Part shown: positions 1 to 64,000 of the stretch, one piece after another
Layout of the letters: each line of letters opens with the position of its first letter
How positions within the stretch are numbered: the stretch's first letter is position 1
Origin: Arthrobacter rhombi
Lineage (GTDB): Bacteria; Actinomycetota; Actinomycetes; Actinomycetales; Micrococcaceae
Direction of reading: 5' to 3'
NCBI RefSeq assembly: GCF_900163545.1
Contig: NZ_FUHW01000020.1
Span: 62,001 to 126,000, forward strand
DNA length: 64,000 nucleotides
Program-made: the position numbers and the translations under genes
The notes under the pieces: model-generated
Database searches by the model: none
Told to the model about the DNA's origin: nothing
What the model saw: the letters and a program-made list of their open reading frames with translations, nothing else

Positions 1-548
1 AGGAACATCGAAACGCCCTGCGTAGCCACTTGCCAGCTGCCATAGAAGGCCTTCTTGTCCGGGGCGTTCTCGATCAGGAACGCCGTGGCGGTCCCGAATT
101 CGCCGCCCGCCGAGAAGCCCTGGATGAGCCGGGAGAGCAGGATCACCAACGCCGCTGCCGGGCCGATCATCTCCGTGGTGGGGGCCACGGCCATGATCAG
201 GGTGCCGAGCATCATCAGCATGATCGTCAGGGTCAGTGCGCCCTTGCGCCCATGCCGGTCGGCATAGGAACCCAGCACCATGGCACCCAGGGGACGGATC
301 AAGTAGGAGACGGCGAAGGCCCCGAAGGTCAGCAGGATTCCCGTGGTCTGGCCTCCCGCCTCGCCTGCCGGTTCGAAGAACAGGGCTGAGATGACGACGG
401 CGAAGGAGGAGTAGACGATGATGTCGAACCACTCCAAGGCATTGCCGATGGAGGAAGCGATGACGGCACGGCGGGCCCGGGAACGGTCGGCATCGGTGAT
501 GGTGTGTGGCGCCGGGGACGTGCCGGGGCCCGCGGAGGTCCCGCTCAT
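1..548 (-). CDS. MHS-family MFS transporter, 3' part beyond window
   Basis: The N-terminal ~182 residues of a membrane transporter are visible; the rest lies before base 1. The start is ATG at 548, overlapping the stop of the upstream deacetylase gene by four bases (ATGA), so the two are probably co-translated. The protein shows the segment ASSIGNALEWFD near residue 36 that opens metabolite:H+ symporters (ProP/KgtP/citrate type), and the loop 2-3 signature YADRHGRKGA near residue 96, followed by hydrophobic helices. Known members import organic acids, betaine or proline with protons across the cytoplasmic membrane. The substrate cannot be read from this fragment; pairing with a deacetylase suggests an acylated amino acid or similar nutrient (inference). 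Confidence 0.88.
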   Translation of the reverse strand, partial: MSGTSAGPGTSPAPHTITDADRSRARRAVIASSIGNALEWFDIIVYSSFAVVISALFFEPAGEAGGQTTGILLTFGAFAVSYLIRPLGAMVLGSYADRHGRKGALTLTIMLMMLGTLIMAVAPTTEMIGPAAALVILLSRLIQGFSAGGEFGTATAFLIENAPDKKAFYGSWQVATQGVSMF

Positions 549-1723
549 GACCGGTCCTGCTCGAGCTCGGTGATGAGGTTGTCCAGGAATGCCTCGCAGG
601 CGGCGAGCTGTTCGAGCTCGACGTATTCGTTGGCTGCATGGGCTACGGCGATTTCTCCGGGCCCGCACACCACCGTCTCGATCCCTGCGCCATGGAATAA
701 TCCGGCCTCGGTCCCGTAGGTGACCTTCTCGTCCGTCGGATGACCACCGCAGTCGTGGGCGAGGGCCACGATATCGGCGTCGACGCCGATCTCCAGTCCC
801 GGGCCCTGGGCCTTGATCACCAGTTCGATGCCGGCGGCCTCGTGTTCGGCTTTCATCTGCGGTTCGAGGGTTTGGAAGAGGAATTCGCGGATCTGTGCGA
901 CCACCGGCGCGGTGTCCACGGTGCCCAGGGCGCGGAACTCGAACTCGATTTCGCAGGCGTCGGGGACCGTGTTCCCGGCGATGCCACCGGATATCAGGTT
1001 GACCCCGCCGGTGGTGAAGGACACCGGGTAGGCCGTATCGAAGGGCCCCTCACTACGCCATTGCTCGGTTAGCTGCCGGTAGAACTCGATGAAACGACCC
1101 GCATAGTGGATGGCGTTGACCCCCTGCGGGGTTAGCGAGGAGTGTGCCGCGACGCCGCGGAAGGAGACGGTGAATAGGTTGATTGATTTATGTCCGCGGA
1201 CCACCCGCATTCCCGAAGGCTCGCCGACGATGCAGGACGCGGGTTTGATGCCATGCTCGGCGAATTGTCCAATCATCCGTTGGGCGCCCAACAGTCCCAC
1301 TTCTTCGTCATAGGAGAAGGCCAGATGCAACGGCTGGGTCAGTTGTGCGGCGCTGATGGCCTCCAACCGGGACATGATGACCGCCAGGTAGCCCTTCATA
1401 TCGGCGGTGCCGCGCCCGTAGAGCCGGCCGTCCCGCTCGGTGACGGTGAAGGGGTCGCCATCCCAGTTCTGCCCTTCCACCGGGACGACGTCGGTGTGAC
1501 CGGAGAGGACCACTCCTCCCTCGGTGGATCCGTCCTGGGCGGGGAAGGTCGCGAAGAGGTTCACCTTGCGCACCCCGTCCTCTTGGTCATGGGGCAGTAG
1601 CAGGGGCTCAACGCCGTGCCGAAGCAGTTCAGCGGCTACGCAGTCAATCAGTTCGAGGTTCGAACGATGAGAGGTCGTATCGAAAGCTACCAGGCGTGTG
1701 AGCCAGTCCACAGGTGAAGTCAT
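545..1723 (-). CDS. argE: acetylornithine deacetylase (ArgE-like, M20 family)
   Basis: A 392-residue cytoplasmic zinc peptidase-fold enzyme that probably removes the acetyl group from N-acetylornithine or a related N-acyl amino acid. Visible metal ligands and catalytic residues of the M20 family are H76-T-D78, D108 in RGTADMKG, and the D139-E-E141 cluster, followed by the dimerisation domain. The frame is open back to 1816, but ATG at 1723 is chosen because the protein then begins just before the conserved LTRLVAFDTTS segment, as in the family, and a GGAG lies upstream. The gene stands apart from arginine biosynthesis genes and is coupled to an MHS transporter, so a catabolic role on imported N-acyl amino acids is also possible. 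Confidence 0.85.
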   Translation of the reverse strand: MTSPVDWLTRLVAFDTTSHRSNLELIDCVAAELLRHGVEPLLLPHDQEDGVRKVNLFATFPAQDGSTEGGVVLSGHTDVVPVEGQNWDGDPFTVTERDGRLYGRGTADMKGYLAVIMSRLEAISAAQLTQPLHLAFSYDEEVGLLGAQRMIGQFAEHGIKPASCIVGEPSGMRVVRGHKSINLFTVSFRGVAAHSSLTPQGVNAIHYAGRFIEFYRQLTEQWRSEGPFDTAYPVSFTTGGVNLISGGIAGNTVPDACEIEFEFRALGTVDTAPVVAQIREFLFQTLEPQMKAEHEAAGIELVIKAQGPGLEIGVDADIVALAHDCGGHPTDEKVTYGTEAGLFHGAGIETVVCGPGEIAVAHAANEYVELEQLAACEAFLDNLITELEQDRS

Positions 1724-1889
1724 GTGCAGGACTCTACTCCGGGGATCCGGCAGGAACATAGCAATGTTGAGGCGGGTGAACCGACCGTTCGTGCCCCCGG
1801 ATGAGATGGTCCTCACGGCTCGTCACGACGGTGTGGGGGTAGCGTGGGAGGGGAGCGGTCCGGACGTGCCGGACCTGGAAGGAGTACCT

Positions 1890-2183
1890 GTGTCTATCGT
1901 CGTCATCAACGCCCTGAAGGTCCCAGTCGAGGCCGGATCCGAACTCGAAAAGCGTTTTGCCGCCCGCAAGCATTCGGTCGACGGTTCACCGGGCTTCGAG
2001 GGCTTCCAGCTGCTGCGCCCCGTCGCCGGCGACGACCGGTACTTTGTCTACACGCAGTGGGCCACTCGCGAGGATTTCGAGAATTGGCGCGACCAGCGCC
2101 CCGGCCACGACCACTCCAAGGGAGCCCCGGTCGCCACCGGCATGGAGTTGCTCGAGTTCGAGGTTGTCGACCTTAGCGATTGA
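1890..2183 (+). CDS. mhuD: MhuD-like heme-degrading monooxygenase
   Basis: A 97-residue ABM-fold protein closely resembling mycobacterial MhuD (Rv3592), which cleaves heme to mycobilins and frees iron in the cytoplasm. The catalytic Asn7 (VVIN), the region ending in W66 and the heme-ligating His75 all fall at the MhuD positions, and the core SPGF.GFQLLRPV is conserved. The start is GTG at 1890, set by AAGGAG at 1879-1884 five bases upstream; longer readings of the frame lack such a site. The gene is monocistronic, with no heme importer next to it in the window. It could be a generic ABM-domain protein, but the matching Asn/Trp/His set makes heme degradation the better call. Confidence 0.82.
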   Translation: MSIVVINALKVPVEAGSELEKRFAARKHSVDGSPGFEGFQLLRPVAGDDRYFVYTQWATREDFENWRDQRPGHDHSKGAPVATGMELLEFEVVDLSD

Positions 2184-2409
2184 GACCACCGGAGGGCTCG
2201 CCGCCACTGACCGGTAGGTATGGGGGGGGACTGGCCAACGAACCGATGTTCGGCCGAGGCTTCCTCGCAGTCGATGCAAGACGTTGGAAAGCTCCGGACC
2301 CGGAGCATCGTTCCCTAGCTAAGCGGGCCCGTGAGAGCTATTCTTCGTGCATGCCCGTCTACGGTGGCACAAACGGTGCACCGAAACGGGCGGCCAACGG
2401 AGGTCTGAC

Positions 2410-3438
2410 GTGAGCGACATCACCCCAATTCGGAAGGCTCTCCGAGGCGCAGTTCGCAATGGTAGCGGGCTCAAACGACTTGGCGGGACGTGGGGGGAAG
2501 CCCTCGCAGAGTTTCTGGGGACGTTTGTTCTCATCCTCCTGGGGGACGGCTCCGTAGCCATGGCGGTGGCAGCACTGCCGGGGTCGGGGCGCACCGCAGG
2601 AGCCAATATTTTCTTCCAGGGTTCCGGCGACTGGATGCTGATCGCTTGGGGCTGGGCCTTTGCCGTGGCATTCGGCGTGTACATCGCCGGCGGTGTCAGT
2701 GGGGCCCATCTCAACCCGGCCGTGACACTGGCCTTCGCGGTACGCCGCAAATTCGCGTGGAAGAAGGTCATCCCGTACATCGTCGCCCAAGTGGTCGGCG
2801 CATTTGCTGCTGCTGCCGTGGTCTACGCGGTGTACTGGCAAGCAATCGATGCTTTCAACGAGGCAGCGAAAACCACCCGCGATGCGGCCGGTGGCCTGGC
2901 CACGTATTCGATCTTCGCCACCTTCCCGGCGCCGTATTACAACGGCGACAACTTCGGGCCATTAGTGGATCAGATTGTCGGTACTGCGCTTCTTTTGATG
3001 CTGATAGCCGGCGTCATCGACATGCGCAATGGCGGTGTGAAAGCAAACCTCGGGCCCCTCATCATCGGGTTCAGCGTCGGGGCGATCGGCATCTCGTTTG
3101 GTGCCAACGCCGGATACGCGATCAACCCCGCCCGCGACTTCGGCCCCCGGCTCTTCGCCTGGATGGCGGGTTGGGGAGACACTGCGCTACCGGGCACGAT
3201 CGACGGGTCGTTCAGTTGGTACTTCTGGGTTCCCATAGTCGGGCCACTCGTGGGCGGTCTCGTCGGTATCTTGCTCTACGACTTGTTTGTCGGCGACATC
3301 CTGCACGCCCGTTTCCGACTGCATGAATTGGAGGGGGAGGCCGGGCCAGCAACCGAGGAAGCTGAACCGAAAACATCAGGCGGCACGACGGACACGCAGA
3401 CGGCGTCAGACCCGCCGAGCCCGTCAGACGAAGAGTAG
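2410..3438 (+). CDS. glpF: glycerol facilitator-type MIP channel
   Basis: A 342-residue six-helix channel of the aquaporin superfamily. Both half-helix motifs are intact: NPA at 102-104 (HLNPAVT) and NPAR at 239-242 in AINPARDFGPR; the Asp after the second motif marks the glycerol-conducting branch rather than water-only aquaporins. The predicted role is passive glycerol uptake across the cytoplasmic membrane. The start is GTG at 2410, preceded by GGAGG at 2399-2403 with a six-base spacer. The C-terminal tail of about 35 residues after the last helix is acidic and Thr/Ser/Pro-rich, which is longer than usual. No glycerol kinase or regulator adjoins, so the gene appears to be a stand-alone unit. 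Confidence 0.92.
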   Translation: MSDITPIRKALRGAVRNGSGLKRLGGTWGEALAEFLGTFVLILLGDGSVAMAVAALPGSGRTAGANIFFQGSGDWMLIAWGWAFAVAFGVYIAGGVSGAHLNPAVTLAFAVRRKFAWKKVIPYIVAQVVGAFAAAAVVYAVYWQAIDAFNEAAKTTRDAAGGLATYSIFATFPAPYYNGDNFGPLVDQIVGTALLLMLIAGVIDMRNGGVKANLGPLIIGFSVGAIGISFGANAGYAINPARDFGPRLFAWMAGWGDTALPGTIDGSFSWYFWVPIVGPLVGGLVGILLYDLFVGDILHARFRLHELEGEAGPATEEAEPKTSGGTTDTQTASDPPSPSDEE

Positions 3439-3571
3439 GGAATCGCCAACACGGCCTCAGCCAGGTGCGGGAGGTCCCGACGTGCCGACGATGATTTCGC
3501 CAAGGCTCGAGAAGCGTCCGATTTCGTTGTTCAGAACGACCTTTCGCGCTCAAACTGCGTGAGGCCACCCA

Positions 3572-4276
3572 TCAGCGCCTAGACGTGGCGCTGACGGCCG
3601 AGGTGGTCTTCGAATACTGCGGAACCACCGCACGGTAGCTGGCCTTGGAACTGCGGTAGGACCTGTAGCTGGCCTTGCCCTTTTTCAGGTTCACGGTTTT
3701 GATCGTCTTCCAGCCGCCGGTGGTCTTGCGCTGGATCTTCACGGACTTCGGGCTGAAGGAGGAGTAGCCGTAGGCGTTGGGGTTGTAGTACTTGGCCGAG
3801 ACCTTCACCGTGACGTATTTGGCCTTGCGGGACGTGGAGATCCCTGCCTTGGCCTTGCCACGAACAGAGAAGGTCTTGGTGGTGCGGTCCGTGAAATCGA
3901 ACCAGCTGGTGGTGGTCTCGCCGTACACGTCGGTGGGGCCGACTTTATAGGCGCCAAGTCCCTGCCCATCGCAGAGGAGCATGCGTTCGCTCGTGGAGCT
4001 CTTGTCGAAGAAGAGGAGATCCTCCCAGTAGCCATTTCTGGTCACGATGGCGTCGGCATCAAAGTCCTCGACGGTCTTGGACGTCTTGATTCTGGCGGTC
4101 ACGGTATTGGACTTGCAGCCCGGTTTGGAGAACACCATGTCCTTGACGGTGAAGCCGGTGACGTCCACCGGTCGTGGGGCGGCCGTGGCTGCCGGTGCCG
4201 CGATCAGGCCCGCTGCGAGTGAGATGACTGCTCCCGCAGAGAGCAGGCTTGTTTTCTTGCGCGTTGATGAACGCAT
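3572..4276 (-). CDS. secreted protein of unknown function
   Basis: A 234-residue protein with a clear Sec signal peptide: a basic start (RSSTRKK), a hydrophobic core over residues 10-28 and an AxA cleavage site near residue 32 (ATAAP). The mature protein is rich in Lys, Ser, Thr and Tyr. It contains two cysteines about 45 residues apart that could form a disulfide, and a basic Tyr-rich C-terminal third (TGGWKTIKTVNLKKGKASYR), similar in feel to beta-sandwich repeats seen in actinobacterial exoproteins. I do not recognise a named family. The start is supported by GGGGG just upstream of ATG at 4276. It stands alone between the glpF and hemerythrin units. Confidence 0.72.
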   Translation of the reverse strand: MRSSTRKKTSLLSAGAVISLAAGLIAAPAATAAPRPVDVTGFTVKDMVFSKPGCKSNTVTARIKTSKTVEDFDADAIVTRNGYWEDLLFFDKSSTSERMLLCDGQGLGAYKVGPTDVYGETTTSWFDFTDRTTKTFSVRGKAKAGISTSRKAKYVTVKVSAKYYNPNAYGYSSFSPKSVKIQRKTTGGWKTIKTVNLKKGKASYRSYRSSKASYRAVVPQYSKTTSAVSATSRR

Positions 4277-4403
4277 GGTTCCCCCAGAAAGTGTGAAGCG
4301 AGACGATCGCTGTGCCGCATGAAGCCTGCCGTGCGAGGCGGCCCGAAGGGGGCAGCTAAAAGAATATTAGCGTCACCTTCTAGGATGTCAAGAGTTTGTG
4401 GAA

Positions 4404-4877
4404 TCAGGTTCCGGCGCGGTTGCAGACCCACCCGTCGGGCATGGTGCCGGAGGCGATGAACTCCTGGAGCTGGACGTTGGCCTGCTCCTCCAACGCGGCA
4501 TCGGCCTGGGGGTAGATGATCGGTTCCTCCTTGGAATTATGCCGATCCAGCAGGGAGAGCAGCTCCTGGCAAGTCGAGACCAGTTCGGCGGGTGCGGTCC
4601 CGCCGTCGTGGGCTGCCTGCACGGTGTCCATCAGCTGCCAGAGTTCTCCGTGTTCGCGTTCCATCACCATGATCGGCATCATCAACCCAGCCTCGCGAAG
4701 GGGTGGGAAGAGGAAGACTTCCTCCAGATAGATATGCCGGCGCAGGGCCGAGAGCGCGCGCAGCAACGCCGCGTCGTCGTAATCCCCCGTCGTAGACCCG
4801 GCGGTGAAGGCTTCGATGCCGCCGTCGATCTCGCGGTGTTCGCGTTCGAGCGCCGTGCTCAGGATCCCCTCGCTCAC
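4404..4877 (-). CDS. hemerythrin HHE-domain protein
   Basis: A 157-residue four-helix-bundle protein predicted to hold a di-iron centre. The expected ligands are present in order: H14 (EREHREID), H48 with E52 (HIYLEEVF), H76 (EREHGEL) and H113 with E117 (DRHNSKEEP). Such bacterial proteins sense or scavenge oxygen, NO or peroxide, or assist Fe-S repair. Its ATG overlaps the stop of the upstream AhpD-like gene by four bases, so both are made from one message; the pairing points to a redox-stress role (inference). Confidence 0.88.
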   Translation of the reverse strand: MSEGILSTALEREHREIDGGIEAFTAGSTTGDYDDAALLRALSALRRHIYLEEVFLFPPLREAGLMMPIMVMEREHGELWQLMDTVQAAHDGGTAPAELVSTCQELLSLLDRHNSKEEPIIYPQADAALEEQANVQLQEFIASGTMPDGWVCNRAGT

Positions 4878-5353
4878 GATGCTGATCCTGCGGTGGGTTC
4901 ACTGCGCTCGGGCAACGGTTGGCGGGTGCTGATGGCCATCCGGTTCCAGGTGTTGATCGCGCAGATGGCCATGATCAAGGTGACGGTGTCCTGCTCCGTG
5001 AATTCGGCCCTGACACGTTCCCATGTCTGATCGGAGACACCGGCCTGACCGATCAGGGTGACCTCCTCGGTCAGACCGAGCGCCGCCTCTTCGCGGGCGG
5101 AAAACAGGCCAGGGGCTTCACGCCATCCGGCGAGGACGTCGAGGCGGCGGTCATCCACGCCGGCGGCGCGGGCTTCACGGCCGTGCATTTCCAGGCAGAA
5201 GGCGCAGCCGTTGAGCTGGGACGCCCGGATCTTGACCAGCGAGAGCAGGTCCTCCCCGAGGCTTCCCGCGTGGATGTACTTCTCCAGCGCGAACAGCGGC
5301 TGGTAGGCGGCCGCATCGATGCCGTGGATATCTAGACGTTGAGCTGCGGGCAT
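4874..5353 (-). CDS. AhpD-like carboxymuconolactone decarboxylase-family protein
   Basis: A 159-residue alkylhydroperoxidase-like protein. The AhpD redox motif C50-A-F-C53 followed by H57 is present (GCAFCLEMH), which in the family reduces peroxides with electrons from a thiol partner. The open frame begins at 5506, but ATG at 5353 with GAAGGA a short distance upstream is chosen, giving the family's usual N-terminus. It heads a two-gene unit with the hemerythrin gene (4-bp overlap). A role as a general alkylhydroperoxidase or carboxymuconolactone-type protein cannot be separated by sequence alone. Confidence 0.86.
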   Translation of the reverse strand: MPAAQRLDIHGIDAAAYQPLFALEKYIHAGSLGEDLLSLVKIRASQLNGCAFCLEMHGREARAAGVDDRRLDVLAGWREAPGLFSAREEAALGLTEEVTLIGQAGVSDQTWERVRAEFTEQDTVTLIMAICAINTWNRMAISTRQPLPERSEPTAGSAS

Positions 5354-5520
5354 TTCACTGGGTCCTTCTGACTGGAACGGTGCCGGCGGTAATCCGTCGT
5401 CATTTCCACTGTCCCGCCGCTCCCGAGGGTTGTCAATCAGCCTCCGAGGTGCTGTGGAAAGCGGACTTGCCGGAAGCAGATCACCGGCAGAGGTCCGATG
5501 ATTCACCGTAGGAGGGACTC

Positions 5521-6193
5521 GTGGCCGTGACTGATGAGGCGATTGACAAGATCAAGGGCATGTTGCTGCGTGAGGAGCTCAAGGCGAGGGGACCGGCTTC
5601 CCCCGGAGAAGGAACTCGCCGAACGACTGGGACTGTCGCGCAATTCACTGCGAGAAGCGGTCAAGGCACTGGAACTGATCCGGGTGCTGGACGTCCGCCG
5701 CGGCGACGGCACGTACGTGACCTCTCTCGATACGAACCTGTTCAACGGGGCGGTGGCTTTCATCGTGGAACTGCACCAGGATAGGTCGGCGCTTGAACTC
5801 TTTGAGGTCCGGCGCATCCGTGAACCGGCCAGCGGCTTCATGGCAGCGTCGAGAATTTTGGCCGAAGAACTCGAATCCCTCCGCGCCACGATGGAGGGCA
5901 TCGACGAAACCACGGGTATTGAAGACCTCGTGGCCCTCGACCTGAACTTTCACCGCGTTATCGGCCAGGCGGCCGGCAACGAATATTTGGGCAGCCTCGT
6001 CGAAGCCCTTTCGGGAGGCACGGTGCGGGCCAGGATCTGGCGGGGGCTGACCCAAGACCACGCGGTGGCGCGCACGCTGGCCGAACATCAGGCCATCGCC
6101 GACGCCCCAGAGCTAGGGGATGCCGAATCGACGCGGGCGTTGTTGACCGTACGCATCAGCGGCGTGGAAGCCTGATTGCGCGAGGCCATGTAG
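5521..6193 (+). pseudogene. FadR-type GntR regulator, frameshifted and C-terminally truncated
   Basis: A transcriptional regulator remnant. From GTG at 5521, with AGGAGG at 5510-5514, the frame begins normally (VAVTDEAIDKIKGMLLREELK). The conserved continuation GDRLPPEKELAERLGLS is read only in the next frame, so one extra base sits at about 5584-5592. The downstream frame then carries a good winged helix (RNSLREAVKALE) and the FCD ligand domain. At the end a TGA at 6173-6175 stands where relatives carry a Trp codon; the reading after it continues LREAM and stops at 6193. Two independent lesions argue for real decay rather than one sequencing error. The adjacent remnants suggest it once controlled a sugar-acid catabolic cluster. 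Confidence 0.75.
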
Positions 6194-6229
6194 CCGGCCC
6201 CCGGCCGGGCGAAGCTCTGGCACTTCCCG

Positions 6230-6597
6230 TCCAGCCGGTAAACCCTGGCCGCCGTGCCGCGCAGCACGGACTCTTGCTCGTTCACGGAGAGCGTGGAGAT
6301 CAATTCGAACAGCGGTCCAGCGGTCTGAACGTAGGAACCACCCAGCCGGCTGATGGGCCAGTCACCGCCGAACATGAGCCGCTCTGGCCCGAAGGCCTCA
6401 TCCCACGCCTGGCGGAGAGCATCCGCCGTATAGGGCAGCCCCGGAACGAACAGTCCGGAAACCTTCGCGACGGTTTGGGGAAGCTCGGCCAAGGCCCTGA
6501 CCTCCTGTCGCCAACGAGGCATCGCCTCTTCGTCGGAGCGTGGTGGCTTGCCCAGATGGTCCAGAACCACAGTCAGGGAGTCGATATTGAGGCCAAG
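6230..6597 (-). pseudogene. amidohydrolase-2 (fuconolactonase-like) C-terminal remnant
   Basis: The C-terminal half of a metal-dependent hydrolase of the amidohydrolase-2 family. Recognisable landmarks are VVLDHLGKPP at the truncated left end, KVSGLF in the middle, the metal-binding FGGDWP, and the closing segment RGTAARVYRLD near 6230. The first half of the enzyme, with the initial HxH metal site, is missing: coding resemblance stops at about 6597, exactly where an SDR fragment on the other strand begins. No proper stop follows the natural end either. Family members open sugar lactones such as L-fuconolactone; this copy cannot be functional. Confidence 0.72.
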
Positions 6598-6870
6598 GAG
6601 GACGCCGAATGGGCCCGGGTGCTCAACATCAACGTGATCGGTATCGCTCGGGTCAGCCGCGCCGCACTTCCCCACCTGCGCACGTCGGACTCGGCGGCCA
6701 TCGTCAACACCTGCTCGATTGCCGCCACTGCCGGGCTACCGCAGCGTGCGCTGTATTCGGCGTCGAAGGGCGCCGTGGCCTACCTCGCGAGCCCGCTCTC
6801 CGACTCGGTGGCCGGGACGTCCATGGTCGTCGATAGCGGGATGCAGGAGCTGCGCCTCCGCCAGGAGTAA
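6598..6870 (+). pseudogene. short-chain dehydrogenase remnant with internal deletion
   Basis: Fragments of an SDR sugar dehydrogenase. The readable part begins with EWARVLNINVIGIARVSRAALP, includes the active-site YSASK (Y-x3-K) followed by GAV, then jumps straight to AYLASPLSDSVAGTSMVVDSGMQ, which is the extreme C-terminus in intact family members. About 60-70 residues between these are absent, as is the NAD-binding N-terminus. The break at 6598 abuts a truncated amidohydrolase on the opposite strand. With the broken FadR-type gene it forms a deleted L-fucose-type pathway (inference from gene combination). Confidence 0.7.
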
Positions 6871-7016
6871 GTTGGTTGTTTTTAGCTGTTCGGGGCGTTG
6901 GCGGTATCTTCTCCACCGGCGCCCCGCATGCATAATGGCCAGAGCCTCGACCGCTGGTTGATACCCATGCGTCAACGTAGTCTGAATCCCTCGAGTGCAG
7001 ATGGATGGAGGACGAC

Positions 7017-7685
7017 GTGTCGGAGAACAACCTGCCCGCAGTAATGGCCGAACTGGCCGACCTTGAAAACCCCAGGATGCGGGAGGTCAACGAACGTCAC
7101 GGGGATGATCATGGGGTCAAACTTTCCGCGCTGCGCGCCATCGCCAAACGGCTGAAGCGGCAGCAGGATATGGCCCGCGAACTATGGGCCACCGACGATA
7201 CAGCTGCACGCCTGCTGGCCCTGCTGATCTGCAAGCCCCAAGAGTTCACTCGCCAAGAGTTGGACACGATGGTGCGCGAGTCGCGGGCTCCGAAGGTCCA
7301 TGACTGGTTGGTGAACTACGTAGTCAAGAAGAGCCCATACGCCGAGCTGCTGCGGCTGAACTGGATGATGGATCCCGATCAGGAGGCTGCCAGTGCGGGC
7401 TGGGCGCTGACCTCGGATCGTGTCGCCAAATCACCTGACGGGTTGGACTTGCCCGGTCTATTGGCTGACATCGAGGCCAAAATACGGGAGGCCCCCGATC
7501 GGTTGCAGTGGGCGATGAACACGTGCCTAGCGATGATCGGCATCCATCATGAAGAACTTCGGGCCCGGGCACTGGAGATCGGTGAACGGTTTGAAGTCCT
7601 CAAGGATTACCCGACTCCGCCCAACTGCACGTCCCCCTATGCCCCGATCTGGATCAACGAGATGGTCCGCCGGCAAAAGAACTGA
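7017..7685 (+). CDS. AlkD-like DNA alkylation repair protein
   Basis: A 222-residue all-helical protein of the HEAT-repeat DNA glycosylase family (AlkC/AlkD), which excises alkylated purines. Evidence is the overall length, the N-terminal HGVKLSALRAIAKRL segment, the LWATDD..ARLLALL helix pair, and the central segment VHDWLVNYVVKKSPY followed by WALTSDRVAK. GTG at 7017 is chosen because GGAGG at 7007-7011 lies five bases upstream; ATG at 7005 in the same frame would leave the site inside the coding region. The gene is monocistronic. Confidence 0.85.
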   Translation: MSENNLPAVMAELADLENPRMREVNERHGDDHGVKLSALRAIAKRLKRQQDMARELWATDDTAARLLALLICKPQEFTRQELDTMVRESRAPKVHDWLVNYVVKKSPYAELLRLNWMMDPDQEAASAGWALTSDRVAKSPDGLDLPGLLADIEAKIREAPDRLQWAMNTCLAMIGIHHEELRARALEIGERFEVLKDYPTPPNCTSPYAPIWINEMVRRQKN

Positions 7686-7816
7686 ATGAGCAACGGGAAC
7701 CGGAAGACATAGAAGGGCGTCCGGACTGCCTCCATCGGCCGGTCTCTTCGGGCAGCCACAGAGCCTCCTGCCCGCGACACCGCCGTCGGCGGGTTGTGGA
7801 AGCCGTGGTCGCCGCC

Positions 7817-8413
7817 CTATTTCCCGTCGTCGTAGTACTGACTGCTCTTGCCGTAGCCGGGGTCAAGTTCCGAGCGTTGCATCCGATGCTCGGCCGGGTG
7901 GTCGGAGCACGGGGTGTCGATCATGATCTCCAGCGACTGTCTGGTGGATCCGCCCACCAATTCGGCGGTGATGCCCAGATCACCGTTGTCGAAGTATAGG
8001 CTGCGGGTTTCTCCCTGTCGGTGTGTGACCTCGTTGAGTTTCTCCCAGCCATCGGCTTGCAGATGGGCGTCGAGGCGATCGAGGGCGGCGTGGGCCTTAC
8101 CCCGCTCATTTCCCTTCACCGGAGTGGTGGCCAGACCGACCCAACGGGTATTCGTCTGCGGGGCGTCGTTTTCCGGACGCAGGCAGGTCTCCTCCTTGGC
8201 GGTGTGGATCGCCAATCCCGGTTCGTCCCCGGCGACCTTGATGAGCTGGGGCAAAAGGGAAGAGATCTTCTGTCCCAGTGCCGAGGAGGCACCGGAGGCA
8301 TCTTGAGGGTCCGGCGTTGTGTTCATGGAACAACCTCCCAATACTGATGTGATGAGGGCTGCGGCAAGCAGCGCCAAGGATGGTCGCGGGCGACCCGCCG
8401 GATTTCGGCTCAT
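7817..8413 (-). CDS. lipoprotein of unknown function
   Basis: A 198-residue protein with a lipoprotein signal: basic start, hydrophobic stretch (LALLAAALITSV) and lipobox LGGC at about residue 28, so it is predicted to be anchored on the outer face of the membrane. The mature part has two further cysteines and no motif I can name. Its start codon overlaps the stop of the hydrolase gene upstream by four bases, making it the third gene of a coupled operon (10754 to 7817). Actinobacterial operons of this type often pair a WXG100-like protein, a DUF1023 hydrolase and a lipoprotein; the shared function is not known to me. Confidence 0.75.
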   Translation of the reverse strand: MSRNPAGRPRPSLALLAAALITSVLGGCSMNTTPDPQDASGASSALGQKISSLLPQLIKVAGDEPGLAIHTAKEETCLRPENDAPQTNTRWVGLATTPVKGNERGKAHAALDRLDAHLQADGWEKLNEVTHRQGETRSLYFDNGDLGITAELVGGSTRQSLEIMIDTPCSDHPAEHRMQRSELDPGYGKSSQYYDDGK

Positions 8414-10371
8414 GGTGCTTCCAGGCTCTCGGTGCTCACGGTCTCCAGCTTGCCATAGGCATAGTCTTCGGGATGTTCCTCCAAGGGGGAGTACGGGTGC
8501 CCGCCGGGACCGGCCCCCCGTTGGTCCTCCACGTATAAGCTGACGTCTCCACCTTCGATGACGGAACGGATATTCGCTGCGGCCGTCGACTTCTTCCCGA
8601 AGTAGTCCGTATGGCCATTCATGATCGAGTCCGGATTTTTTGGGTTTTCGAACCCCGATTCCAAGCGGATGGCACCCATCTGGTGATCTGGCTGGCTGCC
8701 GGACCAGAAGGACGACCCGTGGTAGCCGCCGCCCCAGTCCTGGGCGTGGTGGATCGGGTCGTCCCGGGTTTGGATCCAGTAGCGATTCGCCTCTGAGTTA
8801 TTGGCGGTGTCTTCGGGGCTGCCGACGTCGTGGCCCGTCCCGGCAGGGGCCACATAGACGATGTTGGATGACGTCAGGCCCTCGCGTTCGGCAGTGCCCA
8901 GCATCGAGCCGCCGGCACTGTATCCCACATAGGTGCTGCGGGCACTGCGGGGAACCTCGGCGTCGACAGCATAATCAAAGGCAGCCAGACGTTCTCCGCC
9001 GTCCTCGTTGTATTTGCTCGTGGCGTTGTCGAGGATCTCGTCGGGGAGATCGGCACCCTGCCAGTAGAAGGAGACGGCCTCCGGATCGGCGACACCGTTG
9101 ATGGCGTCCAGCCGCTCGGTGTAGCTATCCAATTGGCTGAGGTCGGCGCCCGTGCCCGGGACCAGGGTGGAAACGTTGCTGGTGGAGGAGGTGGGAGTCC
9201 CCTGCATGGAGACGACGCGACCGTCGCCTTCCAAGGAGAGGAGGACAACTTGTGAGTCATTTTCTGTGGCGAAGTCGAGTCCCTGGGTCATAGAGTCCAG
9301 TCGCTTGCTCTCGGCGTTCCAGGCGGCCACGTCATTGATGAACTCGCCGGTGCCTTGATCACCGAGGATGCTCCCGCGTCCACTTGGTCTATCCCGGCTG
9401 TAGTCGTCGCGAACCGGCTTATCACCAAGTTTTTGGCGCTTGATTCGCACGATTTCGCGGAATCCGGCGACGGTGATGATGTTCGCGCTGGCCCGTGCGG
9501 CCATCGGTACCCCGTTAAGGCTCCCGAATTGTCCCGGGTAGAGCATGAGCAGCCTCTCCTGGTCTGTGGAGTCCAAGCCCAGCCAGGCGTTCCGGATGCC
9601 ATCGATGCCCTCAGGCGTGAGCTCGTCGTTGTTTTGCACTACCTCCCACATGATGGCTTCCGCGGAACCGGGGGTGGATCCGGCGGTGAGTTCATTGTTG
9701 GCCAGGACTGCGGCGGCTTCGGGGTTGGCAACAGCCCATGTCCGCAACTCCTCGGTCGACAAGCCCCGCAAGGAAGCCAGCAAGTCCTCGGGTCTGACCT
9801 CTCCGAAGTCCTCATCGAGTCCGGAGGTGAAATCGGCCCAGGACACCTTCGGCAGGGAGGGCCCACCGAGCGTCTCTGACATCGGCAGGGTGCTGCCTGT
9901 CCCCGCGGTAATACCATCCAACGTGTCCGCCGCCGTTGATTGCGCCACTTTCCAGTCGCCTCGCAACTGCCGCGCACGTTCGTTGAAGTCGTTCACCGCT
10001 GCACTGGTTTCGGAGTCTTCTCCGTCCGGATCGGCCTCGACCTTGGCTTTCAGGCCCGGCAAGGCAGCGCTCAGGGATTCGGACTCCTTCTGCAGCTTTC
10101 GGCCGGTGTCGACGAAATCGCCGATAGCAGTTTTTGCTGTGCCTAGGGCATCACTCCAGTTTTCCACCGGCGTCGTCAGGTCATCGAGGGCGGTATACAC
10201 CGTGGCCTGGGTTTCATCATGCTCATAAGCGCCGGAAAGACGCTTCCACGCCGTTTGCGCGTCCTTCAGATAGCTTGGCGTGGTGCCCGCTCGGGTACCC
10301 ATATCCATCGCGGAGTCTTCGAGGTTGTCCCAGGGGACGTCGATATGGGGAAAGGTCCCGAGCGTTGTCAT
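8410..10371 (-). CDS. DUF1023-type alpha/beta hydrolase with WXG100-like N-terminus
   Basis: A 653-residue protein. Residues 1-160 are helical and look like the WXG100/EspC-like leaders of type VII-associated proteins. The region from about 375 to 590 is an alpha/beta hydrolase of the DUF1023 (Abhydrolase_8) type, with VPGTG at 404-408 and the nucleophile elbow GYSAGG around Ser485, and later a His-containing NGHTDYF segment that may carry the catalytic His. There is no Sec signal peptide, so export, if any, would be by another route. It overlaps its upstream and downstream genes by four bases each. Substrate unknown; a lipid or peptide esterase is a guess from fold. Confidence 0.75.
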   Translation of the reverse strand: MTTLGTFPHIDVPWDNLEDSAMDMGTRAGTTPSYLKDAQTAWKRLSGAYEHDETQATVYTALDDLTTPVENWSDALGTAKTAIGDFVDTGRKLQKESESLSAALPGLKAKVEADPDGEDSETSAAVNDFNERARQLRGDWKVAQSTAADTLDGITAGTGSTLPMSETLGGPSLPKVSWADFTSGLDEDFGEVRPEDLLASLRGLSTEELRTWAVANPEAAAVLANNELTAGSTPGSAEAIMWEVVQNNDELTPEGIDGIRNAWLGLDSTDQERLLMLYPGQFGSLNGVPMAARASANIITVAGFREIVRIKRQKLGDKPVRDDYSRDRPSGRGSILGDQGTGEFINDVAAWNAESKRLDSMTQGLDFATENDSQVVLLSLEGDGRVVSMQGTPTSSTSNVSTLVPGTGADLSQLDSYTERLDAINGVADPEAVSFYWQGADLPDEILDNATSKYNEDGGERLAAFDYAVDAEVPRSARSTYVGYSAGGSMLGTAEREGLTSSNIVYVAPAGTGHDVGSPEDTANNSEANRYWIQTRDDPIHHAQDWGGGYHGSSFWSGSQPDHQMGAIRLESGFENPKNPDSIMNGHTDYFGKKSTAAANIRSVIEGGDVSLYVEDQRGAGPGGHPYSPLEEHPEDYAYGKLETVSTESLEAP

Positions 10372-10754
10372 CGGCCCGACCAGGAGAAGCTGAACTGAGG
10401 CACCGGCCGGCCAGCTTCCCAGATCGGCGGTGCATGATATTCGACCGGTACGCGGTCCAAAGCCGATGATGCTTCGCCGGACATCTTCCCGTCGGCGTCG
10501 ATCAAGGCCAGTGCTGCGTCGGAAACGGAGGTGGTTTTACGGAACACCAAGCTGGCCGCCCGTTGGCCGATGTCATCGCGGGGGGTCCAGAAACGGGCGA
10601 ACGCTGCCGAGACGGTGGTGGCGGTCCCGAAGTCTCCACTGGCCTCGTCACCTGATGTCTTGGTGTCCTGTGCTACTAAACGAAGCGATTCCCCGTCAGC
10701 AGCAACATCAACGAGGATGGCATGCAATTGCCCAGGATCGATTTTGTAGGCCAT
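10368..10754 (-). CDS. small WXG100/EspC-like helical protein
   Basis: A 128-residue protein that starts the three-gene operon with the hydrolase and lipoprotein. It begins IDPGQLHAILVDVAADG and is predicted helical with a central FARFWTPRDDIGQRA segment, the general layout of ESX-secretion-associated or DUF6507-type proteins. No signal peptide or transmembrane helix. The ATGA overlap with the hydrolase start suggests the two are made in fixed ratio and may interact (inference). Confidence 0.62.
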   Translation of the reverse strand: MAYKIDPGQLHAILVDVAADGESLRLVAQDTKTSGDEASGDFGTATTVSAAFARFWTPRDDIGQRAASLVFRKTTSVSDAALALIDADGKMSGEASSALDRVPVEYHAPPIWEAGRPVPQFSFSWSGR

Positions 10755-10830
10755 GGCTTTCTCCGGAAAGTCGTTGCTGTGCGGACAGGCGTGGCCCGTC
10801 TGGTCTTCATCACCGTCTCAGGCGCACCGC

Positions 10831-10868
10831 GCCGAGGTCCATGGGGAGAACTCCCCATGGACCTCGGC
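10831..10868. terminator. perfect 18-bp hairpin, 2-nt loop
   Basis: The arms 10831-10848 and 10851-10868 are exact complements separated by AA. It lies eight bases after the stop of the minus-strand YkvI-like gene and has no T-run, so it is a T-less (I-shaped) intrinsic terminator of the kind common in actinobacteria. It also lies upstream of the operon starting at 10754. Confidence 0.8.
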
Positions 10869-10876
10869 ACCCGGAG

Positions 10877-12001
10877 TTATACAGGCCGGCGCCGAGAGAA
10901 GCGCGTACCGGTCTTGACGAGCATGAGAACCAACAGCAGGATGCCGACGTAGCCGTTGATCACGTAGACGATGTTGACCATTTGAGAGAAGGGCAGCACC
11001 AGTCCGACGAGTGTTCCGACGGCGGCCAAGATCAGGGTGAGGTACCTGAAGCGCGGTGTCCTGTCCGCGAAGAACCGTGAGGAAACCGTCCACAGCAGCG
11101 GGGTCGCCGTGGTGTAGATCCCGGCGATGATCATGCCTGAGATTCCCGCACCCAAGACCGTGTTCACGTCGGTGGCCAGCACCAGCATGGGGATCTCCGT
11201 GCCGTTGACCTGCACGATATTCGCCAGCAGTCCCAAGCCCACGATGATGCAGGCTATTGAGAATGCCGTGGCGCCGAGTACGCCGCCGGCCGCGGCCTCT
11301 TTCCGGCTGCGCGCGGTCTTGCCCAGAGCGGTCAGGAAGGCGGCCAACCAGAGCATGCAGAAGCCGACGTAGGACAAACCTGACATGAACCAGTTGGTGG
11401 AGGCTTGGGTCAGATCAAGGCCTTGCAACAGGGCGTTGCCCTCGGAGATGCCGCCGGGGTTGCGCACAATGCCTAGGATGCCCAGCGCTACGGCGATCAG
11501 CACGATCAACGGTCCGATTTTTCCAATGACATCCACCAGGTTGTTCAGGCCGAACCATACGGTGACTCCCACGGCGACGGCCAGCCCGATGCCACCGATG
11601 TACTTGGACAGCCCGTAGTGCTCCTGGAAGACGGCGCCGGCGCCGGAAATCATGACCGAGAAGCTGAGGAACACGAAGAGGATCGAGAAGAAGTCGAAGA
11701 ATGTGCCCAGATGTTTGCCGCAATAGTAATGGAAGATTCTGGACGGACGGTCGAACTTCTTGGCCTGCCCGACCGTGAAGAATTCGACGGCGACATAGGT
11801 CATGAGGACCAAGACCAGCAGGCCCGTTCCGAAGATTCCCCAGTAGCCGTAGGACGTGAAGTACTGCAGGATCTCCTGGCCGGTCGCAAAGCCGGAACCG
11901 ATGAGGAAGGCGAGAATCGCCCCGGCATAGGTAAGTATCCGGAGGATACTCGTCTTTTCGACGGTTCCCATCTGGTTCCGGGTGAGCTGTGTTTCGGCCA
12001 T
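10877..12001 (-). CDS. YkvI-like membrane protein (APC-superfamily transporter)
   Basis: A 374-residue integral membrane protein with about ten hydrophobic helices, beginning GAILAFLIGSGFATGQEI, the glycine-rich first helix typical of YkvI-type and other LeuT-fold transporters. Substrate unknown. ATG at 12001 is chosen over an upstream start at 12088 because AAGGAG lies six bases before it. It is divergent from the CoA-transferase gene; the shared intergenic region holds a TGATATATCA palindrome that could bring both under one regulator. A perfect hairpin follows the stop. Confidence 0.82.
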   Translation of the reverse strand: MAETQLTRNQMGTVEKTSILRILTYAGAILAFLIGSGFATGQEILQYFTSYGYWGIFGTGLLVLVLMTYVAVEFFTVGQAKKFDRPSRIFHYYCGKHLGTFFDFFSILFVFLSFSVMISGAGAVFQEHYGLSKYIGGIGLAVAVGVTVWFGLNNLVDVIGKIGPLIVLIAVALGILGIVRNPGGISEGNALLQGLDLTQASTNWFMSGLSYVGFCMLWLAAFLTALGKTARSRKEAAAGGVLGATAFSIACIIVGLGLLANIVQVNGTEIPMLVLATDVNTVLGAGISGMIIAGIYTTATPLLWTVSSRFFADRTPRFRYLTLILAAVGTLVGLVLPFSQMVNIVYVINGYVGILLLVLMLVKTGTRFSRRRPV

Positions 12002-12108
12002 GGTGGCTCCTTCGCGCAGGTGGGGCGCATTCGTTGTGGCTAGTGTTTCGGGGGAGCGGATGACGACGATGTCATCTATAGCTGTCACGACACGCGATTG
12101 CCGACAAG

Positions 12109-12118
12109 TGATATATCA
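12109..12118. promoter_or_regulatory. TGATATATCA palindrome, GntR-type operator candidate
   Basis: A perfect 10-bp palindrome in the 254-bp divergent region between the YkvI-like and CoA-transferase genes. The sequence resembles operators of FadR/GntR-type repressors. No intact GntR gene adjoins; the only one in the window is the broken copy at 5521. Confidence 0.4.
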
Positions 12119-12255
12119 GGTCAGTCGAAACACTAGGATCATTGGTGTGAGCCAGTCAACATATGACGTGGTGGCGACCGGTGATCAGTACTGCAGGGGC
12201 CGCCCGGATAGGGTTGCAGGCAACATGCCATGGGAGGTGTTCACCGTTGAAACCG

Positions 12256-13431
12256 ATGTCATCAGCAGAGCATCGTGGAACCGGGCCCTTATCCGGTATC
12301 CGCGTCGCCGACTTCACCCGCGTCCTGGCAGGGCCGCTGTGCACCATGTCGCTGGCCGACTATGGGGCCGAGGTCATCAAGATCGAGAGCCCTGCCGGCG
12401 ATGAGACTCGGGCGTGGACTCCGCCGACCACTTCTGACGGACTGGGCACCTATTACGCCACCGTGAACCGGAATAAGTACTCGGTCTGCTGCGACCTGAA
12501 GTCAGAGGAAGGGTTGGCCCATGCCCGGGAAATCGTTGAGGGATGCGACGTCGTGGTGGAGAACTTCCGCCCGGGAGTCATGGCCCGTCACGGTCTGGAC
12601 GATGCCACGCTACGGGCCCAACGGCCCGGCCTGGTCTACTGTTCCATCTCCGGATTCGGCGACGGCGCCGGAGCTGACCTGCCCGGCTACGACCTGCTCG
12701 TGCAGGCGTTGGGTGGACTGATGAGCATCACCGGCCAACCCGAGGGCGAGCCCTCCAAGGTCGGTGTTGCGCTCGTTGACGTACTCACGGGCCAGAACGC
12801 TCTGGCGGGAATCCTGCTGGCCCTGCGCCAACGTGATCAGACCGGAGAAGGACAGACGGTCACAGTTTCGTTGCTCTCATCCCTGCTGGCGGGGCTGTCC
12901 AACCAGGCCAGCAGCACCCTCGCCACCGGCACCTCGCCGGAACGGCTCGGCAACGCCCATGCCAGCATCGCCCCCTACGACACCTTCAGTACGCGGAACG
13001 GGAAACTAGCCATCGGTGCCGGAAACGATCGGCAATTCCTGGCCTTGGTCACGGAGCTGGGGTTACCGGAACTGGGCAATGATCCACGATTCTCCACGAA
13101 CGCCCTACGGGTGGAGCACCAGGGCGAACTCAAGCGCGAACTCGAGAACGCCCTGGACGCCGACTCCGCAGCCGTCTGGCAGGACCGGTTGATGCGCGCT
13201 GGAGTCCCGGCGGGGAAGGTGAACAACATCGCCGAAGCCATCGAACTGGCCCAGAACCTCGGCCTGGAACCCGTTGTCTCGGTGGAGGACTCGGCCTCCG
13301 GGCGCCGTTATGACCAGCTGAGCAGCCCCATCCGCCTTTCGGCCACTCCGGCGAGCTACCGGATGGTCCCGCCGGCCCTGGGCGAACACCAAGCAGTCAC
13401 GTTCACTGACCACTCGGCTGGCGTCACCTGA
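12256..13431 (+). CDS. CaiB/BaiF-type (family III) CoA-transferase
   Basis: A 391-residue enzyme moving CoA between carboxylic acids. It opens with LSGIRVADFTRVLAGPLCTM and GAEVIKIESPAGDETR, and the conserved aspartate that forms the acyl anhydride is in PGYDLLVQALGGLMSITG. The C-terminal half has the family's small domain (NDRQFLALVTELG). The start is uncertain: ATG at 12256 has no close ribosome site, whereas TTG at 12247 lies nine bases after GGAGG (12233-12237) and may be the true start. The acid substrate is unknown; the VOC gene just downstream is probably co-transcribed. Confidence 0.86.
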   Translation: MSSAEHRGTGPLSGIRVADFTRVLAGPLCTMSLADYGAEVIKIESPAGDETRAWTPPTTSDGLGTYYATVNRNKYSVCCDLKSEEGLAHAREIVEGCDVVVENFRPGVMARHGLDDATLRAQRPGLVYCSISGFGDGAGADLPGYDLLVQALGGLMSITGQPEGEPSKVGVALVDVLTGQNALAGILLALRQRDQTGEGQTVTVSLLSSLLAGLSNQASSTLATGTSPERLGNAHASIAPYDTFSTRNGKLAIGAGNDRQFLALVTELGLPELGNDPRFSTNALRVEHQGELKRELENALDADSAAVWQDRLMRAGVPAGKVNNIAEAIELAQNLGLEPVVSVEDSASGRRYDQLSSPIRLSATPASYRMVPPALGEHQAVTFTDHSAGVT

Positions 13432-13502
13432 GGACCACCATGAGGGACTCGCCGCAGCAGGACGGCTGGCCTTCGACGGGGCGAGCGCGGCAGACTCGGG
13501 TC

Positions 13503-13895
13503 ATGGATATCCTTTCGAGCCGCGTGCTCCTGCGCCCAGTGAACCTGCAGCAAACCCAGGCGTTTTATCGAGACGTCCTCGACCTGGGGATCGCCCGGGA
13601 ATTCGGTACCGGAGAGCAGGCGGGCATCGTGTTTTTCCTAGGCAACGGACTGCTGGAGGTCTCCGGTGTCAGGGAGTCGGGTGCGCCGTCGTCCTTGGTC
13701 CTGTGGCTGCAAGTGCGCGATGTCGATGTCGAGCTGGAGCGGATCGCTGCCCGCGGCGTCCAAGCGGTGCGGGAGGCGCGTCAGGAACCGTGGGGACTCA
13801 TCGAGGCGTGGGTCGAGGACCCCGATGGAACGCGGATTGTGCTGGTCCAGATTCCGCAGGACCACCCGATCCGGCGTGATCAGCGCGGCCTGTAG
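13503..13895 (+). CDS. VOC-family (glyoxalase/dioxygenase-like) protein
   Basis: A 130-residue single-domain protein of the vicinal-oxygen-chelate fold: RVLLRPVNLQQTQAFYRDVLDLG at the start, FFLGNGLLEVSG in the middle and the family's closing DPDGTRIVLVQI. Such proteins are glyoxalases, dioxygenases or antibiotic-binding proteins. The usual second metal ligand Glu is visible near LEV, but a full metal triad is not certain. It begins 71 bases after the CoA-transferase stop. Confidence 0.76.
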   Translation: MDILSSRVLLRPVNLQQTQAFYRDVLDLGIAREFGTGEQAGIVFFLGNGLLEVSGVRESGAPSSLVLWLQVRDVDVELERIAARGVQAVREARQEPWGLIEAWVEDPDGTRIVLVQIPQDHPIRRDQRGL

Positions 13896-13956
13896 AACGA
13901 CGCCGGCTTCGGTCCTCCCGGGCCGATCCTGGAGACGAGGAAGCTCTTTCAGCGGG

Positions 13957-14157
13957 CTAGGAACGGATGCGACGGGAGCGCTGGACGACATGCCAGCCAC
14001 CCAAGGACAGGCCCGCAACGACCAATAGGCCGGCCACCCACGGGCTCTGGCCCCAGTACCAACTCACGTTCCCGTCGACCACGGTGAATCCGCAGGCGAG
14101 AAGAATCGCGAGGATGGAGAGTGGGAGTAGCGGTGATCGTACTGGTTTCTTCGCCAT
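13957..14157 (-). CDS. small two-helix membrane protein
   Basis: A 66-residue hypothetical protein with two hydrophobic helices (LLPLSILAILLACGF and SPWVAGLLVVAGLSLGGW) and basic ends, thus an inner-membrane protein. ATG at 14157 is chosen because AGGGGA lies about six bases upstream; an in-frame ATG at 14181 is possible. Function unknown. Confidence 0.6.
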   Translation of the reverse strand: MAKKPVRSPLLPLSILAILLACGFTVVDGNVSWYWGQSPWVAGLLVVAGLSLGGWHVVQRSRRIRS

Positions 14158-14275
14158 GGTCTTCCCCTTGTCCCCTGCCATGGCCTCTCGCGGAGGGCGG
14201 GATGCCACGGGTGGCCTGACATCCACGCTACGCCCGGTTTCGGAGTGGGTCCATGGATCGTCTGGACTCAAATGC

Positions 14276-14316
14276 AGCACGACGCCGCAACCCTGTCTTG
14301 GTTCCGGCGTCGTGCT
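14276..14316. terminator. 12-bp stem-loop after the hydroxylase gene
   Basis: Exact arms 14276-14287 and 14305-14316 with a 17-base loop, placed 24 bases past the stop of the minus-strand monooxygenase gene. GC-rich, no T-run. Confidence 0.6.
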
Positions 14317-14340
14317 CTGAATTGTGGTGGGCTGCCGCGC

Positions 14341-16236
14341 CTACTTCTTTGCGTCGACCGTCCGCAGGGGTGCGAAGAACGCTGCGAGCTCGTCGGTGGC
14401 GGTCAGCGGCAGCACGTTGGCCACATACTGGTCAGGCCGAACGACGACGATGGCTCCGTCGCGGGACACTCCGCGCTCGACGAAAATGTCATCCTCGGGC
14501 ACGACGCCGAAGACCTTCTCCAAGTAGTCGAGCTTGAACGGGCCGACCTCGGGCTTGAAGACCGTCGGCACGGCATTGATGTCGATGTCCTCATGGCGCT
14601 GCTGGTAGATGACACGCACATCGAACCAAGCGTCGAGGTCCATCCCCTCGGGGGTCGCGGCCAGCGGGGAGTCGGATGAGGTGGCCAGCCACTCGGCCAG
14701 CTCAGTGGTGGGGGAGTCGGCCCCTGCGACGGCCTCGTCGGCGAAGACGTAGATGCGCCAGCGGCCATCCGCGGTGGCCTGATGACCCAGGTGGAGCGGG
14801 TTGGTATCGCAGACCCGCGAGGCCATGGCCGATTTGAAGCGCTTGCCCACCGGGTAGCCGGTGGCCAAGTCCTGGTGCGTGGCCTCGCCGGTGACCACCG
14901 AGGGGGCATATTCGGTCATGAAGCCTGCGGGGAATTCGGCGGTGGCGACGTAGAAGTCCTCGAGGTCCGAAGGGCTGTCGAATTCCTCCGGCTTCTTCGC
15001 CATCATGGTGGACCATTCCTTATCGAAATCGATGAGGTTCTTGGCCACGACCTGGCGTTCTGCCGAGTAGGTGGAGAGCAGGGCCTCGGGGCTGCGGCCC
15101 TCCAACACGTGGGCGAGCTTCCAGGCAATGTTGAAGCCGTCCTGCATTGAGACGTTCATACCCTGTCCGGCCTTGGCCGAGTGGGTGTGGCAGGCGTCGC
15201 CGGTGATGAACACGCGGGGGGTGTCGATGCCGATCCGCTCGGGGGCCACGTCGTCGAACCGGTCGGTGAGTCGGTGTCCGACCTCGTACACGCTGTTCCA
15301 GGCGACGTGGCGGACATCGAGGGTATAGGGGTGCAGGATGTCGTTCGCCTTGGAGATGACCTCCTCGATGGAGGTGGTGCGGACCTTGCCATGGTCATCC
15401 TCGGGCACCACGCCCAGGTCGACATACATCCGGAACAGGTGCCCGCCTTCGCGCGGGATCAACAGGATTGATCCGCCGTCGTGCGATTGGATGGCGCATT
15501 TGGTGCGGATATCGGGGAAATCGGTTTTGGCCAGGACGTCCATGACGCCCCAGGCGTGGTTGGCCTTGTCCCCGGCCATGGTGCAGCCGATCGCCGAACG
15601 GACCTTGGAGCGGGCGCCGTCGCAACCGATGACGTATTTGGCGTGGACGATCTTCTGGGAGCCTTCGTCCTCACCGGCGCTGCGCACCAGGGAAACCTTG
15701 ACCGGGTAGTCGCCGTCCCCGGTGACCTCGAGGTCCTCGAACTCCCAGCCGAAATCGGGCGTCAGTCGGGCGGGGGCGTGGGCTGCGACCTCGGCGAAGT
15801 AGTCCAGCACCCGGGCCTGGTTGACGATCAGGTGCGGGAACTCGCTGACGCCCGTGGCGTCGTCCACGGCGCGGCCGCCCCGGTTGATATGGGTGGGGTT
15901 CGTTTCGTCGGGGCGCCAGAAGGCCATCTCGGTGATCTGGTAGGCCTCGGAGGTGATCCGCTCGGCGAAGCCGAAGGCCTGGAAGGTTTCGACGCTGCGG
16001 GCCTGGATGCCATCCGCCTGCCCGATCTCCAGGCGGCCTCCGCGGCGCTCGATGATGCGGGTGTTGATGTTCGGGAATTCGGCCAACTGGGCTGCGGCAA
16101 GCATGCCGGCGGGGCCGGAGCCGACGATGAGCACATCGACCTGCTCGGGCAGCTCCTCTGGGCGGTCGACGCCAACGCCTGCGGCGGCCTCGATACGCGG
16201 GTCGCCGGAAACGTAGCCGTGGTGATGGAACTGCAC
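14341..16236 (-). CDS. FAD-dependent aromatic hydroxylase (3-hydroxybenzoate 4-/phenol 2-monooxygenase type)
   Basis: A 631-residue class A flavin monooxygenase. The dinucleotide motif GSGPAG is at 39-44, the DG motif is in YVIGCDGARSKVRS and the FAD-ribityl GD motif in FITGDACHTHSAKAGQGMN. The C-terminal ~200 residues form the thioredoxin-like domain of phenol hydroxylase and MobA. The N-terminal MQFHHHGYVS and ERRGGRLEIGQADGIQARS match the 3-hydroxybenzoate 4-monooxygenase group, so it probably hydroxylates a simple phenol or hydroxybenzoate with NAD(P)H and O2. No ring-cleavage genes adjoin. The upstream region contains an inverted repeat likely to bind a regulator. Confidence 0.84.
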   Translation of the reverse strand: MQFHHHGYVSGDPRIEAAAGVGVDRPEELPEQVDVLIVGSGPAGMLAAAQLAEFPNINTRIIERRGGRLEIGQADGIQARSVETFQAFGFAERITSEAYQITEMAFWRPDETNPTHINRGGRAVDDATGVSEFPHLIVNQARVLDYFAEVAAHAPARLTPDFGWEFEDLEVTGDGDYPVKVSLVRSAGEDEGSQKIVHAKYVIGCDGARSKVRSAIGCTMAGDKANHAWGVMDVLAKTDFPDIRTKCAIQSHDGGSILLIPREGGHLFRMYVDLGVVPEDDHGKVRTTSIEEVISKANDILHPYTLDVRHVAWNSVYEVGHRLTDRFDDVAPERIGIDTPRVFITGDACHTHSAKAGQGMNVSMQDGFNIAWKLAHVLEGRSPEALLSTYSAERQVVAKNLIDFDKEWSTMMAKKPEEFDSPSDLEDFYVATAEFPAGFMTEYAPSVVTGEATHQDLATGYPVGKRFKSAMASRVCDTNPLHLGHQATADGRWRIYVFADEAVAGADSPTTELAEWLATSSDSPLAATPEGMDLDAWFDVRVIYQQRHEDIDINAVPTVFKPEVGPFKLDYLEKVFGVVPEDDIFVERGVSRDGAIVVVRPDQYVANVLPLTATDELAAFFAPLRTVDAKK

Positions 16237-16573
16237 GGGATGTCCTCACTTCGTTGTGCTGATCGTCTGAGCGTGTTCTATATTTGAACTTCATATTCGA
16301 TAGTTGAACACGCAATCTGCTGGACACTATACGGGGAGTATGACGTGGCTAACAAGTGTTGGCCACTCTTTTGTCTCGGAAGGCCGCGCTGACCTGTGCC
16401 TCGCTGACGTTCGGTACACCCGAGCGTGTTGTGGTAAATGACGGGTGGACGGCAGGTGAAGTATCCTTGAACGGATGGCCTGGCATCACTAGGCTACTTT
16501 TTGCCCGAAAATGGGTTGGATGTCTAGGGTGATCGGCCAACGCGCGGGCATCTGGAATGCGAGGTGTGCAGCT
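16237..16573. promoter_or_regulatory. divergent promoter region with inverted repeat
   Basis: A 337-bp gene-free, AT-richer stretch between the hydroxylase and the OpgB-like gene. Exact arms GCGTGTTC (16271-16278) and GAACACGC (16306-16313) enclose 27 bases that contain two TTGAAC copies (16284-16289 and 16304-16309). The position 35-77 bases before the hydroxylase start suits an aromatic-responsive regulator such as an IclR or MarR protein (inference). The rest shows no gene. Confidence 0.4.
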
Positions 16574-18133
16574 ATGTCTTCTCCGATTGTTCACGTGACC
16601 CGCCGGGCCGGTGTGGTCGCCGGACGGATCCTGATCTATGCCCTGATCTTCGCCGGACTCTCATTGCTCTTCGCCGCCATCGGCATTCGGGTGTTCTTCG
16701 GGAAGATCTCCGTGGGGCAGATGCTGCTGAACCTCGTTTCCGTGGAGACCGACGGAGGCGGCGGATCCCTGGTGTGGATCGGCATCCTGTTGGTCGTTGT
16801 CCTGCCCCTGCTCATCACGGTCGGGATCGCCTTCTGGCACTTCACCCGGTTGCGCAAACGCTTCCGCAACCCCTCCGAGCCGCGTCAGCAGCGCTCGCCG
16901 TGGATCGTCCGGACCGTCTCCACCGTCGCGGTGGCCGGATTGGTCGTGGGCGGAACCACTGCCTTCTCCACCACCGTCGGCATGGCCGACTACATCAAGT
17001 CCGGCAACTCCCAGTACGACATCGATGACTACTACGCCGCGCCGACCATCACCAGCGATAAGGACCAGCGCAACCTGGTGGTGATCTACCTCGAATCCGG
17101 TGAGGCCACCCTCGCCGATGACCAGCTCTTCGAGAAGAACGCCTTCGAGCCCTTGGAGGATGTCACCCAAGCCAAGGACGGCTGGCAGTCCGTGAAGGAC
17201 TTCCAGCAGTACGACGGCGGTGGCTGGACCATGTCGGGCATCACCTCGACACAGTGCGGCATCCCGCTGAAGGGCATGGACTCCGCTGTCGGCAGCGGCG
17301 CCCTCAATAAGCTGGGCAGCGACGTGGAGTCCTACCTCGGAGGAATCACCTGCCTGGGTGACGTGTTGGACGAGCACGGATATAAGAACGTCTTCCTCGG
17401 CGGTGCCAACGGCAAATTCTCCGCCAAGGACACCTTCCTGGAGGGCCACGGCTACTCCGACGTCAAGGGTCTGACCGACTGGCGTGCCGCCGGCGAACCG
17501 CAGAGCCACTTCCGCAGCGACTGGGGCCTGAGCGATAAGAGCCTCATGGGCCACGCCAAGAACGAGATCGACGAACTCCACGCCGAGTCGAAGAAGTCCG
17601 GCCAGCCGTTCAACCTCTCCATGCTGACCCTGGATACCCATGAGCCGGCCCATATCTACGACTACTGCGATCAGGACACGGAGAGTGAAGTGACCTCGAT
17701 GTTCTTCTGCTCCATGACGCAGGTGGCTGGATTCGTGGACTATATGGAGGAGAAGGGTTACCTCGAGGACACCGCAGTGGTGATCATGGGCGACCACCTC
17801 AAGCACATGGGCGGTGGCGATGCCTTCCACGAGGAGCTGGACAACCACCCGAACCGCACCATCTTCAACCGGTTCTGGATTCCGGGCGATGATAAGAAGA
17901 CCAAGCTGCGCCCCCGCGTGGACCAGCTGAATATGTACCCCACGCTGCTGGAGGCCGCCGGCCTGAAGGTGAAGAAGCACGAAGCCGGACTGGGTGTCTC
18001 GGCCTTCACCAGCGCTATCCCGGAGGACTCGGCGCAGGCCATGGACCCCGATGCGTATATCGACCTGTTGCGCTCACGTTCGGCACGGTTCTTCGCTAAG
18101 GCCTGGGCCGGAGCGGATATCCCGAAGGAGTAA
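16574..18133 (+). CDS. OpgB/LtaS-like phosphoglycerol transferase
   Basis: A 519-residue membrane enzyme of the alkaline-phosphatase/sulfatase fold. Three hydrophobic helices (about 19-41, 66-88 and 112-135) anchor an external catalytic domain that starts with VVIYLESGEATL (Glu174) and contains WTMSGITSTQCGIPL, where Thr219 sits at the nucleophile position of OpgB/MdoB and LtaS enzymes, and GDHLKH for metal binding. The Gly-Ile-x3-QCGIP pattern is closer to OpgB than to LtaS. Known enzymes move phosphoglycerol from phosphatidylglycerol to glycans or lipoteichoic acid. ATG at 16574 follows GAGGTG at suitable distance. It ends in a hairpin shared with the convergent oxidoreductase. Confidence 0.82.
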   Translation: MSSPIVHVTRRAGVVAGRILIYALIFAGLSLLFAAIGIRVFFGKISVGQMLLNLVSVETDGGGGSLVWIGILLVVVLPLLITVGIAFWHFTRLRKRFRNPSEPRQQRSPWIVRTVSTVAVAGLVVGGTTAFSTTVGMADYIKSGNSQYDIDDYYAAPTITSDKDQRNLVVIYLESGEATLADDQLFEKNAFEPLEDVTQAKDGWQSVKDFQQYDGGGWTMSGITSTQCGIPLKGMDSAVGSGALNKLGSDVESYLGGITCLGDVLDEHGYKNVFLGGANGKFSAKDTFLEGHGYSDVKGLTDWRAAGEPQSHFRSDWGLSDKSLMGHAKNEIDELHAESKKSGQPFNLSMLTLDTHEPAHIYDYCDQDTESEVTSMFFCSMTQVAGFVDYMEEKGYLEDTAVVIMGDHLKHMGGGDAFHEELDNHPNRTIFNRFWIPGDDKKTKLRPRVDQLNMYPTLLEAAGLKVKKHEAGLGVSAFTSAIPEDSAQAMDPDAYIDLLRSRSARFFAKAWAGADIPKE

Positions 18134-18141
18134 CACGCGGA

Positions 18142-18170
18142 CCCGGGGCCGGCCACTGGCCGGACCCGGG
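18142..18170. terminator. bidirectional hairpin between convergent genes
   Basis: GC-only arms around 18142-18154 and 18157-18170 with one mismatch, lying between the convergent stops at 18133 and 18183; it can serve both transcripts. Confidence 0.6.
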
Positions 18171-18182
18171 GGCTGCTCCGTC

Positions 18183-19205
18183 TTAGCGCCAGCCCAATTG
18201 TGGGGCGACATGCTTCAAAATAGACTCGAAGACGTGCGCGTTGTAATCGACGCCCAACTGGTTCGGGACCGTCAGGAGCAAGGTGTCCGCGGCGGTCACC
18301 GCCTCGTCCTGCGTCAGCTTCTCGATGAGTTCCTCGGGGGAGCCGGCGTAGGAACGGCCGAAAATGGCACGCGTTTTCTCATCGATATTGCCGACCTGGT
18401 CTGAGCTGTGGCGGTCGTGGCCAAAGTACTGCCAATCTCGCTCCTCCGTCAGCGCGAAGATGCTGCGGCTGACCGAGACGCGGGGCTCCCGTTGGTGCCC
18501 CGACTCCTTGAACGCCTGTCGGTAGAGCTCGATCTGCTCGGCCTGCTGGACGTGGAAGGGTTTGCCCGACTCGTCGTCCTTGAGGGTCGAGCTTTGCAGG
18601 TTCATGCCCAACTTTCCCGCCCAGACGGCGGTGGCGTTCGAACCCGACCCCCACCAGATGCGCTCGCGCAAGCCCGGGGAATGCGGTTCCACCCGGAGCA
18701 ACCCGGGAGGATTGGGGAACATCGGATGCGGGCTGGGCTCCGCGAAACCCTCACCGGTGAGTACCTCGAGCAGGCGCTCGGTATGGCGGCGGCCCATCTC
18801 GGCGTTCGTTTCGTTCTCCAGCGGTGAGAAGCCGAAGTGCCTCCACCCGTCGATGACCTGCTCGGGGGAGCCCCGGCTGATACCCAGCTGCAGTCGTCCC
18901 TGGGAGATCAGATCGGCCGCTCCGGCATCCTCTGCCATGTAGAGGGGGTTCTCATACCTCATGTCGATCACCCCGGTCCCGATCTCGATCCGGCTGGTTT
19001 TCGCGCCGATGGCGGCGAGCAGCGGGAACGGGGAAGCGTATTGCTGGGCAAAATGGTGGACGCGGAAGTAGGCGCCGTCGGCACCGAGCTCCTCCGCCGC
19101 GACCGCGAGGTCGATGCCCTGCAGGAGAGCATCGGAGGCGTTGCGGGTGGCGGACTGGGGGTGGTCGGTCCAATGACCGAAGGACAGGAATCCAATGTTC
19201 TTCAC
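18183..19205 (-). CDS. LLM-class flavin-dependent oxidoreductase
   Basis: A 340-residue luciferase-like TIM-barrel protein (family sequence RLQLGISRGSPEQVI and YFRVHHFAQQYASPFPLLAAIGAKT). It probably uses reduced FMN or F420 on an unknown substrate. It is transcribed away from the TetR gene, and the 104-bp region between them contains a 16-bp perfect palindrome, so the TetR protein probably controls it. A second LLM protein is encoded at the end of the divergent operon. Confidence 0.82.
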   Translation of the reverse strand: MKNIGFLSFGHWTDHPQSATRNASDALLQGIDLAVAAEELGADGAYFRVHHFAQQYASPFPLLAAIGAKTSRIEIGTGVIDMRYENPLYMAEDAGAADLISQGRLQLGISRGSPEQVIDGWRHFGFSPLENETNAEMGRRHTERLLEVLTGEGFAEPSPHPMFPNPPGLLRVEPHSPGLRERIWWGSGSNATAVWAGKLGMNLQSSTLKDDESGKPFHVQQAEQIELYRQAFKESGHQREPRVSVSRSIFALTEERDWQYFGHDRHSSDQVGNIDEKTRAIFGRSYAGSPEELIEKLTQDEAVTAADTLLLTVPNQLGVDYNAHVFESILKHVAPQLGWR

Positions 19206-19279
19206 GGTGGTATCAACCCGATGGCGGAGTGTCCTATTCCTGCTGGATCGGAGAACGGAAACCCTTCGGCGACATTGCG

Positions 19280-19295
19280 GAGTGAGCGCTCACTC
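19280..19295. promoter_or_regulatory. TetR operator candidate, perfect 16-bp palindrome
   Basis: GAGTGAGCGCTCACTC is self-complementary over 16 bases and lies 15 bases before the TetR start and 75 bases before the LLM start, a standard TetR-family operator form. TAACCT at 19298-19303 could be the -10 element of the TetR transcript, whose start would then fall near the GTG codon (leaderless). Confidence 0.65.
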
Positions 19296-19309
19296 ACTAA
19301 CCTGAAAGG

Positions 19310-19906
19310 GTGGATGCAACCGATGTTCCCAAACCTGCCCGTGCCCGGCCCATGTCTGCTGAAGAACGGCGGACGATGATCGCCACCTCGGCGATCCCCC
19401 TCTACCTGGAGCAGGGGGCCTCGGTGACCTCCCGCCAGCTGGCCGACCACCTGGGCATCGCCGAGGGGACCATCTTCCGGGTCTTCGGAGATAAGGCGGC
19501 GCTGGTCCGCAGCGTCGTCGATGCCTTCTTCGACCAGACCCACCAGGGGCTGGGCCCGGAACTGGAGGATCCGGACCTGGACGTGGAGCAAAAACTGCGA
19601 GTACTCATCCGTAATGCGCGGGCCCGCGCCCGCGGCGTTTTCACGATGATCTCGCTCCTGGAACCCGGTGAAGCCCACGAATACATGAAACACCGCCGCG
19701 AAGGCCATTTCGAACAAACCGCCGCCGCAGCCTTCGCCGCCGACGCAGCGCAGCTGAACATTCCCCCACAGAAGCTCGGCGCACTGATCCGCCTGCTCGT
19801 GATCGCCGCCTCCGCGCCGCGCATGGGCGGAGGAGACCCGCTGAGCGACGATGAACTGGTGGACTTCGCACTGCACGGAATCATCGGGCAGGCCGGGAAG
19901 GATTGA
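19310..19906 (+). CDS. TetR-family regulator of the ABC exporter operon
   Basis: A 198-residue repressor-type protein. The helix-turn-helix is seen in TSRQLADHLGIAEGTIFRVFGDKAALVRSVV (about residues 40-70); the C-terminal ligand domain is divergent. The start is GTG at 19310; GAAAGG abuts it too closely to work as a ribosome site, so a leaderless message or a later ATG at 19352 are options. It ends three bases before the first ABC gene and has a likely autoregulatory operator upstream. The ligand is presumably the drug or lipid exported by the ABC pair. Confidence 0.83.
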   Translation: MDATDVPKPARARPMSAEERRTMIATSAIPLYLEQGASVTSRQLADHLGIAEGTIFRVFGDKAALVRSVVDAFFDQTHQGLGPELEDPDLDVEQKLRVLIRNARARARGVFTMISLLEPGEAHEYMKHRREGHFEQTAAAAFAADAAQLNIPPQKLGALIRLLVIAASAPRMGGGDPLSDDELVDFALHGIIGQAGKD

Positions 19907-19908
19907 GC

Positions 19909-21642
19909 ATGCTCTGGAAACTCATGGTCCGCTACATCAAACCCGTCTGGCCGCTTCTGGTCGGGGTACTGGTCTTCCAACTGGCGCAGTCCTTCGCCTC
20001 GCTGCTGCTCCCCACCATGAACGCCGACATCATCGACGAGGGGGTGGTCACCGGCGATATCGGCTATATCTGGTCCACCGGCGCGATGATGCTCGCCGTC
20101 ACCCTGGTCCAGGTCGTCTGCGCCATCGTCGCCGTGTACTTCGGCTCAAAACTCGCGATGGGGATGGGCCGGGACCTCCGCGATGGGCTCTTCCACCGCG
20201 TGGTCGGCTTCTCCCAACGCGAGGTCGGACACTTCGGGGCGCCGTCGCTGATCACCCGCAACACCAATGACGTCCAACAGGTCCAGCGGATGGTGCAGAT
20301 GACCTCCACGCTGATGGTCTCCGCCCCCATGCTCGCCATCGGCGGGGTCATCATGGCCGTGCGGCAGGACGTCGGGCTGTCCTGGCTGATGATCGTGAGC
20401 ATCCCGGTCCTGCTGCTCATCGTGGGCCTGGTCATCGTGCGCATGGTGCCTGCCTTCCAACTGATGCAGCAGCGGATCGACCGGTTGAACCAGATCATGC
20501 GCGAACAACTCACCGGCATCCGGGTGATCCGCGCCTTCGTCCGCGAAAAGGAGGAGCGTGCCCGCTTCGGGACGGCCAGCGAGGGCGTGGCCGAGGTCGG
20601 CATCCGCGCAGGCAACCTGATGGCCCTGATGATGCCGGCGATCATGCTGGTCATGAACGTCTCCAGCGTCGCGGTCATCTGGTTCGGTGCCTCCGAGGTG
20701 CAAGACGGCAACGCCCAGATCGGCACCCTCTTCGCCTTCCTCCAATACATGATGCAGATCCTCATGGGCGTGATGATGGCCGCCCTCATGTTCGTGATGA
20801 TCCCTCGCGCGGCCGTCAGCGCCACCCGCATCGCCGACGTGCTGGACACCGACACCTCAGTGCTCGCCCCCGCCGAACCGGTCAGCCCGGGCCGGCGCAC
20901 CGGCACGGTCGCCTTCGAGCATGTGGAATTCACCTACCCCGGAGCAGACCAACCGGTGCTGAAGGACATCTCCTTCACCGTGGCCCCGGGAACGACGACG
21001 GCGATCATCGGCTCCACCGGTGCCGGCAAATCAACCCTCATCGGTCTGGTGCCACGGCTCTTCGACGTCACCGGCGGCACCGTGTCCGTGGACGACGCCG
21101 ATGTGCGCGGCCTCGACCCGGATGAGCTGTGGGAACGGATCGGGCTGATCCCGCAACGGGCCTTCCTGTTTTCCGGGACCATCGCCTCGAACCTGCGCTA
21201 CGGCAACCGGCAGGCCACCGACGAGGAGCTCTGGCAGGCCCTGGAGATCGCCCAGGCCCGCGACTTCGTCGAAGCCAAACCGCTGGGCTTGGACACGGAG
21301 ATCGCGCAGGGAGGCACGAACGTCTCCGGCGGGCAACGCCAGCGTCTGGCGATCGCCCGGGCCCTGGTTAAACGCCCCGAGATCTACATCTTCGACGACT
21401 CCTTCTCAGCCCTGGATGTGGCCACCGACGCCGCACTGCGCCGGGCGCTGGACGCCGACCTGCCTGAGGCGACCCGCATCGTGGTCGCCCAACGGGTCAG
21501 TACCATCCGCGACGCCGACCAGATCATCGTGCTCGACCACGGCGAGGTCGTCGGGACAGGGCCGCACGAGCAGCTGCTGGACAGCTGCGAAACCTACCGC
21601 GAGATCGTCGAATCCCAGCAGAGCGTGGAGGCGGCATCATGA
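19909..21642 (+). CDS. ABC exporter half-transporter 1 (degenerate catalytic site)
   Basis: A 577-residue membrane-ATPase half-transporter: six helices in residues 1-310, then the nucleotide-binding domain with Walker A GSTGAGKST (368-376), signature VSGGQRQR, and Walker B IYIFDDSFSAL. The second Asp of Walker B stands where the catalytic Glu should be, so this subunit contributes the degenerate site in a heterodimer. ATG at 19909 follows AAGGA by six bases. It overlaps the next gene by four bases. Homologues of this type (BmrCD, TmrAB, TM287/288) export drugs or lipids. Confidence 0.9.
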   Translation: MLWKLMVRYIKPVWPLLVGVLVFQLAQSFASLLLPTMNADIIDEGVVTGDIGYIWSTGAMMLAVTLVQVVCAIVAVYFGSKLAMGMGRDLRDGLFHRVVGFSQREVGHFGAPSLITRNTNDVQQVQRMVQMTSTLMVSAPMLAIGGVIMAVRQDVGLSWLMIVSIPVLLLIVGLVIVRMVPAFQLMQQRIDRLNQIMREQLTGIRVIRAFVREKEERARFGTASEGVAEVGIRAGNLMALMMPAIMLVMNVSSVAVIWFGASEVQDGNAQIGTLFAFLQYMMQILMGVMMAALMFVMIPRAAVSATRIADVLDTDTSVLAPAEPVSPGRRTGTVAFEHVEFTYPGADQPVLKDISFTVAPGTTTAIIGSTGAGKSTLIGLVPRLFDVTGGTVSVDDADVRGLDPDELWERIGLIPQRAFLFSGTIASNLRYGNRQATDEELWQALEIAQARDFVEAKPLGLDTEIAQGGTNVSGGQRQRLAIARALVKRPEIYIFDDSFSALDVATDAALRRALDADLPEATRIVVAQRVSTIRDADQIIVLDHGEVVGTGPHEQLLDSCETYREIVESQQSVEAAS

Positions 21643-23675
21643 GCGGGCACCAGGCGGCGGCCCAGCCGGCACCGGCACCCCGGCGCGGACCCATGGGGCG
21701 GGGACCGGCCGGCGGCGGGGCCCCCACAGCGAAGGCGCTGAACTTCTTTCCCTCGGCGAAACGACTGCTGGGCACCCTGCGGCAGGACATGTCCAGGATC
21801 GTGTGGGTCATCATCCTCGGGGTCATCAGCGTCGGGCTGACCGTCATCGGCCCCAAACTGTTGGGCGAGGGCACCAATGTCGTCTTCGCCGGGTTCATTT
21901 CCCTGCGCTTCCCCGCAGGCACCAGCAAGGCCGACGTCGTGAACCAACTCGTGGCCAACGGACAGACCACGCAGGCCGACATGCTCCGGTCGATGGACTT
22001 CGTCCCCGGAGCAGGGATCGACTTCACCCAGCTGGGCATGATCCTGGCGGTGGTCCTGGCGGTTTACCTTTTCGGCAGCGCCTTCCGGCTGGTGCAAGCC
22101 CGCATCCTCAACGTCGTCGTCCAGCGGGCGGCCCACCGGCTGCGGGTCCAAGTCGAAGACAAGCTCCATCGGCTGCCGCTGCGCTACTTCGATCGCGTCC
22201 AGCGCGGTGAACTACTCTCTCGGGTCACGAACGACGTCGATAATATCGGCCAATCGCTGCAGCAGACCCTGAGCCAGGTCATCACCTCCCTGCTGACGGT
22301 GATCGGCGTGCTGCTGATGATGTTCCTGATTTCGCCGACCCTGGCCTTCATCGCCCTGGTGACGATCCCGCTGACCATCCTGATCACCGTGCTGGTGGCC
22401 AGAAGGTCGCAGCGGATGTTCGCCGAACAGTGGAAGCAGACGGGCATCCTGAACGCCCGGGTCGAGGAAACCTACTCCGGGCACGCCATCGTCAAGGTGT
22501 TCGGCCACCAGCAGGAGGTCGAGCAGGCCTTCCGTGAGGAGAATGCGAAGGTCTACCGGGCCAGCTTCGGAGCCCAGTTCGTCTCCGGAATCATCATGCC
22601 CAGCATGACCTTCATCGGAAACCTCGTCTATGTGGCCATCGCCGTCGTCGGCGGCCTGCGGGTGGCCTCCGGGCAGCTGTCCATCGGTGACGTGCAGGCC
22701 TTCACCCAGTACGCCCGGCAGTTCACCCAGCCGCTGAGCCAGCTCGGCTCGATGGCGAACCTGCTCCAATCGGGGGTGGCCAGCGCCGAGAGGGTGTTCG
22801 AGCTGCTCGACGAGGAAGAGCAGAGCCCCGAAGCCGATCCCGCGGATACCGTGCCCGAACAGGCCAGCCACCTGGAGTTCACGGACGTGTCCTTCCGCTA
22901 CGACGCCGACACCCCGCTGATCGAGGGGCTGAACCTCACGGCCAGCCCCGGCAGCACCGTGGCCATCGTCGGGCCCACCGGCGCCGGGAAAACCACGCTG
23001 GTCAACCTCATCATGCGGTTCTACGATATCGACTCCGGGTCGATCAGCCTGGGCTGCGCCGAGGACGGATCCGACGCCGTCGAAACGCGGTCGATGACCC
23101 GGCACGATCTGCGAGCCCGGACCGGGATGGTGCTGCAGGATACGTGGCTATTCGCCGGAACCATCCGCGAGAACATCATGTATGGTCGGCCCGACGCGAG
23201 CGAGGAGGACATGGTTCAGGCGGCCTCGGCAGCCTATGTGGACCGCTTCGTGCACGCGCTCCCCGATGGTTATGAGACGGTGCTCGACGACGAGGCCACC
23301 AACCTCAGCGTGGGCGAACGCCAACTGGTGACCATCGCCCGGGCGTTCCTGGCCGATCCGCGGCTGCTGATCCTCGATGAGGCGACCTCTTCGGTGGATA
23401 CCCGCACCGAGCTACTCATCCAGCGGGCCATGCTCAAGCTGCGTGAAGACCGGACGGCGTTCGTGATCGCCCACCGGCTCTCCACCATCCGCGATGCTGA
23501 CCTGATCCTGGTCATGAAGGACGGGGCCATCGTCGAACAGGGCAACCACCACGAACTGCTGGCCGCCCGCAGCGCCTACTGGCGGCTGACCAACGCCGAA
23601 GTCGACGCCCCCATGGACGATGAGACGCTGGAGGACCCAGCGGATGCCGCCACCACACCAGGAGGTCCGGAATGA
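21639..23675 (+). CDS. ABC exporter half-transporter 2 (catalytic Glu subunit)
   Basis: A 678-residue partner of the preceding subunit. A Pro/Gly-rich N-terminal tail of ~40 residues precedes six membrane helices; there is an unusually long outer loop of about 60 residues between the first two helices. The nucleotide-binding domain has Walker A GPTGAGKTT and a complete Walker B with catalytic Glu (LLILDEATSSV), but its signature is LSVGERQ instead of LSGGQ. Together with subunit 1 this gives one consensus and one degenerate ATP site, the hallmark of heterodimeric exporters. Overlaps both neighbours by four bases. Confidence 0.9.
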   Translation: MSGHQAAAQPAPAPRRGPMGRGPAGGGAPTAKALNFFPSAKRLLGTLRQDMSRIVWVIILGVISVGLTVIGPKLLGEGTNVVFAGFISLRFPAGTSKADVVNQLVANGQTTQADMLRSMDFVPGAGIDFTQLGMILAVVLAVYLFGSAFRLVQARILNVVVQRAAHRLRVQVEDKLHRLPLRYFDRVQRGELLSRVTNDVDNIGQSLQQTLSQVITSLLTVIGVLLMMFLISPTLAFIALVTIPLTILITVLVARRSQRMFAEQWKQTGILNARVEETYSGHAIVKVFGHQQEVEQAFREENAKVYRASFGAQFVSGIIMPSMTFIGNLVYVAIAVVGGLRVASGQLSIGDVQAFTQYARQFTQPLSQLGSMANLLQSGVASAERVFELLDEEEQSPEADPADTVPEQASHLEFTDVSFRYDADTPLIEGLNLTASPGSTVAIVGPTGAGKTTLVNLIMRFYDIDSGSISLGCAEDGSDAVETRSMTRHDLRARTGMVLQDTWLFAGTIRENIMYGRPDASEEDMVQAASAAYVDRFVHALPDGYETVLDDEATNLSVGERQLVTIARAFLADPRLLILDEATSSVDTRTELLIQRAMLKLREDRTAFVIAHRLSTIRDADLILVMKDGAIVEQGNHHELLAARSAYWRLTNAEVDAPMDDETLEDPADAATTPGGPE

Positions 23676-24703
23676 ACCAGACACCCACCCCCAAAATGAA
23701 GCTCTCCATCCTGGAGGGCGTCGGACTGTATAACGGCGAATCGGCCGAACAGGCCTTGCGGCATGCGACCGAGGCGGCCCAACAGGCTGATGAGCTGGGC
23801 TTCACGCGGTTGTGGTTCACCGAGCACCACAGCAGCAAACACCAGATGTCCACCTCGCCTGACCTGTTGATTGCCCATGCCGCGGCGCTGACGAAGAACA
23901 TCCGGGTCGGTTCCGGTGGGGTCATGTTGCCCAACCACAGCCCGTTGCGCGTGGTGGAGAACTTCTCGATCCTCGAGGCGCTGCACCCAGGTCGGATCGA
24001 CCTGGGGATGGGCCGGGCCTCGGGGACCAGTGCGATGACCAACGCCGCACTCCGCAACAGCCAGGAGCCACTGACCGGCCAGGGGCTGATGAACCTGCTG
24101 CTCGAGGTGCTGGCGTTCTTTGACCGGGATTTCCCCGACGACCACCCGTATCAGGACATCACCCCGTCCCCGGCACCCTCCCTGCGCCCGGACCTGTACA
24201 TGCTCGGGTCCAGCGATGGGGGCATGCGGATCGCTTCGCAACTGGGCATGGGTTTCGCCTTCGCCGGGCAGATCAACCCGGAGATGGCGATTCCGGTGCT
24301 GCGCGCCTACCGGGAGGCTTTCCAGCCGTCGAAGCATCTGGCTCAGCCCTATTCCATCCTGTCGACCATCGTGGTGTGTGCCGAGACCGACGAGGAAGCA
24401 CAGTACCTCGCAGGGCCCGCCGAATTGCAGTGGGCGCGGTGGGGGACCGGACAGATCCACCACGCTCCGCCGACGTTGGATGAGGCAGCGACCCACCGCT
24501 ACACCGCAGCCGAAGAGCAGGCACGTGCTGGCTCGGAGGGCCGCTTCATCGTCGGCAGCCCCCAGCGGGTGAAGGACCGGCTGATGCAACTGGCCGAGGC
24601 GGGGCAGGTTGATGAACTGATGACGATGAATATGATCACCGACCACCAAGCCCAGATGACGTCGCATGCCCTGCTCGCCGAGGCCTTCGACCTGAAGGCC
24701 TAG
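23672..24703 (+). CDS. LLM-class flavin-dependent oxidoreductase
   Basis: A 343-residue luciferase-like monooxygenase-family protein (LGFTRLWFTEHHSSKHQM, VGSGGVMLPNHSPLRVVENF, GRIDLGMGRASGTS). It is the last gene of the tetR-ABC-ABC operon and overlaps the second ABC gene by four bases, which is unusual for this enzyme class and suggests it modifies the compound exported or sensed (inference). It is a distinct subgroup from the protein at 18183. Substrate unknown. Confidence 0.84.
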   Translation: MNQTPTPKMKLSILEGVGLYNGESAEQALRHATEAAQQADELGFTRLWFTEHHSSKHQMSTSPDLLIAHAAALTKNIRVGSGGVMLPNHSPLRVVENFSILEALHPGRIDLGMGRASGTSAMTNAALRNSQEPLTGQGLMNLLLEVLAFFDRDFPDDHPYQDITPSPAPSLRPDLYMLGSSDGGMRIASQLGMGFAFAGQINPEMAIPVLRAYREAFQPSKHLAQPYSILSTIVVCAETDEEAQYLAGPAELQWARWGTGQIHHAPPTLDEAATHRYTAAEEQARAGSEGRFIVGSPQRVKDRLMQLAEAGQVDELMTMNMITDHQAQMTSHALLAEAFDLKA

Positions 24704-24730
24704 CGGGAAGCCCGGCGACCCGCGGCCGAT

Positions 24731-25429
24731 TCAGGCCCGGGCCAGGGCCTCCCGGTCCAGGACGTGGATCCGTCCGCCGGAGGACTGGTCGATCCAGCCG
24801 GCCTCGGTGAAGGCGGCCAGCCGCCGGCTGAGCGTCTCAGGAGTGGTGCCCAGCAGCGAAGAGAGATCCCGTTTGGACATCGGCAGGGTCAATACGCCGG
24901 TGGCTGGGTCGGCCTTTTCCAACAGGTATCCGGCGATCCGCGATCCGGCATCCTCCCCCGTATAAGAACTGAGCGTTCGTTCGGTCTGCTCGAGCCGTTC
25001 GGTGACGGTTTCGAGCATCTTCAACGCGATCGTCGGATAGCTGACCAGGAACCCACGGATGTCCTCGTGGTGCAGGCTGCAGATTTCCGCGTCCTCCAGG
25101 GCCAAGGCGTAGTGGTCGGATTGGCCGGCGTGCAGGAAGGCGGTTTCGCCGATGAAGCTGCCCGGTTCCAGAACGCGCAGGATCTGTTCGTGGCCTGATT
25201 CGCTGCCGCGGTAGGTCTTGATCTTCCCGCGGTGCACGATCAGCAGGGAGCGATCCTCATCTCCGGGGGAGTAGAGCAGCTCACCCCGGCGGTACTTCCG
25301 CTGCCGGGCCCGGGAGGCGATCTCATGCTGTTCCTCGGGATCCAGATGCGCAAAAATGGGAACCAGTGCCACGCATTGGTCCCGATGGTCGTGACCTGCA
25401 GGTGTCGTGGTCACCAGGGGGCCACCCAC
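24731..25429 (-). CDS. Crp/Fnr-family regulator of the metal block
   Basis: A protein of about 232 residues: a cyclic-nucleotide-type sensor domain (RRGELLYSPGDEDRSLLIVHRGKIKTYR, then PGSFIGETAFLHAG) and a C-terminal winged helix with the recognition segment SKRDLSSLLGTTPETLSRRLAAF. Only two cysteines are in the sensor half, so an FNR-type four-cysteine cluster is absent. The frame is open to a TTG at 25534 without a ribosome site; GTG at 25429 gives the usual family length but its site is also weak, so the start is uncertain. It follows the HMA-like gene and two Fnr-like boxes occur upstream of metal genes, which it may bind. Confidence 0.8.
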   Translation of the reverse strand: MGGPLVTTTPAGHDHRDQCVALVPIFAHLDPEEQHEIASRARQRKYRRGELLYSPGDEDRSLLIVHRGKIKTYRGSESGHEQILRVLEPGSFIGETAFLHAGQSDHYALALEDAEICSLHHEDIRGFLVSYPTIALKMLETVTERLEQTERTLSSYTGEDAGSRIAGYLLEKADPATGVLTLPMSKRDLSSLLGTTPETLSRRLAAFTEAGWIDQSSGGRIHVLDREALARA

Positions 25430-25580
25430 CGTTGCCTGATCATCGTGTACTGACTCCTTCGACGTCTTCGTCTGCGACGGCAAGATCTGCTGCCGGCGCT
25501 GTTGGATCCAGTCTAGGTCTCTCGAAGCGGACAAGTCGGACGGTCAACAACCCGTTCGTGGGGCTCGGTGCTGGGAGTAG

Positions 25581-25802
25581 CTAGCTGACCTTGGTGGAGA
25601 GCACCGGGTAGCCCAGCTTGGTGATCAGATTGGCGATCTTTTCGACGTCGGTCTTCATGCTGTCGTACTCGACATTGACCTTATGGTCGTTGAATTCGAC
25701 CCCGGCCGAGATGATTCCGTCCTGCTCGGACAGGGCGCTTTCGATGTCCTGGATGGCCGTCGGGGAAGCGAAGGGTTGGGTACGGAAAGATGCGGTATAC
25801 AT
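25581..25802 (-). CDS. HMA-like small protein lacking the CxxC metal site
   Basis: A 73-residue ferredoxin-like-fold protein that matches heavy-metal-associated domains along its length (IQDIESALSEQDGIISAGVEFNDHKVNVEYDS, then VEKIANLITKLGYPV) but has no cysteine at all: the metal loop reads TQPFASPTAIQDIE. It therefore cannot bind Cu(I) in the standard way; a changed ligand set or a sensory or partner role is possible. ATG at 25802 has AGGAGG seven bases upstream. It lies between the Crp/Fnr gene and copB, in the same direction, with its own Fnr-like box 72-85 bases before the start. Confidence 0.75.
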   Translation of the reverse strand: MYTASFRTQPFASPTAIQDIESALSEQDGIISAGVEFNDHKVNVEYDSMKTDVEKIANLITKLGYPVLSTKVS

Positions 25803-25858
25803 GATGGCTGCCTCCTGAAAGATGGTTCCCTCCGTGGGTCCTTCCATTGCACCTCAGA

Positions 25859-25902
25859 TCGGCTCGGACCGCCTTGATATGGGTCAAGGCGGTCCGAGCC
25901 GA
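25859..25902. terminator. perfect 19-bp hairpin after copB
   Basis: Exact arms 25859-25877 and 25884-25902 around a six-base loop, 28 bases downstream of the copB stop (minus strand). No T-run. Its loop and inner stem contain the Fnr-like box of the next gene, so terminator and operator overlap. Confidence 0.75.
25874..25887. promoter_or_regulatory. Fnr-like box 1 (TTGATATGGGTCAA)
   Basis: A 14-bp half-palindromic site (TTGA-N6-TCAA) 72-85 bases before the ATG of the HMA-like gene at 25802. It matches the site at 30725-30738 at 12 of 14 positions, including TGGGTCAA. Crp/Fnr proteins bind TTGAN-N4-NTCAA-type sites. Confidence 0.5.
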
Positions 25903-25929
25903 CGAGGCGGTGCCACGCTCCTCTGGCCG

Positions 25930-28008
25930 TCACCGGTCGGAGTCGGTGACGGCAACTTTTTCTGGGGTCAGTTCCACGCGGCGGAGTAACTGGGCGTTCA
26001 GCGCCACGATGATCGTGGACAGGGACATCAGGACCGCGCCGACCGCCGGGGAGAGGACGAACCCGATGGGCGCCAGGACACCGGCTGCCAGGGGGACGGC
26101 GATGACGTTATAGCCGCCCGCCCACCACAGGTTCTGCAGCATCTTGCGGTAGCTGGCCCGTGAGAGGACCAGCAGGGACACCACCGAGCGCGGGTCGTTG
26201 CCCGCCAGAACCACGCCGGCGGATTCCACGGCGATATCGGTCCCGGCGCCGATCGCGATGCCCACCTCGGCGCGCGCCAAGGCCGGGGCGTCATTGACTC
26301 CGTCGCCGACCATGGCCACGCTGAGGCCCCGCTGCTGCAGCTCGGTGACCTTCGCGTCCTTATCCCTCGGCAGGACTTCGGCGAAGACCTCGTCGATACC
26401 CAGATCCCGGGCCACAGCATCGGCCACCTGCTGGGCATCACCGGTGATCAGGGCGACCTTCACACCCCGCGAGCGCAGCGCCTCGACCGCCTCGCGCGAT
26501 TCCTGCCGCACCCGGTCTTCCAGCGCGATGGCGCCCAAGATCTCCCCGGCACGGACCACATGCAGGATGGAAGCTCCCCGGTCGATCCATCCGGCAACGT
26601 CCTCACTGAGCTGGGCGGTGGGGTCCAACCCCAGCTCACGCAGCATGTTCGGCCCACCGACCTGCACCTCGACGCCGTCGACCTCTGCCTTCACCCCGCG
26701 TCCGGCAGCCGACTGGAAGCTGGTCGCTGTCAGCGGTGGTTGGTTTCCGGGCCCCTCCTCCTGGGAAGCTGCGGTGATGGCGCGGGCCACGGGATGCTCG
26801 GATTCGGACTCCGCCGCGGCAGCCCACCGGAGCAGTTCATCCGCTGAGACGTCCCCGGTGGTTGCGGTGCCGGTGACGGCATGGGCGCCCTCGGTGAGGG
26901 TGCCGGTCTTGTCGAAGAGGACGACGTCGACGGTGCGCATCTTCTCCAACGCCAGCCGGTTCTTGATCAACACCCCTGCCGTGGCGGCCCGCTCGGTGGA
27001 GATGGCGATGACCAGCGGGATCGCCAAGCCCAGGGCATGCGGGCAGGCAATGACCAGGACGGTGACGGTGCGGGTGACCGCATCGGAGGGTTGCCCGATG
27101 GCCACCCAGACGAGCGCGGTGATGATCGCGGCCCCCAGTGCGAACCAGAACAGCAACGCCGCCGCACGGTCAGCCAGGGCCTGGGCGCGGGAGCTGGACT
27201 CCTGGGCCTCCGCAACCATCCGTTGGATCCCCGAGAGGGTCGTATCCTCGCCGAGGGCCTCGACGCGCAGGCGCACGGAATTATCGGTGGCGACCGTTCC
27301 GGCAACGACGGTCTCACCCGATCCGCGGCTCACGGTGCGTGATTCGCCGGTGATCATCGACTCGTCGAAGCCGGCGCTGCCGTCGGTGATGACGCCGTCG
27401 GCCGGCACCCGGGCACCGGAGCGCACCAGGACGATATCCCCGACCGTCAGCTCCGAGATGGACACCATGACGGGGTCCCCGCCGTCCTCGGGAATCCGCT
27501 CCGCCTCGTCGGGGAGCAGTTCGGCCAGGGCATCCAGGGCCGAGGAGGCCGAGCCCAGGGCGCGCATCTCCATCCAGTGCCCCAACAGCATCACGACCAC
27601 CAGCAGGGCCAATTCCCACCAGAAGTCGAGGCTGAAGCCGCCGATGCCCAGGAAAGTGATCCAGGAGGCCAGGAAGGCCACCGTGATGGCCATCGCGATC
27701 AGCAGCATCATGCCCGGTTGGCGTGAGCGGATTTCCTGGACGCCGCCCTTCAGGAACGGGGCACCACCGTAGAAGTAGATGAACGTCCCCAAGACCGGGG
27801 CGACCCACTGCGAGAGCGGAAACTCGGGGACCTGGTAACCCAGTAGCGACGCGACCAGCGGGCTGAGCCAGACCACCGGGATGGACAACACGAGGGTGAC
27901 CCAGAAAGGCGTCCGGAACATGCCGGGGCCATGCCCGGCATGGCCCTCGTGACCCCCATGGTCTCCGTGCCCGGCGTGGTCCTGGTGTTCCTCGTGCGGT
28001 TCGGTCAT
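25930..28008 (-). CDS. copB: CopB-type copper-exporting P1B ATPase
   Basis: A 692-residue heavy-metal ATPase. A His-rich N-terminus (about 9 His in the first 26 residues) replaces the usual CxxC domain. The membrane metal site is CPH at 322-324 (VIACPHALGLAIP), the mark of the CopB (P1B-3) subgroup, with TGES at 220-223, phosphorylated Asp in DKTGT at 366-370 and GDGVNDAPAL near the end. CopB pumps are linked to Cu(II)/Cu(I) or silver export. ATG at 28008 is preferred over an upstream start at 28071, since it begins right before the His tail and lies ten bases after the small upstream gene. Confidence 0.9.
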   Translation of the reverse strand: MTEPHEEHQDHAGHGDHGGHEGHAGHGPGMFRTPFWVTLVLSIPVVWLSPLVASLLGYQVPEFPLSQWVAPVLGTFIYFYGGAPFLKGGVQEIRSRQPGMMLLIAMAITVAFLASWITFLGIGGFSLDFWWELALLVVVMLLGHWMEMRALGSASSALDALAELLPDEAERIPEDGGDPVMVSISELTVGDIVLVRSGARVPADGVITDGSAGFDESMITGESRTVSRGSGETVVAGTVATDNSVRLRVEALGEDTTLSGIQRMVAEAQESSSRAQALADRAAALLFWFALGAAIITALVWVAIGQPSDAVTRTVTVLVIACPHALGLAIPLVIAISTERAATAGVLIKNRLALEKMRTVDVVLFDKTGTLTEGAHAVTGTATTGDVSADELLRWAAAAESESEHPVARAITAASQEEGPGNQPPLTATSFQSAAGRGVKAEVDGVEVQVGGPNMLRELGLDPTAQLSEDVAGWIDRGASILHVVRAGEILGAIALEDRVRQESREAVEALRSRGVKVALITGDAQQVADAVARDLGIDEVFAEVLPRDKDAKVTELQQRGLSVAMVGDGVNDAPALARAEVGIAIGAGTDIAVESAGVVLAGNDPRSVVSLLVLSRASYRKMLQNLWWAGGYNVIAVPLAAGVLAPIGFVLSPAVGAVLMSLSTIIVALNAQLLRRVELTPEKVAVTDSDR

Positions 28009-28018
28009 GGTTCCACCA

Positions 28019-28231
28019 CTACCTTTCCTGCCAGATGACAGCTTCGACGGCGGCCACTGCGTTCTGCGCATCAGCCAGACTAAAGCGTGCGCGAACGTGC
28101 GGGTCGACGAGTCCGTATTTGATCACGTCGGTGATCTTCTCCAGCGCCTCGGGGGTCCGTTGTATTCCCGCTCCACCGAGCTCCTGGGTTTCGGGTCCGC
28201 CGTCGTCGTTGACAACCAGTGCCGTGGACAT
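28019..28231 (-). CDS. small protein resembling a zinc-alcohol-dehydrogenase tail
   Basis: A 70-residue protein ten bases upstream of copB and in its operon. The second half (ITDVIKYGLVDPHVRARFSLADAQNAVAAVE) resembles the extreme C-terminus of zinc-type alcohol dehydrogenases/quinone oxidoreductases, without catalytic or NAD-binding parts. AGGAGG precedes ATG at 28231 by seven bases; an ATG six bases earlier is too near that site. A good ribosome site and tight spacing argue that it is expressed and not debris. Function unknown. Confidence 0.6.
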   Translation of the reverse strand: MSTALVVNDDGGPETQELGGAGIQRTPEALEKITDVIKYGLVDPHVRARFSLADAQNAVAAVEAVIWQER

Positions 28232-28275
28232 CTGCATTCCTCCTGTTGGCTCATGAAAATTGATGGACCGTGTTC

Positions 28276-28309
28276 AGGCGCCGACCGCGCGTACCCGCGA
28301 TCGGCGCCT
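28276..28309. terminator. 14-bp hairpin with one mismatch
   Basis: Arms 28276-28289 and 28296-28309 pair with a single mismatch around a six-base loop, about 20 bases past the stop of the ATPase gene at 28330. Confidence 0.6.
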
Positions 28310-28329
28310 CCCTGGCGTTGCTGCCGTGC

Positions 28330-30336
28330 CTAGGCGTCCACGACTTCGGAGGCCCCGCGCTTGGCCGGGGTGCGCAGCGACTTCGACATCGACGTGGCCC
28401 CTGGGGCGTTGCGCATCAAGCGCATCGCGTTGAGGATGACCACCAGCACGGACCCCTCGTGGACGAGCATGCCGAGGGACATGGTGACCCCGCCGGCGAA
28501 GACGCCGGCCACCAGCAGCACCACGGTGATCAGCGAGATCGCTATGTTCTGCTTCATCACGTTCACCGTCCGCTTGGCCAGACTGATGGATTCGGGCAGC
28601 TTGAGCAGGTTGTCACCCATCAGGGCGATATCCGCCGTCTCCACGGCCACCGCCGAACCGGCGGCGCCCATGGCCACGCCGATGTCGGCGATCGCCAAGG
28701 CCGGGGCGTCATTCACCCCGTCACCGACCATGGCCACCGTATGCCCCTCGCGCTGCAGCTTCGCCACCGCGTCGAGCTTGTCCTCGGGCAGCATGGACGC
28801 ATGGATCTCGTCGATGCCGGTGGCCTGGCCGATGGATTCGGCCACCAACCGCGTGTCACCGGTGAGCATGACGACCTTCTTCACGCCGGCCGCATGCAAC
28901 CGGGCAACCATCTCGGCGGAGTCCTCGCGGATCTGGTCGGCGACGGCGACGATACCGATCACCCGGCCATCGACGGCGACGATCATCGGGGTCTTGCCCG
29001 CCGCGGCGAGTTGCTCGGCCGCATCGGAGGATCCGGCGTCGTTGGTGATGCCGTATTGCTCCAGCAACGCCGGGTTGCCGATCAGTACCCGCTGGCCGTC
29101 CACGTCGGACACGATGCCCTTGCCAGGGACCGGCGTCACCTCTCCGGGGATGCCCTCGGGGCCCACGCCTTCGTCGCGGGCGGAATCCATGATGGTGCGG
29201 GCCAGCGGGTGCTCGGAACCGGCCTCGGCGGCAGCGGCCCACCGCAGCACCTCGGTGCGATCCAGCCCCGGATCCAGGACGACGACGTCGGTCAGCTGCG
29301 GACGACCCTCGGTGAGGGTACCGGTCTTGTCCACGGCAACCGCCGAGATCTTCGCGGAGGTCTCCAGATATTCGCCACCCTTGATGAGGATGCCGTTGCG
29401 GGCGGCGCGGCCGATGCCGGCGACGATCGCGACGGGGATGGAGATGACCAGGGCGCCGGGGCAGCCGATGACCAAAAGGGTCAGGGCCAGGACCACGTCG
29501 CCGCTGATGAGGCCTGCCACCAGGGCCAGGACCATGACGCCGGGGGTGTACCAGGAGGAGAAGCGGTCCATGAAGGCCTGGGTCTTGGCCTTGGCGTCCT
29601 GGGCCTCCTCCACGCGGTGGATGATGCGGGCCAGGGTGGTGTCCGCGCCGATGCCCGTGGCCAGAACCTGCAGGAATCCGCCGCGGGAGACGGTTCCGGC
29701 GAAGACATGATCCGATGTGGTCTTCTCCACCGGGAGCGATTCCCCGGTGATGGAGGCTTCGTCGATGGCACCGGTACCCGAGACGACCTGGCCGTCCACG
29801 GGGATCTTCGCGCCGTTCTTCACCAGCACGATCTCGCCCATCCGGACCTGGTGGGCGGGAACCTCCTGCTGTTCACCATCGCGCAACACGATGGCGACGT
29901 CGGGGGCGACGGCGACCAGTTCGGCCAGCGCCGAACGGGTCTTGTTCATGGTGGCCGCCTCGAGGGCGTGGCCGATGGCGAACAGGAAGGTGACGGCGGC
30001 GGCTTCCCAGAAGTTGCCGATGATGACGGCGCCGATCGCGGCGATCGAGACGAGCAGGTCGATGCCGATGAGCTTGGCGGTCAGCGCCCGGACGCCCTTG
30101 ATGACGATGTTGTAGCCGGCCACCACTGCGGCGGCGAGCATGAAGGTGTCTGCCAGGGTGAAGACCTCTGCGGTGCTGGTGGCATGTTCACCGGCGTCGA
30201 TCCACCATTGCGGGCTCACCGCACGATTCCACATTCCGGCGCCGAGGTACTGCAGGGCGAAGGACATGAGGATGAGGATGCCGGAGGCGACCGGGATGGA
30301 CCAGCTACCGTGAAGCCATTTCTGGAACCTGTTCAC
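28330..30336 (-). CDS. heavy-metal P1B ATPase with CPG motif
   Basis: A 668-residue ATPase without an N-terminal metal domain. TGES is at 197-200, phosphorylation site DKTGT at 336-340 and GDGVNDAPAL near residue 545. The membrane motif reads C292-P-G294 (LLVIGCPGALVISIP) where CadA/ZntA and CopA have CPC; the flanking GALVIS and IPVAIVAGIGRAAR are otherwise ZntA-like. The loss of one thiol should alter the metal chosen or its affinity. The HMA protein encoded 35 bases upstream supplies the CxxC domain in trans. Probable function: export of a soft divalent or monovalent metal; the metal is not settled by sequence. Confidence 0.86.
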   Translation of the reverse strand: MNRFQKWLHGSWSIPVASGILILMSFALQYLGAGMWNRAVSPQWWIDAGEHATSTAEVFTLADTFMLAAAVVAGYNIVIKGVRALTAKLIGIDLLVSIAAIGAVIIGNFWEAAAVTFLFAIGHALEAATMNKTRSALAELVAVAPDVAIVLRDGEQQEVPAHQVRMGEIVLVKNGAKIPVDGQVVSGTGAIDEASITGESLPVEKTTSDHVFAGTVSRGGFLQVLATGIGADTTLARIIHRVEEAQDAKAKTQAFMDRFSSWYTPGVMVLALVAGLISGDVVLALTLLVIGCPGALVISIPVAIVAGIGRAARNGILIKGGEYLETSAKISAVAVDKTGTLTEGRPQLTDVVVLDPGLDRTEVLRWAAAAEAGSEHPLARTIMDSARDEGVGPEGIPGEVTPVPGKGIVSDVDGQRVLIGNPALLEQYGITNDAGSSDAAEQLAAAGKTPMIVAVDGRVIGIVAVADQIREDSAEMVARLHAAGVKKVVMLTGDTRLVAESIGQATGIDEIHASMLPEDKLDAVAKLQREGHTVAMVGDGVNDAPALAIADIGVAMGAAGSAVAVETADIALMGDNLLKLPESISLAKRTVNVMKQNIAISLITVVLLVAGVFAGGVTMSLGMLVHEGSVLVVILNAMRLMRNAPGATSMSKSLRTPAKRGASEVVDA

Positions 30337-30371
30337 CGTGGCACAACCTTTCTGCTCGAGGGGGAGTCTGG

Positions 30372-30608
30372 CTAGAAGGCCGAGGGGGCGGCCTGGTAGC
30401 CGGCCTTGGCGATCACGGCGACGATGTCGTCGACGCTGGTCTTGCTCTCATCGTGGTCAACCTCGATGCGGGCTGAGGCGAAGTGGACCTTCACGTTCTC
30501 CACGCCGGTGAGCTTGCCGACCTGCTTTTCGATCTTGCTGACGCAGGAGGGGCAGGAGAAGCCCTCTGCGCGGAGGAGGGTGTGGGTGGTGGTTCCGGCG
30601 GTGGTCAT
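30372..30608 (-). CDS. HMA-domain metal chaperone (CopZ-like)
   Basis: A 78-residue protein with one heavy-metal-associated domain: GFSCPSC (residues 16-22) gives the metal-binding CxxC, followed by KIEKQVGKLTGVENVKVHFASARIEVDHDE. It is the first gene of a two-gene unit with the CPG ATPase and probably hands metal to it in the cytoplasm. A Fnr-like box lies 117-130 bases before its ATG. Confidence 0.88.
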   Translation of the reverse strand: MTTAGTTTHTLLRAEGFSCPSCVSKIEKQVGKLTGVENVKVHFASARIEVDHDESKTSVDDIVAVIAKAGYQAAPSAF

Positions 30609-30921
30609 TTTGGTGACTCCCTTCGTCTGTGATGCGCTGGCGATCTGCCAGTGCCCGGCGCCGGTGGGGGGCGCCGAAGTCTGTGTTGATGCTTTGAGAC
30701 TATCCAGCGACGGTTCGCGGTTCCTTGACGTGGGTCAATTCCGCTAAGTGGGCTTGTGAACGGGCACTTACCGTCCGCAGTCCGCAGACGTCGAGGCTGT
30801 CAACGCTGTCCAAATGGTTGGTGCTCTTGAAGAGGCCACCCCGACAGACGTGCCGGTGACGGCTGTGTTCATCAAGGCAGTACGCCAGCGATCAGAAGCG
30901 AATAGAACACCCCGGCTTGAT
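30609..30921. other. 313-bp intergenic region with the chaperone/ATPase promoter
   Basis: No gene is supported here. It contains the Fnr-like box at 30725-30738; the part 30740-30921 beside the NERD gene shows no coding pattern I can defend. Confidence 0.5.
30725..30738. promoter_or_regulatory. Fnr-like box 2 (TTGACGTGGGTCAA)
   Basis: TTGAC-N4-GTCAA, a perfect 5-bp inverted repeat, upstream of the HMA-chaperone/CPG-ATPase operon. It nearly duplicates the site at 25874-25887. A Crp/Fnr-family gene sits at 24731 in the same metal block and is the natural candidate to bind it (inference). Confidence 0.55.
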
Positions 30922-32004
30922 TTAGTCGGACCGCTGTTGTGAACGTTGGGCGTTCAACTGCTGTGTCGGCAGGAGAGGCTTACCCCAACGTTCCTTATAC
31001 TGCCCAAAACCGACGATGTCGGCTCCGTACTCCTTCAATACGGTTCCGATTCGACTGGTCTGGACGGGAACTTTCTGGGAGTGGCGGTCCTGCAAAATGC
31101 TGCCGATGACAGAATGCAGCTCCTGTGATCCAGCAGCGATTCTTGTTGGGGTGCGACCGTTGGCGGCGCATGTTCGCCCTCCTTCGAAATGGAAGTCTGG
31201 ATGCGAGTAGAAAACCGAGGTCTCGATCCATGGACTGTCTTCTAGCTTCGACATGAAGAAATCGCGAAGCCGCATGGCCTGTTTTCGAACTTGGCGGCAC
31301 GGGGCGTCAGGCTGTGGATGAGTCCGCACGGTCAGGAGAGTTCTCGCGCTGCTGTCTGGCACGATTTGCACGGCGAAGTGATCTTGGAGGTCGGATTCAT
31401 CAACCAGATGCTGGAAGTGGGGGCTCACCGCGCTGGGGTGCTTATCGGCAAAAACGAGGCCTTTCCAGCGCTTGTTCTCGATGATCAGGACGAATGAGTC
31501 GGTGACAAGAACATGGTCGATTTGTGCCGCAAAGTGTTCGGTCTTGCTAGTCGCCGACGGGTCAAAGACCACGTTGGTTGCAAGGAATCCGCTGACGGAC
31601 AGGGACCGGCAAATACTGACGATGGCATTTCGGGAAGCCAGGTCCCATTTCATGCCTTTTCGGAAGAACTCTCGCGCGTCATCCAGCTGTCGCTTCAGAA
31701 GTTCGTTGCTGGATTCGCTCTCGGTGATCTTGGCGTTGTGAAGCTCATTCAGCCGCATCACATCGTTCTCGTGGCTTGAGGCAAGTGACCGTTCTAGCCG
31801 ATCGCGCTCAGCCGCAGACTGCTTCCGCGTTGTCTGAAGGGACTGACCCAGACGATCCCGCTCGTTCGCATGGACGAGATGTTCCTGGGTCCGTTGCGCC
31901 ATGGCACTCGCCAAGTCCCGTTTATGCCGCCGAGCAGTTAAAATGAATAGGCCGACTAAGACAATGACGGCTAGGACGAGGAACCAGATCAACGTTGACA
32001 GCAT
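30922..32004 (-). CDS. membrane-anchored NERD-domain (nuclease-related) protein
   Basis: A 360-residue protein: one N-terminal membrane helix (residues 3-23), a charged coiled-coil over about 25-115, then a NERD domain whose core HFAAQIDHVLVTDSFVLIIENKRWKG carries the nuclease-like D163...E176-x-K178 set. The C-terminal third has no motif I recognise. NERD proteins are linked to DNA processing, but none of this type is firmly assigned. The start is either ATG at 32004 (helix begins at once) or GTG at 32028. Base composition is less GC-rich than its neighbours, suggesting acquisition. Confidence 0.7.
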   Translation of the reverse strand: MLSTLIWFLVLAVIVLVGLFILTARRHKRDLASAMAQRTQEHLVHANERDRLGQSLQTTRKQSAAERDRLERSLASSHENDVMRLNELHNAKITESESSNELLKRQLDDAREFFRKGMKWDLASRNAIVSICRSLSVSGFLATNVVFDPSATSKTEHFAAQIDHVLVTDSFVLIIENKRWKGLVFADKHPSAVSPHFQHLVDESDLQDHFAVQIVPDSSARTLLTVRTHPQPDAPCRQVRKQAMRLRDFFMSKLEDSPWIETSVFYSHPDFHFEGGRTCAANGRTPTRIAAGSQELHSVIGSILQDRHSQKVPVQTSRIGTVLKEYGADIVGFGQYKERWGKPLLPTQQLNAQRSQQRSD

Positions 32005-32042
32005 GGGAACAGTACAACACGAGGACACCCACGGTTTGGCCG

Positions 32043-32141
32043 CTACTCCGTTCGCAGCGCGAGCCGCAGATACGGATTTAGAAGCGTCCCCCTTGAACCA
32101 GTTTCGTAACTGACCCCCGTGAGCCGTTCGAACTCCGGGGA
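32043..32141 (-). pseudogene. C-terminal fragment of a D-arabinono-1,4-lactone oxidase
   Basis: About 32 codons ending in a stop at 32043 read LSPEFERLTGVSYETGS then RGTLLNPYLRLALRTE, which matches the last residues of the lactone oxidase encoded at 38008 (YPEFERFTAVRDETDP then TGTLLNPYLRRVLGA). Nothing of the remaining ~400 residues is present: the sequence to the right is the response-regulator gene. It is on the same strand as the 38-kb copy, so the tct/two-component block lies between a tail fragment and a nearly whole copy of one family. Confidence 0.7.
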
Positions 32142-32169
32142 GAGTCGGATCAACACGAAGTGGGTATCC

Positions 32170-32838
32170 TCACACGCCGAATTCAGTGCGGGCGTAGCGG
32201 TGTTCGGGACGCCCGGTGTTGCCATACTGCAAATGGATCTCGACTGTTCCGTCTTCCACCAGCGCGGAGAGGTACCGCTGGGCGGTGGCCCGGGATACGC
32301 CGACTTGTTGGGCCACGGCGATGGTGGAACATTGCCGGCCGGGTTCCAACGCCTCCAGCACGGCAGCCTCCGTTGCACTCCGTGCGTGGCTGGGCCCTGC
32401 TCCCATGGTGGGGCTCAAGGAACGGATGGCGCGTTCAATCGTGTCCTGATCAACACCCTGATTTCCTGTCAGGAGGCGCCGATAGCGCGCGTAGCCGCGG
32501 AGCCGTTGACTCAACTGCTCGGCGGCAAAGGGCTTGATCAAATACCCGATGGCACCGCGACGTATCGCCTGCCGCACGGAGGATGCCTCCGCTGCGGCGC
32601 TGAGGATGAAGACATCGGTGTCCAGCGTCTGTAGGAGGTCCAGGCCCAGAGCATCCGGAAGGTAGACGTCCAGCAACACGAGATCGGGATGTTGGGCGGC
32701 TACAGCCAGCCGTGCCTGATCCGCGGTTCCGACGGGGTCCAAAGCGGTGAACCCGGGAACCGTATTCACGTAGGTGGCGTGGAGCTTGGCCACATGGAAG
32801 TCATCATCGACGATGAGTACGCGCAGATCCTTGCTCAT
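32170..32838 (-). CDS. CitB/DcuR-type response regulator for tricarboxylate uptake
   Basis: A 222-residue regulator. The receiver domain has D10-D-D12 and phospho-acceptor D57 (LVLLDVYLPD), then the conserved Lys in IGYLIKPF. The C-terminal part ends in an HTH (STIAVAQQVGVSRATAQRYLSALVEDG) typical of the CitB family. ATG at 32838 has GGAAGG five bases upstream and lies inside the last 35 bases of the kinase gene, so the pair is translationally linked. The divergent tctCBA operon is its likely target. Confidence 0.88.
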   Translation of the reverse strand: MSKDLRVLIVDDDFHVAKLHATYVNTVPGFTALDPVGTADQARLAVAAQHPDLVLLDVYLPDALGLDLLQTLDTDVFILSAAAEASSVRQAIRRGAIGYLIKPFAAEQLSQRLRGYARYRRLLTGNQGVDQDTIERAIRSLSPTMGAGPSHARSATEAAVLEALEPGRQCSTIAVAQQVGVSRATAQRYLSALVEDGTVEIHLQYGNTGRPEHRYARTEFGV

Positions 32839-34630
32839 GCCATCCTTCCAACGGTGGGGTCTTCTTATGCTCCACGGTACCGGGAAGCCGAGCACAGAAC
32901 ACGGCTCCCGGGCCGCCCGGGCTACCCTCCTCGGCAAGCCAGACTTCTCCGCCGCGGTCGCGGGCGATCTGCCGGCATAAGGGGAGCCCGACCCCCTGCC
33001 CATGCGTCGCCAGGGGAGTGGACGCCGCCGTCGTGAAGTCCCCCTCGAAAATACGTTCTGCCTCTGCCGTGCCGTCGCCGGAGTCCGCCACCACCAAATG
33101 GAGTGTCCCGCCGTCGTCCGTCAGCTCGTCAAGGACCTCCACTTCGACCCAGCGTTCCGCGTTGCTGCCGTGCACGGCAGCATGGATGGCATTGTCGATG
33201 AGGTTGCCAATGACCGTCGTGACGTCATGGGCCGCCGTCACCCGGCCGCGCACGTTCGTCTCCGGTCCGATGCGCAGGTGAATGCCACGTTCGGCGGCTT
33301 CAACGCTTTTCGCGCCGATGAAGGCCCGCAGATATTGGTCCGTGAGCAGTTCCGCCTGTTCCATGGGGAATTTCAGCGGTCCGGTCGCGAGAATCCCGCC
33401 GACATACTCTTCCGCCTGCCGGTGTTCGCCAATGCCCAGCAGTCCGGAGACCGTGTGGAGTCGATTGGCGAATTCGTGCCGTTGTGCGCGCAGCGCCGTT
33501 GTCATGGCACTGACCGCCTGCAGCTGACGCGTGAGGGACTGCAGCTGAGTTCGGTCACGCAACATGATGACCGTCCCGAGGTCCTGGCCATGCCCCTGGC
33601 GCCGAACGGCCCGTGCGCTGAGGATCAACACCCGCGAATCGATCATTTGTTCAACGGAGGGGGACGTGGGGGCGGCTTCCTGCACCAGCCGCGAGAGAGA
33701 GCCCGGCAACCCTGCTTCGTCCAGCAGGCTGCCGACGGGATCCTCGTCGGCACCGAGCCCGAGAAGACTATGGGCCTCCGCGTTGAGTACGGTGATCCGG
33801 CCCTCCGCGGAAACACCAATGACCCCTTCGTCCACTCCCCGAAGGACCGCTTCCTGGTCCTGGACGAGGGCCGTGATTTCCTCGGGTTCCAACCCCAGCG
33901 TGAGTCGCCGCAACCGCCGTCCCAGCAGCCAGGATCCGAGGACGCCGATTCCCAGGGCGCTGATGGCCGTGAGCGCCACCGGGAGAATATCGCTGCGGAG
34001 GTTGGCCAGGATGTCGTCCATGGCGAACCCCACGCTGACTTCACCCACCACCGTGGTCTGCGAATCCGGGGCATAGATGGGGACCTTCGCGCGGGCTGAT
34101 AAACCCAGGGTTCCGCGCTCTTGATTGGTGACTTCGTATCCGCTGAGCGCCTCCGTCGGATCGGTGCTGACCTTCTGTCCCAGTTGTTCGGGGTTGGGGT
34201 GGGTGAGCCGGATGCCTTCATCATCGGTGATCACCACGAACAGGGCACCGGTGCGGGCGCGGAGATCCTTCGCCAGCGGGACCAGGGGCCCGTTGGACAG
34301 CCTGCTATGTGGCACCTGGGCAATGTTGGCGGCAGTGAGCTCGGCGACTTCGGCGCGGACGTCGCTGAAGGCCGCAACGGTCCGGGCGACCGAGAGGGCC
34401 CGGTGCTCAGCTTCTTGGCCCAAATGCTGATAGGTCAGCCACCCATGCACCGAGGCGGTGACCACGACGACGAGGAAAACGACGGTGAGCTGCAGGAACA
34501 GGGTCTGGGCAGCAAAGTTCCGTCCCGGAAGGTGGACCCGCCAGGGTTTCCGCCGTGGCCGCGCAGGCTCATCCCGGAGGGGCGCGGCAGGGCGGCAGGT
34601 CTGGTCCACGGGTTCCGTGCGCGGGCTCAT
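32804..34630 (-). CDS. CitA/DcuS-type sensor histidine kinase
   Basis: A 608-residue membrane kinase: helix 1 at about 43-66, an external Cache-like sensor (67-212), helix 2 at about 214-237, a PAS domain near 260-360, the H-box RAQRHEFANRLHT with phosphorylated His385, and a C-terminal ATPase domain (N-box GNLIDNAIHAA, G-box GQGVGLPLC). This is the layout of citrate/C4-dicarboxylate sensors. ATG at 34630 follows AAGGAGGG by about eight bases. It is divergent from tctC, a common arrangement for tricarboxylate uptake control. Confidence 0.9.
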   Translation of the reverse strand: MSPRTEPVDQTCRPAAPLRDEPARPRRKPWRVHLPGRNFAAQTLFLQLTVVFLVVVVTASVHGWLTYQHLGQEAEHRALSVARTVAAFSDVRAEVAELTAANIAQVPHSRLSNGPLVPLAKDLRARTGALFVVITDDEGIRLTHPNPEQLGQKVSTDPTEALSGYEVTNQERGTLGLSARAKVPIYAPDSQTTVVGEVSVGFAMDDILANLRSDILPVALTAISALGIGVLGSWLLGRRLRRLTLGLEPEEITALVQDQEAVLRGVDEGVIGVSAEGRITVLNAEAHSLLGLGADEDPVGSLLDEAGLPGSLSRLVQEAAPTSPSVEQMIDSRVLILSARAVRRQGHGQDLGTVIMLRDRTQLQSLTRQLQAVSAMTTALRAQRHEFANRLHTVSGLLGIGEHRQAEEYVGGILATGPLKFPMEQAELLTDQYLRAFIGAKSVEAAERGIHLRIGPETNVRGRVTAAHDVTTVIGNLIDNAIHAAVHGSNAERWVEVEVLDELTDDGGTLHLVVADSGDGTAEAERIFEGDFTTAASTPLATHGQGVGLPLCRQIARDRGGEVWLAEEGSPGGPGAVFCARLPGTVEHKKTPPLEGWHEQGSARTHRR

Positions 34631-34815
34631 CGCACTCCCTCCTTGGGCTTGGATGGCGTGAACAGAATGAGCAGAAGCCATTCAACGAGCAGTATGCGCC
34701 GTATGTCGAACAAGCCTCCACAGTGATCTGGACCACTATAGCGTTGGCTTCGACACGTCAGCAGTAGTGGCTGCCGTGCCAACACATCGCACCCGCATCG
34801 AAGAGGACGAACATC

Positions 34816-35844
34816 ATGAAGACACCGAAGAACGTCTCCAGAAAACGCCGGCTGGCCCAGTGGGGCGCACCATTCGCCGTGGGGTTGTTGGCACTGACCA
34901 GCTGCAGCGGAAACAGCGGAAGTGGTAGCGGCGAGGCTGCTGACGACTACCCCACGGAAGCCATCGAAATCATGGCCCCTGCCGACCCGGGCGGCGGCTA
35001 TGACATGACGGCCCGCTCGATCGGACGGGCCCTGACCGAAGGCGGCGTGACCGACAACGGCAGCGACGTCTACAACGTCCCGGGCGGTTCAGGGACGATC
35101 GGCCTGACACAGTTCGTCGGCGAAAATGCCGGCGACCCGCACCAGCTGATGGTCATCGGCAAGATCCTGGTCGGCGCCATCGAGCAGACCGATTCGCAGG
35201 TGGACCTGGGGAACACGACGCCGATTGCCCGCCTGACGGCCGAATATGAAGCCATTGCGGTATCGGCTGATTCGAAGTATGAGACCTTTGAACAGCTGAT
35301 GAAGGACTTCAAGGCCGATCCGGGCAGTATCGCTTGGGGTGGCGGCTCCGTGGGCGGTGTGGACCAGATCATGGTGGCCCAGTTGGCCGAAGCAGCCGAT
35401 ATCGACCCGGACAAGATCAACTACATCCCCTACTCCGGGGGCGGCGAGCTGACTCCGGCGATTCTTTCCGGAGATGTCACCGTTGCGGCCTCCGGCCTGG
35501 CCGAGTTCTCGGATCAGGTGGATGCCGGTGAAATGCGTTTGCTGGCGGTTTCCAGCGAGGAACCCATCGATGGCGTTGATGCCCCGACCGTCATCGATGC
35601 CGGGTACGACGTGTCCATCGCCAACTGGCGCGGTGTTGTTGCGCCTCCGGAAATCTCCGATGAGCAACGCGACGCCGTCGTCTCCTCCATCGAGGACATG
35701 CGGGATACCGACGAATGGCAGGAGACCCTCGAAACCAATAACTGGGAGGACTACCTGATGACCGGCGACGAATTCGGGGACTACCTTGAGCAGGAAGACC
35801 AGGACATCTCCAAGACCCTGAAGGATCTGGGGATCGTCGAGTGA
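34816..35844 (+). CDS. tctC: tricarboxylate-binding lipoprotein TctC
   Basis: A 342-residue solute-binding protein of the TTT system. Signal peptide with lipobox LTSC (Cys30) anchors it outside the cell. The mature part has the TctC landmarks APADPGGGYDMTARSIGRALTE, VYNVPGGSGTIGLTQF and NYIPYSGGGELTPAILSGDVTVAASG. It captures citrate or another tri/dicarboxylate and delivers it to TctAB. GAGGA precedes ATG at 34816. First gene of tctCBA; GTGA overlap with tctB. Confidence 0.92.
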   Translation: MKTPKNVSRKRRLAQWGAPFAVGLLALTSCSGNSGSGSGEAADDYPTEAIEIMAPADPGGGYDMTARSIGRALTEGGVTDNGSDVYNVPGGSGTIGLTQFVGENAGDPHQLMVIGKILVGAIEQTDSQVDLGNTTPIARLTAEYEAIAVSADSKYETFEQLMKDFKADPGSIAWGGGSVGGVDQIMVAQLAEAADIDPDKINYIPYSGGGELTPAILSGDVTVAASGLAEFSDQVDAGEMRLLAVSSEEPIDGVDAPTVIDAGYDVSIANWRGVVAPPEISDEQRDAVVSSIEDMRDTDEWQETLETNNWEDYLMTGDEFGDYLEQEDQDISKTLKDLGIVE

Positions 35845-36353
35845 CCCAGGGCAGCACCGACTCCGCGCTTCTCTCGCGTGGGAAGTTCGGAACCAGGATC
35901 GCCGCCGCGGTGATAGTTATCGGCGCCTCGGTGGTCCTGGTCACGGCTTTCCAGATCGGTTCCAGAGGCGGATTCGGACCACAGAAACCAGGCTTCTTCC
36001 CCATCATCGTGGGTGTCGGTCTGGTGGTTTTCGGCTTGGCATTCCTGGTCAGGACGACGGTGAAACCAGACTATTCGCTGCGCGAGCAAGCCGACGAAGG
36101 GCACGCAGAGACGCGCTGGCGAACCCTCTGGACCGTCATCGTCTGTCTGGTCATCTACGCCGTCATCCTCAAGCCCGTGGGCTACATCCTGGCGACCGTC
36201 CTCTTCTTCTTCGCGGTTGCGTGGATTGGTGGAAGCCGCCAGTGGATCCGCGACATCATCGTCGCCGTCCTGTTTTCCGTCATCATCTACCTCGGCTTCA
36301 CGGAATTGCTCGGCGTGCGGCTGCCAGCCGGACTATTGGAAGGGGTGGGCTAA
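35841..36353 (+). CDS. tctB: TctB small membrane subunit
   Basis: A 170-residue protein with four predicted membrane helices, beginning with a helix at about 16-36 and closing with ILATVLFFFAVAWIGG and VAVLFSVIIYLGFTELLGVRLPAG, the usual TctB end. Starts with GTG inside the tctC stop (GTGA). It partners TctA in Na+-driven tricarboxylate uptake. Confidence 0.9.
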   Translation: MTQGSTDSALLSRGKFGTRIAAAVIVIGASVVLVTAFQIGSRGGFGPQKPGFFPIIVGVGLVVFGLAFLVRTTVKPDYSLREQADEGHAETRWRTLWTVIVCLVIYAVILKPVGYILATVLFFFAVAWIGGSRQWIRDIIVAVLFSVIIYLGFTELLGVRLPAGLLEGVG

Positions 36354-36359
36354 GCACTC

Positions 36360-37874
36360 ATGGATGCTTTCTCCGAACTGGCGAACGGCTTCGCCAATGC
36401 TTTTCAACTGCAGTACCTGCTCTTTGCCGCCGTCGGCGTCACCATCGGCACCCTGGTCGGTGTCCTACCGGGAATCGGCCCCGCGCTGGCCCTGTCCCTG
36501 CTGCTGCCACTGACCTATGGCTTCGACCCCACCGGCGCCCTGATCATTTTCGCGGGAATCTACTACGGGTCCCTGTATGGCGGGGCCATCACGTCCATTC
36601 TGCTCAACACCCCCGGTGAGGCAGGGTCGGTGGCGACGGCGATCGACGGATACCCGATGGCCAAGGCCGGACGTGCCGGTCCCGCCCTGGCCACGGCCGT
36701 GATGGGCTCCTTCTTCGCCGGCATCATCTCCACCCTGGGTCTGACCTTCCTGGCACCAGTGGTGGCCAACCTCGCCAAATCGTTCCAAGCCACCGACTAC
36801 TTCGCCTTGATGGTGCTCGCCTTCGTCTCCGTGACCGCCCTGGTGGGAACCTCCATCATCCGGGGCATGATCAGTCTCTTCGCGGGACTTTTCGTCGGAC
36901 TGATCGGGCTGGACTTCCTGACCGGGCAACAGCGATTCACCTTCGGCGCCCCGGAGCTGCTCGGGGGCGTCGACATCGTCGTCGTGGTGATTGGGCTCTT
37001 CGCGATCGGGGAGGCACTCTACGGGCTGGCGCGGCTCCAGGTGGCGAAGGAGGAAAAGGTTGAGTTCTCGGGTCGGATCTGGCTGAACAAAGCCGAACGC
37101 AAGCGGGTGTGGAAGCCCTGGATCCGCGGGGGCTTCCTCGGTTTCATCTTCGGCTCCATGCCCACTGGCGGCTCCGAGGTGCCGACCTTTCTGTCCTATA
37201 ACCTGGAAAAGCGGCTCTCCAAGCACAAGGACGAGTTCGGCAAGGGCGCCATCGAAGGCATCGCCGGGCCGGAAGCAGCCAACAACGCATCCTTCTCCGG
37301 TGTTCTGGTGCCACTGCTGACGCTGGGCATCCCCACCTCGGCGACGGCAGCGATCATCCTGTCGGCCTTCCAGATCTACAACATCCAACCCGGACCACAG
37401 CTGTTCGAGACCTCGCCCGACCTGGTCTGGACGCTGATCGCCTCGTTATTCATCGGCAACATCATGCTGCTGGTCATCAACCTGCCGCTGGTCAAGGTGT
37501 GGATCAAGATCCTCGAAATACCGAAGGAACTGCTCTTCTCGGGCATCCTGGTGTTCGGCGTCCTGGGGGTGTATTCCATCTCCAGCAGCCTGATCGACGT
37601 GTTGATCGTCTGCGCGATCGGCATCGCGGGCTTCTTCATGCGGGTCTACGACTTCCCGGTGGCTCCCGCCATTCTGGGGGCCATCCTCGGCCCCATGATG
37701 GAAACCCAGATGCGACGTGCACTCTCGATCAGCCATGGTGACTTCTCGGTCTTCGCCACCCGTCCACTCACCGTCGTGCTGCTGCTGATCGCCGTCGCCG
37801 TGCTGGTCCTGCCATCAGTGCTGGCAAAAGTCCTTCCGAAGCGGAGCGACGCCGACAAGGTGGGTGCCGAGTAA
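36360..37874 (+). CDS. tctA: TctA large membrane subunit
   Basis: A 504-residue polytopic transporter, at the family's usual length. Conserved signatures are [25 protein letters not shown] near the N-terminus, [35 protein letters not shown], and [16 protein letters not shown] with PEAANNA in the second half. Six bases after tctB. Together with tctC and tctB it is a complete tripartite tricarboxylate transporter, closed by a strong hairpin at 37901. Confidence 0.93.
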
Positions 37875-37900
37875 GGAGGAGGGCATTGACCGATACCCAC

Positions 37901-37949
37901 GACCGCACTGCCCACACCTGGCCAAACTCCAGATGTGGGCAGTGCGGTC
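37901..37949. terminator. perfect 16-bp hairpin after tctA
   Basis: Arms 37901-37916 and 37934-37949 are exact complements with a 17-base loop, between the convergent tctA and lactone-oxidase genes. No T-run. Confidence 0.75.
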
Positions 37950-38007
37950 CGTCGTTGAGTGCTCGCTATTTCGATGGAAGCACCGGGCAAATAGGAATGG
38001 AGGCCAG

Positions 38008-39222
38008 TTAGGCTCCGAGCACGCGCCGTAAATAAGGATTCAACAGCGTCCCCGTCGGGTCGGTTTCGTCCCGCACCGCAGTGAATCGTTCGAATTCCGG
38101 GTAGACACCCGAAAGATACCCGGCATCGCGGGAGTGGAGCTTCCCCCAGTGCGGCCTGCCACCGTGGGCGATGAACACCTGCTCGACGTGCTGCAGGAAT
38201 TCCTGGTGCGGTTCCCGGGCGTAGCGGTGGACCGCGAAGTAGACCGACTGACGTCCGGCCGAGGTTCCCATCCAGGTGTCGTCCGCCGCCGACGTGCGCA
38301 CCTCAATGGGGAAGCTGATCGGTTCCCGGTACCCTTCGATCGCCGACTTGAGCTCGGCGAAGACCTCGCCGAACGCCTCCAGCGGCAGCGAGTACTCCAT
38401 CTCGCGGAACCTCACCCGTCGCGGAGTGACAAACACCTTATGGGGCACATCCGTGTAATCACGGGCCGCCAGGGTCTTCGCGGCAAGGCGGTTCAACGGC
38501 GGGACCAATGCCGGGACACGGGATCCTGCCGCGCACATCAGCCCGTAGGCCCCGTTGCCCAGTAGTTCATCGTCGAGCAGGCGGGAGATGGGGCTAACCG
38601 GGTGTCGCGGAGCGTCGACCGGCAGCCGGGTGTTGGTCTTGGCCAACGCGGTCTCGGTATGGGGGAACCAATAGAACTCGAGGTGGTCTTCGGTCGCGGA
38701 GCGTTCGAGGAAGGACTCGATCATTCCCACCAACGGTTCGGGCTTCTCGACGGCCCGCAGTTGGAATGCCGGCAGGCAACGCAGCGTGGCTGCCAGCACG
38801 ACGCCGATGGCCCCGAGCCCGACCCGTGCCGCTTGGAACAGCTCGGGTCGTTCGGTCGCCGAACATTCGACGATCGACCCATCGGGCAGAGCGAGCCGCA
38901 GCCACGTCACCAGGCCGGAGAACCCGGTGAACGCCAACCCGGTGCCATGGGTCGAGGTGGCCAGCGAGCCGGCCAGCGACTGGTGGTCGATATCGCCCAT
39001 ATTGGGCAACGCCAAGCCATGCGGGGCGAGTAGCTCCGCGACATTGAACAGCCGGGTCCCTCCGAGCAGGGTCGCCTCGCCGGTGGCCGGGTCCACATGC
39101 TCAAGCCCTTGCATCCGGTCCAGACCGACCAGGACTCCGTTGGTCGCTGCGATGTCGGTGAACGAGTGCGCCCCTCCCACGACCTTCACCTGTCGTCCCT
39201 GGGCCGTGGCCCGGGCCAACAC
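38008..39222 (-). CDS. D-arabinono-1,4-lactone oxidase-type FAD oxidase, 5' end damaged
   Basis: A vanillyl-alcohol-oxidase-fold flavoprotein: VVGGAHSFTDIAATNG carries the site for covalent FAD attachment (GAHS), then NMGDIDHQSLAGSLATSTHGTG, and the C-terminal HPHWGKLH-like segment appears as GGRPHWGKLHSRD. The first in-frame start is GTG at 39222, but family-like coding (WRNWSAS..AVVLPRTEFDVATVLA) continues upstream in frame to about 39315 with no ATG, GTG or TTG before a stop near 39390. So either the N-terminus is lost or the protein starts unusually far in, without the first ~30 residues. Possible cause: insertion of foreign DNA at 39.3 kb. Reaction: oxidation of an aldonolactone or alditol with O2. 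Confidence 0.74.
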   Translation of the reverse strand: MLARATAQGRQVKVVGGAHSFTDIAATNGVLVGLDRMQGLEHVDPATGEATLLGGTRLFNVAELLAPHGLALPNMGDIDHQSLAGSLATSTHGTGLAFTGFSGLVTWLRLALPDGSIVECSATERPELFQAARVGLGAIGVVLAATLRCLPAFQLRAVEKPEPLVGMIESFLERSATEDHLEFYWFPHTETALAKTNTRLPVDAPRHPVSPISRLLDDELLGNGAYGLMCAAGSRVPALVPPLNRLAAKTLAARDYTDVPHKVFVTPRRVRFREMEYSLPLEAFGEVFAELKSAIEGYREPISFPIEVRTSAADDTWMGTSAGRQSVYFAVHRYAREPHQEFLQHVEQVFIAHGGRPHWGKLHSRDAGYLSGVYPEFERFTAVRDETDPTGTLLNPYLRRVLGA

Positions 39223-39601
39223 GGTGGCGACATCGAATTCTGTGCGGGGGAGTACGACGGCGGAGGGCTGGCTGACCGCGCTGGCTGACCAGTTCCGCCA
39301 TTTCCACCGTTCAGACCGAACGTATACACCCTCTGGAAGGCCATGTTCTCTGTGGCGTAGGGGCCGTTTCGCGCGGATGGCTATTCCTTAGTCGGAAATG
39401 GAACGGACTTACTATTTGACGAAGTCGGTCCATATCTATTGCGGACTCGAAAACTCTTGTTGTCGGCGAAATCAGGAAACGTATAGTCGAGAGGAACCGA
39501 AAGCTGTGGGAAGAGCTGTTCTTGGAGATGGCACGACCGGACTATCGGGGTGATTGGACGCGCTCTGGACGAAATTGGGGAGAGCGGCAGATACTTTGAG
39601 C
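39223..39601. other. AT-richer junction before the HIRAN-like gene
   Basis: 39223-39315 continues the lactone-oxidase frame without a start codon. 39316-39601 is AT-richer than the flanks and shows no gene, RNA or repeat that I can support; it marks the left edge of acquired DNA. Confidence 0.45.
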
Positions 39602-40510
39602 ATGGAACAAGCTCCAGCCCCGGTCAGTGGGCACAGGTGGTCATATCCGTTATTGGGACAAACTTGGGGTGACTCCTACGATGCTGCTGGCGGCTGGGCC
39701 TACCCAGATCACGTCCGGATGATATTGAATCGTCCCTTCACAAAAGAAGGAATTGCGGCCGACGTTGAAGGAATCTTGGTTGATGAGCCCTTTAATCCTC
39801 ACGACAAACACGCGGTCGCCATATTTTGCGAAGGTCTTATTGTCGGTTATTTGCCGCGTATCGTGGCGCGTGATCATGCTGAAACCGTCCGCGAGCTTAG
39901 GAGACTCGGCTGGGCCCCGACTATCTCCGTTGGTTTATGGGGTGCGCTTCGCACTGACACTGGTGACGCTCGCGGAAAGGCACTGTCGCCCTCAAGAACC
40001 GTATCGAACGTTCGAATAGGGGTTCCTGGATACGGAGAAGAAACTGTGCCGGCCAATGATCTTCCAGGGCCATGTTTACTCATTCCTGGTGGGCGCGGCC
40101 AATCGTTGGCGAAGTTCGGACGTGACGAAGTGCAACTTCGGAAATTTACAACTAAGTTTGGAAGAAGATGCACTCTATTCACCGAGTTGTTCCCCGGACT
40201 AGGAGGGCCGCTAAAGCGGGATAGGTGCCTTAGAGCCACTATTGGCGATGAGGATATAGGAATCCTGACAATACAGGCCACTAGCGAGCTTGAGCCGTAT
40301 CTTGGTGAAGGAAGCCGGGTTGCAATCCAGGCACAGTTCGACGGCAGCGTCACCGGAGCAGGTGTCTATGTATCGTTCAATGGGCTGGCTTTCTCGGATG
40401 CAGAGCCCGTCAAATATGCCTCTCGATCAAGCCAATACCCACAGGAGCCGCATTTAGTGAAGAGTTTCGATGAACTGCAGCGCCCAGAGCGGTTTGTCAC
40501 TTCTGGATAG
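39602..40510 (+). CDS. HIRAN-like domain protein
   Basis: A 302-residue protein, mostly unfamiliar. Residues 55-100 (VEGILVDEPFNPHDKHAVAIFCEGLIVGYLPR) match the HIRAN pattern: E-P-x-N-x-H-D-x-x-A-V-x-V, then xGYLP. HIRAN domains bind DNA 3' ends or damaged DNA in helicases and defence-linked proteins. The rest has a possible repeat of the same fold in the C-terminal third. The ribosome site before ATG 39602 is weak; a TTG at 39554 is in frame. Low GC for the window; it sits between a lactone oxidase and a broken deaminase gene that are usually neighbours, so it was probably inserted. Confidence 0.6.
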   Translation: MEQAPAPVSGHRWSYPLLGQTWGDSYDAAGGWAYPDHVRMILNRPFTKEGIAADVEGILVDEPFNPHDKHAVAIFCEGLIVGYLPRIVARDHAETVRELRRLGWAPTISVGLWGALRTDTGDARGKALSPSRTVSNVRIGVPGYGEETVPANDLPGPCLLIPGGRGQSLAKFGRDEVQLRKFTTKFGRRCTLFTELFPGLGGPLKRDRCLRATIGDEDIGILTIQATSELEPYLGEGSRVAIQAQFDGSVTGAGVYVSFNGLAFSDAEPVKYASRSSQYPQEPHLVKSFDELQRPERFVTSG

Positions 40511-40580
40511 CGTTCGGCAGATTAGGGGTTGCACAACTTCGCTGATGGACTCGAGCCTTGGGCCGTATTCCAAAGAGTCT

Positions 40581-41812
40581 CTACGAAGAACTCTGAAGGA
40601 AGGCCATTCCCTCGCAGCGGTAGGTGGGCCATTCATCGATGATCTCGCCGTTGCTGTAGACGAGGACGGAGTTAAGGCGCTCGCAGGGTTCGCCTGCCTT
40701 GGCATGGCAGAAGGAGACGGGATCGCCGACGCTCAGTCCGGCGGCTGCGGGACCGGTGAGTGGTGGCCGGACTTCGCTCGGTCCCTCGGGTGGGGCGTAG
40801 CGCAGGCCTTCGGGCCAGATGGGGACCGGCAGGCGGTCTTTACCGGGAGGTCCGGAAGCGACCCAGCCACCGCCGAGAACGGTGACAGTGTCGGTGGTGG
40901 AACGGCGGACGACATCGAGGAGCAGGTGCAACGCCGGGGCCGGGCGGAAACTGCGCTAGTGCTGGAAGAGTTCGGGCCCGTAGAATCCGCTGCCCGCAGC
41001 AACCTCGGTGACCGTGGCCTCGGCGCTGGTGGATTCGATGGAGCCGGTGCCGCCACCGTTGACGAATTCCAAGTCCGCCCAGTTCGCGCAGCGCCGAGAC
41101 GACTTCGCCCCGCCACTGGGCGATGTCCCGTTTCGATAGGGCCTGCAGCGCACGGACAGCGAGCCCTCGGGGTGTGCAGGCGCCGTTGGCGACCCCGGCA
41201 ACTAGCCATTCATACATAGTGACTCCCACCAGGCTCACGCCTGCACGTTCGCAAGCGCGAACCATGGCGACGGTTTGTTCGACCGTGGTGATGGGAGGAG
41301 TGGGCCGGCCCGACCTTGAGCTTGGTGGATAGCGTCCCGGTGCGATGACGCACCGGGGCATAGGAGACGTCGATCTCGAGGCAGACTCGGGGCCGCGCTC
41401 TAGTTGGGATGTTGCAGGACCGAGCGACGTTGCGGAGGATCTCCAGTTGCTCGGTGGAGTCGAGCATGACCGTGACATGTTCACTGACCTCCGATCGCAG
41501 AAGTTGCCTCAGCGCTCCGCGATCAGCTGTCGGATAAGCAACGACGATGTATTGAATCCCGTTCGCGCGGCCAGCCATAGGGTTTCCGGGAGCGAGAATG
41601 CCAGAACACCGGAATACCACGGCTTGGTCAAGGCCGCCTCGAGGGCACCGGGAATACGAAGCGACTTGGATGCTATACGGATCGTCGTCCCGGCGGCACG
41701 GACAGACATTGCCGCGGCGTCGGCATGGAAATCGTCCAAGTCCAGCAGCGCTACGGTGCGGGTACCGAGCCCAGCCTCAGTGAGGGCGCGTAGGTACAGC
41801 TGAAAACGGGGC
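40581..41812 (-). pseudogene. amino-acid deaminase/aldolase (alanine racemase-fold) pseudogene
   Basis: A gene in pieces. In order on the minus strand, the family's sequence is spread over shifting frames: RFQLYLRALTEAGLGTRTVA..LDDFHADAA and TTIRIASKSLRIP (PLP-lysine segment, about 41800-41640); IVVAYPTADRGALRQLL..VMLDSTEQLE (41560-41400); TVEQTVAMVRACERAG..GVTMYEWLVAGV (41290-41200); LEFVNGGGTGSIE (about 41060); and TVTVLGGGWVASGPPGKDRLP to the stop at 40581. At least four frameshifts separate these blocks, and no start codon is seen at the 5' end. The intact enzyme acts on D-serine or 3-hydroxy-D-amino acids with PLP. Clearly non-functional. Confidence 0.8.
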
Positions 41813-41973
41813 GCGCCTGCGACGCCGTTTTGGATAACATGATTTATGACGTTCTTGCCTTCATGGGTACGGTCTTGTCTGCTTGATCCGGGTCGAGGTT
41901 GTCCTGTTTGTCTTCCGGCATATGTGCCAACTAGCTCCGTGATCCGTATTCGCGAAGGTATTGGGCCCCAGTG

Positions 41974-44292
41974 CTACGTTTTGATTTGCCCACGAGCGGC
42001 TGCTAGATCACGACCTGTGAGGATATCTTTCGGATCGATGCCGACAGCTTTGGCCAGGCCAGTGAAGTGGGTTTCGTCGCAAGCCCGCATAAATGCCATA
42101 ACGCCCTTAACCGAAGGGAGTAAGGCCATCTCCACACCGGTTGATGACGGGTCTGGTGCTGAGCGGTGAGACTGATTGTGGAGGAAGGTCTTTACTTGAT
42201 TGGCTACGCCGCTGCTAATCCCGGTCGGAATACATAGTGCAAATCGACTGCCGAAGTTCGATGCCTGCGGTGCTTTGAATGCGAGGAACCCCTCTATGAG
42301 CCGCCGCGCGGCATTGCCAACCACGGGTAGGTTCTCGTCGTCGAGCCCTGCACAGGCTTCCGCAACCCTGCGGAATAGGTAAACGTATTCTGAAGGCGCG
42401 CTTAGTATCTTTTCTGGGAACGCTCTTATAGTAATTTCGTTGGAATCCGCTCCGACGATTTGAGAACTTCGGATCTCTAGGACTCGATGGGCTGGCACCG
42501 TTCCAGCGCCATCAGGTGCATCAGGTTCGTCGTTTTCATTCGAATTTTGCGCTCGTAGTTGAAGCTGGAAGAAGTCGAAACTGTGGGTGAGGAGAATTCG
42601 CTGACGCACTCCATCAAGTTGTTGATCCAACCACGCTGAAGTCGCGAAAACATTCTCTCTATCGAGGCTAGTGGAGGGGTCGTCAATTACGACAGTGGCA
42701 TTTTTCCGGTCGAAGTTGTCATCGTCAAGAGTCCGAATAAAGTAAACAAGCGCCAAAATGCGCTGCTCGCCTTCGGAAAGGAACTTTGCTGGTCCATCTT
42801 CCCTGACGGCTTGATATCCCGAGCCGTCACTTGTCGGTTGAATCGTGAGGGTCGTTTTTCCAAAGATCGTATGGAGATCGTCGGTCAGCTGCGCTGCCAT
42901 CTCCGAGGTATTTAGGCGGCGCGCCTCGATTGCCTTCAGCTTGCTAGCGCAAGATTCGGACTGCGCGTTCACCAGTTCCAAAGCGCTAGCGACCCTAGCC
43001 AGTCGATTCTCAGCGGCCGTCAAGTCGCTTTGATGAAAGGCTGCGGCGTGGAGGGCCAATTCATCTACAGCCTTATTTTGCACGGCCGAATAGTCCGTTC
43101 GTTCAGTTTCGTGTCGTTCGACACATGCAGCGAGTTCCGCTAGAAAGTCTTGGCTTCGCATATTTGGGCTCGCGAGTGATTCGTCATAAGACAGGTTCGT
43201 GGCCTTGGTTTCGCAAGCACTTTGGATTTCCCTGAGAGACGCCGTTGTTTCCACAACGAAGGCTTTCGCCGAGTCGACAGCCGATGCCCATTTCTCACTT
43301 TCAGCAGCAATGATGCCGGAGGGGGCTGAAAGCTCTCTTATCCATTGATCGAGCGCATGGCTGGCGTCAGCGCAACTGCTGGCCAGCGCTTCGGCATCAG
43401 CCCGGATCTGTGCGTTGCCATTCTTGAAGTAGGTAGTTAATCGAACCAGCAATGATTCAGGCATGTCGGAACCGCAGAATTTGCAATCGTCGTTGTTTTC
43501 GTGGTGTGCAATTCCACTTTGGACCCATGCAGCCAACGCTAGATCGCCGTCGAGTTCAGGGAACTCGCTTTCGCTCTGCCTACGGGCAATGATCAGGCGG
43601 GCTCGATTTGTGAAGTCACGGACATCCACGAGCGGCATGCTTGGAGGCGAGATGGCCTCCAGCGCGGCCTGTGAGAGCGTTCTCATATGTTGACGGGCTG
43701 TCTCTCTCGAGAGACGGACCGCCCGTGGGTTGTCCAAAAGGGCGCGTGCCTTAGTCGTTGTAAAACTGTTCGAATTGAATCTTGCGCCGTCGTAGGTGCC
43801 TAGAAATTCGATAACGAGCTCTTTGGTAGCGCTTATGGCCTTTTTGCGATTGGCGATACCGGCGAGTTGATCGCTTTCTAGCCCCGCTTTCCAGATGTCG
43901 TTTCGTGCCACCAATTTGGCAAGGAGCCGGCTCTCTGCTTCATCGTCGACCGCAACTTTGCCGAGTTTGATGATCGGGGCTGTCGGGCCGCTGCCCGAGA
44001 CGAACTCTCGAAGATTCTCGTGAACAAAATCAGAATTGAAAACCCAAACACGGTGACTCTCAAAAGGCGCTCCTTGAGTCAACCTTTGCGTGTCGGTATC
44101 CGTTACCAATGTTGTTTTTGAAGGGGCTCCAACAGTTCCAAGCTGTCGAAGCAATTCGGAAATAGTGGACTTTCCAGATCCATTCGCACCGAATATGAGC
44201 GTATAGGCGCCGAAATACGATTGGTCGCCTCCTACATGCGGAGATTGGGCGAGAGTCCGAAAATTCTCGACATGGGCTATGTGTTGGATCAC
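41974..44292 (-). CDS. rloC: RloC-like ATPase / predicted anticodon nuclease
   Basis: A 772-residue AAA_13-family protein with an ABC-type head: Walker A GANGSGKST (35-43), signature-like LSEGEQ (505-510), Walker B TVVIDDPSTSLD (533-544) and switch His570. The middle is helical/coiled-coil with a C270-K-F-C273 pair, the place of the zinc hook in RloC. The C-terminal domain has R663-x3-E667 (ARRLIEGF) followed by H705 and H709 (LHNQSH), fitting the R-x3-E-xn-H anticodon-nuclease triad of PrrC and RloC. Its ATG overlaps the hsdR stop by four bases. In known cases such proteins cut tRNA anticodons when the restriction system is disabled or DNA is damaged. GC is lower than in hsdR, suggesting separate acquisition. 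Nuclease activity is inferred. Confidence 0.78.
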   Translation of the reverse strand: MIQHIAHVENFRTLAQSPHVGGDQSYFGAYTLIFGANGSGKSTISELLRQLGTVGAPSKTTLVTDTDTQRLTQGAPFESHRVWVFNSDFVHENLREFVSGSGPTAPIIKLGKVAVDDEAESRLLAKLVARNDIWKAGLESDQLAGIANRKKAISATKELVIEFLGTYDGARFNSNSFTTTKARALLDNPRAVRLSRETARQHMRTLSQAALEAISPPSMPLVDVRDFTNRARLIIARRQSESEFPELDGDLALAAWVQSGIAHHENNDDCKFCGSDMPESLLVRLTTYFKNGNAQIRADAEALASSCADASHALDQWIRELSAPSGIIAAESEKWASAVDSAKAFVVETTASLREIQSACETKATNLSYDESLASPNMRSQDFLAELAACVERHETERTDYSAVQNKAVDELALHAAAFHQSDLTAAENRLARVASALELVNAQSESCASKLKAIEARRLNTSEMAAQLTDDLHTIFGKTTLTIQPTSDGSGYQAVREDGPAKFLSEGEQRILALVYFIRTLDDDNFDRKNATVVIDDPSTSLDRENVFATSAWLDQQLDGVRQRILLTHSFDFFQLQLRAQNSNENDEPDAPDGAGTVPAHRVLEIRSSQIVGADSNEITIRAFPEKILSAPSEYVYLFRRVAEACAGLDDENLPVVGNAARRLIEGFLAFKAPQASNFGSRFALCIPTGISSGVANQVKTFLHNQSHRSAPDPSSTGVEMALLPSVKGVMAFMRACDETHFTGLAKAVGIDPKDILTGRDLAAARGQIKT

Positions 44293-47200
44293 TGATTTTC
44301 CCCTTCGATGAATTCCGTGCAGTGCAGGCTCTGAGTCTCCATTTGTTCAATGACGAGCTTTATCGCTTCGGGTTGCTTATCCGGTGGGTAACCGTTGATC
44401 ACGAGGAGCCGCTTGATCGAGGAGCGGAGCTTGGCCCGCACATCCTCGCGGACGGTCCAGTCCGTGCGCACATCGCGGCGCATGATCGCCACCAGCTGGC
44501 GGGCGATCTCCGCCAGGACTCCTTCGCCCTGGATTTCGACGGCTGATTCATTGAGTGCCACGGCGTCGTAGAACGCCAGTTCGTCTTCGTTCAGAGGGGG
44601 AGTGAAACGCTGACCGCGCTGGGATTCCTGGGCAACTTCCTTCGCCAGTTCGACCAGCTCGGCGATGACTTCGGCCGACGTCAATTGCTGGTTGGTGTAC
44701 TTATTCATCAGTTCGGTGATCCGCTCCGAGAACGCCCGCTGCCGGATGGTGTTGTGCTTGGTCGATTTCGCCGACTCGTCGGCCACGAGTTTGCGCAATG
44801 CCTCGATGGCCAGCTGCGGGTTGCGGGCCTTCTGTGTCTTGGCGATGAACTCCGGGGTGAGATCACTCAGCGATGGCTTGGACATGCCGGCCGCTTCATA
44901 GATGTCCAGCACCTCCCCGGTGGCGTCCGTCGCGGAGGCGATGAGTTGCCCGAGCATCCGCTGGATCTCCTCGGGTACCGGTTCGCCGCGGGACTGGCGG
45001 TCCTGGGCGTCATACTTGCCCATCCAGACGCGAATCTCCTCATACACCTGAATGTCAGCGCGAAGGTCCTCCAACCTGCCTGAGCCCGTGCACAGGGCCC
45101 ATGCGCGGGCGAGTTGGCCGGCCGTTTGCCGGTACAACACCGCCAGCGTCGGGGCGTCGTCCGCGGGGGAGTTGCCCTCGGTCGTCGGGTCGCGGAGGTA
45201 GTTCACGGCCCCGGTGATGGCGTTCAGGAAGGACTTCGGCCCCGGCTTGGCCAGCACCGCCCGCCAGTCATAGCCAGCAAGAAGCGTCTTGATCTGCTCC
45301 ACCAGCTCGACGGCAAGGCCGGCGGCCTCGTCCACGTTCTTCCCGACCGGCTTCGCCTCCTGGTCGGTGCTGGAGTATTCGGCCAGGGACTTGGCCAGGT
45401 TCTCGGCCAGCGGGGCGTAGGCGACGAGCAGGCCGTCCTCCTTGCCGCGGAAGGTCCGGTTGACCCGGGCGAGGGTCTGCATCAGCAGGGCCCCCTTGAG
45501 TGGACGGTCCAGATAGAGGGTGTGCAGCGGCGGGGCATCGAAGCCGGTGAGCATCATGTCCTTGACGATCACCAGTTCCAGCTCGTCGTCCGGATCCTTG
45601 AGCCGTTCCTTGATGGTGTTGTTCAACGAGTCTCGCCGCACGTGGTTGGAGACCGGGGGGACATCGGAGGCGTTGCCGGAGTACACGACCTTGATCCGGC
45701 CCTTTTCGAGTTCGTCGGAGTGCCAGTCGGGGCGCAGCTTGATGATCTGGTCGTACAGATTCGCGCAGATTTCGCGAGTCCCGCCCACGATCATGGCCTT
45801 GCCATGCGTCGGCGAGCCGCCGGTGTCGGCGATGAACGGGGCCATGGTGTCCCGGCGGGTCCCCCAGTGCGTGACCAGATCCCGGGCAAGCTCCTCGAGC
45901 CGTTCGGGAGCCCCGTAGACGGCATTGACCACGGCCACGGACTGTTCAATCCGCGCCCGTTCGGTGTCGTCCAGCCCGGTGGTCGCCTCGTCGGCGGCCG
46001 AGTCCAGGTCATCCTGGGTCAGATCGGCGGCCAGCTGCACCTTGATCAACCGCGGTTCGAAGTAGACCGGGACGGTGGCGCCGTCCTCCACTGCCCTCGA
46101 GAGATCGTAGACGTCGATGTATTCGCCGAACACGTCCCGGGTGTTGCGGTCCTCGAAGGAGATCGGGGTGCCGGTGAAGGCGATCAGCGTGGCGTTGGGC
46201 AAGGCATCGCGCAGGTGCCGGGCGTAGCCATCGAGGTCGTCGTAGTGGCTACGGTGGGCCTCGTCGACGATGACGATGATGTTCTTCCGGTCCGAGAGCA
46301 GTGGGTGCACCGTCCCGGATTCCTTTTCCTCGGTGGTGCGGCTGAACTTCTGCAAGGTGGTGAAGTAGATGCCGCCGGTGACCCGGCCGGAGAGCTCGGT
46401 GCGTAATTCGGTACGACGGCGGATCTGCTTCGGCGTATCGGGTAGCAGCTGGGAGCGGGCGAACCCGGAGAAGAGCTGCCCGTCGAGTTCGTTGCGGTCG
46501 GTGATCACCACGACGGTGGGGTTCTTCAATGTCGGGTGGCGCATCACCCGGTTGGTGTAGAGCTCCATCTCCATGGACTTTCCCGAGCCCTGGGTGTGCC
46601 AGACGACGCCAGCCTTGCCATTGGTGCGGACCGCGTCGATGGTGGAGCCCACCGCTTTGGTGACGGCGAAGTACTGGTGCGGTTTGGCGATGCGCTTGAG
46701 CAGCCCCTCGGCGCCGCCGTCGAAGGCGGTGAAGGAGTGCAGCAGCTGCAGGAAACGGGTGGGGTTGTAGAGTCCGGCCAGCGCGGTTTCGATGGGAAGC
46801 ACCGCATCCCCGTCCACGGTGTGTCCGGGCGGGATTGGCTCGCCGTCGTCGTCCACGTTCCAGGGGGAGAAGTGGTTCAGCGGGGTGAACGGGGTCCCGT
46901 ATTTGGCGTCGATCCCGTCGGAGGCGAACGTGAAGACGCAGAATCTGAACGCGAGCGGGAACTCACGTAGGTAGGTTTGCAGCTGGGCATGCGCGGCGGC
47001 GACGTCTGCGGCTCGGGAGCCGGCTTTCTTCAGTTCCAGAATGCTTACAGGCATCCCATTGCAATACAGTACGACGTCGAAGCGTCGCCGGTAGTCGCCT
47101 TGGACCAGGGTGACCTGGTTGACGGCGAGCCAGTCGTTGTCGGTCTCTTCGGTGCCCAGGATCCGCAGGGTCGGGTTCTGCTCGGTGCCGTCCGGATCCA

Positions 47201-47507
47201 GGTAGGAGATCCGGTGGCCCTCGACGAACATCCTGTGCATCCGGTGGTTTTCGGTGATCGCGTCCTGCGAGGTCGGGGCGGCGATCGCGGCGAGAGCCTG
47301 CTGCAGGTACTGCTCCGGGACGCCGGGGTTCAGCCGGCGCAAAGCGGCAAGCAGACGAGGCCGTATCAGCAGGTCGTCCCAGGTTTCCCTTTCGCCCGAG
47401 CCGGGGGCGATCTGGTCCCCGTGGGTGGGCCGCCAGTTCTGGTCGCCGAGTTGCTCGAGGACGAGGTCTTCCCAATCCGCCTCGGTGAAGCTGATTTGCA
47501 GTGTCAT
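44289..47507 (-). CDS. hsdR: type I restriction endonuclease subunit R
   Basis: A 1072-residue motor and nuclease subunit. The N-terminal RecB-like nuclease shows D144 and E158-L-K160 (RRFDVVLYC..ILELKK). The helicase core follows: Walker A in HTQGSGKS (about 304-311), DEAH in IVIVDEAHRSHYDD, then TGTPI, and later motif VI-like QTLARVNRTF. The C-terminal region binds the methylase. It cuts unmodified DNA at a distance after translocation. Start ATG at 47507 with a GGGGG about eight bases upstream; a 216-bp gap separates it from hsdS. Confidence 0.95.
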   Translation of the reverse strand: MTLQISFTEADWEDLVLEQLGDQNWRPTHGDQIAPGSGERETWDDLLIRPRLLAALRRLNPGVPEQYLQQALAAIAAPTSQDAITENHRMHRMFVEGHRISYLDPDGTEQNPTLRILGTEETDNDWLAVNQVTLVQGDYRRRFDVVLYCNGMPVSILELKKAGSRAADVAAAHAQLQTYLREFPLAFRFCVFTFASDGIDAKYGTPFTPLNHFSPWNVDDDGEPIPPGHTVDGDAVLPIETALAGLYNPTRFLQLLHSFTAFDGGAEGLLKRIAKPHQYFAVTKAVGSTIDAVRTNGKAGVVWHTQGSGKSMEMELYTNRVMRHPTLKNPTVVVITDRNELDGQLFSGFARSQLLPDTPKQIRRRTELRTELSGRVTGGIYFTTLQKFSRTTEEKESGTVHPLLSDRKNIIVIVDEAHRSHYDDLDGYARHLRDALPNATLIAFTGTPISFEDRNTRDVFGEYIDVYDLSRAVEDGATVPVYFEPRLIKVQLAADLTQDDLDSAADEATTGLDDTERARIEQSVAVVNAVYGAPERLEELARDLVTHWGTRRDTMAPFIADTGGSPTHGKAMIVGGTREICANLYDQIIKLRPDWHSDELEKGRIKVVYSGNASDVPPVSNHVRRDSLNNTIKERLKDPDDELELVIVKDMMLTGFDAPPLHTLYLDRPLKGALLMQTLARVNRTFRGKEDGLLVAYAPLAENLAKSLAEYSSTDQEAKPVGKNVDEAAGLAVELVEQIKTLLAGYDWRAVLAKPGPKSFLNAITGAVNYLRDPTTEGNSPADDAPTLAVLYRQTAGQLARAWALCTGSGRLEDLRADIQVYEEIRVWMGKYDAQDRQSRGEPVPEEIQRMLGQLIASATDATGEVLDIYEAAGMSKPSLSDLTPEFIAKTQKARNPQLAIEALRKLVADESAKSTKHNTIRQRAFSERITELMNKYTNQQLTSAEVIAELVELAKEVAQESQRGQRFTPPLNEDELAFYDAVALNESAVEIQGEGVLAEIARQLVAIMRRDVRTDWTVREDVRAKLRSSIKRLLVINGYPPDKQPEAIKLVIEQMETQSLHCTEFIEGENQ

Positions 47508-47525
47508 CCCGTTTGCCCCCGGAGA

Positions 47526-47682
47526 CTAGATGTTGGTGTTGTTGGACTCGATGCCGTCTTCGTCGGCGTATGGCTGGACGCCGTCTTGCTTGACCGCTAG
47601 CAGGGTACCGATGTCGCCAGCCAGAAAGTTACTTTTCGTCTGACCGCCAGAGCTGTGGGTCAGTCCTGTGCCTTCCAGTCAT
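47526..47682 (-). pseudogene. possible small gene or remnant between hsdS and hsdR
   Basis: Codon use typical of real genes here is seen in a short reading ending at TAG 47528-47526: SNFLAGDIGTLLAVKQDGVQ and then PYADEDGIESNNTNI. From an ATG at 47682 another frame reads MTGRHRTDPQLWRSDEK and stops just where the former frame becomes plausible, as if one base had been lost or gained near 47630. No ribosome site is evident. It may be a decayed small protein of the RM locus; function unknown and status doubtful. Confidence 0.3.
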
Positions 47683-47723
47683 TTACTGTATCTATCCGGC
47701 GCCGGGTACGCGCCAAGTACAGG

Positions 47724-48884
47724 TCATACCACTGATGCGACCATAGTCTCAGAGTCCGTGACTTTGAGACTGCCCGACATCAATTGAGGAAGCAACGTGT
47801 CGCGGATGGTGGCGAGCGTCAGTCTCTCTCGTTCGACGTTGAGGGATGCTTGCCAGAGTGTCTCCATTAGGGGAGAAATTTCTTGGCGTAAGAGGTTACC
47901 GGGCACCAGCACCGGCTCATCAAGGTGCTTGCGCTGAATGTGACCCATTGTCGTGGCCTTATCTGCCGCGATTAATTTGAAATCCTCAATTTTGTTGCGC
48001 AGAAGCTCGTAGACCAGCCAGTGAGGGTACCCATCGCGAGGAATCACTTTGAAAATGTGCTGATTCACGATGGCATCGTCGCGGAACCAGCGATGAAGTG
48101 TCAGCGAACCGGACCAGGCGAATAAGATGTCTCCCGGGCTGGCCACATGTTTATTCTCGACTTCAGCATCGCTAAAGACCGTTGAACCGCCAAGACCCGA
48201 ATTTAGCTCAGCAATCCTGACAACCACTCGGCCAGTACCACTTGCGCCCTTAGTGAATGCTTTGCCGTTTACGAACTCGGCACAATCGGAGAGTGGCTGC
48301 AAATGTGCATCCGCAAGCGTGGCACGGAACTGTGCTTGCACCAAAGCGTCAATCGTGGCTAGCAGTTTCGTGTTGGTGGCGATCTTGTCGTCGAGGGAAC
48401 CGAGGACTTCGGCCATCGCCATTTGCTGTGGTAAAGGAGGCAAGCGAATCCGCATGTTCTTCGCTGAACCAACGTTGAAGTGCTGCTGGACTGCTCCGAC
48501 TAGCTGCGCGTCGACGAAGTTGGAACCTGCACTGTTCATGTAATAACTGAACCATCGAGCGTCGAGCTTGGGACCTGGCCGCGTGATCACGAGGTCCGAA
48601 CAATTGGCTATCGGTAGGTCTTCTGGAATCACGCTCGTTGTCCCTGGCTTTCCAGTTCTGACCGTCACCACGTCACCGGGCATCAGCATGGATTTCTTTA
48701 GCTTGGCATGGAACTCGGCAGATATGTACTTGACGTTCTCAAGGTCAAGGGTATGGGCATCAACGTTAAGCGATCGAAGAAACGGGATACCCTCCTCTCT
48801 GTAGTGTTGCGCCATTGGCCCGACGTGACCGACGGTAACTTCTGTGGCCAGATCTTGGAGGGAGACCTCCTTCCAATCATTCAC
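47724..48884 (-). CDS. hsdS: type I restriction specificity subunit
   Basis: A 386-residue DNA-recognition subunit with two target-recognition domains (about 1-150 and 200-340), each followed by a helical conserved region (RLPPLPQQMAMAEVLGSLDDKIATNTKLL and LLRQEISPLMETLWQASLNVERERLTL). The TRD segments GIPFLRSLNV..PGDVVTVRTG and FVNGKAF..VVRIAELNSG..GDILFAWSG are typical. The two halves define a bipartite target that cannot be predicted here. ATGA overlap with hsdM. GC is lower than in hsdM/hsdR, as is usual for exchangeable hsdS genes. Confidence 0.93.
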   Translation of the reverse strand: MNDWKEVSLQDLATEVTVGHVGPMAQHYREEGIPFLRSLNVDAHTLDLENVKYISAEFHAKLKKSMLMPGDVVTVRTGKPGTTSVIPEDLPIANCSDLVITRPGPKLDARWFSYYMNSAGSNFVDAQLVGAVQQHFNVGSAKNMRIRLPPLPQQMAMAEVLGSLDDKIATNTKLLATIDALVQAQFRATLADAHLQPLSDCAEFVNGKAFTKGASGTGRVVVRIAELNSGLGGSTVFSDAEVENKHVASPGDILFAWSGSLTLHRWFRDDAIVNQHIFKVIPRDGYPHWLVYELLRNKIEDFKLIAADKATTMGHIQRKHLDEPVLVPGNLLRQEISPLMETLWQASLNVERERLTLATIRDTLLPQLMSGSLKVTDSETMVASVV

Positions 48885-50494
48885 GAAACCCTCCCCAACT
48901 GCTCGCGCACGACCTGGGCCAACCGCTCGGACTCATCGAACTGTTCGAACAGCTCTTTCTTCAGCCGGGCGATCTTCTCTTCACTTGGTTCGCCGTCGTC
49001 CTCAATCTCCGCGGCGCCCACGTAACGACCCGGCGTGAGCGCATAGTCCGCGGTCTTGATCTCTTCCAGGGTGGCCGAATAGCAGAAGCCAGCTTCGTCG
49101 TTGAACTCGGTGCCAGCGGCGGAAGTCGAGCCGCGCCAGGCGTGGAAGGTGCCGGCGATCTTGGCGATGTCTTCGTCGGAGAGTGCGCGCTCAGCGCGGT
49201 CGACCATGTGCCCGAGCTGCCGGGCATCGATGAAGAGCACCTGCCCACTGCGGTCCACCGAACCGTGCTCGCCGGCAGCCTTGTCCTTGGAAAAGAACCA
49301 CGTACACACCGGGATCCCGGTGGAACGGAACAGCTGGGTGGGCAAGGCGACCATGCAGGAGACGAGATCGGACTCGACCAGCTGGGCGCGGATCTGTCCC
49401 TCCCCGCCCGAGTTTGAGGACATGGAACCGTTCGCCATGACCACTCCGGCTGAGCCGCCCGGGGCCAATTTGGAGATGATGTGCTGGATCCACGCATAGT
49501 TGGCGTTGTTCACCGGGGGGACGCCGTAGCGCCAGCGCGGGTCAGATTCGTTGCGGGCCCAGTCCTTGATGTTGAACGGCGGGTTCGCCATCACGAAGTC
49601 GGCCTGCATCTCCGGATGCTGGTCTCTTGCGAACGTGTCGCCCCAGCGTGGGGCCAGGTTGGCGTTGAGCCCGTGGATGGCCAGGTTCATCTTCGCCATC
49701 CGCCAGGTGCGCTCGTTCAGCTCTTGCCCGTAGACCGAGATCGCGGTGCGGTCCTCGTTGTGCGCGTCGAGGAACTTCTCGGTTTGGACGAACATGCCAC
49801 CGGAGCCACAGCAGGGATCGTAGACCCGCCCGTGGGTCGGTTGCAGGAGTTCGACTAGCACACGGACCACGCCGGCAGGGGTATAGAACTCACCACCGCG
49901 CTTACCCTCGGCCCGGGCGAACTTCTCCAGGAAGTACTCATACACTTCCCCGAGCAGATCGCGGGCCCGGCCGGCCCCTTGGCCGGTGAAGCGGGCGGAA
50001 TTGAACAGGTCGATCAGTTCGCCCAGCCGACGCTGGTCGACGCTGTCCCGGTTGAAGATCTTCGGCAGGGTTGCCGCCAATGAGGGGTTCGCGGCCATGA
50101 CCGCATCCATCGCCGCGTCGATGAGTTCGCCGATGTTCCGTGGCGGAGCCCCGTCGACGGCCGGCAGGCCCTTGGCGTTCTCGGCCAGGTATTCCCAGCG
50201 TGCATTGGCCGGAACCCAGAAAACGCCGTTGCCGGTGTATTCGTCGGTGTCGTCGATCAGCTGGGCGATCTGGCCCTCACTCATCCCGTCGGCGGCCAGC
50301 TCCTCGGCGAGCTGGGCGCGCCGTTCGGAGAAGGCATCGGATACGTACTTCAGGAACACCAGCCCCAGGATCACGTCCTTGTACTGCGAGGCATCCATGG
50401 AACCACGCAGTTTGTCGGCGGCCTTCCAGAGAGTGTCCTTGAGTTCCTTCATGGTGGACGGTGCCGTGGTGGCCTGTTTCTTCTTCGGGGGCAC
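48881..50494 (-). CDS. hsdM: type I DNA adenine methylase subunit
   Basis: A 537-residue N6-adenine methyltransferase: N-terminal HsdM helical domain, SAM-binding motif I DPCCGSGG (226-233) and catalytic NPPF (304-307). With HsdS it protects host sites and with HsdR it forms the restriction complex. GTG start at 50494 sharing one base with the TAG stop of the preceding gene, so the upstream HTH protein is part of the same operon. Confidence 0.95.
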   Translation of the reverse strand: MPPKKKQATTAPSTMKELKDTLWKAADKLRGSMDASQYKDVILGLVFLKYVSDAFSERRAQLAEELAADGMSEGQIAQLIDDTDEYTGNGVFWVPANARWEYLAENAKGLPAVDGAPPRNIGELIDAAMDAVMAANPSLAATLPKIFNRDSVDQRRLGELIDLFNSARFTGQGAGRARDLLGEVYEYFLEKFARAEGKRGGEFYTPAGVVRVLVELLQPTHGRVYDPCCGSGGMFVQTEKFLDAHNEDRTAISVYGQELNERTWRMAKMNLAIHGLNANLAPRWGDTFARDQHPEMQADFVMANPPFNIKDWARNESDPRWRYGVPPVNNANYAWIQHIISKLAPGGSAGVVMANGSMSSNSGGEGQIRAQLVESDLVSCMVALPTQLFRSTGIPVCTWFFSKDKAAGEHGSVDRSGQVLFIDARQLGHMVDRAERALSDEDIAKIAGTFHAWRGSTSAAGTEFNDEAGFCYSATLEEIKTADYALTPGRYVGAAEIEDDGEPSEEKIARLKKELFEQFDESERLAQVVREQLGRVS

Positions 50495-52569
50495 TACGGC
50501 CTTCCTTCCCTGGTGGGTGGTTCTTCATCAAGAGTAGCTATCACGCCGGCGGCGGCGCCGTCGAGCAGGAGAGCGGTCAGGTCATCGACCCGTTGCAGCC
50601 GGTCCAGTAGTTCGTCCCGTGTGGCCTCGACCCGGGCCAGCACGGCACCCAGCCCGGAAGCCGCCTCCGGGGTCAAGCTTCGCACAGGCCACTGACGCCA
50701 GGGGCCTCCCGGTGCGGCGTTGATGTCCGCCGCAAGGACGTCGGGGACGAGTGTCTGCTGACCGTCGCTTACCCGCAGGATCCGCGCCGGATACCGTACG
50801 ACGGCGGAGCCGACGCGGTCGACCACCGCCCGCGGTCTTGGGCCGGTGCGGAAGATGATGTCGCCGGGTTCGGTCAGGGTGGCTCGCGGATATTCCGCGG
50901 CGAGGACCATTGCGTTGATGTGGCGGCCGTCGGGTCGGCTGGTGGCGGGTTCCAGATGGTCGACGCCCCAAACGAGGAAGCCTTCACGGCCAAAGGATTC
51001 CGGGTCGATGCGGGTGCCGGGAAGGTAGCAGAGCTGGTTCTTCGCCAGCAGCGTGCCGAGGCTCTGCTGGGTGCGCGTTTTGCATTGCGGCAGAGATGAA
51101 TTGCCCGTTTTCGGCGCCACGTCGAAGGTAATGCCAGCGATGGCAGAGGGAAGCGGCGTCGACTCGATGGCGTCCATCGCTGACTCGAGGCGGACCATAT
51201 GGTCAACGGCGGACGGTTCCGCTCCCGCCGGCGACGGCGCAGCCGGTGGAGTCGACGAAAGCGGCAAGGCCGACCCGGAGGCCAACAGCGTGGGGGTCGG
51301 GACCAGGCGGGCGAACCGGAAGGCGTGGGCCGAAATCTCCCGCCGGGTCCCCAAGGAGGCAGAGAGGTCACTGATGAGGTCCTGTCGGGCGGCGGTGTCC
51401 AAGGTCGTGGCCGAGAGATCCGCGATCATGGTCCACCGATCGGCAATGGGCACGTTCGCATGTGCCGGGCCCATGACCCAGAGTGCCATGGCCCGCCGCG
51501 GGCTGGCGGGCAGTAGCTTCTCGGGGAGTCGGACTGAGGCGCGAATGCGTCCGGTGCGCAGGATGCGCGAACGGGCGCCCTCGCCGGCGGCGCGCAGTTC
51601 GTCGGTCAACGCTTCGGCGGGGGCGAGGATGACGGCGCTGTCCCAGGTACCGAGGTGCTGGACGAAGTCCTCCAGCCTGGTGAGTACGTCCACGGCTGTG
51701 GGGGAGGGGCTGCCCGGCGCCGGGAACTGGGCGACGTGGACGATTGGGCCGCCGGTGAGGCCGGGGCCCGCCGGCCCATGGCTTCCGCCGCTGCGCAGGT
51801 GGACTTTGAGTCGACGCTCGGCCAGTCGGGTGAGTGCTGCCCCGGTGCTCTCCAGGATTGCGGCGGAGTACGCCAGCCCGAATCGACCCGGCAGGGATTC
51901 GCCAAGTTCCCGCAGGATGGCCAGCGGGATATCGCTGCCGCCAACTGAGGCATCGAGGAAGGTCGGCACGACGTCGCGGCCTTCGCCCAGTCGCAGGGCC
52001 AGCTCCACCGCAGTCCCCGCCACCAGGGCCACGGCCCCGGGTGCGAGGCGCGTCTGGGACAGCCCCAGGAATCTGCCCTGCATCGCCTGCACGATGGCTT
52101 CCATGGCGGCCTCCGGGCTGAAGGCGGCATCAATGAGGTCACCGGCCAGCTCGGACAACCCTCGCAGTTTCTCTCCCAGTGCCTCGACCTCTGAGTAGAG
52201 GTAGGTGTCGTCCGGGTCCTTCTCGTCCGCGGCATCGACGATGTCCGCCTCGTTCAGCGTCGACAGGCTCTGGCCCGCGAGGCCCTGGAGCGCGATCAGT
52301 GCCGTCGCTGACAGTGGATCGTCAATCGTCGAGATCGCGTGGATGGCCACGTCCAGCGCCGCTTCGGGATTATTGCCGCGGCCCGTCTCTGTCAGCCACC
52401 GGGCAATGTCGCCGGCGTCGAACAGCTCTTGCGCGCCGCGCGTCGATGCGGCAGCGGGAAAGTGGTGGCCCGTGGGGCTCGCACGTTTGCGCCACATGCT
52501 CACGACCGGGCGGCGGACCTGCGCTAGGTGGGCGACATCGGTGAGGGTGAGCAGTTGTTGCCGGCCCAT
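50494..52569 (-). CDS. HTH / degenerate N6-methylase-like protein heading the RM operon
   Basis: A 691-residue protein. Residues 5-75 are a MerR-like or excisionase-like HTH (LLTLTDVAHLAQVRRPVVSMWRKR, then AQELFDAGDIARWLTETGRG). The middle resembles an N6-adenine methylase in spacing but no NPPY/F catalytic motif or Gly-rich SAM loop can be found. The C-terminal ~200 residues look like a TRD (PGDIIFRTGPRPRAVVDRVGSAVVRYPARILRVSD, then LLDRLQRVDDLTALLLDGAA). ATG at 52569 with GGGAGG four bases upstream. I read it as a DNA-binding relative of HTH-methylase-TRD proteins that has lost methylation and may act as regulator or targeting partner of the RM system. Confidence 0.62.
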   Translation of the reverse strand: MGRQQLLTLTDVAHLAQVRRPVVSMWRKRASPTGHHFPAAASTRGAQELFDAGDIARWLTETGRGNNPEAALDVAIHAISTIDDPLSATALIALQGLAGQSLSTLNEADIVDAADEKDPDDTYLYSEVEALGEKLRGLSELAGDLIDAAFSPEAAMEAIVQAMQGRFLGLSQTRLAPGAVALVAGTAVELALRLGEGRDVVPTFLDASVGGSDIPLAILRELGESLPGRFGLAYSAAILESTGAALTRLAERRLKVHLRSGGSHGPAGPGLTGGPIVHVAQFPAPGSPSPTAVDVLTRLEDFVQHLGTWDSAVILAPAEALTDELRAAGEGARSRILRTGRIRASVRLPEKLLPASPRRAMALWVMGPAHANVPIADRWTMIADLSATTLDTAARQDLISDLSASLGTRREISAHAFRFARLVPTPTLLASGSALPLSSTPPAAPSPAGAEPSAVDHMVRLESAMDAIESTPLPSAIAGITFDVAPKTGNSSLPQCKTRTQQSLGTLLAKNQLCYLPGTRIDPESFGREGFLVWGVDHLEPATSRPDGRHINAMVLAAEYPRATLTEPGDIIFRTGPRPRAVVDRVGSAVVRYPARILRVSDGQQTLVPDVLAADINAAPGGPWRQWPVRSLTPEAASGLGAVLARVEATRDELLDRLQRVDDLTALLLDGAAAGVIATLDEEPPTREGRP

Positions 52570-53005
52570 GATGCCTCCCTGATCCCGATGTTGACGATGT
52601 CGAGTCTTGAGTCTAAGCGTCATTTGTCTCGAAGTCCCCTTGACGCTGATAAGCCCACTTATCAGCATAAATCTGTCTCGGATCGTTGCTTTTTTCTAAT
52701 GTCAGTGTTGTTCCGCCGGGCTTCTGGCGGAACCGGCGGGAGTCCTCAAAGGCAATTGGGGGTGGGGCTCCCGCCACCTCTCGCACCTCGACGTAAGGCA
52801 GTCCAGCATGGAACACCCAACCGGAACCCGCGATCCCTGGCAGCAGCCCGGTTCGCCCGCCCACCTATCCGAGCCGGTTCGACCGGGGCCGTCGATCGGC
52901 AAGCCCTGGGCATTCGGCATCATGGGGTTTCGGTAGTAACGGCGTGAAATTGCGCGCCAAGACACGCGGTGCATGGTTTCGCCGCTGCTGGGTAGGGTGT
53001 AACGC
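52570..53005. other. 436-bp intergenic region between RM operon and tnpA
   Basis: No gene is supported. It holds the RM promoter side (see the inverted repeat at 52645) and, towards tnpA, probably the outer end of the Tn3 element; I could not define a 38-bp terminal repeat with confidence. Confidence 0.4.
52645..52666. promoter_or_regulatory. inverted repeat GCTGATAAG-N4-CTTATCAGC upstream of the RM operon
   Basis: Exact 9-bp arms 52645-52653 and 52658-52666 with a CCCA centre, 76-97 bases before the start of the HTH gene, in an AT-rich patch suitable for a promoter. The HTH protein encoded first in the operon is one candidate to bind it. Confidence 0.5.
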
Positions 53006-56000
53006 ATGCCGGTGGATTTCTTGAGTGATGAGCAGGCCGCCAGGTTCGGGCGGTTTAGCGGGGACCCCTTGCAAACCGACTTGGAGCGGTTCTTTTACCT
53101 TGATGATGCCGACCGGGAGCTGATCGCCAAACGGCGCGGAGACCACAATCGGCTGGGGTTCGCCGTGCAGGTTGGTACCGTCCGCTTCTTGGGGTCGTTC
53201 CTCACGGACCCGCTTGATGTTCCGTGGACCGTGGTCGACTATCTGGCTGCCCAGCTCGGGATTTCGGACCCCTCTGCGGTGAAGCGATACACCGTACGCG
53301 TAGAGACAGCCAACACCCATGCCCGTGAGATCCGCACCGCATACGGGTATCGCGAGTGCATCGGGGCGGTGCCCGGGGAGTTGGCGGAGTTTGTGTACTC
53401 ACGTGCTTGGACCCATGGCGAGGGGCCGACCGTGTTGTTCGAGCACGCGACGGCGTGGCTTCGCCGTGAGCGGGTACTGCTGCCCGGGGTGACGACGCTC
53501 GTACGGGTGGTGCAGTCTTCACGCGAGGCAGCACAGGGGCGGATGCACTCGATGCTCGCGGCGGCGGCGCAGCAAGTCGACGCCGGGCTCCCGGCCACGT
53601 TGCTCGGTCTGCTCAAGAAGGACCATGGCCAACAGGTTTCAAGGCTGGAGGCGTTGCGGGCGGGCCCGACGCGGGTCTCGGGTCCCGAGCTGGAGAAGGC
53701 GTTGCACCGGGTCGAGGCGGTCCGAACGCTCGGGGCCGGGGCAGTTGATATGTCGGAGGTACCTGCAGCACGGGTGCGGGAGCTGGCACGGTACGGGCTG
53801 GGTGCAAAGGCACAGTCGTTGCGGAGGCTGGCCGAGCCTCGTCGTTCGGCGACGCTGGTGGCAACGGTAGCGGCATTGGAAGCCGCAGCGGTCGATGATG
53901 CGCTGGACCTGTTCGATCTGCTGATGACCACGAAGGTGCTCGGCCCCTCGCGCCGAGCGGCGGCCGCGGAACGATTGGCGAAGATGCCCGAGCTGGAGCA
54001 GGCCTCGAGCATCCTGGCCCGGGTCGGGCAGACGCTGTTGCGTGTTCTTGGGGAATCCGGCGAACAGGTCGATGTCGTGGCAGCGTGGGCGGCGCTGGAA
54101 CAAGTCGCCGCCCGTGACCGGATTGCCGATGCGGTGGCGAAGGTGGGGGAACTCGTCCCGGACCAGAGGGGTGCTGCCGGGGCGATGCGTGAGCAGATGG
54201 CGCGTCGGTTCCGCACGGTGGCTCCGTTCCTGCGCCTGTTGTCCACGACAATTCCGTGGGGTGCCATCCCGGTCGGGCAGCAAGTCCTGGACGCATTGTC
54301 CGGACTGGACGGATTGCGGGGTCGGCGCAGGGTGCGACGCGAGGAAGTCGATGAAGCGCTGGTGCCACCGGCCTGGCATGGCGTGGTGTTCGAAGCCGCG
54401 GGCGAGTCCGAAGTGAATCGGGATGCATGGGTGGTGTGCGTTCTGGAACAGCTCCGTGCGAGCCTGCGCCGCCGGGACGTGTTCGCCCTGACCTCGACCC
54501 GGTGGAGCGATCCGCGCGCCCAGCTGCTCACCGGATCCGCCTGGGACACGGCGCGGGAGCAGGCCTTGCGGTCCTTGAGCCTGGAAGGCCCGGTGAGTGA
54601 GCACCTTGCCGGGAAGGTCGAGGTGCTGGATGCCGCGTGGCGGGGCCTGTCCGACTCAATTGGTCAGGCCGGCCCCGAGGCGAGCCTTCGCCTGGTCGAG
54701 GACGGCAACGGGCGGGTGAAACTCTCGGTGACTCCCCTGGACGCATTGGTCATCCCCGAGTCGCTGACAAACCTGCGGGCGCAGGTTGCCGGCATGCTGC
54801 CACGGGTGGACCTTCCCGAGATCCTCCTGGAGGTTCACTCCTGGACAGGATTCCTTCACTCCTACACCCACGCGTCCGGCGCCGGTGCCAGAATGGGTGA
54901 TCTGCCGCTGTCGGTCGCCGCGGTACTGACCGCTCAGGCCTGCAATGTCGGGCTCACACCCGTCGTCGCCGAGGGGCACCCGGCTCTGACTCGGGACAGG
55001 TTGGGGCATGTGGAGGCGAACTACGTGCGCGCCGAGACCCACACGCTCGCCAACGGGCGGCTGATCGAGGCGCAGTCCGGCGTGCCAATCATCGCGTCGT
55101 GGGGTGGCGGATTGCTGGCCTCGGTCGACGGGTTGCGGTTCGTGGTCCCGGTCCGGACGATCAACGCCGCCCCGAACCCGAAGTACTTTGGACGTGGGCG
55201 GGGGCTGACGTGGTTCAACGCCGTCAACGACCAAGTCTCAGGCATTGGTGCCGTGGTCGTGCCGGGCACGGCGCGGGACTCGCTGTACGTGCTGGACACC
55301 ATGCTCAATCTCGATGGCGGACCCAAACCCGAGATGGTTGCCTCCGACACCGCTTCCTACTCCGACATGGTCTTCGGGATTTTCACCCTGCTCGGCTACA
55401 AGTTCTCACCCCGGATCGCCGATCTCTCCGACCAGCGACTGTGGCGCGCCACAGCCCCCGGACAGGACCCGGGCGACTATGGGGTATTGAATGACATTGC
55501 CAGGCACAAGATTCGCCTGGACAAGATCAGCGCCCATTGGGATGACATGACCCGGGTGGCGGCATCGCTGGCGACCGGGACGGTTCGCGCCTATGACGTG
55601 CTGCGTACGCTCACCCGCGACAATGGGTCCCCCTCCCCGCTGGGTTCCGCGATCCTCGAGTACGGGCGCATGGCCAAGACCCTTCATCTGCTGGCTCTGG
55701 TCGATCCGTCGGATGAGACCTACCGGCGGGCCATCAACACCCAGCTCACCGTCCAGGAATCACGCCACCGCCTGGCCCGGGCGATCTTCCACGGGCGGCG
55801 CGGCCAGGTCTACCAGCGCTACCGCGAGGGGCAAGAAGACCAGCTCGGAGCGCTCGGCCTGGTGCTCAACGCCGTCGTGCTGTGGAACACCCGTTATACG
55901 GACGCCGCCATTGCCGCCCTGCGCGAAGCCGGAGCAGAGATCTCCGAAAACGACATCGCCCGCTTGTCACCGCTGGGAAATCAGCACATCAACACGCTCG

Positions 56001-56074
56001 GCCGTTACGCTTTCACCGCACCAACGCCCGACGGGCTGCGCCCACTGAGAAAACAGCTCCAGCCGGAGGGCTGA
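53006..56074 (+). CDS. tnpA: Tn3-family transposase
   Basis: A 1022-residue DDE transposase with full family length. The N-terminus has the Tn3-type DNA-binding domain (FSGDPLQTDLERFFYLDD, LGFAVQVGTVRFLGSFL). The catalytic part shows SWGGGLLASVDGLRF and VASDTASYSDMVFG, which include the two active-site Asp, and the Glu region in the last 150 residues around QRYREGQEDQLGALGLVLNAVVLWNT. It moves the element by copy-in replicative transposition. No frameshift seen, so it may be active. Confidence 0.95.
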   Translation: MPVDFLSDEQAARFGRFSGDPLQTDLERFFYLDDADRELIAKRRGDHNRLGFAVQVGTVRFLGSFLTDPLDVPWTVVDYLAAQLGISDPSAVKRYTVRVETANTHAREIRTAYGYRECIGAVPGELAEFVYSRAWTHGEGPTVLFEHATAWLRRERVLLPGVTTLVRVVQSSREAAQGRMHSMLAAAAQQVDAGLPATLLGLLKKDHGQQVSRLEALRAGPTRVSGPELEKALHRVEAVRTLGAGAVDMSEVPAARVRELARYGLGAKAQSLRRLAEPRRSATLVATVAALEAAAVDDALDLFDLLMTTKVLGPSRRAAAAERLAKMPELEQASSILARVGQTLLRVLGESGEQVDVVAAWAALEQVAARDRIADAVAKVGELVPDQRGAAGAMREQMARRFRTVAPFLRLLSTTIPWGAIPVGQQVLDALSGLDGLRGRRRVRREEVDEALVPPAWHGVVFEAAGESEVNRDAWVVCVLEQLRASLRRRDVFALTSTRWSDPRAQLLTGSAWDTAREQALRSLSLEGPVSEHLAGKVEVLDAAWRGLSDSIGQAGPEASLRLVEDGNGRVKLSVTPLDALVIPESLTNLRAQVAGMLPRVDLPEILLEVHSWTGFLHSYTHASGAGARMGDLPLSVAAVLTAQACNVGLTPVVAEGHPALTRDRLGHVEANYVRAETHTLANGRLIEAQSGVPIIASWGGGLLASVDGLRFVVPVRTINAAPNPKYFGRGRGLTWFNAVNDQVSGIGAVVVPGTARDSLYVLDTMLNLDGGPKPEMVASDTASYSDMVFGIFTLLGYKFSPRIADLSDQRLWRATAPGQDPGDYGVLNDIARHKIRLDKISAHWDDMTRVAASLATGTVRAYDVLRTLTRDNGSPSPLGSAILEYGRMAKTLHLLALVDPSDETYRRAINTQLTVQESRHRLARAIFHGRRGQVYQRYREGQEDQLGALGLVLNAVVLWNTRYTDAAIAALREAGAEISENDIARLSPLGNQHINTLGRYAFTAPTPDGLRPLRKQLQPEG

Positions 56075-56079
56075 CTCTT

Positions 56080-56122
56080 CTGAGCGTGTCGGGGACTGAT
56101 CCTTACGGAAATTCACGCTCAG
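56080..56122. terminator. 9-bp inverted repeat after tnpA
   Basis: CTGAGCGTG (56080-56088) and CACGCTCAG (56114-56122) are exact complements with a 25-base loop, just after the tnpA stop and before the convergent tnpR. It may be a terminator or part of the resolution site. Confidence 0.45.
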
Positions 56123-56207
56123 GACAGACAGGTCTTGATTTCCTGCGTCGATGTCGTCGGGCAGGTGTCGTTCATAAGCCGGCAGCACTGCGTCGGGACA
56201 TCAGGGA

Positions 56208-56798
56208 TCAGCGGCTCTTGCTGGATCTGGCCTCTGCACCGAGGTGACGGTAGAGCGTCGCGCGACTCCACCCGACCAAACGTGCCGCTTCTTCGGCGGT
56301 GCGTCCCTTCGCGCGGGCGTCCTTCGCAATCGCGAGCTTGTCCGCGATCACCGTCGGGTCCGAGAGCGGCCGGCCGAACCGGGTGCCCGATTGACGCGCC
56401 GCGGCGATTCCGGCATTGACCCGCTCCACGATTAGCTCGCGCTCGTATTCGGCCAGGGAGGCCAGCAGGTTCAGCATCATCCGCCCGGTGGATGTCGCGG
56501 GGTCGATCCCGTCCGAAACGGAGCGGACCTGCACGCCATGTTCGCGCAGCAGGTTCACGGTGTTCAGGACATCGACCAGGGATCGGCCGAGCCGGTCGAC
56601 CCGCCAGACCACCACGGTGTCTCCGGCCTCGGCGTACTCAAGCAGCTTCTTCATCCCGGGCCGCTCGATCGCGGTCCTGCTGCCGGAGGTGACATCGGCG
56701 AACACGTCCCGTTTCTGCACCCCGTCCTTGACCAGCGCGCCAAGCTGCAACTGCGCATCCTGGCTCGAGGTGCTCACCCGCGTGTATCCCAAAAGTCT
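56208..56798 (-). CDS. tnpR: Tn3-type serine resolvase
   Basis: A 196-residue serine recombinase: catalytic Ser10 in GYTRVSTSSQD, the EYAEAGDTVVVWRVDRLGRS segment, and a C-terminal HTH (RTAEEAARLVGWSRATLYRHLG). It resolves cointegrates at a res site. GTG at 56798 gives the family N-terminus; a TTG at 56819 is in frame. It is convergent with tnpA, which is less usual than the divergent or tandem arrangement of Tn3/Tn21, so its res site would be near 56.8-57.0 kb. Confidence 0.9.
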   Translation of the reverse strand, partial: RLLGYTRVSTSSQDAQLQLGALVKDGVQKRDVFADVTSGSRTAIERPGMKKLLEYAEAGDTVVVWRVDRLGRSLVDVLNTVNLLREHGVQVRSVSDGIDPATSTGRMMLNLLASLAEYERELIVERVNAGIAAARQSGTRFGRPLSDPTVIADKLAIAKDARAKGRTAEEAARLVGWSRATLYRHLGAEARSSKSR

Positions 56799-57101
56799 CA
56801 CTCCGCCATTGTGGCTCAAAAACCCCTTGAACCCAAGCGGACGAGACGCTTTACGGTAAGACGACTTTCTGGAACAAAATGCCTCCCGGGACTGCGCCGC
56901 GACCGGTGGTCAAAATTGGCGCGGGTCCGGTGTCTCGAAAAGCTTTAGATTTATGAGACAGACGTGCGGGGCGTGACCGAGATGCGAACGCCCCGGAACG
57001 CAACTCCCGGCAAGTTCGGGGCCAACCCGAGCAGCCGCCGGGGTGGACTCCAGCGACCAGCCTTCATGCCATTGATCAGCAATTTGGGATATCATCAGTA
57101 A
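56799..57101. other. 303-bp intergenic region, probable res site and cmtR promoter
   Basis: No open frame with support. The left part lies upstream of tnpR, where res sites normally occur; the right part holds the CmtR operator. No complete transposon end identified by eye. Confidence 0.4.
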
Positions 57102-57113
57102 ATGCTGATCAAT
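57071..57113. promoter_or_regulatory. CmtR operator candidate overlapping the start codon
   Basis: Exact 11-bp arms ATTGATCAGCA (57071-57081) and TGCTGATCAAT (57103-57113), 21 bases apart. The right arm covers the cmtR ATG (57102-57104). TATCAT at 57090-57095 is a possible -10 placing the transcript start at the ATG; no ribosome site is present, so the message may be leaderless and the repressor could block both promoter and start. Confidence 0.65.
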
Positions 57114-57488
57114 CAAGATGCTCCGGTGGACGCGTGCGGGCTGGACCCCGCGGCCGCCTTGTTCCGTTCCCTCGGCGACCCGGTCCGGCTGAAAATCGTC
57201 AAGCGGATGGCCAGCGGCGAGGTACGGGTCGGCGACCTCACCCGCGAGCTGGGCCTGGCCCAATCCACGGCCTCGATGCACGTGGCCTGCCTGCGCGACT
57301 GCGGCCTGGTCGAGGGACGCTCCCAGGGCCGCAGCGTGTACTACTCGCTGTCCCGCCCGGAGCTGATGGACATGCTCGCCCAGGCCGAGGTCCTGCTGGC
57401 CGCCACCGGCAACGCGGTCAGCCTGTGCCCGAACTACGGCCCGGACAGCACCACCGCCCCGATGATTGAAAAGGAGAACGCCCGATGA
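57102..57488 (+). CDS. cmtR: CmtR-type ArsR/SmtB metal-responsive repressor
   Basis: A 128-residue winged-helix repressor. The metal-site cysteines of mycobacterial CmtR are all present: C63 and C67 in the recognition helix (HVACLRDCGLV) and C109 in the C-terminal tail (SLCPNYG). CmtR releases its operator on binding Cd(II) or Pb(II). It overlaps the cadA start by four bases and is preceded by a perfect operator-like repeat, so it controls the whole cadA-lspA-dsb-VKOR run (inference). Confidence 0.9.
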   Translation: MLINQDAPVDACGLDPAAALFRSLGDPVRLKIVKRMASGEVRVGDLTRELGLAQSTASMHVACLRDCGLVEGRSQGRSVYYSLSRPELMDMLAQAEVLLAATGNAVSLCPNYGPDSTTAPMIEKENAR

Positions 57489-59431
57489 GCGACGCCTGCG
57501 GATGCAGCGACGAGACAACCGAACCCGGTGAAGCCGAAGAGGCCACGGGGTTCTGGCAAGTAACCGAGGTCCGTGCGGCCGCCGTGGCCGGTGTGCTGCT
57601 GCTGGCGGCGTGGATCACCTCGCTGGCAGCAGGCCCCCGGTTCGTGACGCTTCCGCTGGAACTCGGTGCGCTGTTGGTTGCTGCCTGGACGTTCGTTCCC
57701 TCCACGCTCCGGCGTCTTCTCAAGGGAAAGATCGGCGTCGGTACGCTGATGACGATCGCCGCCGTCGGTGCCGTGGCACTGGGCCAGTTCGAGGAAGCGG
57801 CCATGCTGGCCTTCCTCTATGCGATTTCCGAGGGATTGGAAGAATACTCCCTGGCAAAAACCCGGCGCGGCCTGCGGGCACTGCTGGACCTGGTTCCGGC
57901 CGAGGCCCGGATCCTGCGCAACGGCATCGAAACCACGGTATCCCCCTCCGTCTTGGTCCCCGGGGACCGCATGGTCGTCCGGCCCGGGGAACGCCTGGCC
58001 ACCGACGGACGGATCCTCACCGGCCGCACCTCCCTGGACACCTCGGCGCTCACCGGCGAATCCGTCCCCGTCGAGGTCGGCCCCGGCTCCGAGGTCTACG
58101 CCGGTTCCATCAACGGCACCGGCCCGCTGGAGGTCGAAGTCACCAGCACCGCGGAGAACAACTCGCTGGCCAAGATCGTGCACATCGTGGAAGCCGAGCA
58201 ATCCCGCAAGGGCCCGGGCCAACGGCTGGCCGACTCCATTGCCAAGAAACTGGTCCCCGGCATCCTGATCGCCGCCGCCCTGATCATCATCTTCGGCTTC
58301 ATCGTCGGGGAACCGGCCTTGTGGTTCGAACGCGCCCTGGTCGTCCTGGTGGCGGCCTCGCCCTGCGCGCTGGCCATCTCCGTGCCCGTGACCGTCGTGG
58401 CCTCCGTCGGTGCCGCCAGCCGCATCGGGGTGCTCATCAAGGGTGGCGGCGCGTTGGAAACCCTGGGCAAGATCCGCACCATCGCCCTGGACAAGACCGG
58501 AACATTGACCCGGAACAAGCCTTCGGTGATCGAGGTCGTGGGTACCGGATCCGCGACCCGGGAACGAGTCCTTGCCCTCGCGGCGGGACTGGAATCCCGC
58601 AGCGAACACCCGCTGGCCCGCGCTATCCTCGCCTCGACCACCGGCCGGGCTTCGGTCACCGACGTTGACACGATTCCCGGGGCGGGCCTGGAGGGGCGGA
58701 TCGAGGGCAGGCGTGTCCGGCTTGGTCGCCCGGGCTGGATCGATGCCGGTGCCTTGGCCCCGGACATCGAGCGTATGCAGCACGCGGGTGCCACCTCGGT
58801 GCTCATCGAGGAGGACGGGCAGGTCATCGGTGCCATCGGCGTCCGCGACGAGCTGCGCCCCGAGGCCCGCGAGGTCATCGCAAGGCTCACCGCGGCCGGA
58901 TACACCACGGCCATGCTCACCGGGGACAACGTCATCACCGCAACGGCCCTGGGCAAGGCCGCGGGCATTACCGAAGTCCATGCCGATCTGCGCCCGGAGG
59001 ACAAGGCGGAGATCATCCGCACCCTCCAATCCCGGCAGCCCACCGCGATGGTCGGGGACGGAGTCAACGACGCGCCCGCCCTGGCCACGGCCGATAGCGG
59101 AATCGCGATGGGTGCCATGGGCACCGACGTGGCCATCGAAACCGCGGACATCGCCCTGATGGGCGAGGACCTAAACCACCTGCCCCAGGTACTGGACCAC
59201 GCGCGCAACACCCGGCGCATCATGCTCCAGAACGTGGGCCTGTCCCTGCTGCTGATTGCCGCACTGATCCCCCTGGCCCTCTTCGGGGTCCTCGGGTTGG
59301 CCGCGGTGGTCCTCATCCACGAGCTGGCAGAAATCGTCGTGATCGCCAACGGAGTCCGGGCCGGCCGGATCAGCGGCAAGGCCGCACTGAAAAGCACGCA
59401 GCCGGTCCCGTCCCTGGAGCCTGCGGCATGA
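57485..59431 (+). CDS. cadA: cadmium/zinc/lead-exporting P1B ATPase
   Basis: A 648-residue metal ATPase with membrane motif SPC at 292-294 (AASPCALAIS), TGES at 190-193, DKTGT at 336-340 and GDGVNDAPAL near 525. It has no HMA domain but a short Cys-rich tag near the start (DACGCSDE). SPC-type pumps of this group export Cd, Zn, Pb or Co. The CmtR-type regulator argues for Cd/Pb. Overlaps cmtR and lspA by four bases each. Confidence 0.9.
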   Translation: MSDACGCSDETTEPGEAEEATGFWQVTEVRAAAVAGVLLLAAWITSLAAGPRFVTLPLELGALLVAAWTFVPSTLRRLLKGKIGVGTLMTIAAVGAVALGQFEEAAMLAFLYAISEGLEEYSLAKTRRGLRALLDLVPAEARILRNGIETTVSPSVLVPGDRMVVRPGERLATDGRILTGRTSLDTSALTGESVPVEVGPGSEVYAGSINGTGPLEVEVTSTAENNSLAKIVHIVEAEQSRKGPGQRLADSIAKKLVPGILIAAALIIIFGFIVGEPALWFERALVVLVAASPCALAISVPVTVVASVGAASRIGVLIKGGGALETLGKIRTIALDKTGTLTRNKPSVIEVVGTGSATRERVLALAAGLESRSEHPLARAILASTTGRASVTDVDTIPGAGLEGRIEGRRVRLGRPGWIDAGALAPDIERMQHAGATSVLIEEDGQVIGAIGVRDELRPEAREVIARLTAAGYTTAMLTGDNVITATALGKAAGITEVHADLRPEDKAEIIRTLQSRQPTAMVGDGVNDAPALATADSGIAMGAMGTDVAIETADIALMGEDLNHLPQVLDHARNTRRIMLQNVGLSLLLIAALIPLALFGVLGLAAVVLIHELAEIVVIANGVRAGRISGKAALKSTQPVPSLEPAA

Positions 59432-59937
59432 TCCCCCAGGCCCCGGAGACAGCCGCCCCTCGGAAGCGGGGAACGCGTATGGTCAGGACCGCGATGCTTC
59501 TTGGCGCGGCCGCGCTGGCAGCCGTCGATCTGGCCCTCAAGGCATTGGCCGAAACCTTGCTTTCCAACGGTGCTACCACCGACCTGGGGCTGGTGAATAT
59601 CCGCTTGCTCTATAACCCGGGCGTAGCGTTCAGCTTTGGCGCGGACCTCCCCTCCTGGGTCATCGTGGTGGTAACAGGGCTGATCATCGCCGCACTGACC
59701 TGGTATGCGGTTTCCTCCGCACCAGCCATGGGCCGGATGTCCCGAACGGGCGCGACCCTGCTGCTCGGTGGTGCCGTCGGCAACTTCATTGACCGGCTCG
59801 ACGGGCGCGGCGTGGTGGACTACCTGCACACCGGGTGGTTCCCCACCTTCAACCTGGCAGATGTGTTTGTCACCGCGGGAGTTGTTCTGTATGCCCTCGG
59901 CACGCTTCGTGCCGCCCCTTCCCGGGACCACGACTGA
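59428..59937 (+). CDS. lspA: lipoprotein signal peptidase II
   Basis: A 169-residue membrane aspartic protease of normal length with four helices. The catalytic aspartates are D122 in GNFIDRL and D145 in FNLADVFV, with NPGVAFSF near residue 63. It cleaves lipoprotein signal peptides. Its position in the metal operon (ATGA overlap with cadA) marks it as an accessory copy carried with the resistance genes, not the housekeeping lspA. Confidence 0.93.
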   Translation: MIPQAPETAAPRKRGTRMVRTAMLLGAAALAAVDLALKALAETLLSNGATTDLGLVNIRLLYNPGVAFSFGADLPSWVIVVVTGLIIAALTWYAVSSAPAMGRMSRTGATLLLGGAVGNFIDRLDGRGVVDYLHTGWFPTFNLADVFVTAGVVLYALGTLRAAPSRDHD

Positions 59938-60010
59938 CCATTCGGGTCGCGCGAGGGCTTTCCATTTGCTGAACGAGGGCACCCGGAAACCCGAGTGGGA
60001 TCACCCGTTG

Positions 60011-60065
60011 GTCCCGGCAAAGTCCAAGAAACTGTAAAAAGATCGTCCCAGCGCTTTGCCGGGAC
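60011..60065. terminator. 12-bp inverted repeat between lspA and the thioredoxin gene
   Basis: GTCCCGGCAAAG (60011-60022) and CTTTGCCGGGAC (60054-60065) are exact complements with a 31-base loop in the 231-bp gap. It may end the cmtR-cadA-lspA message or act as an attenuator before the Dsb/VKOR pair. Confidence 0.45.
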
Positions 60066-60168
60066 GGCTTGCCGCACGATTCATGAGCGTTCGCTCCCGG
60101 AGCAGCAAAACAATAACGACACCGGCTGGCATTCCTTTGCACCCGCCAGCCAAGGAACGGAACACCGC

Positions 60169-60855
60169 ATGAACAGCACCACCCCGCAATCCACCCGCTC
60201 CCCGAAGAAATCCAAGATCATCGTCTGGACCCTGCTGGCCGCCATCGTTGTCGCTGCCATCGTCGGTTACGTTCTCGCCCAGGGAAACGCCAAAACCGCA
60301 GCCACCGGCGCCACCGCAACGGAAGGGCAGGTCGTTCGGGAGAACAGCCGGGTGCTCTCCCAGGCGCCGAACGAAAAGGCGGTCCTGGTGGAGTTCCTGG
60401 ACTTCGAGTGCGAGTCCTGCGGCGCGTTCTACCCGGTCATCGAGGAGCTGCGCGGCGAATACGCGGAGAACATCACCTTCGTCCAGCGGTACTTCCCGCT
60501 GCCCGGGCACCTGAACTCCATGAACGCCGCCTTGGCCGTGGAGTCCGCGGCCCTGCAGGGTGCCTACGAACCGATGTACAAGAAGATGTTCGAGACCCAA
60601 GCCCAGTGGGGCGAGTCGGCGGACAACAAGAGCGCCCTGTTCCGCACCTACGCCGAGGACCTCGGCCTGGACTTGGCCGCGTACGATGCCTCCGTCGCCG
60701 ACCCTGCCACCCAGGACCGCATCAAGCTGGACATCGCCGACGGCAAGGCCCTGGGCGTCAGCGGAACCCCGACGTTCTTCCTCGAGGGAAAGATGCTCAC
60801 GGTCCAGAGCCTGGAACAGTTCGTGGCCGCCATCGAAGAAGCCGCCGCCAACTAG
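60169..60855 (+). CDS. membrane-anchored DsbA-like thiol oxidoreductase
   Basis: A 228-residue protein: basic start, one membrane helix (about 17-37), then a DsbA/thioredoxin domain with active site C81-E-S-C84 (DFECESCGAFYP) and the cis-Pro loop SGTPTFF. It would form or exchange disulfides in proteins outside the membrane. AAGGA precedes ATG at 60169 by a dozen bases. It lies 29 bases before the VKOR gene, which re-oxidises DsbA proteins in actinobacteria, so the two form a complete oxidative folding pair. Confidence 0.88.
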   Translation: MNSTTPQSTRSPKKSKIIVWTLLAAIVVAAIVGYVLAQGNAKTAATGATATEGQVVRENSRVLSQAPNEKAVLVEFLDFECESCGAFYPVIEELRGEYAENITFVQRYFPLPGHLNSMNAALAVESAALQGAYEPMYKKMFETQAQWGESADNKSALFRTYAEDLGLDLAAYDASVADPATQDRIKLDIADGKALGVSGTPTFFLEGKMLTVQSLEQFVAAIEEAAAN

Positions 60856-60884
60856 TCCGCCGTCCCGAGCCTGGAGAAGACGCC

Positions 60885-61526
60885 ATGAGCACACCAGACA
60901 CCGGCCCTGTCGTAGCCGGCCCCCAAGGACTCGAGCCCCGGGTTCCCCGCTTTGCCCGCCCACGGGCGTTCGGGTTCCTGCTATTGGCGACGGGGGTCGT
61001 GGGCTGGGTCGCCTCGGCCGTCCTCGTCCTGGAACGACTGGCCCTGTACAAGGACCCTGGCCACGTCACCAGCTGCGACGTGAACCCGTGGGTCTCCTGC
61101 GGGCGGGTCATGGGCACCTGGCAGTCGGAATTGTTCGGCTTCCCCAACCCGCTGATCGGCATCGTCGCGTTCGCCGTCGTCCTGGCCACCGCCATGGCGG
61201 TCCTCTCCGGGGCCGCCCCGGGGCGCTGGTACTGGGCCGGCTTGCAGGCCGGGGTGACCCTGGGGACGGTGTTCGTCATCTGGCTCTGGAGCCAGGCCCT
61301 CTTTGAGATCTACATTCTGTGCCTGTACTGCATGGTGGTGTGGGCGGCCATGATCCCCCTGTTCATCCTGCTCACGGTCCGCAACCTCGTCCACGGGGTC
61401 ATCCCCGCGCCGCGGGCCGTGGTCCGGTTCGCTGCCGACTGGGCCGGCACGCTCGTGGCCATCGCCTATGTCGCGGTCGCCGGATCCGTGTTCCTTCGCT
61501 TCTTCCCGGCCTTCACCGGCGGATAA
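60885..61526 (+). CDS. vitamin K epoxide reductase-family (VKOR) membrane oxidase
   Basis: A 213-residue four/five-helix membrane protein with the VKOR cysteine set: loop cysteines C64 and C72 (SCDVNPWVSC), the loop GFPNPLIG, and the quinone-site C146-L-Y-C149. It passes electrons from DsbA-like proteins to menaquinone. GGAGA precedes ATG at 60885. Partner of the adjacent thioredoxin gene and last gene of the plus-strand run; ends at a strong hairpin. Confidence 0.92.
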   Translation: MSTPDTGPVVAGPQGLEPRVPRFARPRAFGFLLLATGVVGWVASAVLVLERLALYKDPGHVTSCDVNPWVSCGRVMGTWQSELFGFPNPLIGIVAFAVVLATAMAVLSGAAPGRWYWAGLQAGVTLGTVFVIWLWSQALFEIYILCLYCMVVWAAMIPLFILLTVRNLVHGVIPAPRAVVRFAADWAGTLVAIAYVAVAGSVFLRFFPAFTGG

Positions 61527-61528
61527 CC

Positions 61529-61558
61529 GCCGGTCCCGGGGTACTCCCCGGGACCGGC
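61529..61558. terminator. perfect 13-bp hairpin with 4-nt loop
   Basis: Arms 61529-61541 and 61546-61558 are exact complements around TACT, immediately after the VKOR stop. GC-rich, without T-run. Confidence 0.8.
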
Positions 61559-61871
61559 GCGGCGGGCTTCGTTCCCTGCGGGTGCATTTTGCCGCGGTCG
61601 AAGGCAGCCCTGTTCAACAGCCGCCAGGCACCGTTGGAATCAGGCCATTTGGCGTTGATCTCCACGGTCCCGGTTGCCGTTCCGCTTGCGGACGCGAAAC
61701 CGCAGTGCAGAGGACTTCTGACTGTGCAGGCGAAAATGACACCCGGAGTCCTCTGCACGAAGCGGCATCCGGCCTGATGCCGCCTGCACCGACCTGCCTT
61801 CTAGGCGCGCGCCCCGTTTGCCGAAACGATGGGCCAGGCACGTGCACCCCCCGGTTCCCGGCGTGTGGGCG
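61559..61871. other. gap between the VKOR hairpin and merB
   Basis: 313 bases between convergent units. An 8-bp hairpin (61762-61769 / 61776-61783) may end the merAB message. A minus-strand frame here (around 61513-61758) shows no known family and I do not call it a gene. Confidence 0.4.
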
Positions 61872-62540
61872 TCACGGTGCGCAGCAGTCGTTTCGCGTGT
61901 CCGAACCCGGATCCGCGCAGGTTGCATCCGACAGCATCGAGGCCGCGATGGCGGCGCCGGCCCGGTGTGCCGCCTCGATGTCCAGGACTTCGCCGTCGGG
62001 GTGGGCGTCCAGCCACGGACCGGCGTCCTCGCGGGAGGCGAAGTAATGGATCTGGTTGCAGAACGAGGACCGCACCGGCCCCGTGCCCCGCGGGCTGATG
62101 AGGGACACGACGGCGGTGGCCGGCTGCACGGAGGTCACCGTGCCGTCCGCGCCGGTCGCCACCCGGATGAGGGTCCCGCTGCCCGGGGAGGTCGACTCAA
62201 TGGTTGCGGCCTTCCCGATCAGGGCCGGGAAGAAGAGGGTGTCCAGGGCGCACCAGGTGTAGAGCTGTTCCCCGGCGACGGTAAAGCGGTGCGGGGTGGG
62301 TCGCATCGTCAGGGCGAGGCCGATGACGCGGCCCTCGTCGTCGTACTCGGTGTCCGGGACGGCGGCCAGTCCCTGCCGGACCGTGTCTTCGCTCCGGCCG
62401 CTGGCGGTGGCCAGTTCGGCGATCGTTACGGGCTCGCCCTCGGCCAGGAGCCGCAGCAGCGGCACGAACAATTTCGGGTCGATTCCGGAGCGCGCGGGGG
62501 ACAACAGGTAGGTGAGGGCCTGGTGGTCGATGGTGGTCAT
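61872..62540 (-). CDS. merB: organomercurial lyase
   Basis: A 222-residue enzyme that splits the carbon-mercury bond of organomercurials, giving Hg(II) to MerA. The catalytic set is complete: C97 and D100 in TWCALDTLFFP and C161 in SSFCNQIHYF, at the spacing of the Tn-encoded MerB (C96, D99, C159). N-terminal winged-helix-like domain precedes it. Starts 29 bases downstream of merA in the same direction; the C-terminus ends with a Cys pair (DCCAP). Confidence 0.94.
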   Translation of the reverse strand: MTTIDHQALTYLLSPARSGIDPKLFVPLLRLLAEGEPVTIAELATASGRSEDTVRQGLAAVPDTEYDDEGRVIGLALTMRPTPHRFTVAGEQLYTWCALDTLFFPALIGKAATIESTSPGSGTLIRVATGADGTVTSVQPATAVVSLISPRGTGPVRSSFCNQIHYFASREDAGPWLDAHPDGEVLDIEAAHRAGAAIAASMLSDATCADPGSDTRNDCCAP

Positions 62541-62569
62541 GGAATTCCTTTGCTTCAGATGGGTTGCAC

Positions 62570-63994
62570 TCAGGCGCAGCAGGAGAGCTTGGCGACGTCG
62601 GTGGTGAAGGCCTTGCAGGCGATCCTGATGCCCTCGGCCATCGTCAGGTAGGGGCTCCAGGCGGCGGCGACCTGCGCGGTGGTCATTCCCGCTTCGAGGA
62701 TGTAGACGCCGGCGGCGGCGATTTCCCCGGCGTCCTTGGCCACCGCGGAAATGCCCAGGATCCGTCCGGTGCCGAGCTCGGCGACAACCTTGATGAAGCC
62801 GCGGGTGTCGCGGTTGACCACGGCTCGCGGCACGTACTCCAGGGGCAGGACCCGGCACTCGCAACGGATCCCGGCAGCGACGGCTTCCTTTTCCGTCATG
62901 CCGACCGACCCGATGGCGGGACTGGTGAAGGTGACCCGCGGCAGGTGCCGGTAGTCGACCTCGGCCAGGGCGTCGGTGAACGCATTGTCCACGGCCATCG
63001 CGCCGTGGGCCGCGGCAACGTAAACGAACTCCCGATGTCCGGTCACGTCCCCGGCGGCCCAGATGCGCGGGTTGGACGTGGCCAGACGGGAATCGACCAG
63101 AATCTCGCCTGTGGCGCCGGTCTTCACGCCGACGGCATCAAGGTCCAGCCCCTCGGTCACTGGGCGGCGGCCAAGTGCCACGAGGATGTGGGAAGCGCGG
63201 AACACTTCTTCGCCCCCGGCCACGCTTGCCGTCACCGAGATCCCGTCCGGGCCGGAGGCCACGGAGTCGGCCATGGCCCGCCGGACCACCCGGATGCCCT
63301 CGTCGGCAAACACCCCCGCAAGGGCCTTGGATGCCTCCGGTTCCTCCTGCGAGGCCAGCCGGGAACGGACCAGCATGGTCACCCGGGAGCCCAGCCGGGA
63401 GAAAAGCTGCGCCATTTCCAGGGCAACATAGCCCCCGCCCAGGACCAGCAATGATTCGGGAACCTCGTCCAGTTCCATCGCCGTGGTCGAGGTCAGGTAC
63501 CCGGCCTCGGCCAGTCCGGGGACGGACGGCACCCAGGGTGCGGCGCCGGTGGCCACGAGGTAGTGCCCGGCCTCGATCGTTCTCACCGTACCGTCCGGGG
63601 AGGCGACCCGGAGCAGTGGTGCGTTCTGGGTCCCGGTGAACGATGCGTCCCCCGAGATCATCGTCCAGCCGTAGTCCGCGGCCAGATCGACGTACTTCTC
63701 CGACCGCATGCTTTCAACCAGCGCGGCTTTGCCCTGGATCAGGGCCGGCATGTCCACCGGGCCCGCCGAGGTCGCCACCCCGGGGAAGCGGGCCGAGTCC
63801 AACGCCACGTGGCGGGCCTCCGCGGCGGCCAGAAGCGCCTTTGAGGGCACGCATCCGGTGTTCACGCATGTCCCGCCCACGGTGCCGCGCTCCACCATCA
63901 CGACCCGCTTGCCCAATCCGGTGGCTCGGATCGCGGCCGCAAACGCGCCGCCCCCGGAACCAATGATCGCCAAGTCGAACTGTTCGTTTGTCAT
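62570..63994 (-). CDS. merA: mercuric reductase
   Basis: A 474-residue NADPH-dependent flavoprotein reducing Hg(II) to Hg(0). FAD motif GSGGGAFAAA, redox-active C43-V-N-T-G-C48 (GTCVNTGCVPSK), NAD-binding LGGGYVALEMAQ, and the C-terminal vicinal C472-C473 that hands Hg(II) to the active site. It lacks the N-terminal NmerA metal domain found in longer versions. First of merA-merB in view; any merR/merT would lie beyond base 64000. Confidence 0.95.
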   Translation of the reverse strand: MTNEQFDLAIIGSGGGAFAAAIRATGLGKRVVMVERGTVGGTCVNTGCVPSKALLAAAEARHVALDSARFPGVATSAGPVDMPALIQGKAALVESMRSEKYVDLAADYGWTMISGDASFTGTQNAPLLRVASPDGTVRTIEAGHYLVATGAAPWVPSVPGLAEAGYLTSTTAMELDEVPESLLVLGGGYVALEMAQLFSRLGSRVTMLVRSRLASQEEPEASKALAGVFADEGIRVVRRAMADSVASGPDGISVTASVAGGEEVFRASHILVALGRRPVTEGLDLDAVGVKTGATGEILVDSRLATSNPRIWAAGDVTGHREFVYVAAAHGAMAVDNAFTDALAEVDYRHLPRVTFTSPAIGSVGMTEKEAVAAGIRCECRVLPLEYVPRAVVNRDTRGFIKVVAELGTGRILGISAVAKDAGEIAAAGVYILEAGMTTAQVAAAWSPYLTMAEGIRIACKAFTTDVAKLSCCA

Positions 63995-64000
63995 TCCAGC

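What the first reader, a model, noticed from the sequence alone, without database searches (positions are those of the whole stretch)
41974..47507. RloC-like anticodon nuclease translationally coupled to a type I restriction subunit
The gene after hsdR encodes an AAA_13 ATPase with Walker A (35-43), LSEGEQ, Walker B, a CxxC pair at 270-273 where RloC has its zinc hook, and an R663-x3-E667...H709 set that fits the anticodon-nuclease triad of PrrC/RloC. Its start overlaps the hsdR stop by four bases, so it is made with the restriction motor. Known PrrC is silenced by its type I system and activated by phage anti-restriction; RloC responds to DNA damage. An actinobacterial version fixed by translation coupling to HsdR would be a two-layer abortive defence. 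GC is lower than in hsdR, so it seems to be a separately gained module.
Basis: partly seen in the sequence, partly recalled or inferred. Interest (0 to 1): 0.82.

Follow-up and report, generated by a model that had tools for sequence, protein, structure and literature searches.

The report
RloC tRNA nuclease beside restriction enzyme
The gene looks like a well-formed member of RloC, a known family of bacterial tRNA-cutting toxins, placed as the last gene of a type I restriction operon; it is a sound but mostly ordinary example of a known kind of back-up phage defence.

Summary
The gene at 41974-44292 (minus strand, 772 aa, GTG start) overlaps the hsdR stop by 4 bp and carries the ABC-ATPase motifs, a CxxC hook and the R663/E667/H709 set. 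In 71 aligned intact sequences C270, C273, R663, S708 and H709 never vary; E667 is E in 68 and D in 3. Spacing matches the published RloC motif, and the C-terminal domain alone resembles HEPN RNase folds. So it fits RloC, not PrrC. Restriction linkage is not new: rloC means 'restriction-linked orf'. Of 80 relatives fetched, 17 have hsdR within the held flank, and 13 of those 17 overlap a neighbouring hsd gene by 1 or 4 bp. The same order hsdM-hsdS-hsdR-rloC, with a 1-bp overlap, occurs in another genome of the same order. The gene does look separately gained; low GC is weak evidence for that (rloC is lower than its flanks in 66 of 68 loci), but 17 related operons from 16 genomes, with HsdR up to 84% identical, show no rloC. 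Gating by the restriction complex is plausible but untested; one studied, unlinked RloC ignores its R-M system.

The parts
41974..44292 (-). rloC-like gene, 772 aa, GTG start, PF13166 AAA_13
44167..44190 (-). Walker A GANGSGKS, residues 35-42
43474..43485 (-). CKFC zinc-hook motif, residues 270-273, in a stretch between two helices of the helical insert
   Evidence: (71 of 71)
42763..42780 (-). ABC signature LSEGEQ, residues 505-510
42676..42693 (-). Walker B VVIDDP, residues 534-539
41977..42495 (-). C-terminal domain (residues 600-772), predicted HEPN-like RNase fold
42292..42306 (-). R663 and E667 of the R-x3-E-x41-H triad
42166..42168 (-). H709 of the triad, preceded by S708
44289..47507 (-). 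hsdR, 1072 aa; ELK, GSGKS, DEAH and FTGTP motifs present
44289..44292 (-). 4-bp overlap of hsdR stop (TGA) and rloC start (GTG)
47724..48884 (-). hsdS, 386 aa, two Methylase_S stretches
48881..50494 (-). hsdM, 537 aa, NPPF present; overlaps hsdS by 4 bp
50494..52668 (-). uncharacterised 724-aa gene, no Pfam match, stop overlaps hsdM start by 1 bp; found upstream of hsdM in relatives

Best explanation
The protein is an RloC: a Rad50-like ABC ATPase with a coiled-coil zinc hook and a C-terminal HEPN ribonuclease that, when released, cuts tRNA in the anticodon loop and stops translation. It was added as a last gene to an actinobacterial type I R-M operon, where its start codon overlaps the end of hsdR, so that its translation is probably coupled to HsdR's. 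The most likely working is a second layer: restriction acts first; if phage or host DNA is broken or restriction is disabled, the ATPase/hook switch frees the nuclease and the infected cell shuts down. Shown here: family, motifs, operon and overlap, rloC-free relatives of the operon. Inferred from characterised RloCs: tRNA cleavage, restraint by the hook, response to DNA ends. Inferred and weakest: that the HsdR/M/S complex itself takes part in holding or releasing it.
For: Family: PF13166 E 1.4e-83, PADLOC PDC-S06 E 1.2e-98. Triad and hook invariant or nearly so in 71 rows. Spacing E667-x41-H709 falls in the published R-x3-E-x36-52-H with Ser before His, and 772 aa in the published 658-897 (PMC2610378 section 5). 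Model of the whole protein, mean pLDDT 86, pTM 0.63, has a Rad50/SMC head (5da9 Z 16.2, rmsd 6.6, 295 aligned). C-domain model alone, pLDDT 85, pTM 0.79: 13 of the first 23 VIA rows say HEPN in their titles, best Z 8.2 and 8.0. hsdR and hsdM keep catalytic motifs, hsdS both Methylase_S stretches. Type I linkage is clustered on the tree: 19 linked rows need 6 changes against 16.9 for shuffled labels.
Against: No activity can be tested here. Foldseek finds no significant match for the C-domain (best E 0.24, Csm6'); Z near 8 for a helical domain is not proof, and unrelated rows (RSV M2-1, aminoglycoside adenylyltransferases) stand among the first 23. In Acinetobacter baylyi an unlinked RloC was activated by nalidixic acid in R-M mutants as in wild type (PMC3874168, passages read), so the family needs no R-M partner. 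RloC occurs in genomes with no HSDR_N match: 12 of 29 actinobacterial genomes examined, some of them drafts or MAGs. In a second sample of 16 stretches from the window's family and class, only 1 (L103) had hsdR nearby.
Confidence: 0.6

Rival explanations
1. It is an RloC that works alone. The operon position only gives co-expression and co-inheritance in a defence cassette; the trigger is broken DNA, and the restriction complex plays no part in its control.
For: Unlinked A. baylyi RloC is independent of its R-M genes (PMC3874168, passages). Most relatives are not linked as far as seen: 63 of 80 loci show no hsdR in the held flank, which is short for some; 15 of 16 further stretches likewise. 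The nearest relatives, Leucobacter L018 and L033 and L019, have no hsd gene nearby by the box search.
Against: Linkage is clustered on the tree and needs several changes, and 13 of 17 hsdR-linked loci are directly overlapped with hsd genes, more intimate than island neighbours need to be.
Confidence: 0.3
2. The C-terminal HEPN domain cuts another RNA (mRNA, or another part of tRNA) rather than the anticodon loop.
For: HEPN RNases cut other RNAs too, such as mRNA by RNase LS and LsoA (PMC3710099, passages); the substrate cannot be read from sequence, and the protein is only 19-28% identical to the other rows.
Against: The RloC/PrrC triad layout with Ser before His is kept.
Confidence: 0.12
3. 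The gene is a decayed or silent copy.
For: Long branch on the tree (3.08); some relatives are broken (frames split in L080, L094 and L005/L016; one TAA inside the L016 match).
Against: Open frame of 772 codons with every motif intact.
Confidence: 0.05

Closest known systems
RloC (Geobacillus kaustophilus, Acinetobacter baylyi; Davidov and Kaufmann 2008, Klaiman et al. 2014)
   Same: Rad50-like ATPase, central CX2C hook, R-x3-E...SH triad, size, GUG starts known in the family; some members sit in type I or III R-M loci (8 of 73 in the 2008 paper)
   Different: In the passages read, the two assayed ones are not in an intact R-M operon (G. kaustophilus beside an hsdR relic, A. baylyi unlinked). 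Here it is the last gene of an intact hsd operon.
PrrC of EcoprrI
   Same: ABC ATPase plus ACNase triad, embedded in a type I R-M locus, possible guard of restriction
   Different: PrrC is 341-416 aa without the zinc-hook insert; here 772 aa with hook. The PADLOC PrrC profile matches only residues 506-576 at E 4.8e-5.
R-M-linked RloC relatives in other bacteria (this work: L039, L040, L042, L045-L048, L092, L069, L103, L158)
   Same: Overlapping or adjacent hsd and rloC genes; L158 has the same order hsdM-hsdS-hsdR-rloC with a 1-bp overlap
   Different: In L039, L040, L042, L045-L048, L092 and L069 rloC lies before hsdR; L103 and L087 have a YgjP-like metallopeptidase gene between hsdR and rloC.
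PADLOC candidate PDC-S06
   Same: Near full-length match, E 1.2e-98
   Different: A candidate label; the library gives no mechanism for it.

Membership tests
RloC | AAA_13/ABC ATPase with Walker A, signature, Walker B, switch His | tested here: met
   PF13166 E 1.4e-83, residues 26-732; G35, G40, K41, G508, E509, D537, D538, H570 71/71
RloC | R-x3-E-x36-52-H with Ser usually before His | tested here: met
   R663-x3-E667-x41-H709, S708; R, S, H 71/71, E 68/71 with 3 D; motif from PMC2610378
RloC | CX2C hook within a long helical insert splitting the ATPase | tested here: met
   C270/C273 71/71; between helices 251-264 and 279-320 in the model
RloC | 658-897 aa | tested here: met
   772 aa; range from PMC2610378
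RloC | C-terminal HEPN-type RNase fold | tested here: inconclusive
   VIA: 13 of the first 23 rows say HEPN, best Z 8.2, rmsd 3.5, 105 aligned; Foldseek best E 0.24, HEPN toxin at E 2.0
RloC | tRNA wobble-nucleotide excision; activation by DNA breaks | not testable with these tools
   bench assay needed
PrrC | 341-416 aa, no zinc-hook insert | tested here: not met
   772 aa with hook; size
PrrC | linked to a type I R-M locus | tested here: met
   type I operon; PrrC is said to be linked to type Ic, and the subtype was not tested here
PrrC | silenced by the R-M complex and released by an anti-restriction peptide | not testable with these tools
   bench assay needed

The most novel reading that the evidence does not exclude
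R-M-linked RloCs are a class assembled several times over in which an RloC, whose own switch reads DNA ends, has also been put under a restriction complex in the manner of PrrC: a dual sensor of DNA breakage and of restriction failure. The window's hsdR-rloC junction and the operon L158, which has the same gene order with a more distant HsdR, would be two such cases.
Probability: 0.3. Interest if true: 0.6.

Novelty: new member of a known kind. Interest (0 to 1): 0.32.

Why it matters
In the passages I read, whether an RloC can be controlled by a restriction complex is left open: the assayed A. baylyi RloC is unlinked and R-M-independent (PMC3874168). An intact operon with rloC directly behind hsdR, plus related operons without rloC, gives a natural pair for that test. 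Beyond this it extends a known family.

Tried and rejected
PrrC as family: rejected on size and hook. PDB by sequence: no entry named RloC or PrrC among the 5 matches or the 60 shown of 153; the best there are AriA (E 3.6e-8) and SMC1A (9.4e-8). Whole-model Foldseek: the 50 rows shown per library are mainly Rad50, SMC and Lamassu-like heads, with a few ABC transporter and retron ATPase chains and SbcC/SMC-like or unnamed viral proteins. Close relatives in viral contigs by single-protein scan: none; two weak partial matches in phage records; no near-identical DNA in E. coli (megablast). A Tn3 transposon carrying the cassette: between 39000 and 58500 only four inverted pairs of 22-26 nt at 73-82%, taken as chance. 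DNA flank comparison with family and genus genomes gave matches to the transporter and other flank genes but no clear empty chromosomal site; rloC-free R-M operons served instead. Low GC as evidence of acquisition: set aside (66 of 68 loci; loci with under 6 kb of flank were left out, and the window itself was not among the 68). Divergent last 15 codons of hsdR: suggestive only, because that tail varies among the relatives too. PDC-S06 in papers: 4 hits, listing only.

Rows dropped: of the 80 loci, 10 were left out of A2 (copies or near-copies L058, L059, L060, L062, L064, L066; L072 cut by the contig end; L077, L080, L094 with broken frames). L077 and its twin L006 (Kocuria) have a C-terminal frame that departs from the family and loses the SH motif, with the family's continuation in another frame, so 'invariant' holds for the intact rows used. 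A3 used 62 of the 71 rows. hsd genes in relatives were found with HMMs seeded from the window's own hsd proteins, so distant hsd families may be missed. Start codons are the nearest candidates, not proven starts. The tree is a quick one that warns of long branches meeting, the window's among them.

Full report
Observation. The coordinates, overlap and residues in the finding are exact. The gene runs 44292 to 41974 on the minus strand, 772 codons from a GTG; hsdR runs 47507 to 44289; the four bases GTGA are shared. Walker A, CKFC (270-273), LSEGEQ (505), Walker B (534), R663, E667, S708 and H709 are all where stated.

Family. Pfam AAA_13 covers residues 26-732 at 1.4e-83 and PADLOC's PDC-S06 nearly the whole protein at 1.2e-98, while the PrrC profile matches only residues 506-576, around Walker B, weakly. 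A scan of genome contigs gave the best 80 of 315 confirmed loci; 70 of them plus the window were aligned. C270, C273, R663, S708, H709 and H742 are identical in 71 of 71 and E667 in 68, the rest D. The paper that described RloC gives R-x3-E-x36-52-H, Ser often before His, a CX2C hook inside a helical insert, 658-897 aa, and GUG starts in 13 of 70 (PMC2610378; section 5 and passages read). All sequence criteria are met.

Structure. An AlphaFold2 model from the 71-row alignment has mean pLDDT 86, pTM 0.63. Its head matches Rad50 and SMC structures (Z about 15-16 at the top). The last 173 residues were folded alone (pLDDT 85, pTM 0.79). Foldseek has no significant match (best E 0.24, Csm6'), but in the VIA second look HEPN structures dominate the top: 13 of the first 23 rows say HEPN in their titles, with best Z 8.2 over 105 residues; a few rows among them are unrelated by title, such as RSV M2-1 at Z 6.2. 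This agrees with the published assignment of the RloC and PrrC nuclease domains to HEPN (PMC3710099, passages). The tool warns that Z near 8 in a helical domain can be a common arrangement, so I take this as support, not proof.

Operon. The order is an unassigned 724-aa gene, hsdM, hsdS, hsdR, rloC, all on one strand, with overlaps of 1, 4 and 4 bp at three junctions and 216 bp between hsdS and hsdR. HsdR and HsdM keep their catalytic motifs. The overlap at hsdR/rloC is therefore of a kind with the rest of the operon.

How common is the linkage? Of the 80 loci, 17 have hsdR in the held flank of up to 8 kb, and one more has hsdM and hsdS. Of the 17, 13 have a 1- or 4-bp overlap between rloC and a neighbouring hsd gene: eight rloC-hsdR (L039, L040, L042, L045-L048, L092), four hsdS-rloC (L043, L052, L055, L075) and L069 on both sides. 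L030 and L044 are convergent with hsdR; L049 and L087 are spaced. On a tree of the 71 rows the linkage label (19 rows) needs 6 changes against a mean of 16.9 for shuffled labels; most linked rows form one mainly proteobacterial and myxobacterial clade, and the tree is a quick one with several long branches, the window's among them. A second sample points the other way on frequency: of 16 rloC-bearing stretches from the window's family and class, 1 (L103) had hsdR nearby.

The exact arrangement. Directly hsdR then rloC was not seen in the 80. Among 29 further loci with about 1.5 kb of flank (one the window itself, two the same gene) one more had it, L141, and L156 had an hsdS-like frame against rloC. 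L158, the wider stretch around L141, is hsdM-hsdS-hsdR-rloC with TAGTG, a 1-bp overlap at the nearest candidate start. In the window's own family L103 is hsdMS-hsdR-ygjP-like-rloC, and L087 has the same hsdR-ygjP-rloC order. So the window's design is uncommon in this sample but not unique.

Gain of the module. That is weak: rloC is below its flank in 66 of 68 loci. A better test uses the first gene of the operon. Its relatives were found in 25 of 297 genomes of the order, own included, and 17 of these operons from 16 genomes were read. hsdR was found in 15, its 3' end in 13, with identities of those 13 to the window's HsdR of 50 to 84%; the rloC HMM finds nothing in any of the 17 stretches. 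HsdR agrees with its two closest relatives up to Q-M-E at residue 1057, then the last 15 codons differ and run into rloC. That tail also varies among the relatives, so the precise join is only suggested. The gene was most likely added to an operon that usually lacks it.

Function. In A. baylyi nalidixic acid activated RloC in wild type and in R-M mutants alike, and purified G. [quoted passage not shown] PrrC by contrast is silenced by its type I enzyme and turned on by a T4 anti-restriction peptide, Stp (PMC3874168 and PMC12707154, passages). Of 29 actinobacterial genomes with an RloC relative, 12 had no HSDR_N match, so the partner seems dispensable for the family. For the window I favour a second defence layer behind restriction, with the family's own break sensor as the main switch and gating by the restriction complex as an open possibility. 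The own genome carries a second type I system on contig C10 without rloC beside it, a further weak, interrupted HSDR_N match on C18 and no second PF13166 match.

Novelty. The linkage, the two-layer idea and the nuclease class are in print (PMC2610378, PMC3710099; passages). Searches for RloC with anticodon nuclease, with hsdR, with hsdS and operon, and with Actinobacteria (listings, four papers opened for passages) showed me nothing on an hsdR-coupled RloC beyond these, but the library holds open-licence papers only and most of the listed papers were not opened. I file it as a new member of a known kind.

Noticed in passing
window 50494-52668 (-); relatives L162-L172, L173-L189: A 724-aa protein with no Pfam match (weak N-terminal hits to an excisionase/regulator PHROG and to PADLOC PDC-M06B) is the first gene of the R-M operon. 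In 10 of 11 relatives' loci an hsdM frame follows closely; the eleventh ends inside the gene. It looks like a conserved, uncharacterised component of actinobacterial type I R-M operons.
   Followed up: partly
window 53006-56074 (+): Tn3-family transposase gene (DDE_Tnp_Tn3, E 3.7e-126) next to the R-M operon; no convincing flanking inverted repeats found.
   Followed up: partly
L103 3392-4123 (-), L087 6979-7707 (+): A YgjP-like metallopeptidase gene lies between hsdR and rloC in an actinobacterium and a deltaproteobacterial MAG.
   Followed up: no
L159 4643-13532: An hsdM/hsdS-like frame, rloC, an unidentified gene (RhuM-like by eye, recalled, not tested) and an hsdR-like gene in one row.
   Followed up: no
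L173-L189, between hsdS and hsdR; window 47508-47723: The space between hsdS and hsdR in this operon type varies from none to several kb with different genes; the window has 216 bp without an assigned gene.
   Followed up: no
plasmids collection: 137 of 72,556 plasmid records carry a match to this protein, 105 of them typed conjugative.
   Followed up: no
L118 (own genome, contig C10): A second type I R-M operon (hsdM, hsdS, hsdR) without rloC beside it in the same genome.
   Followed up: partly
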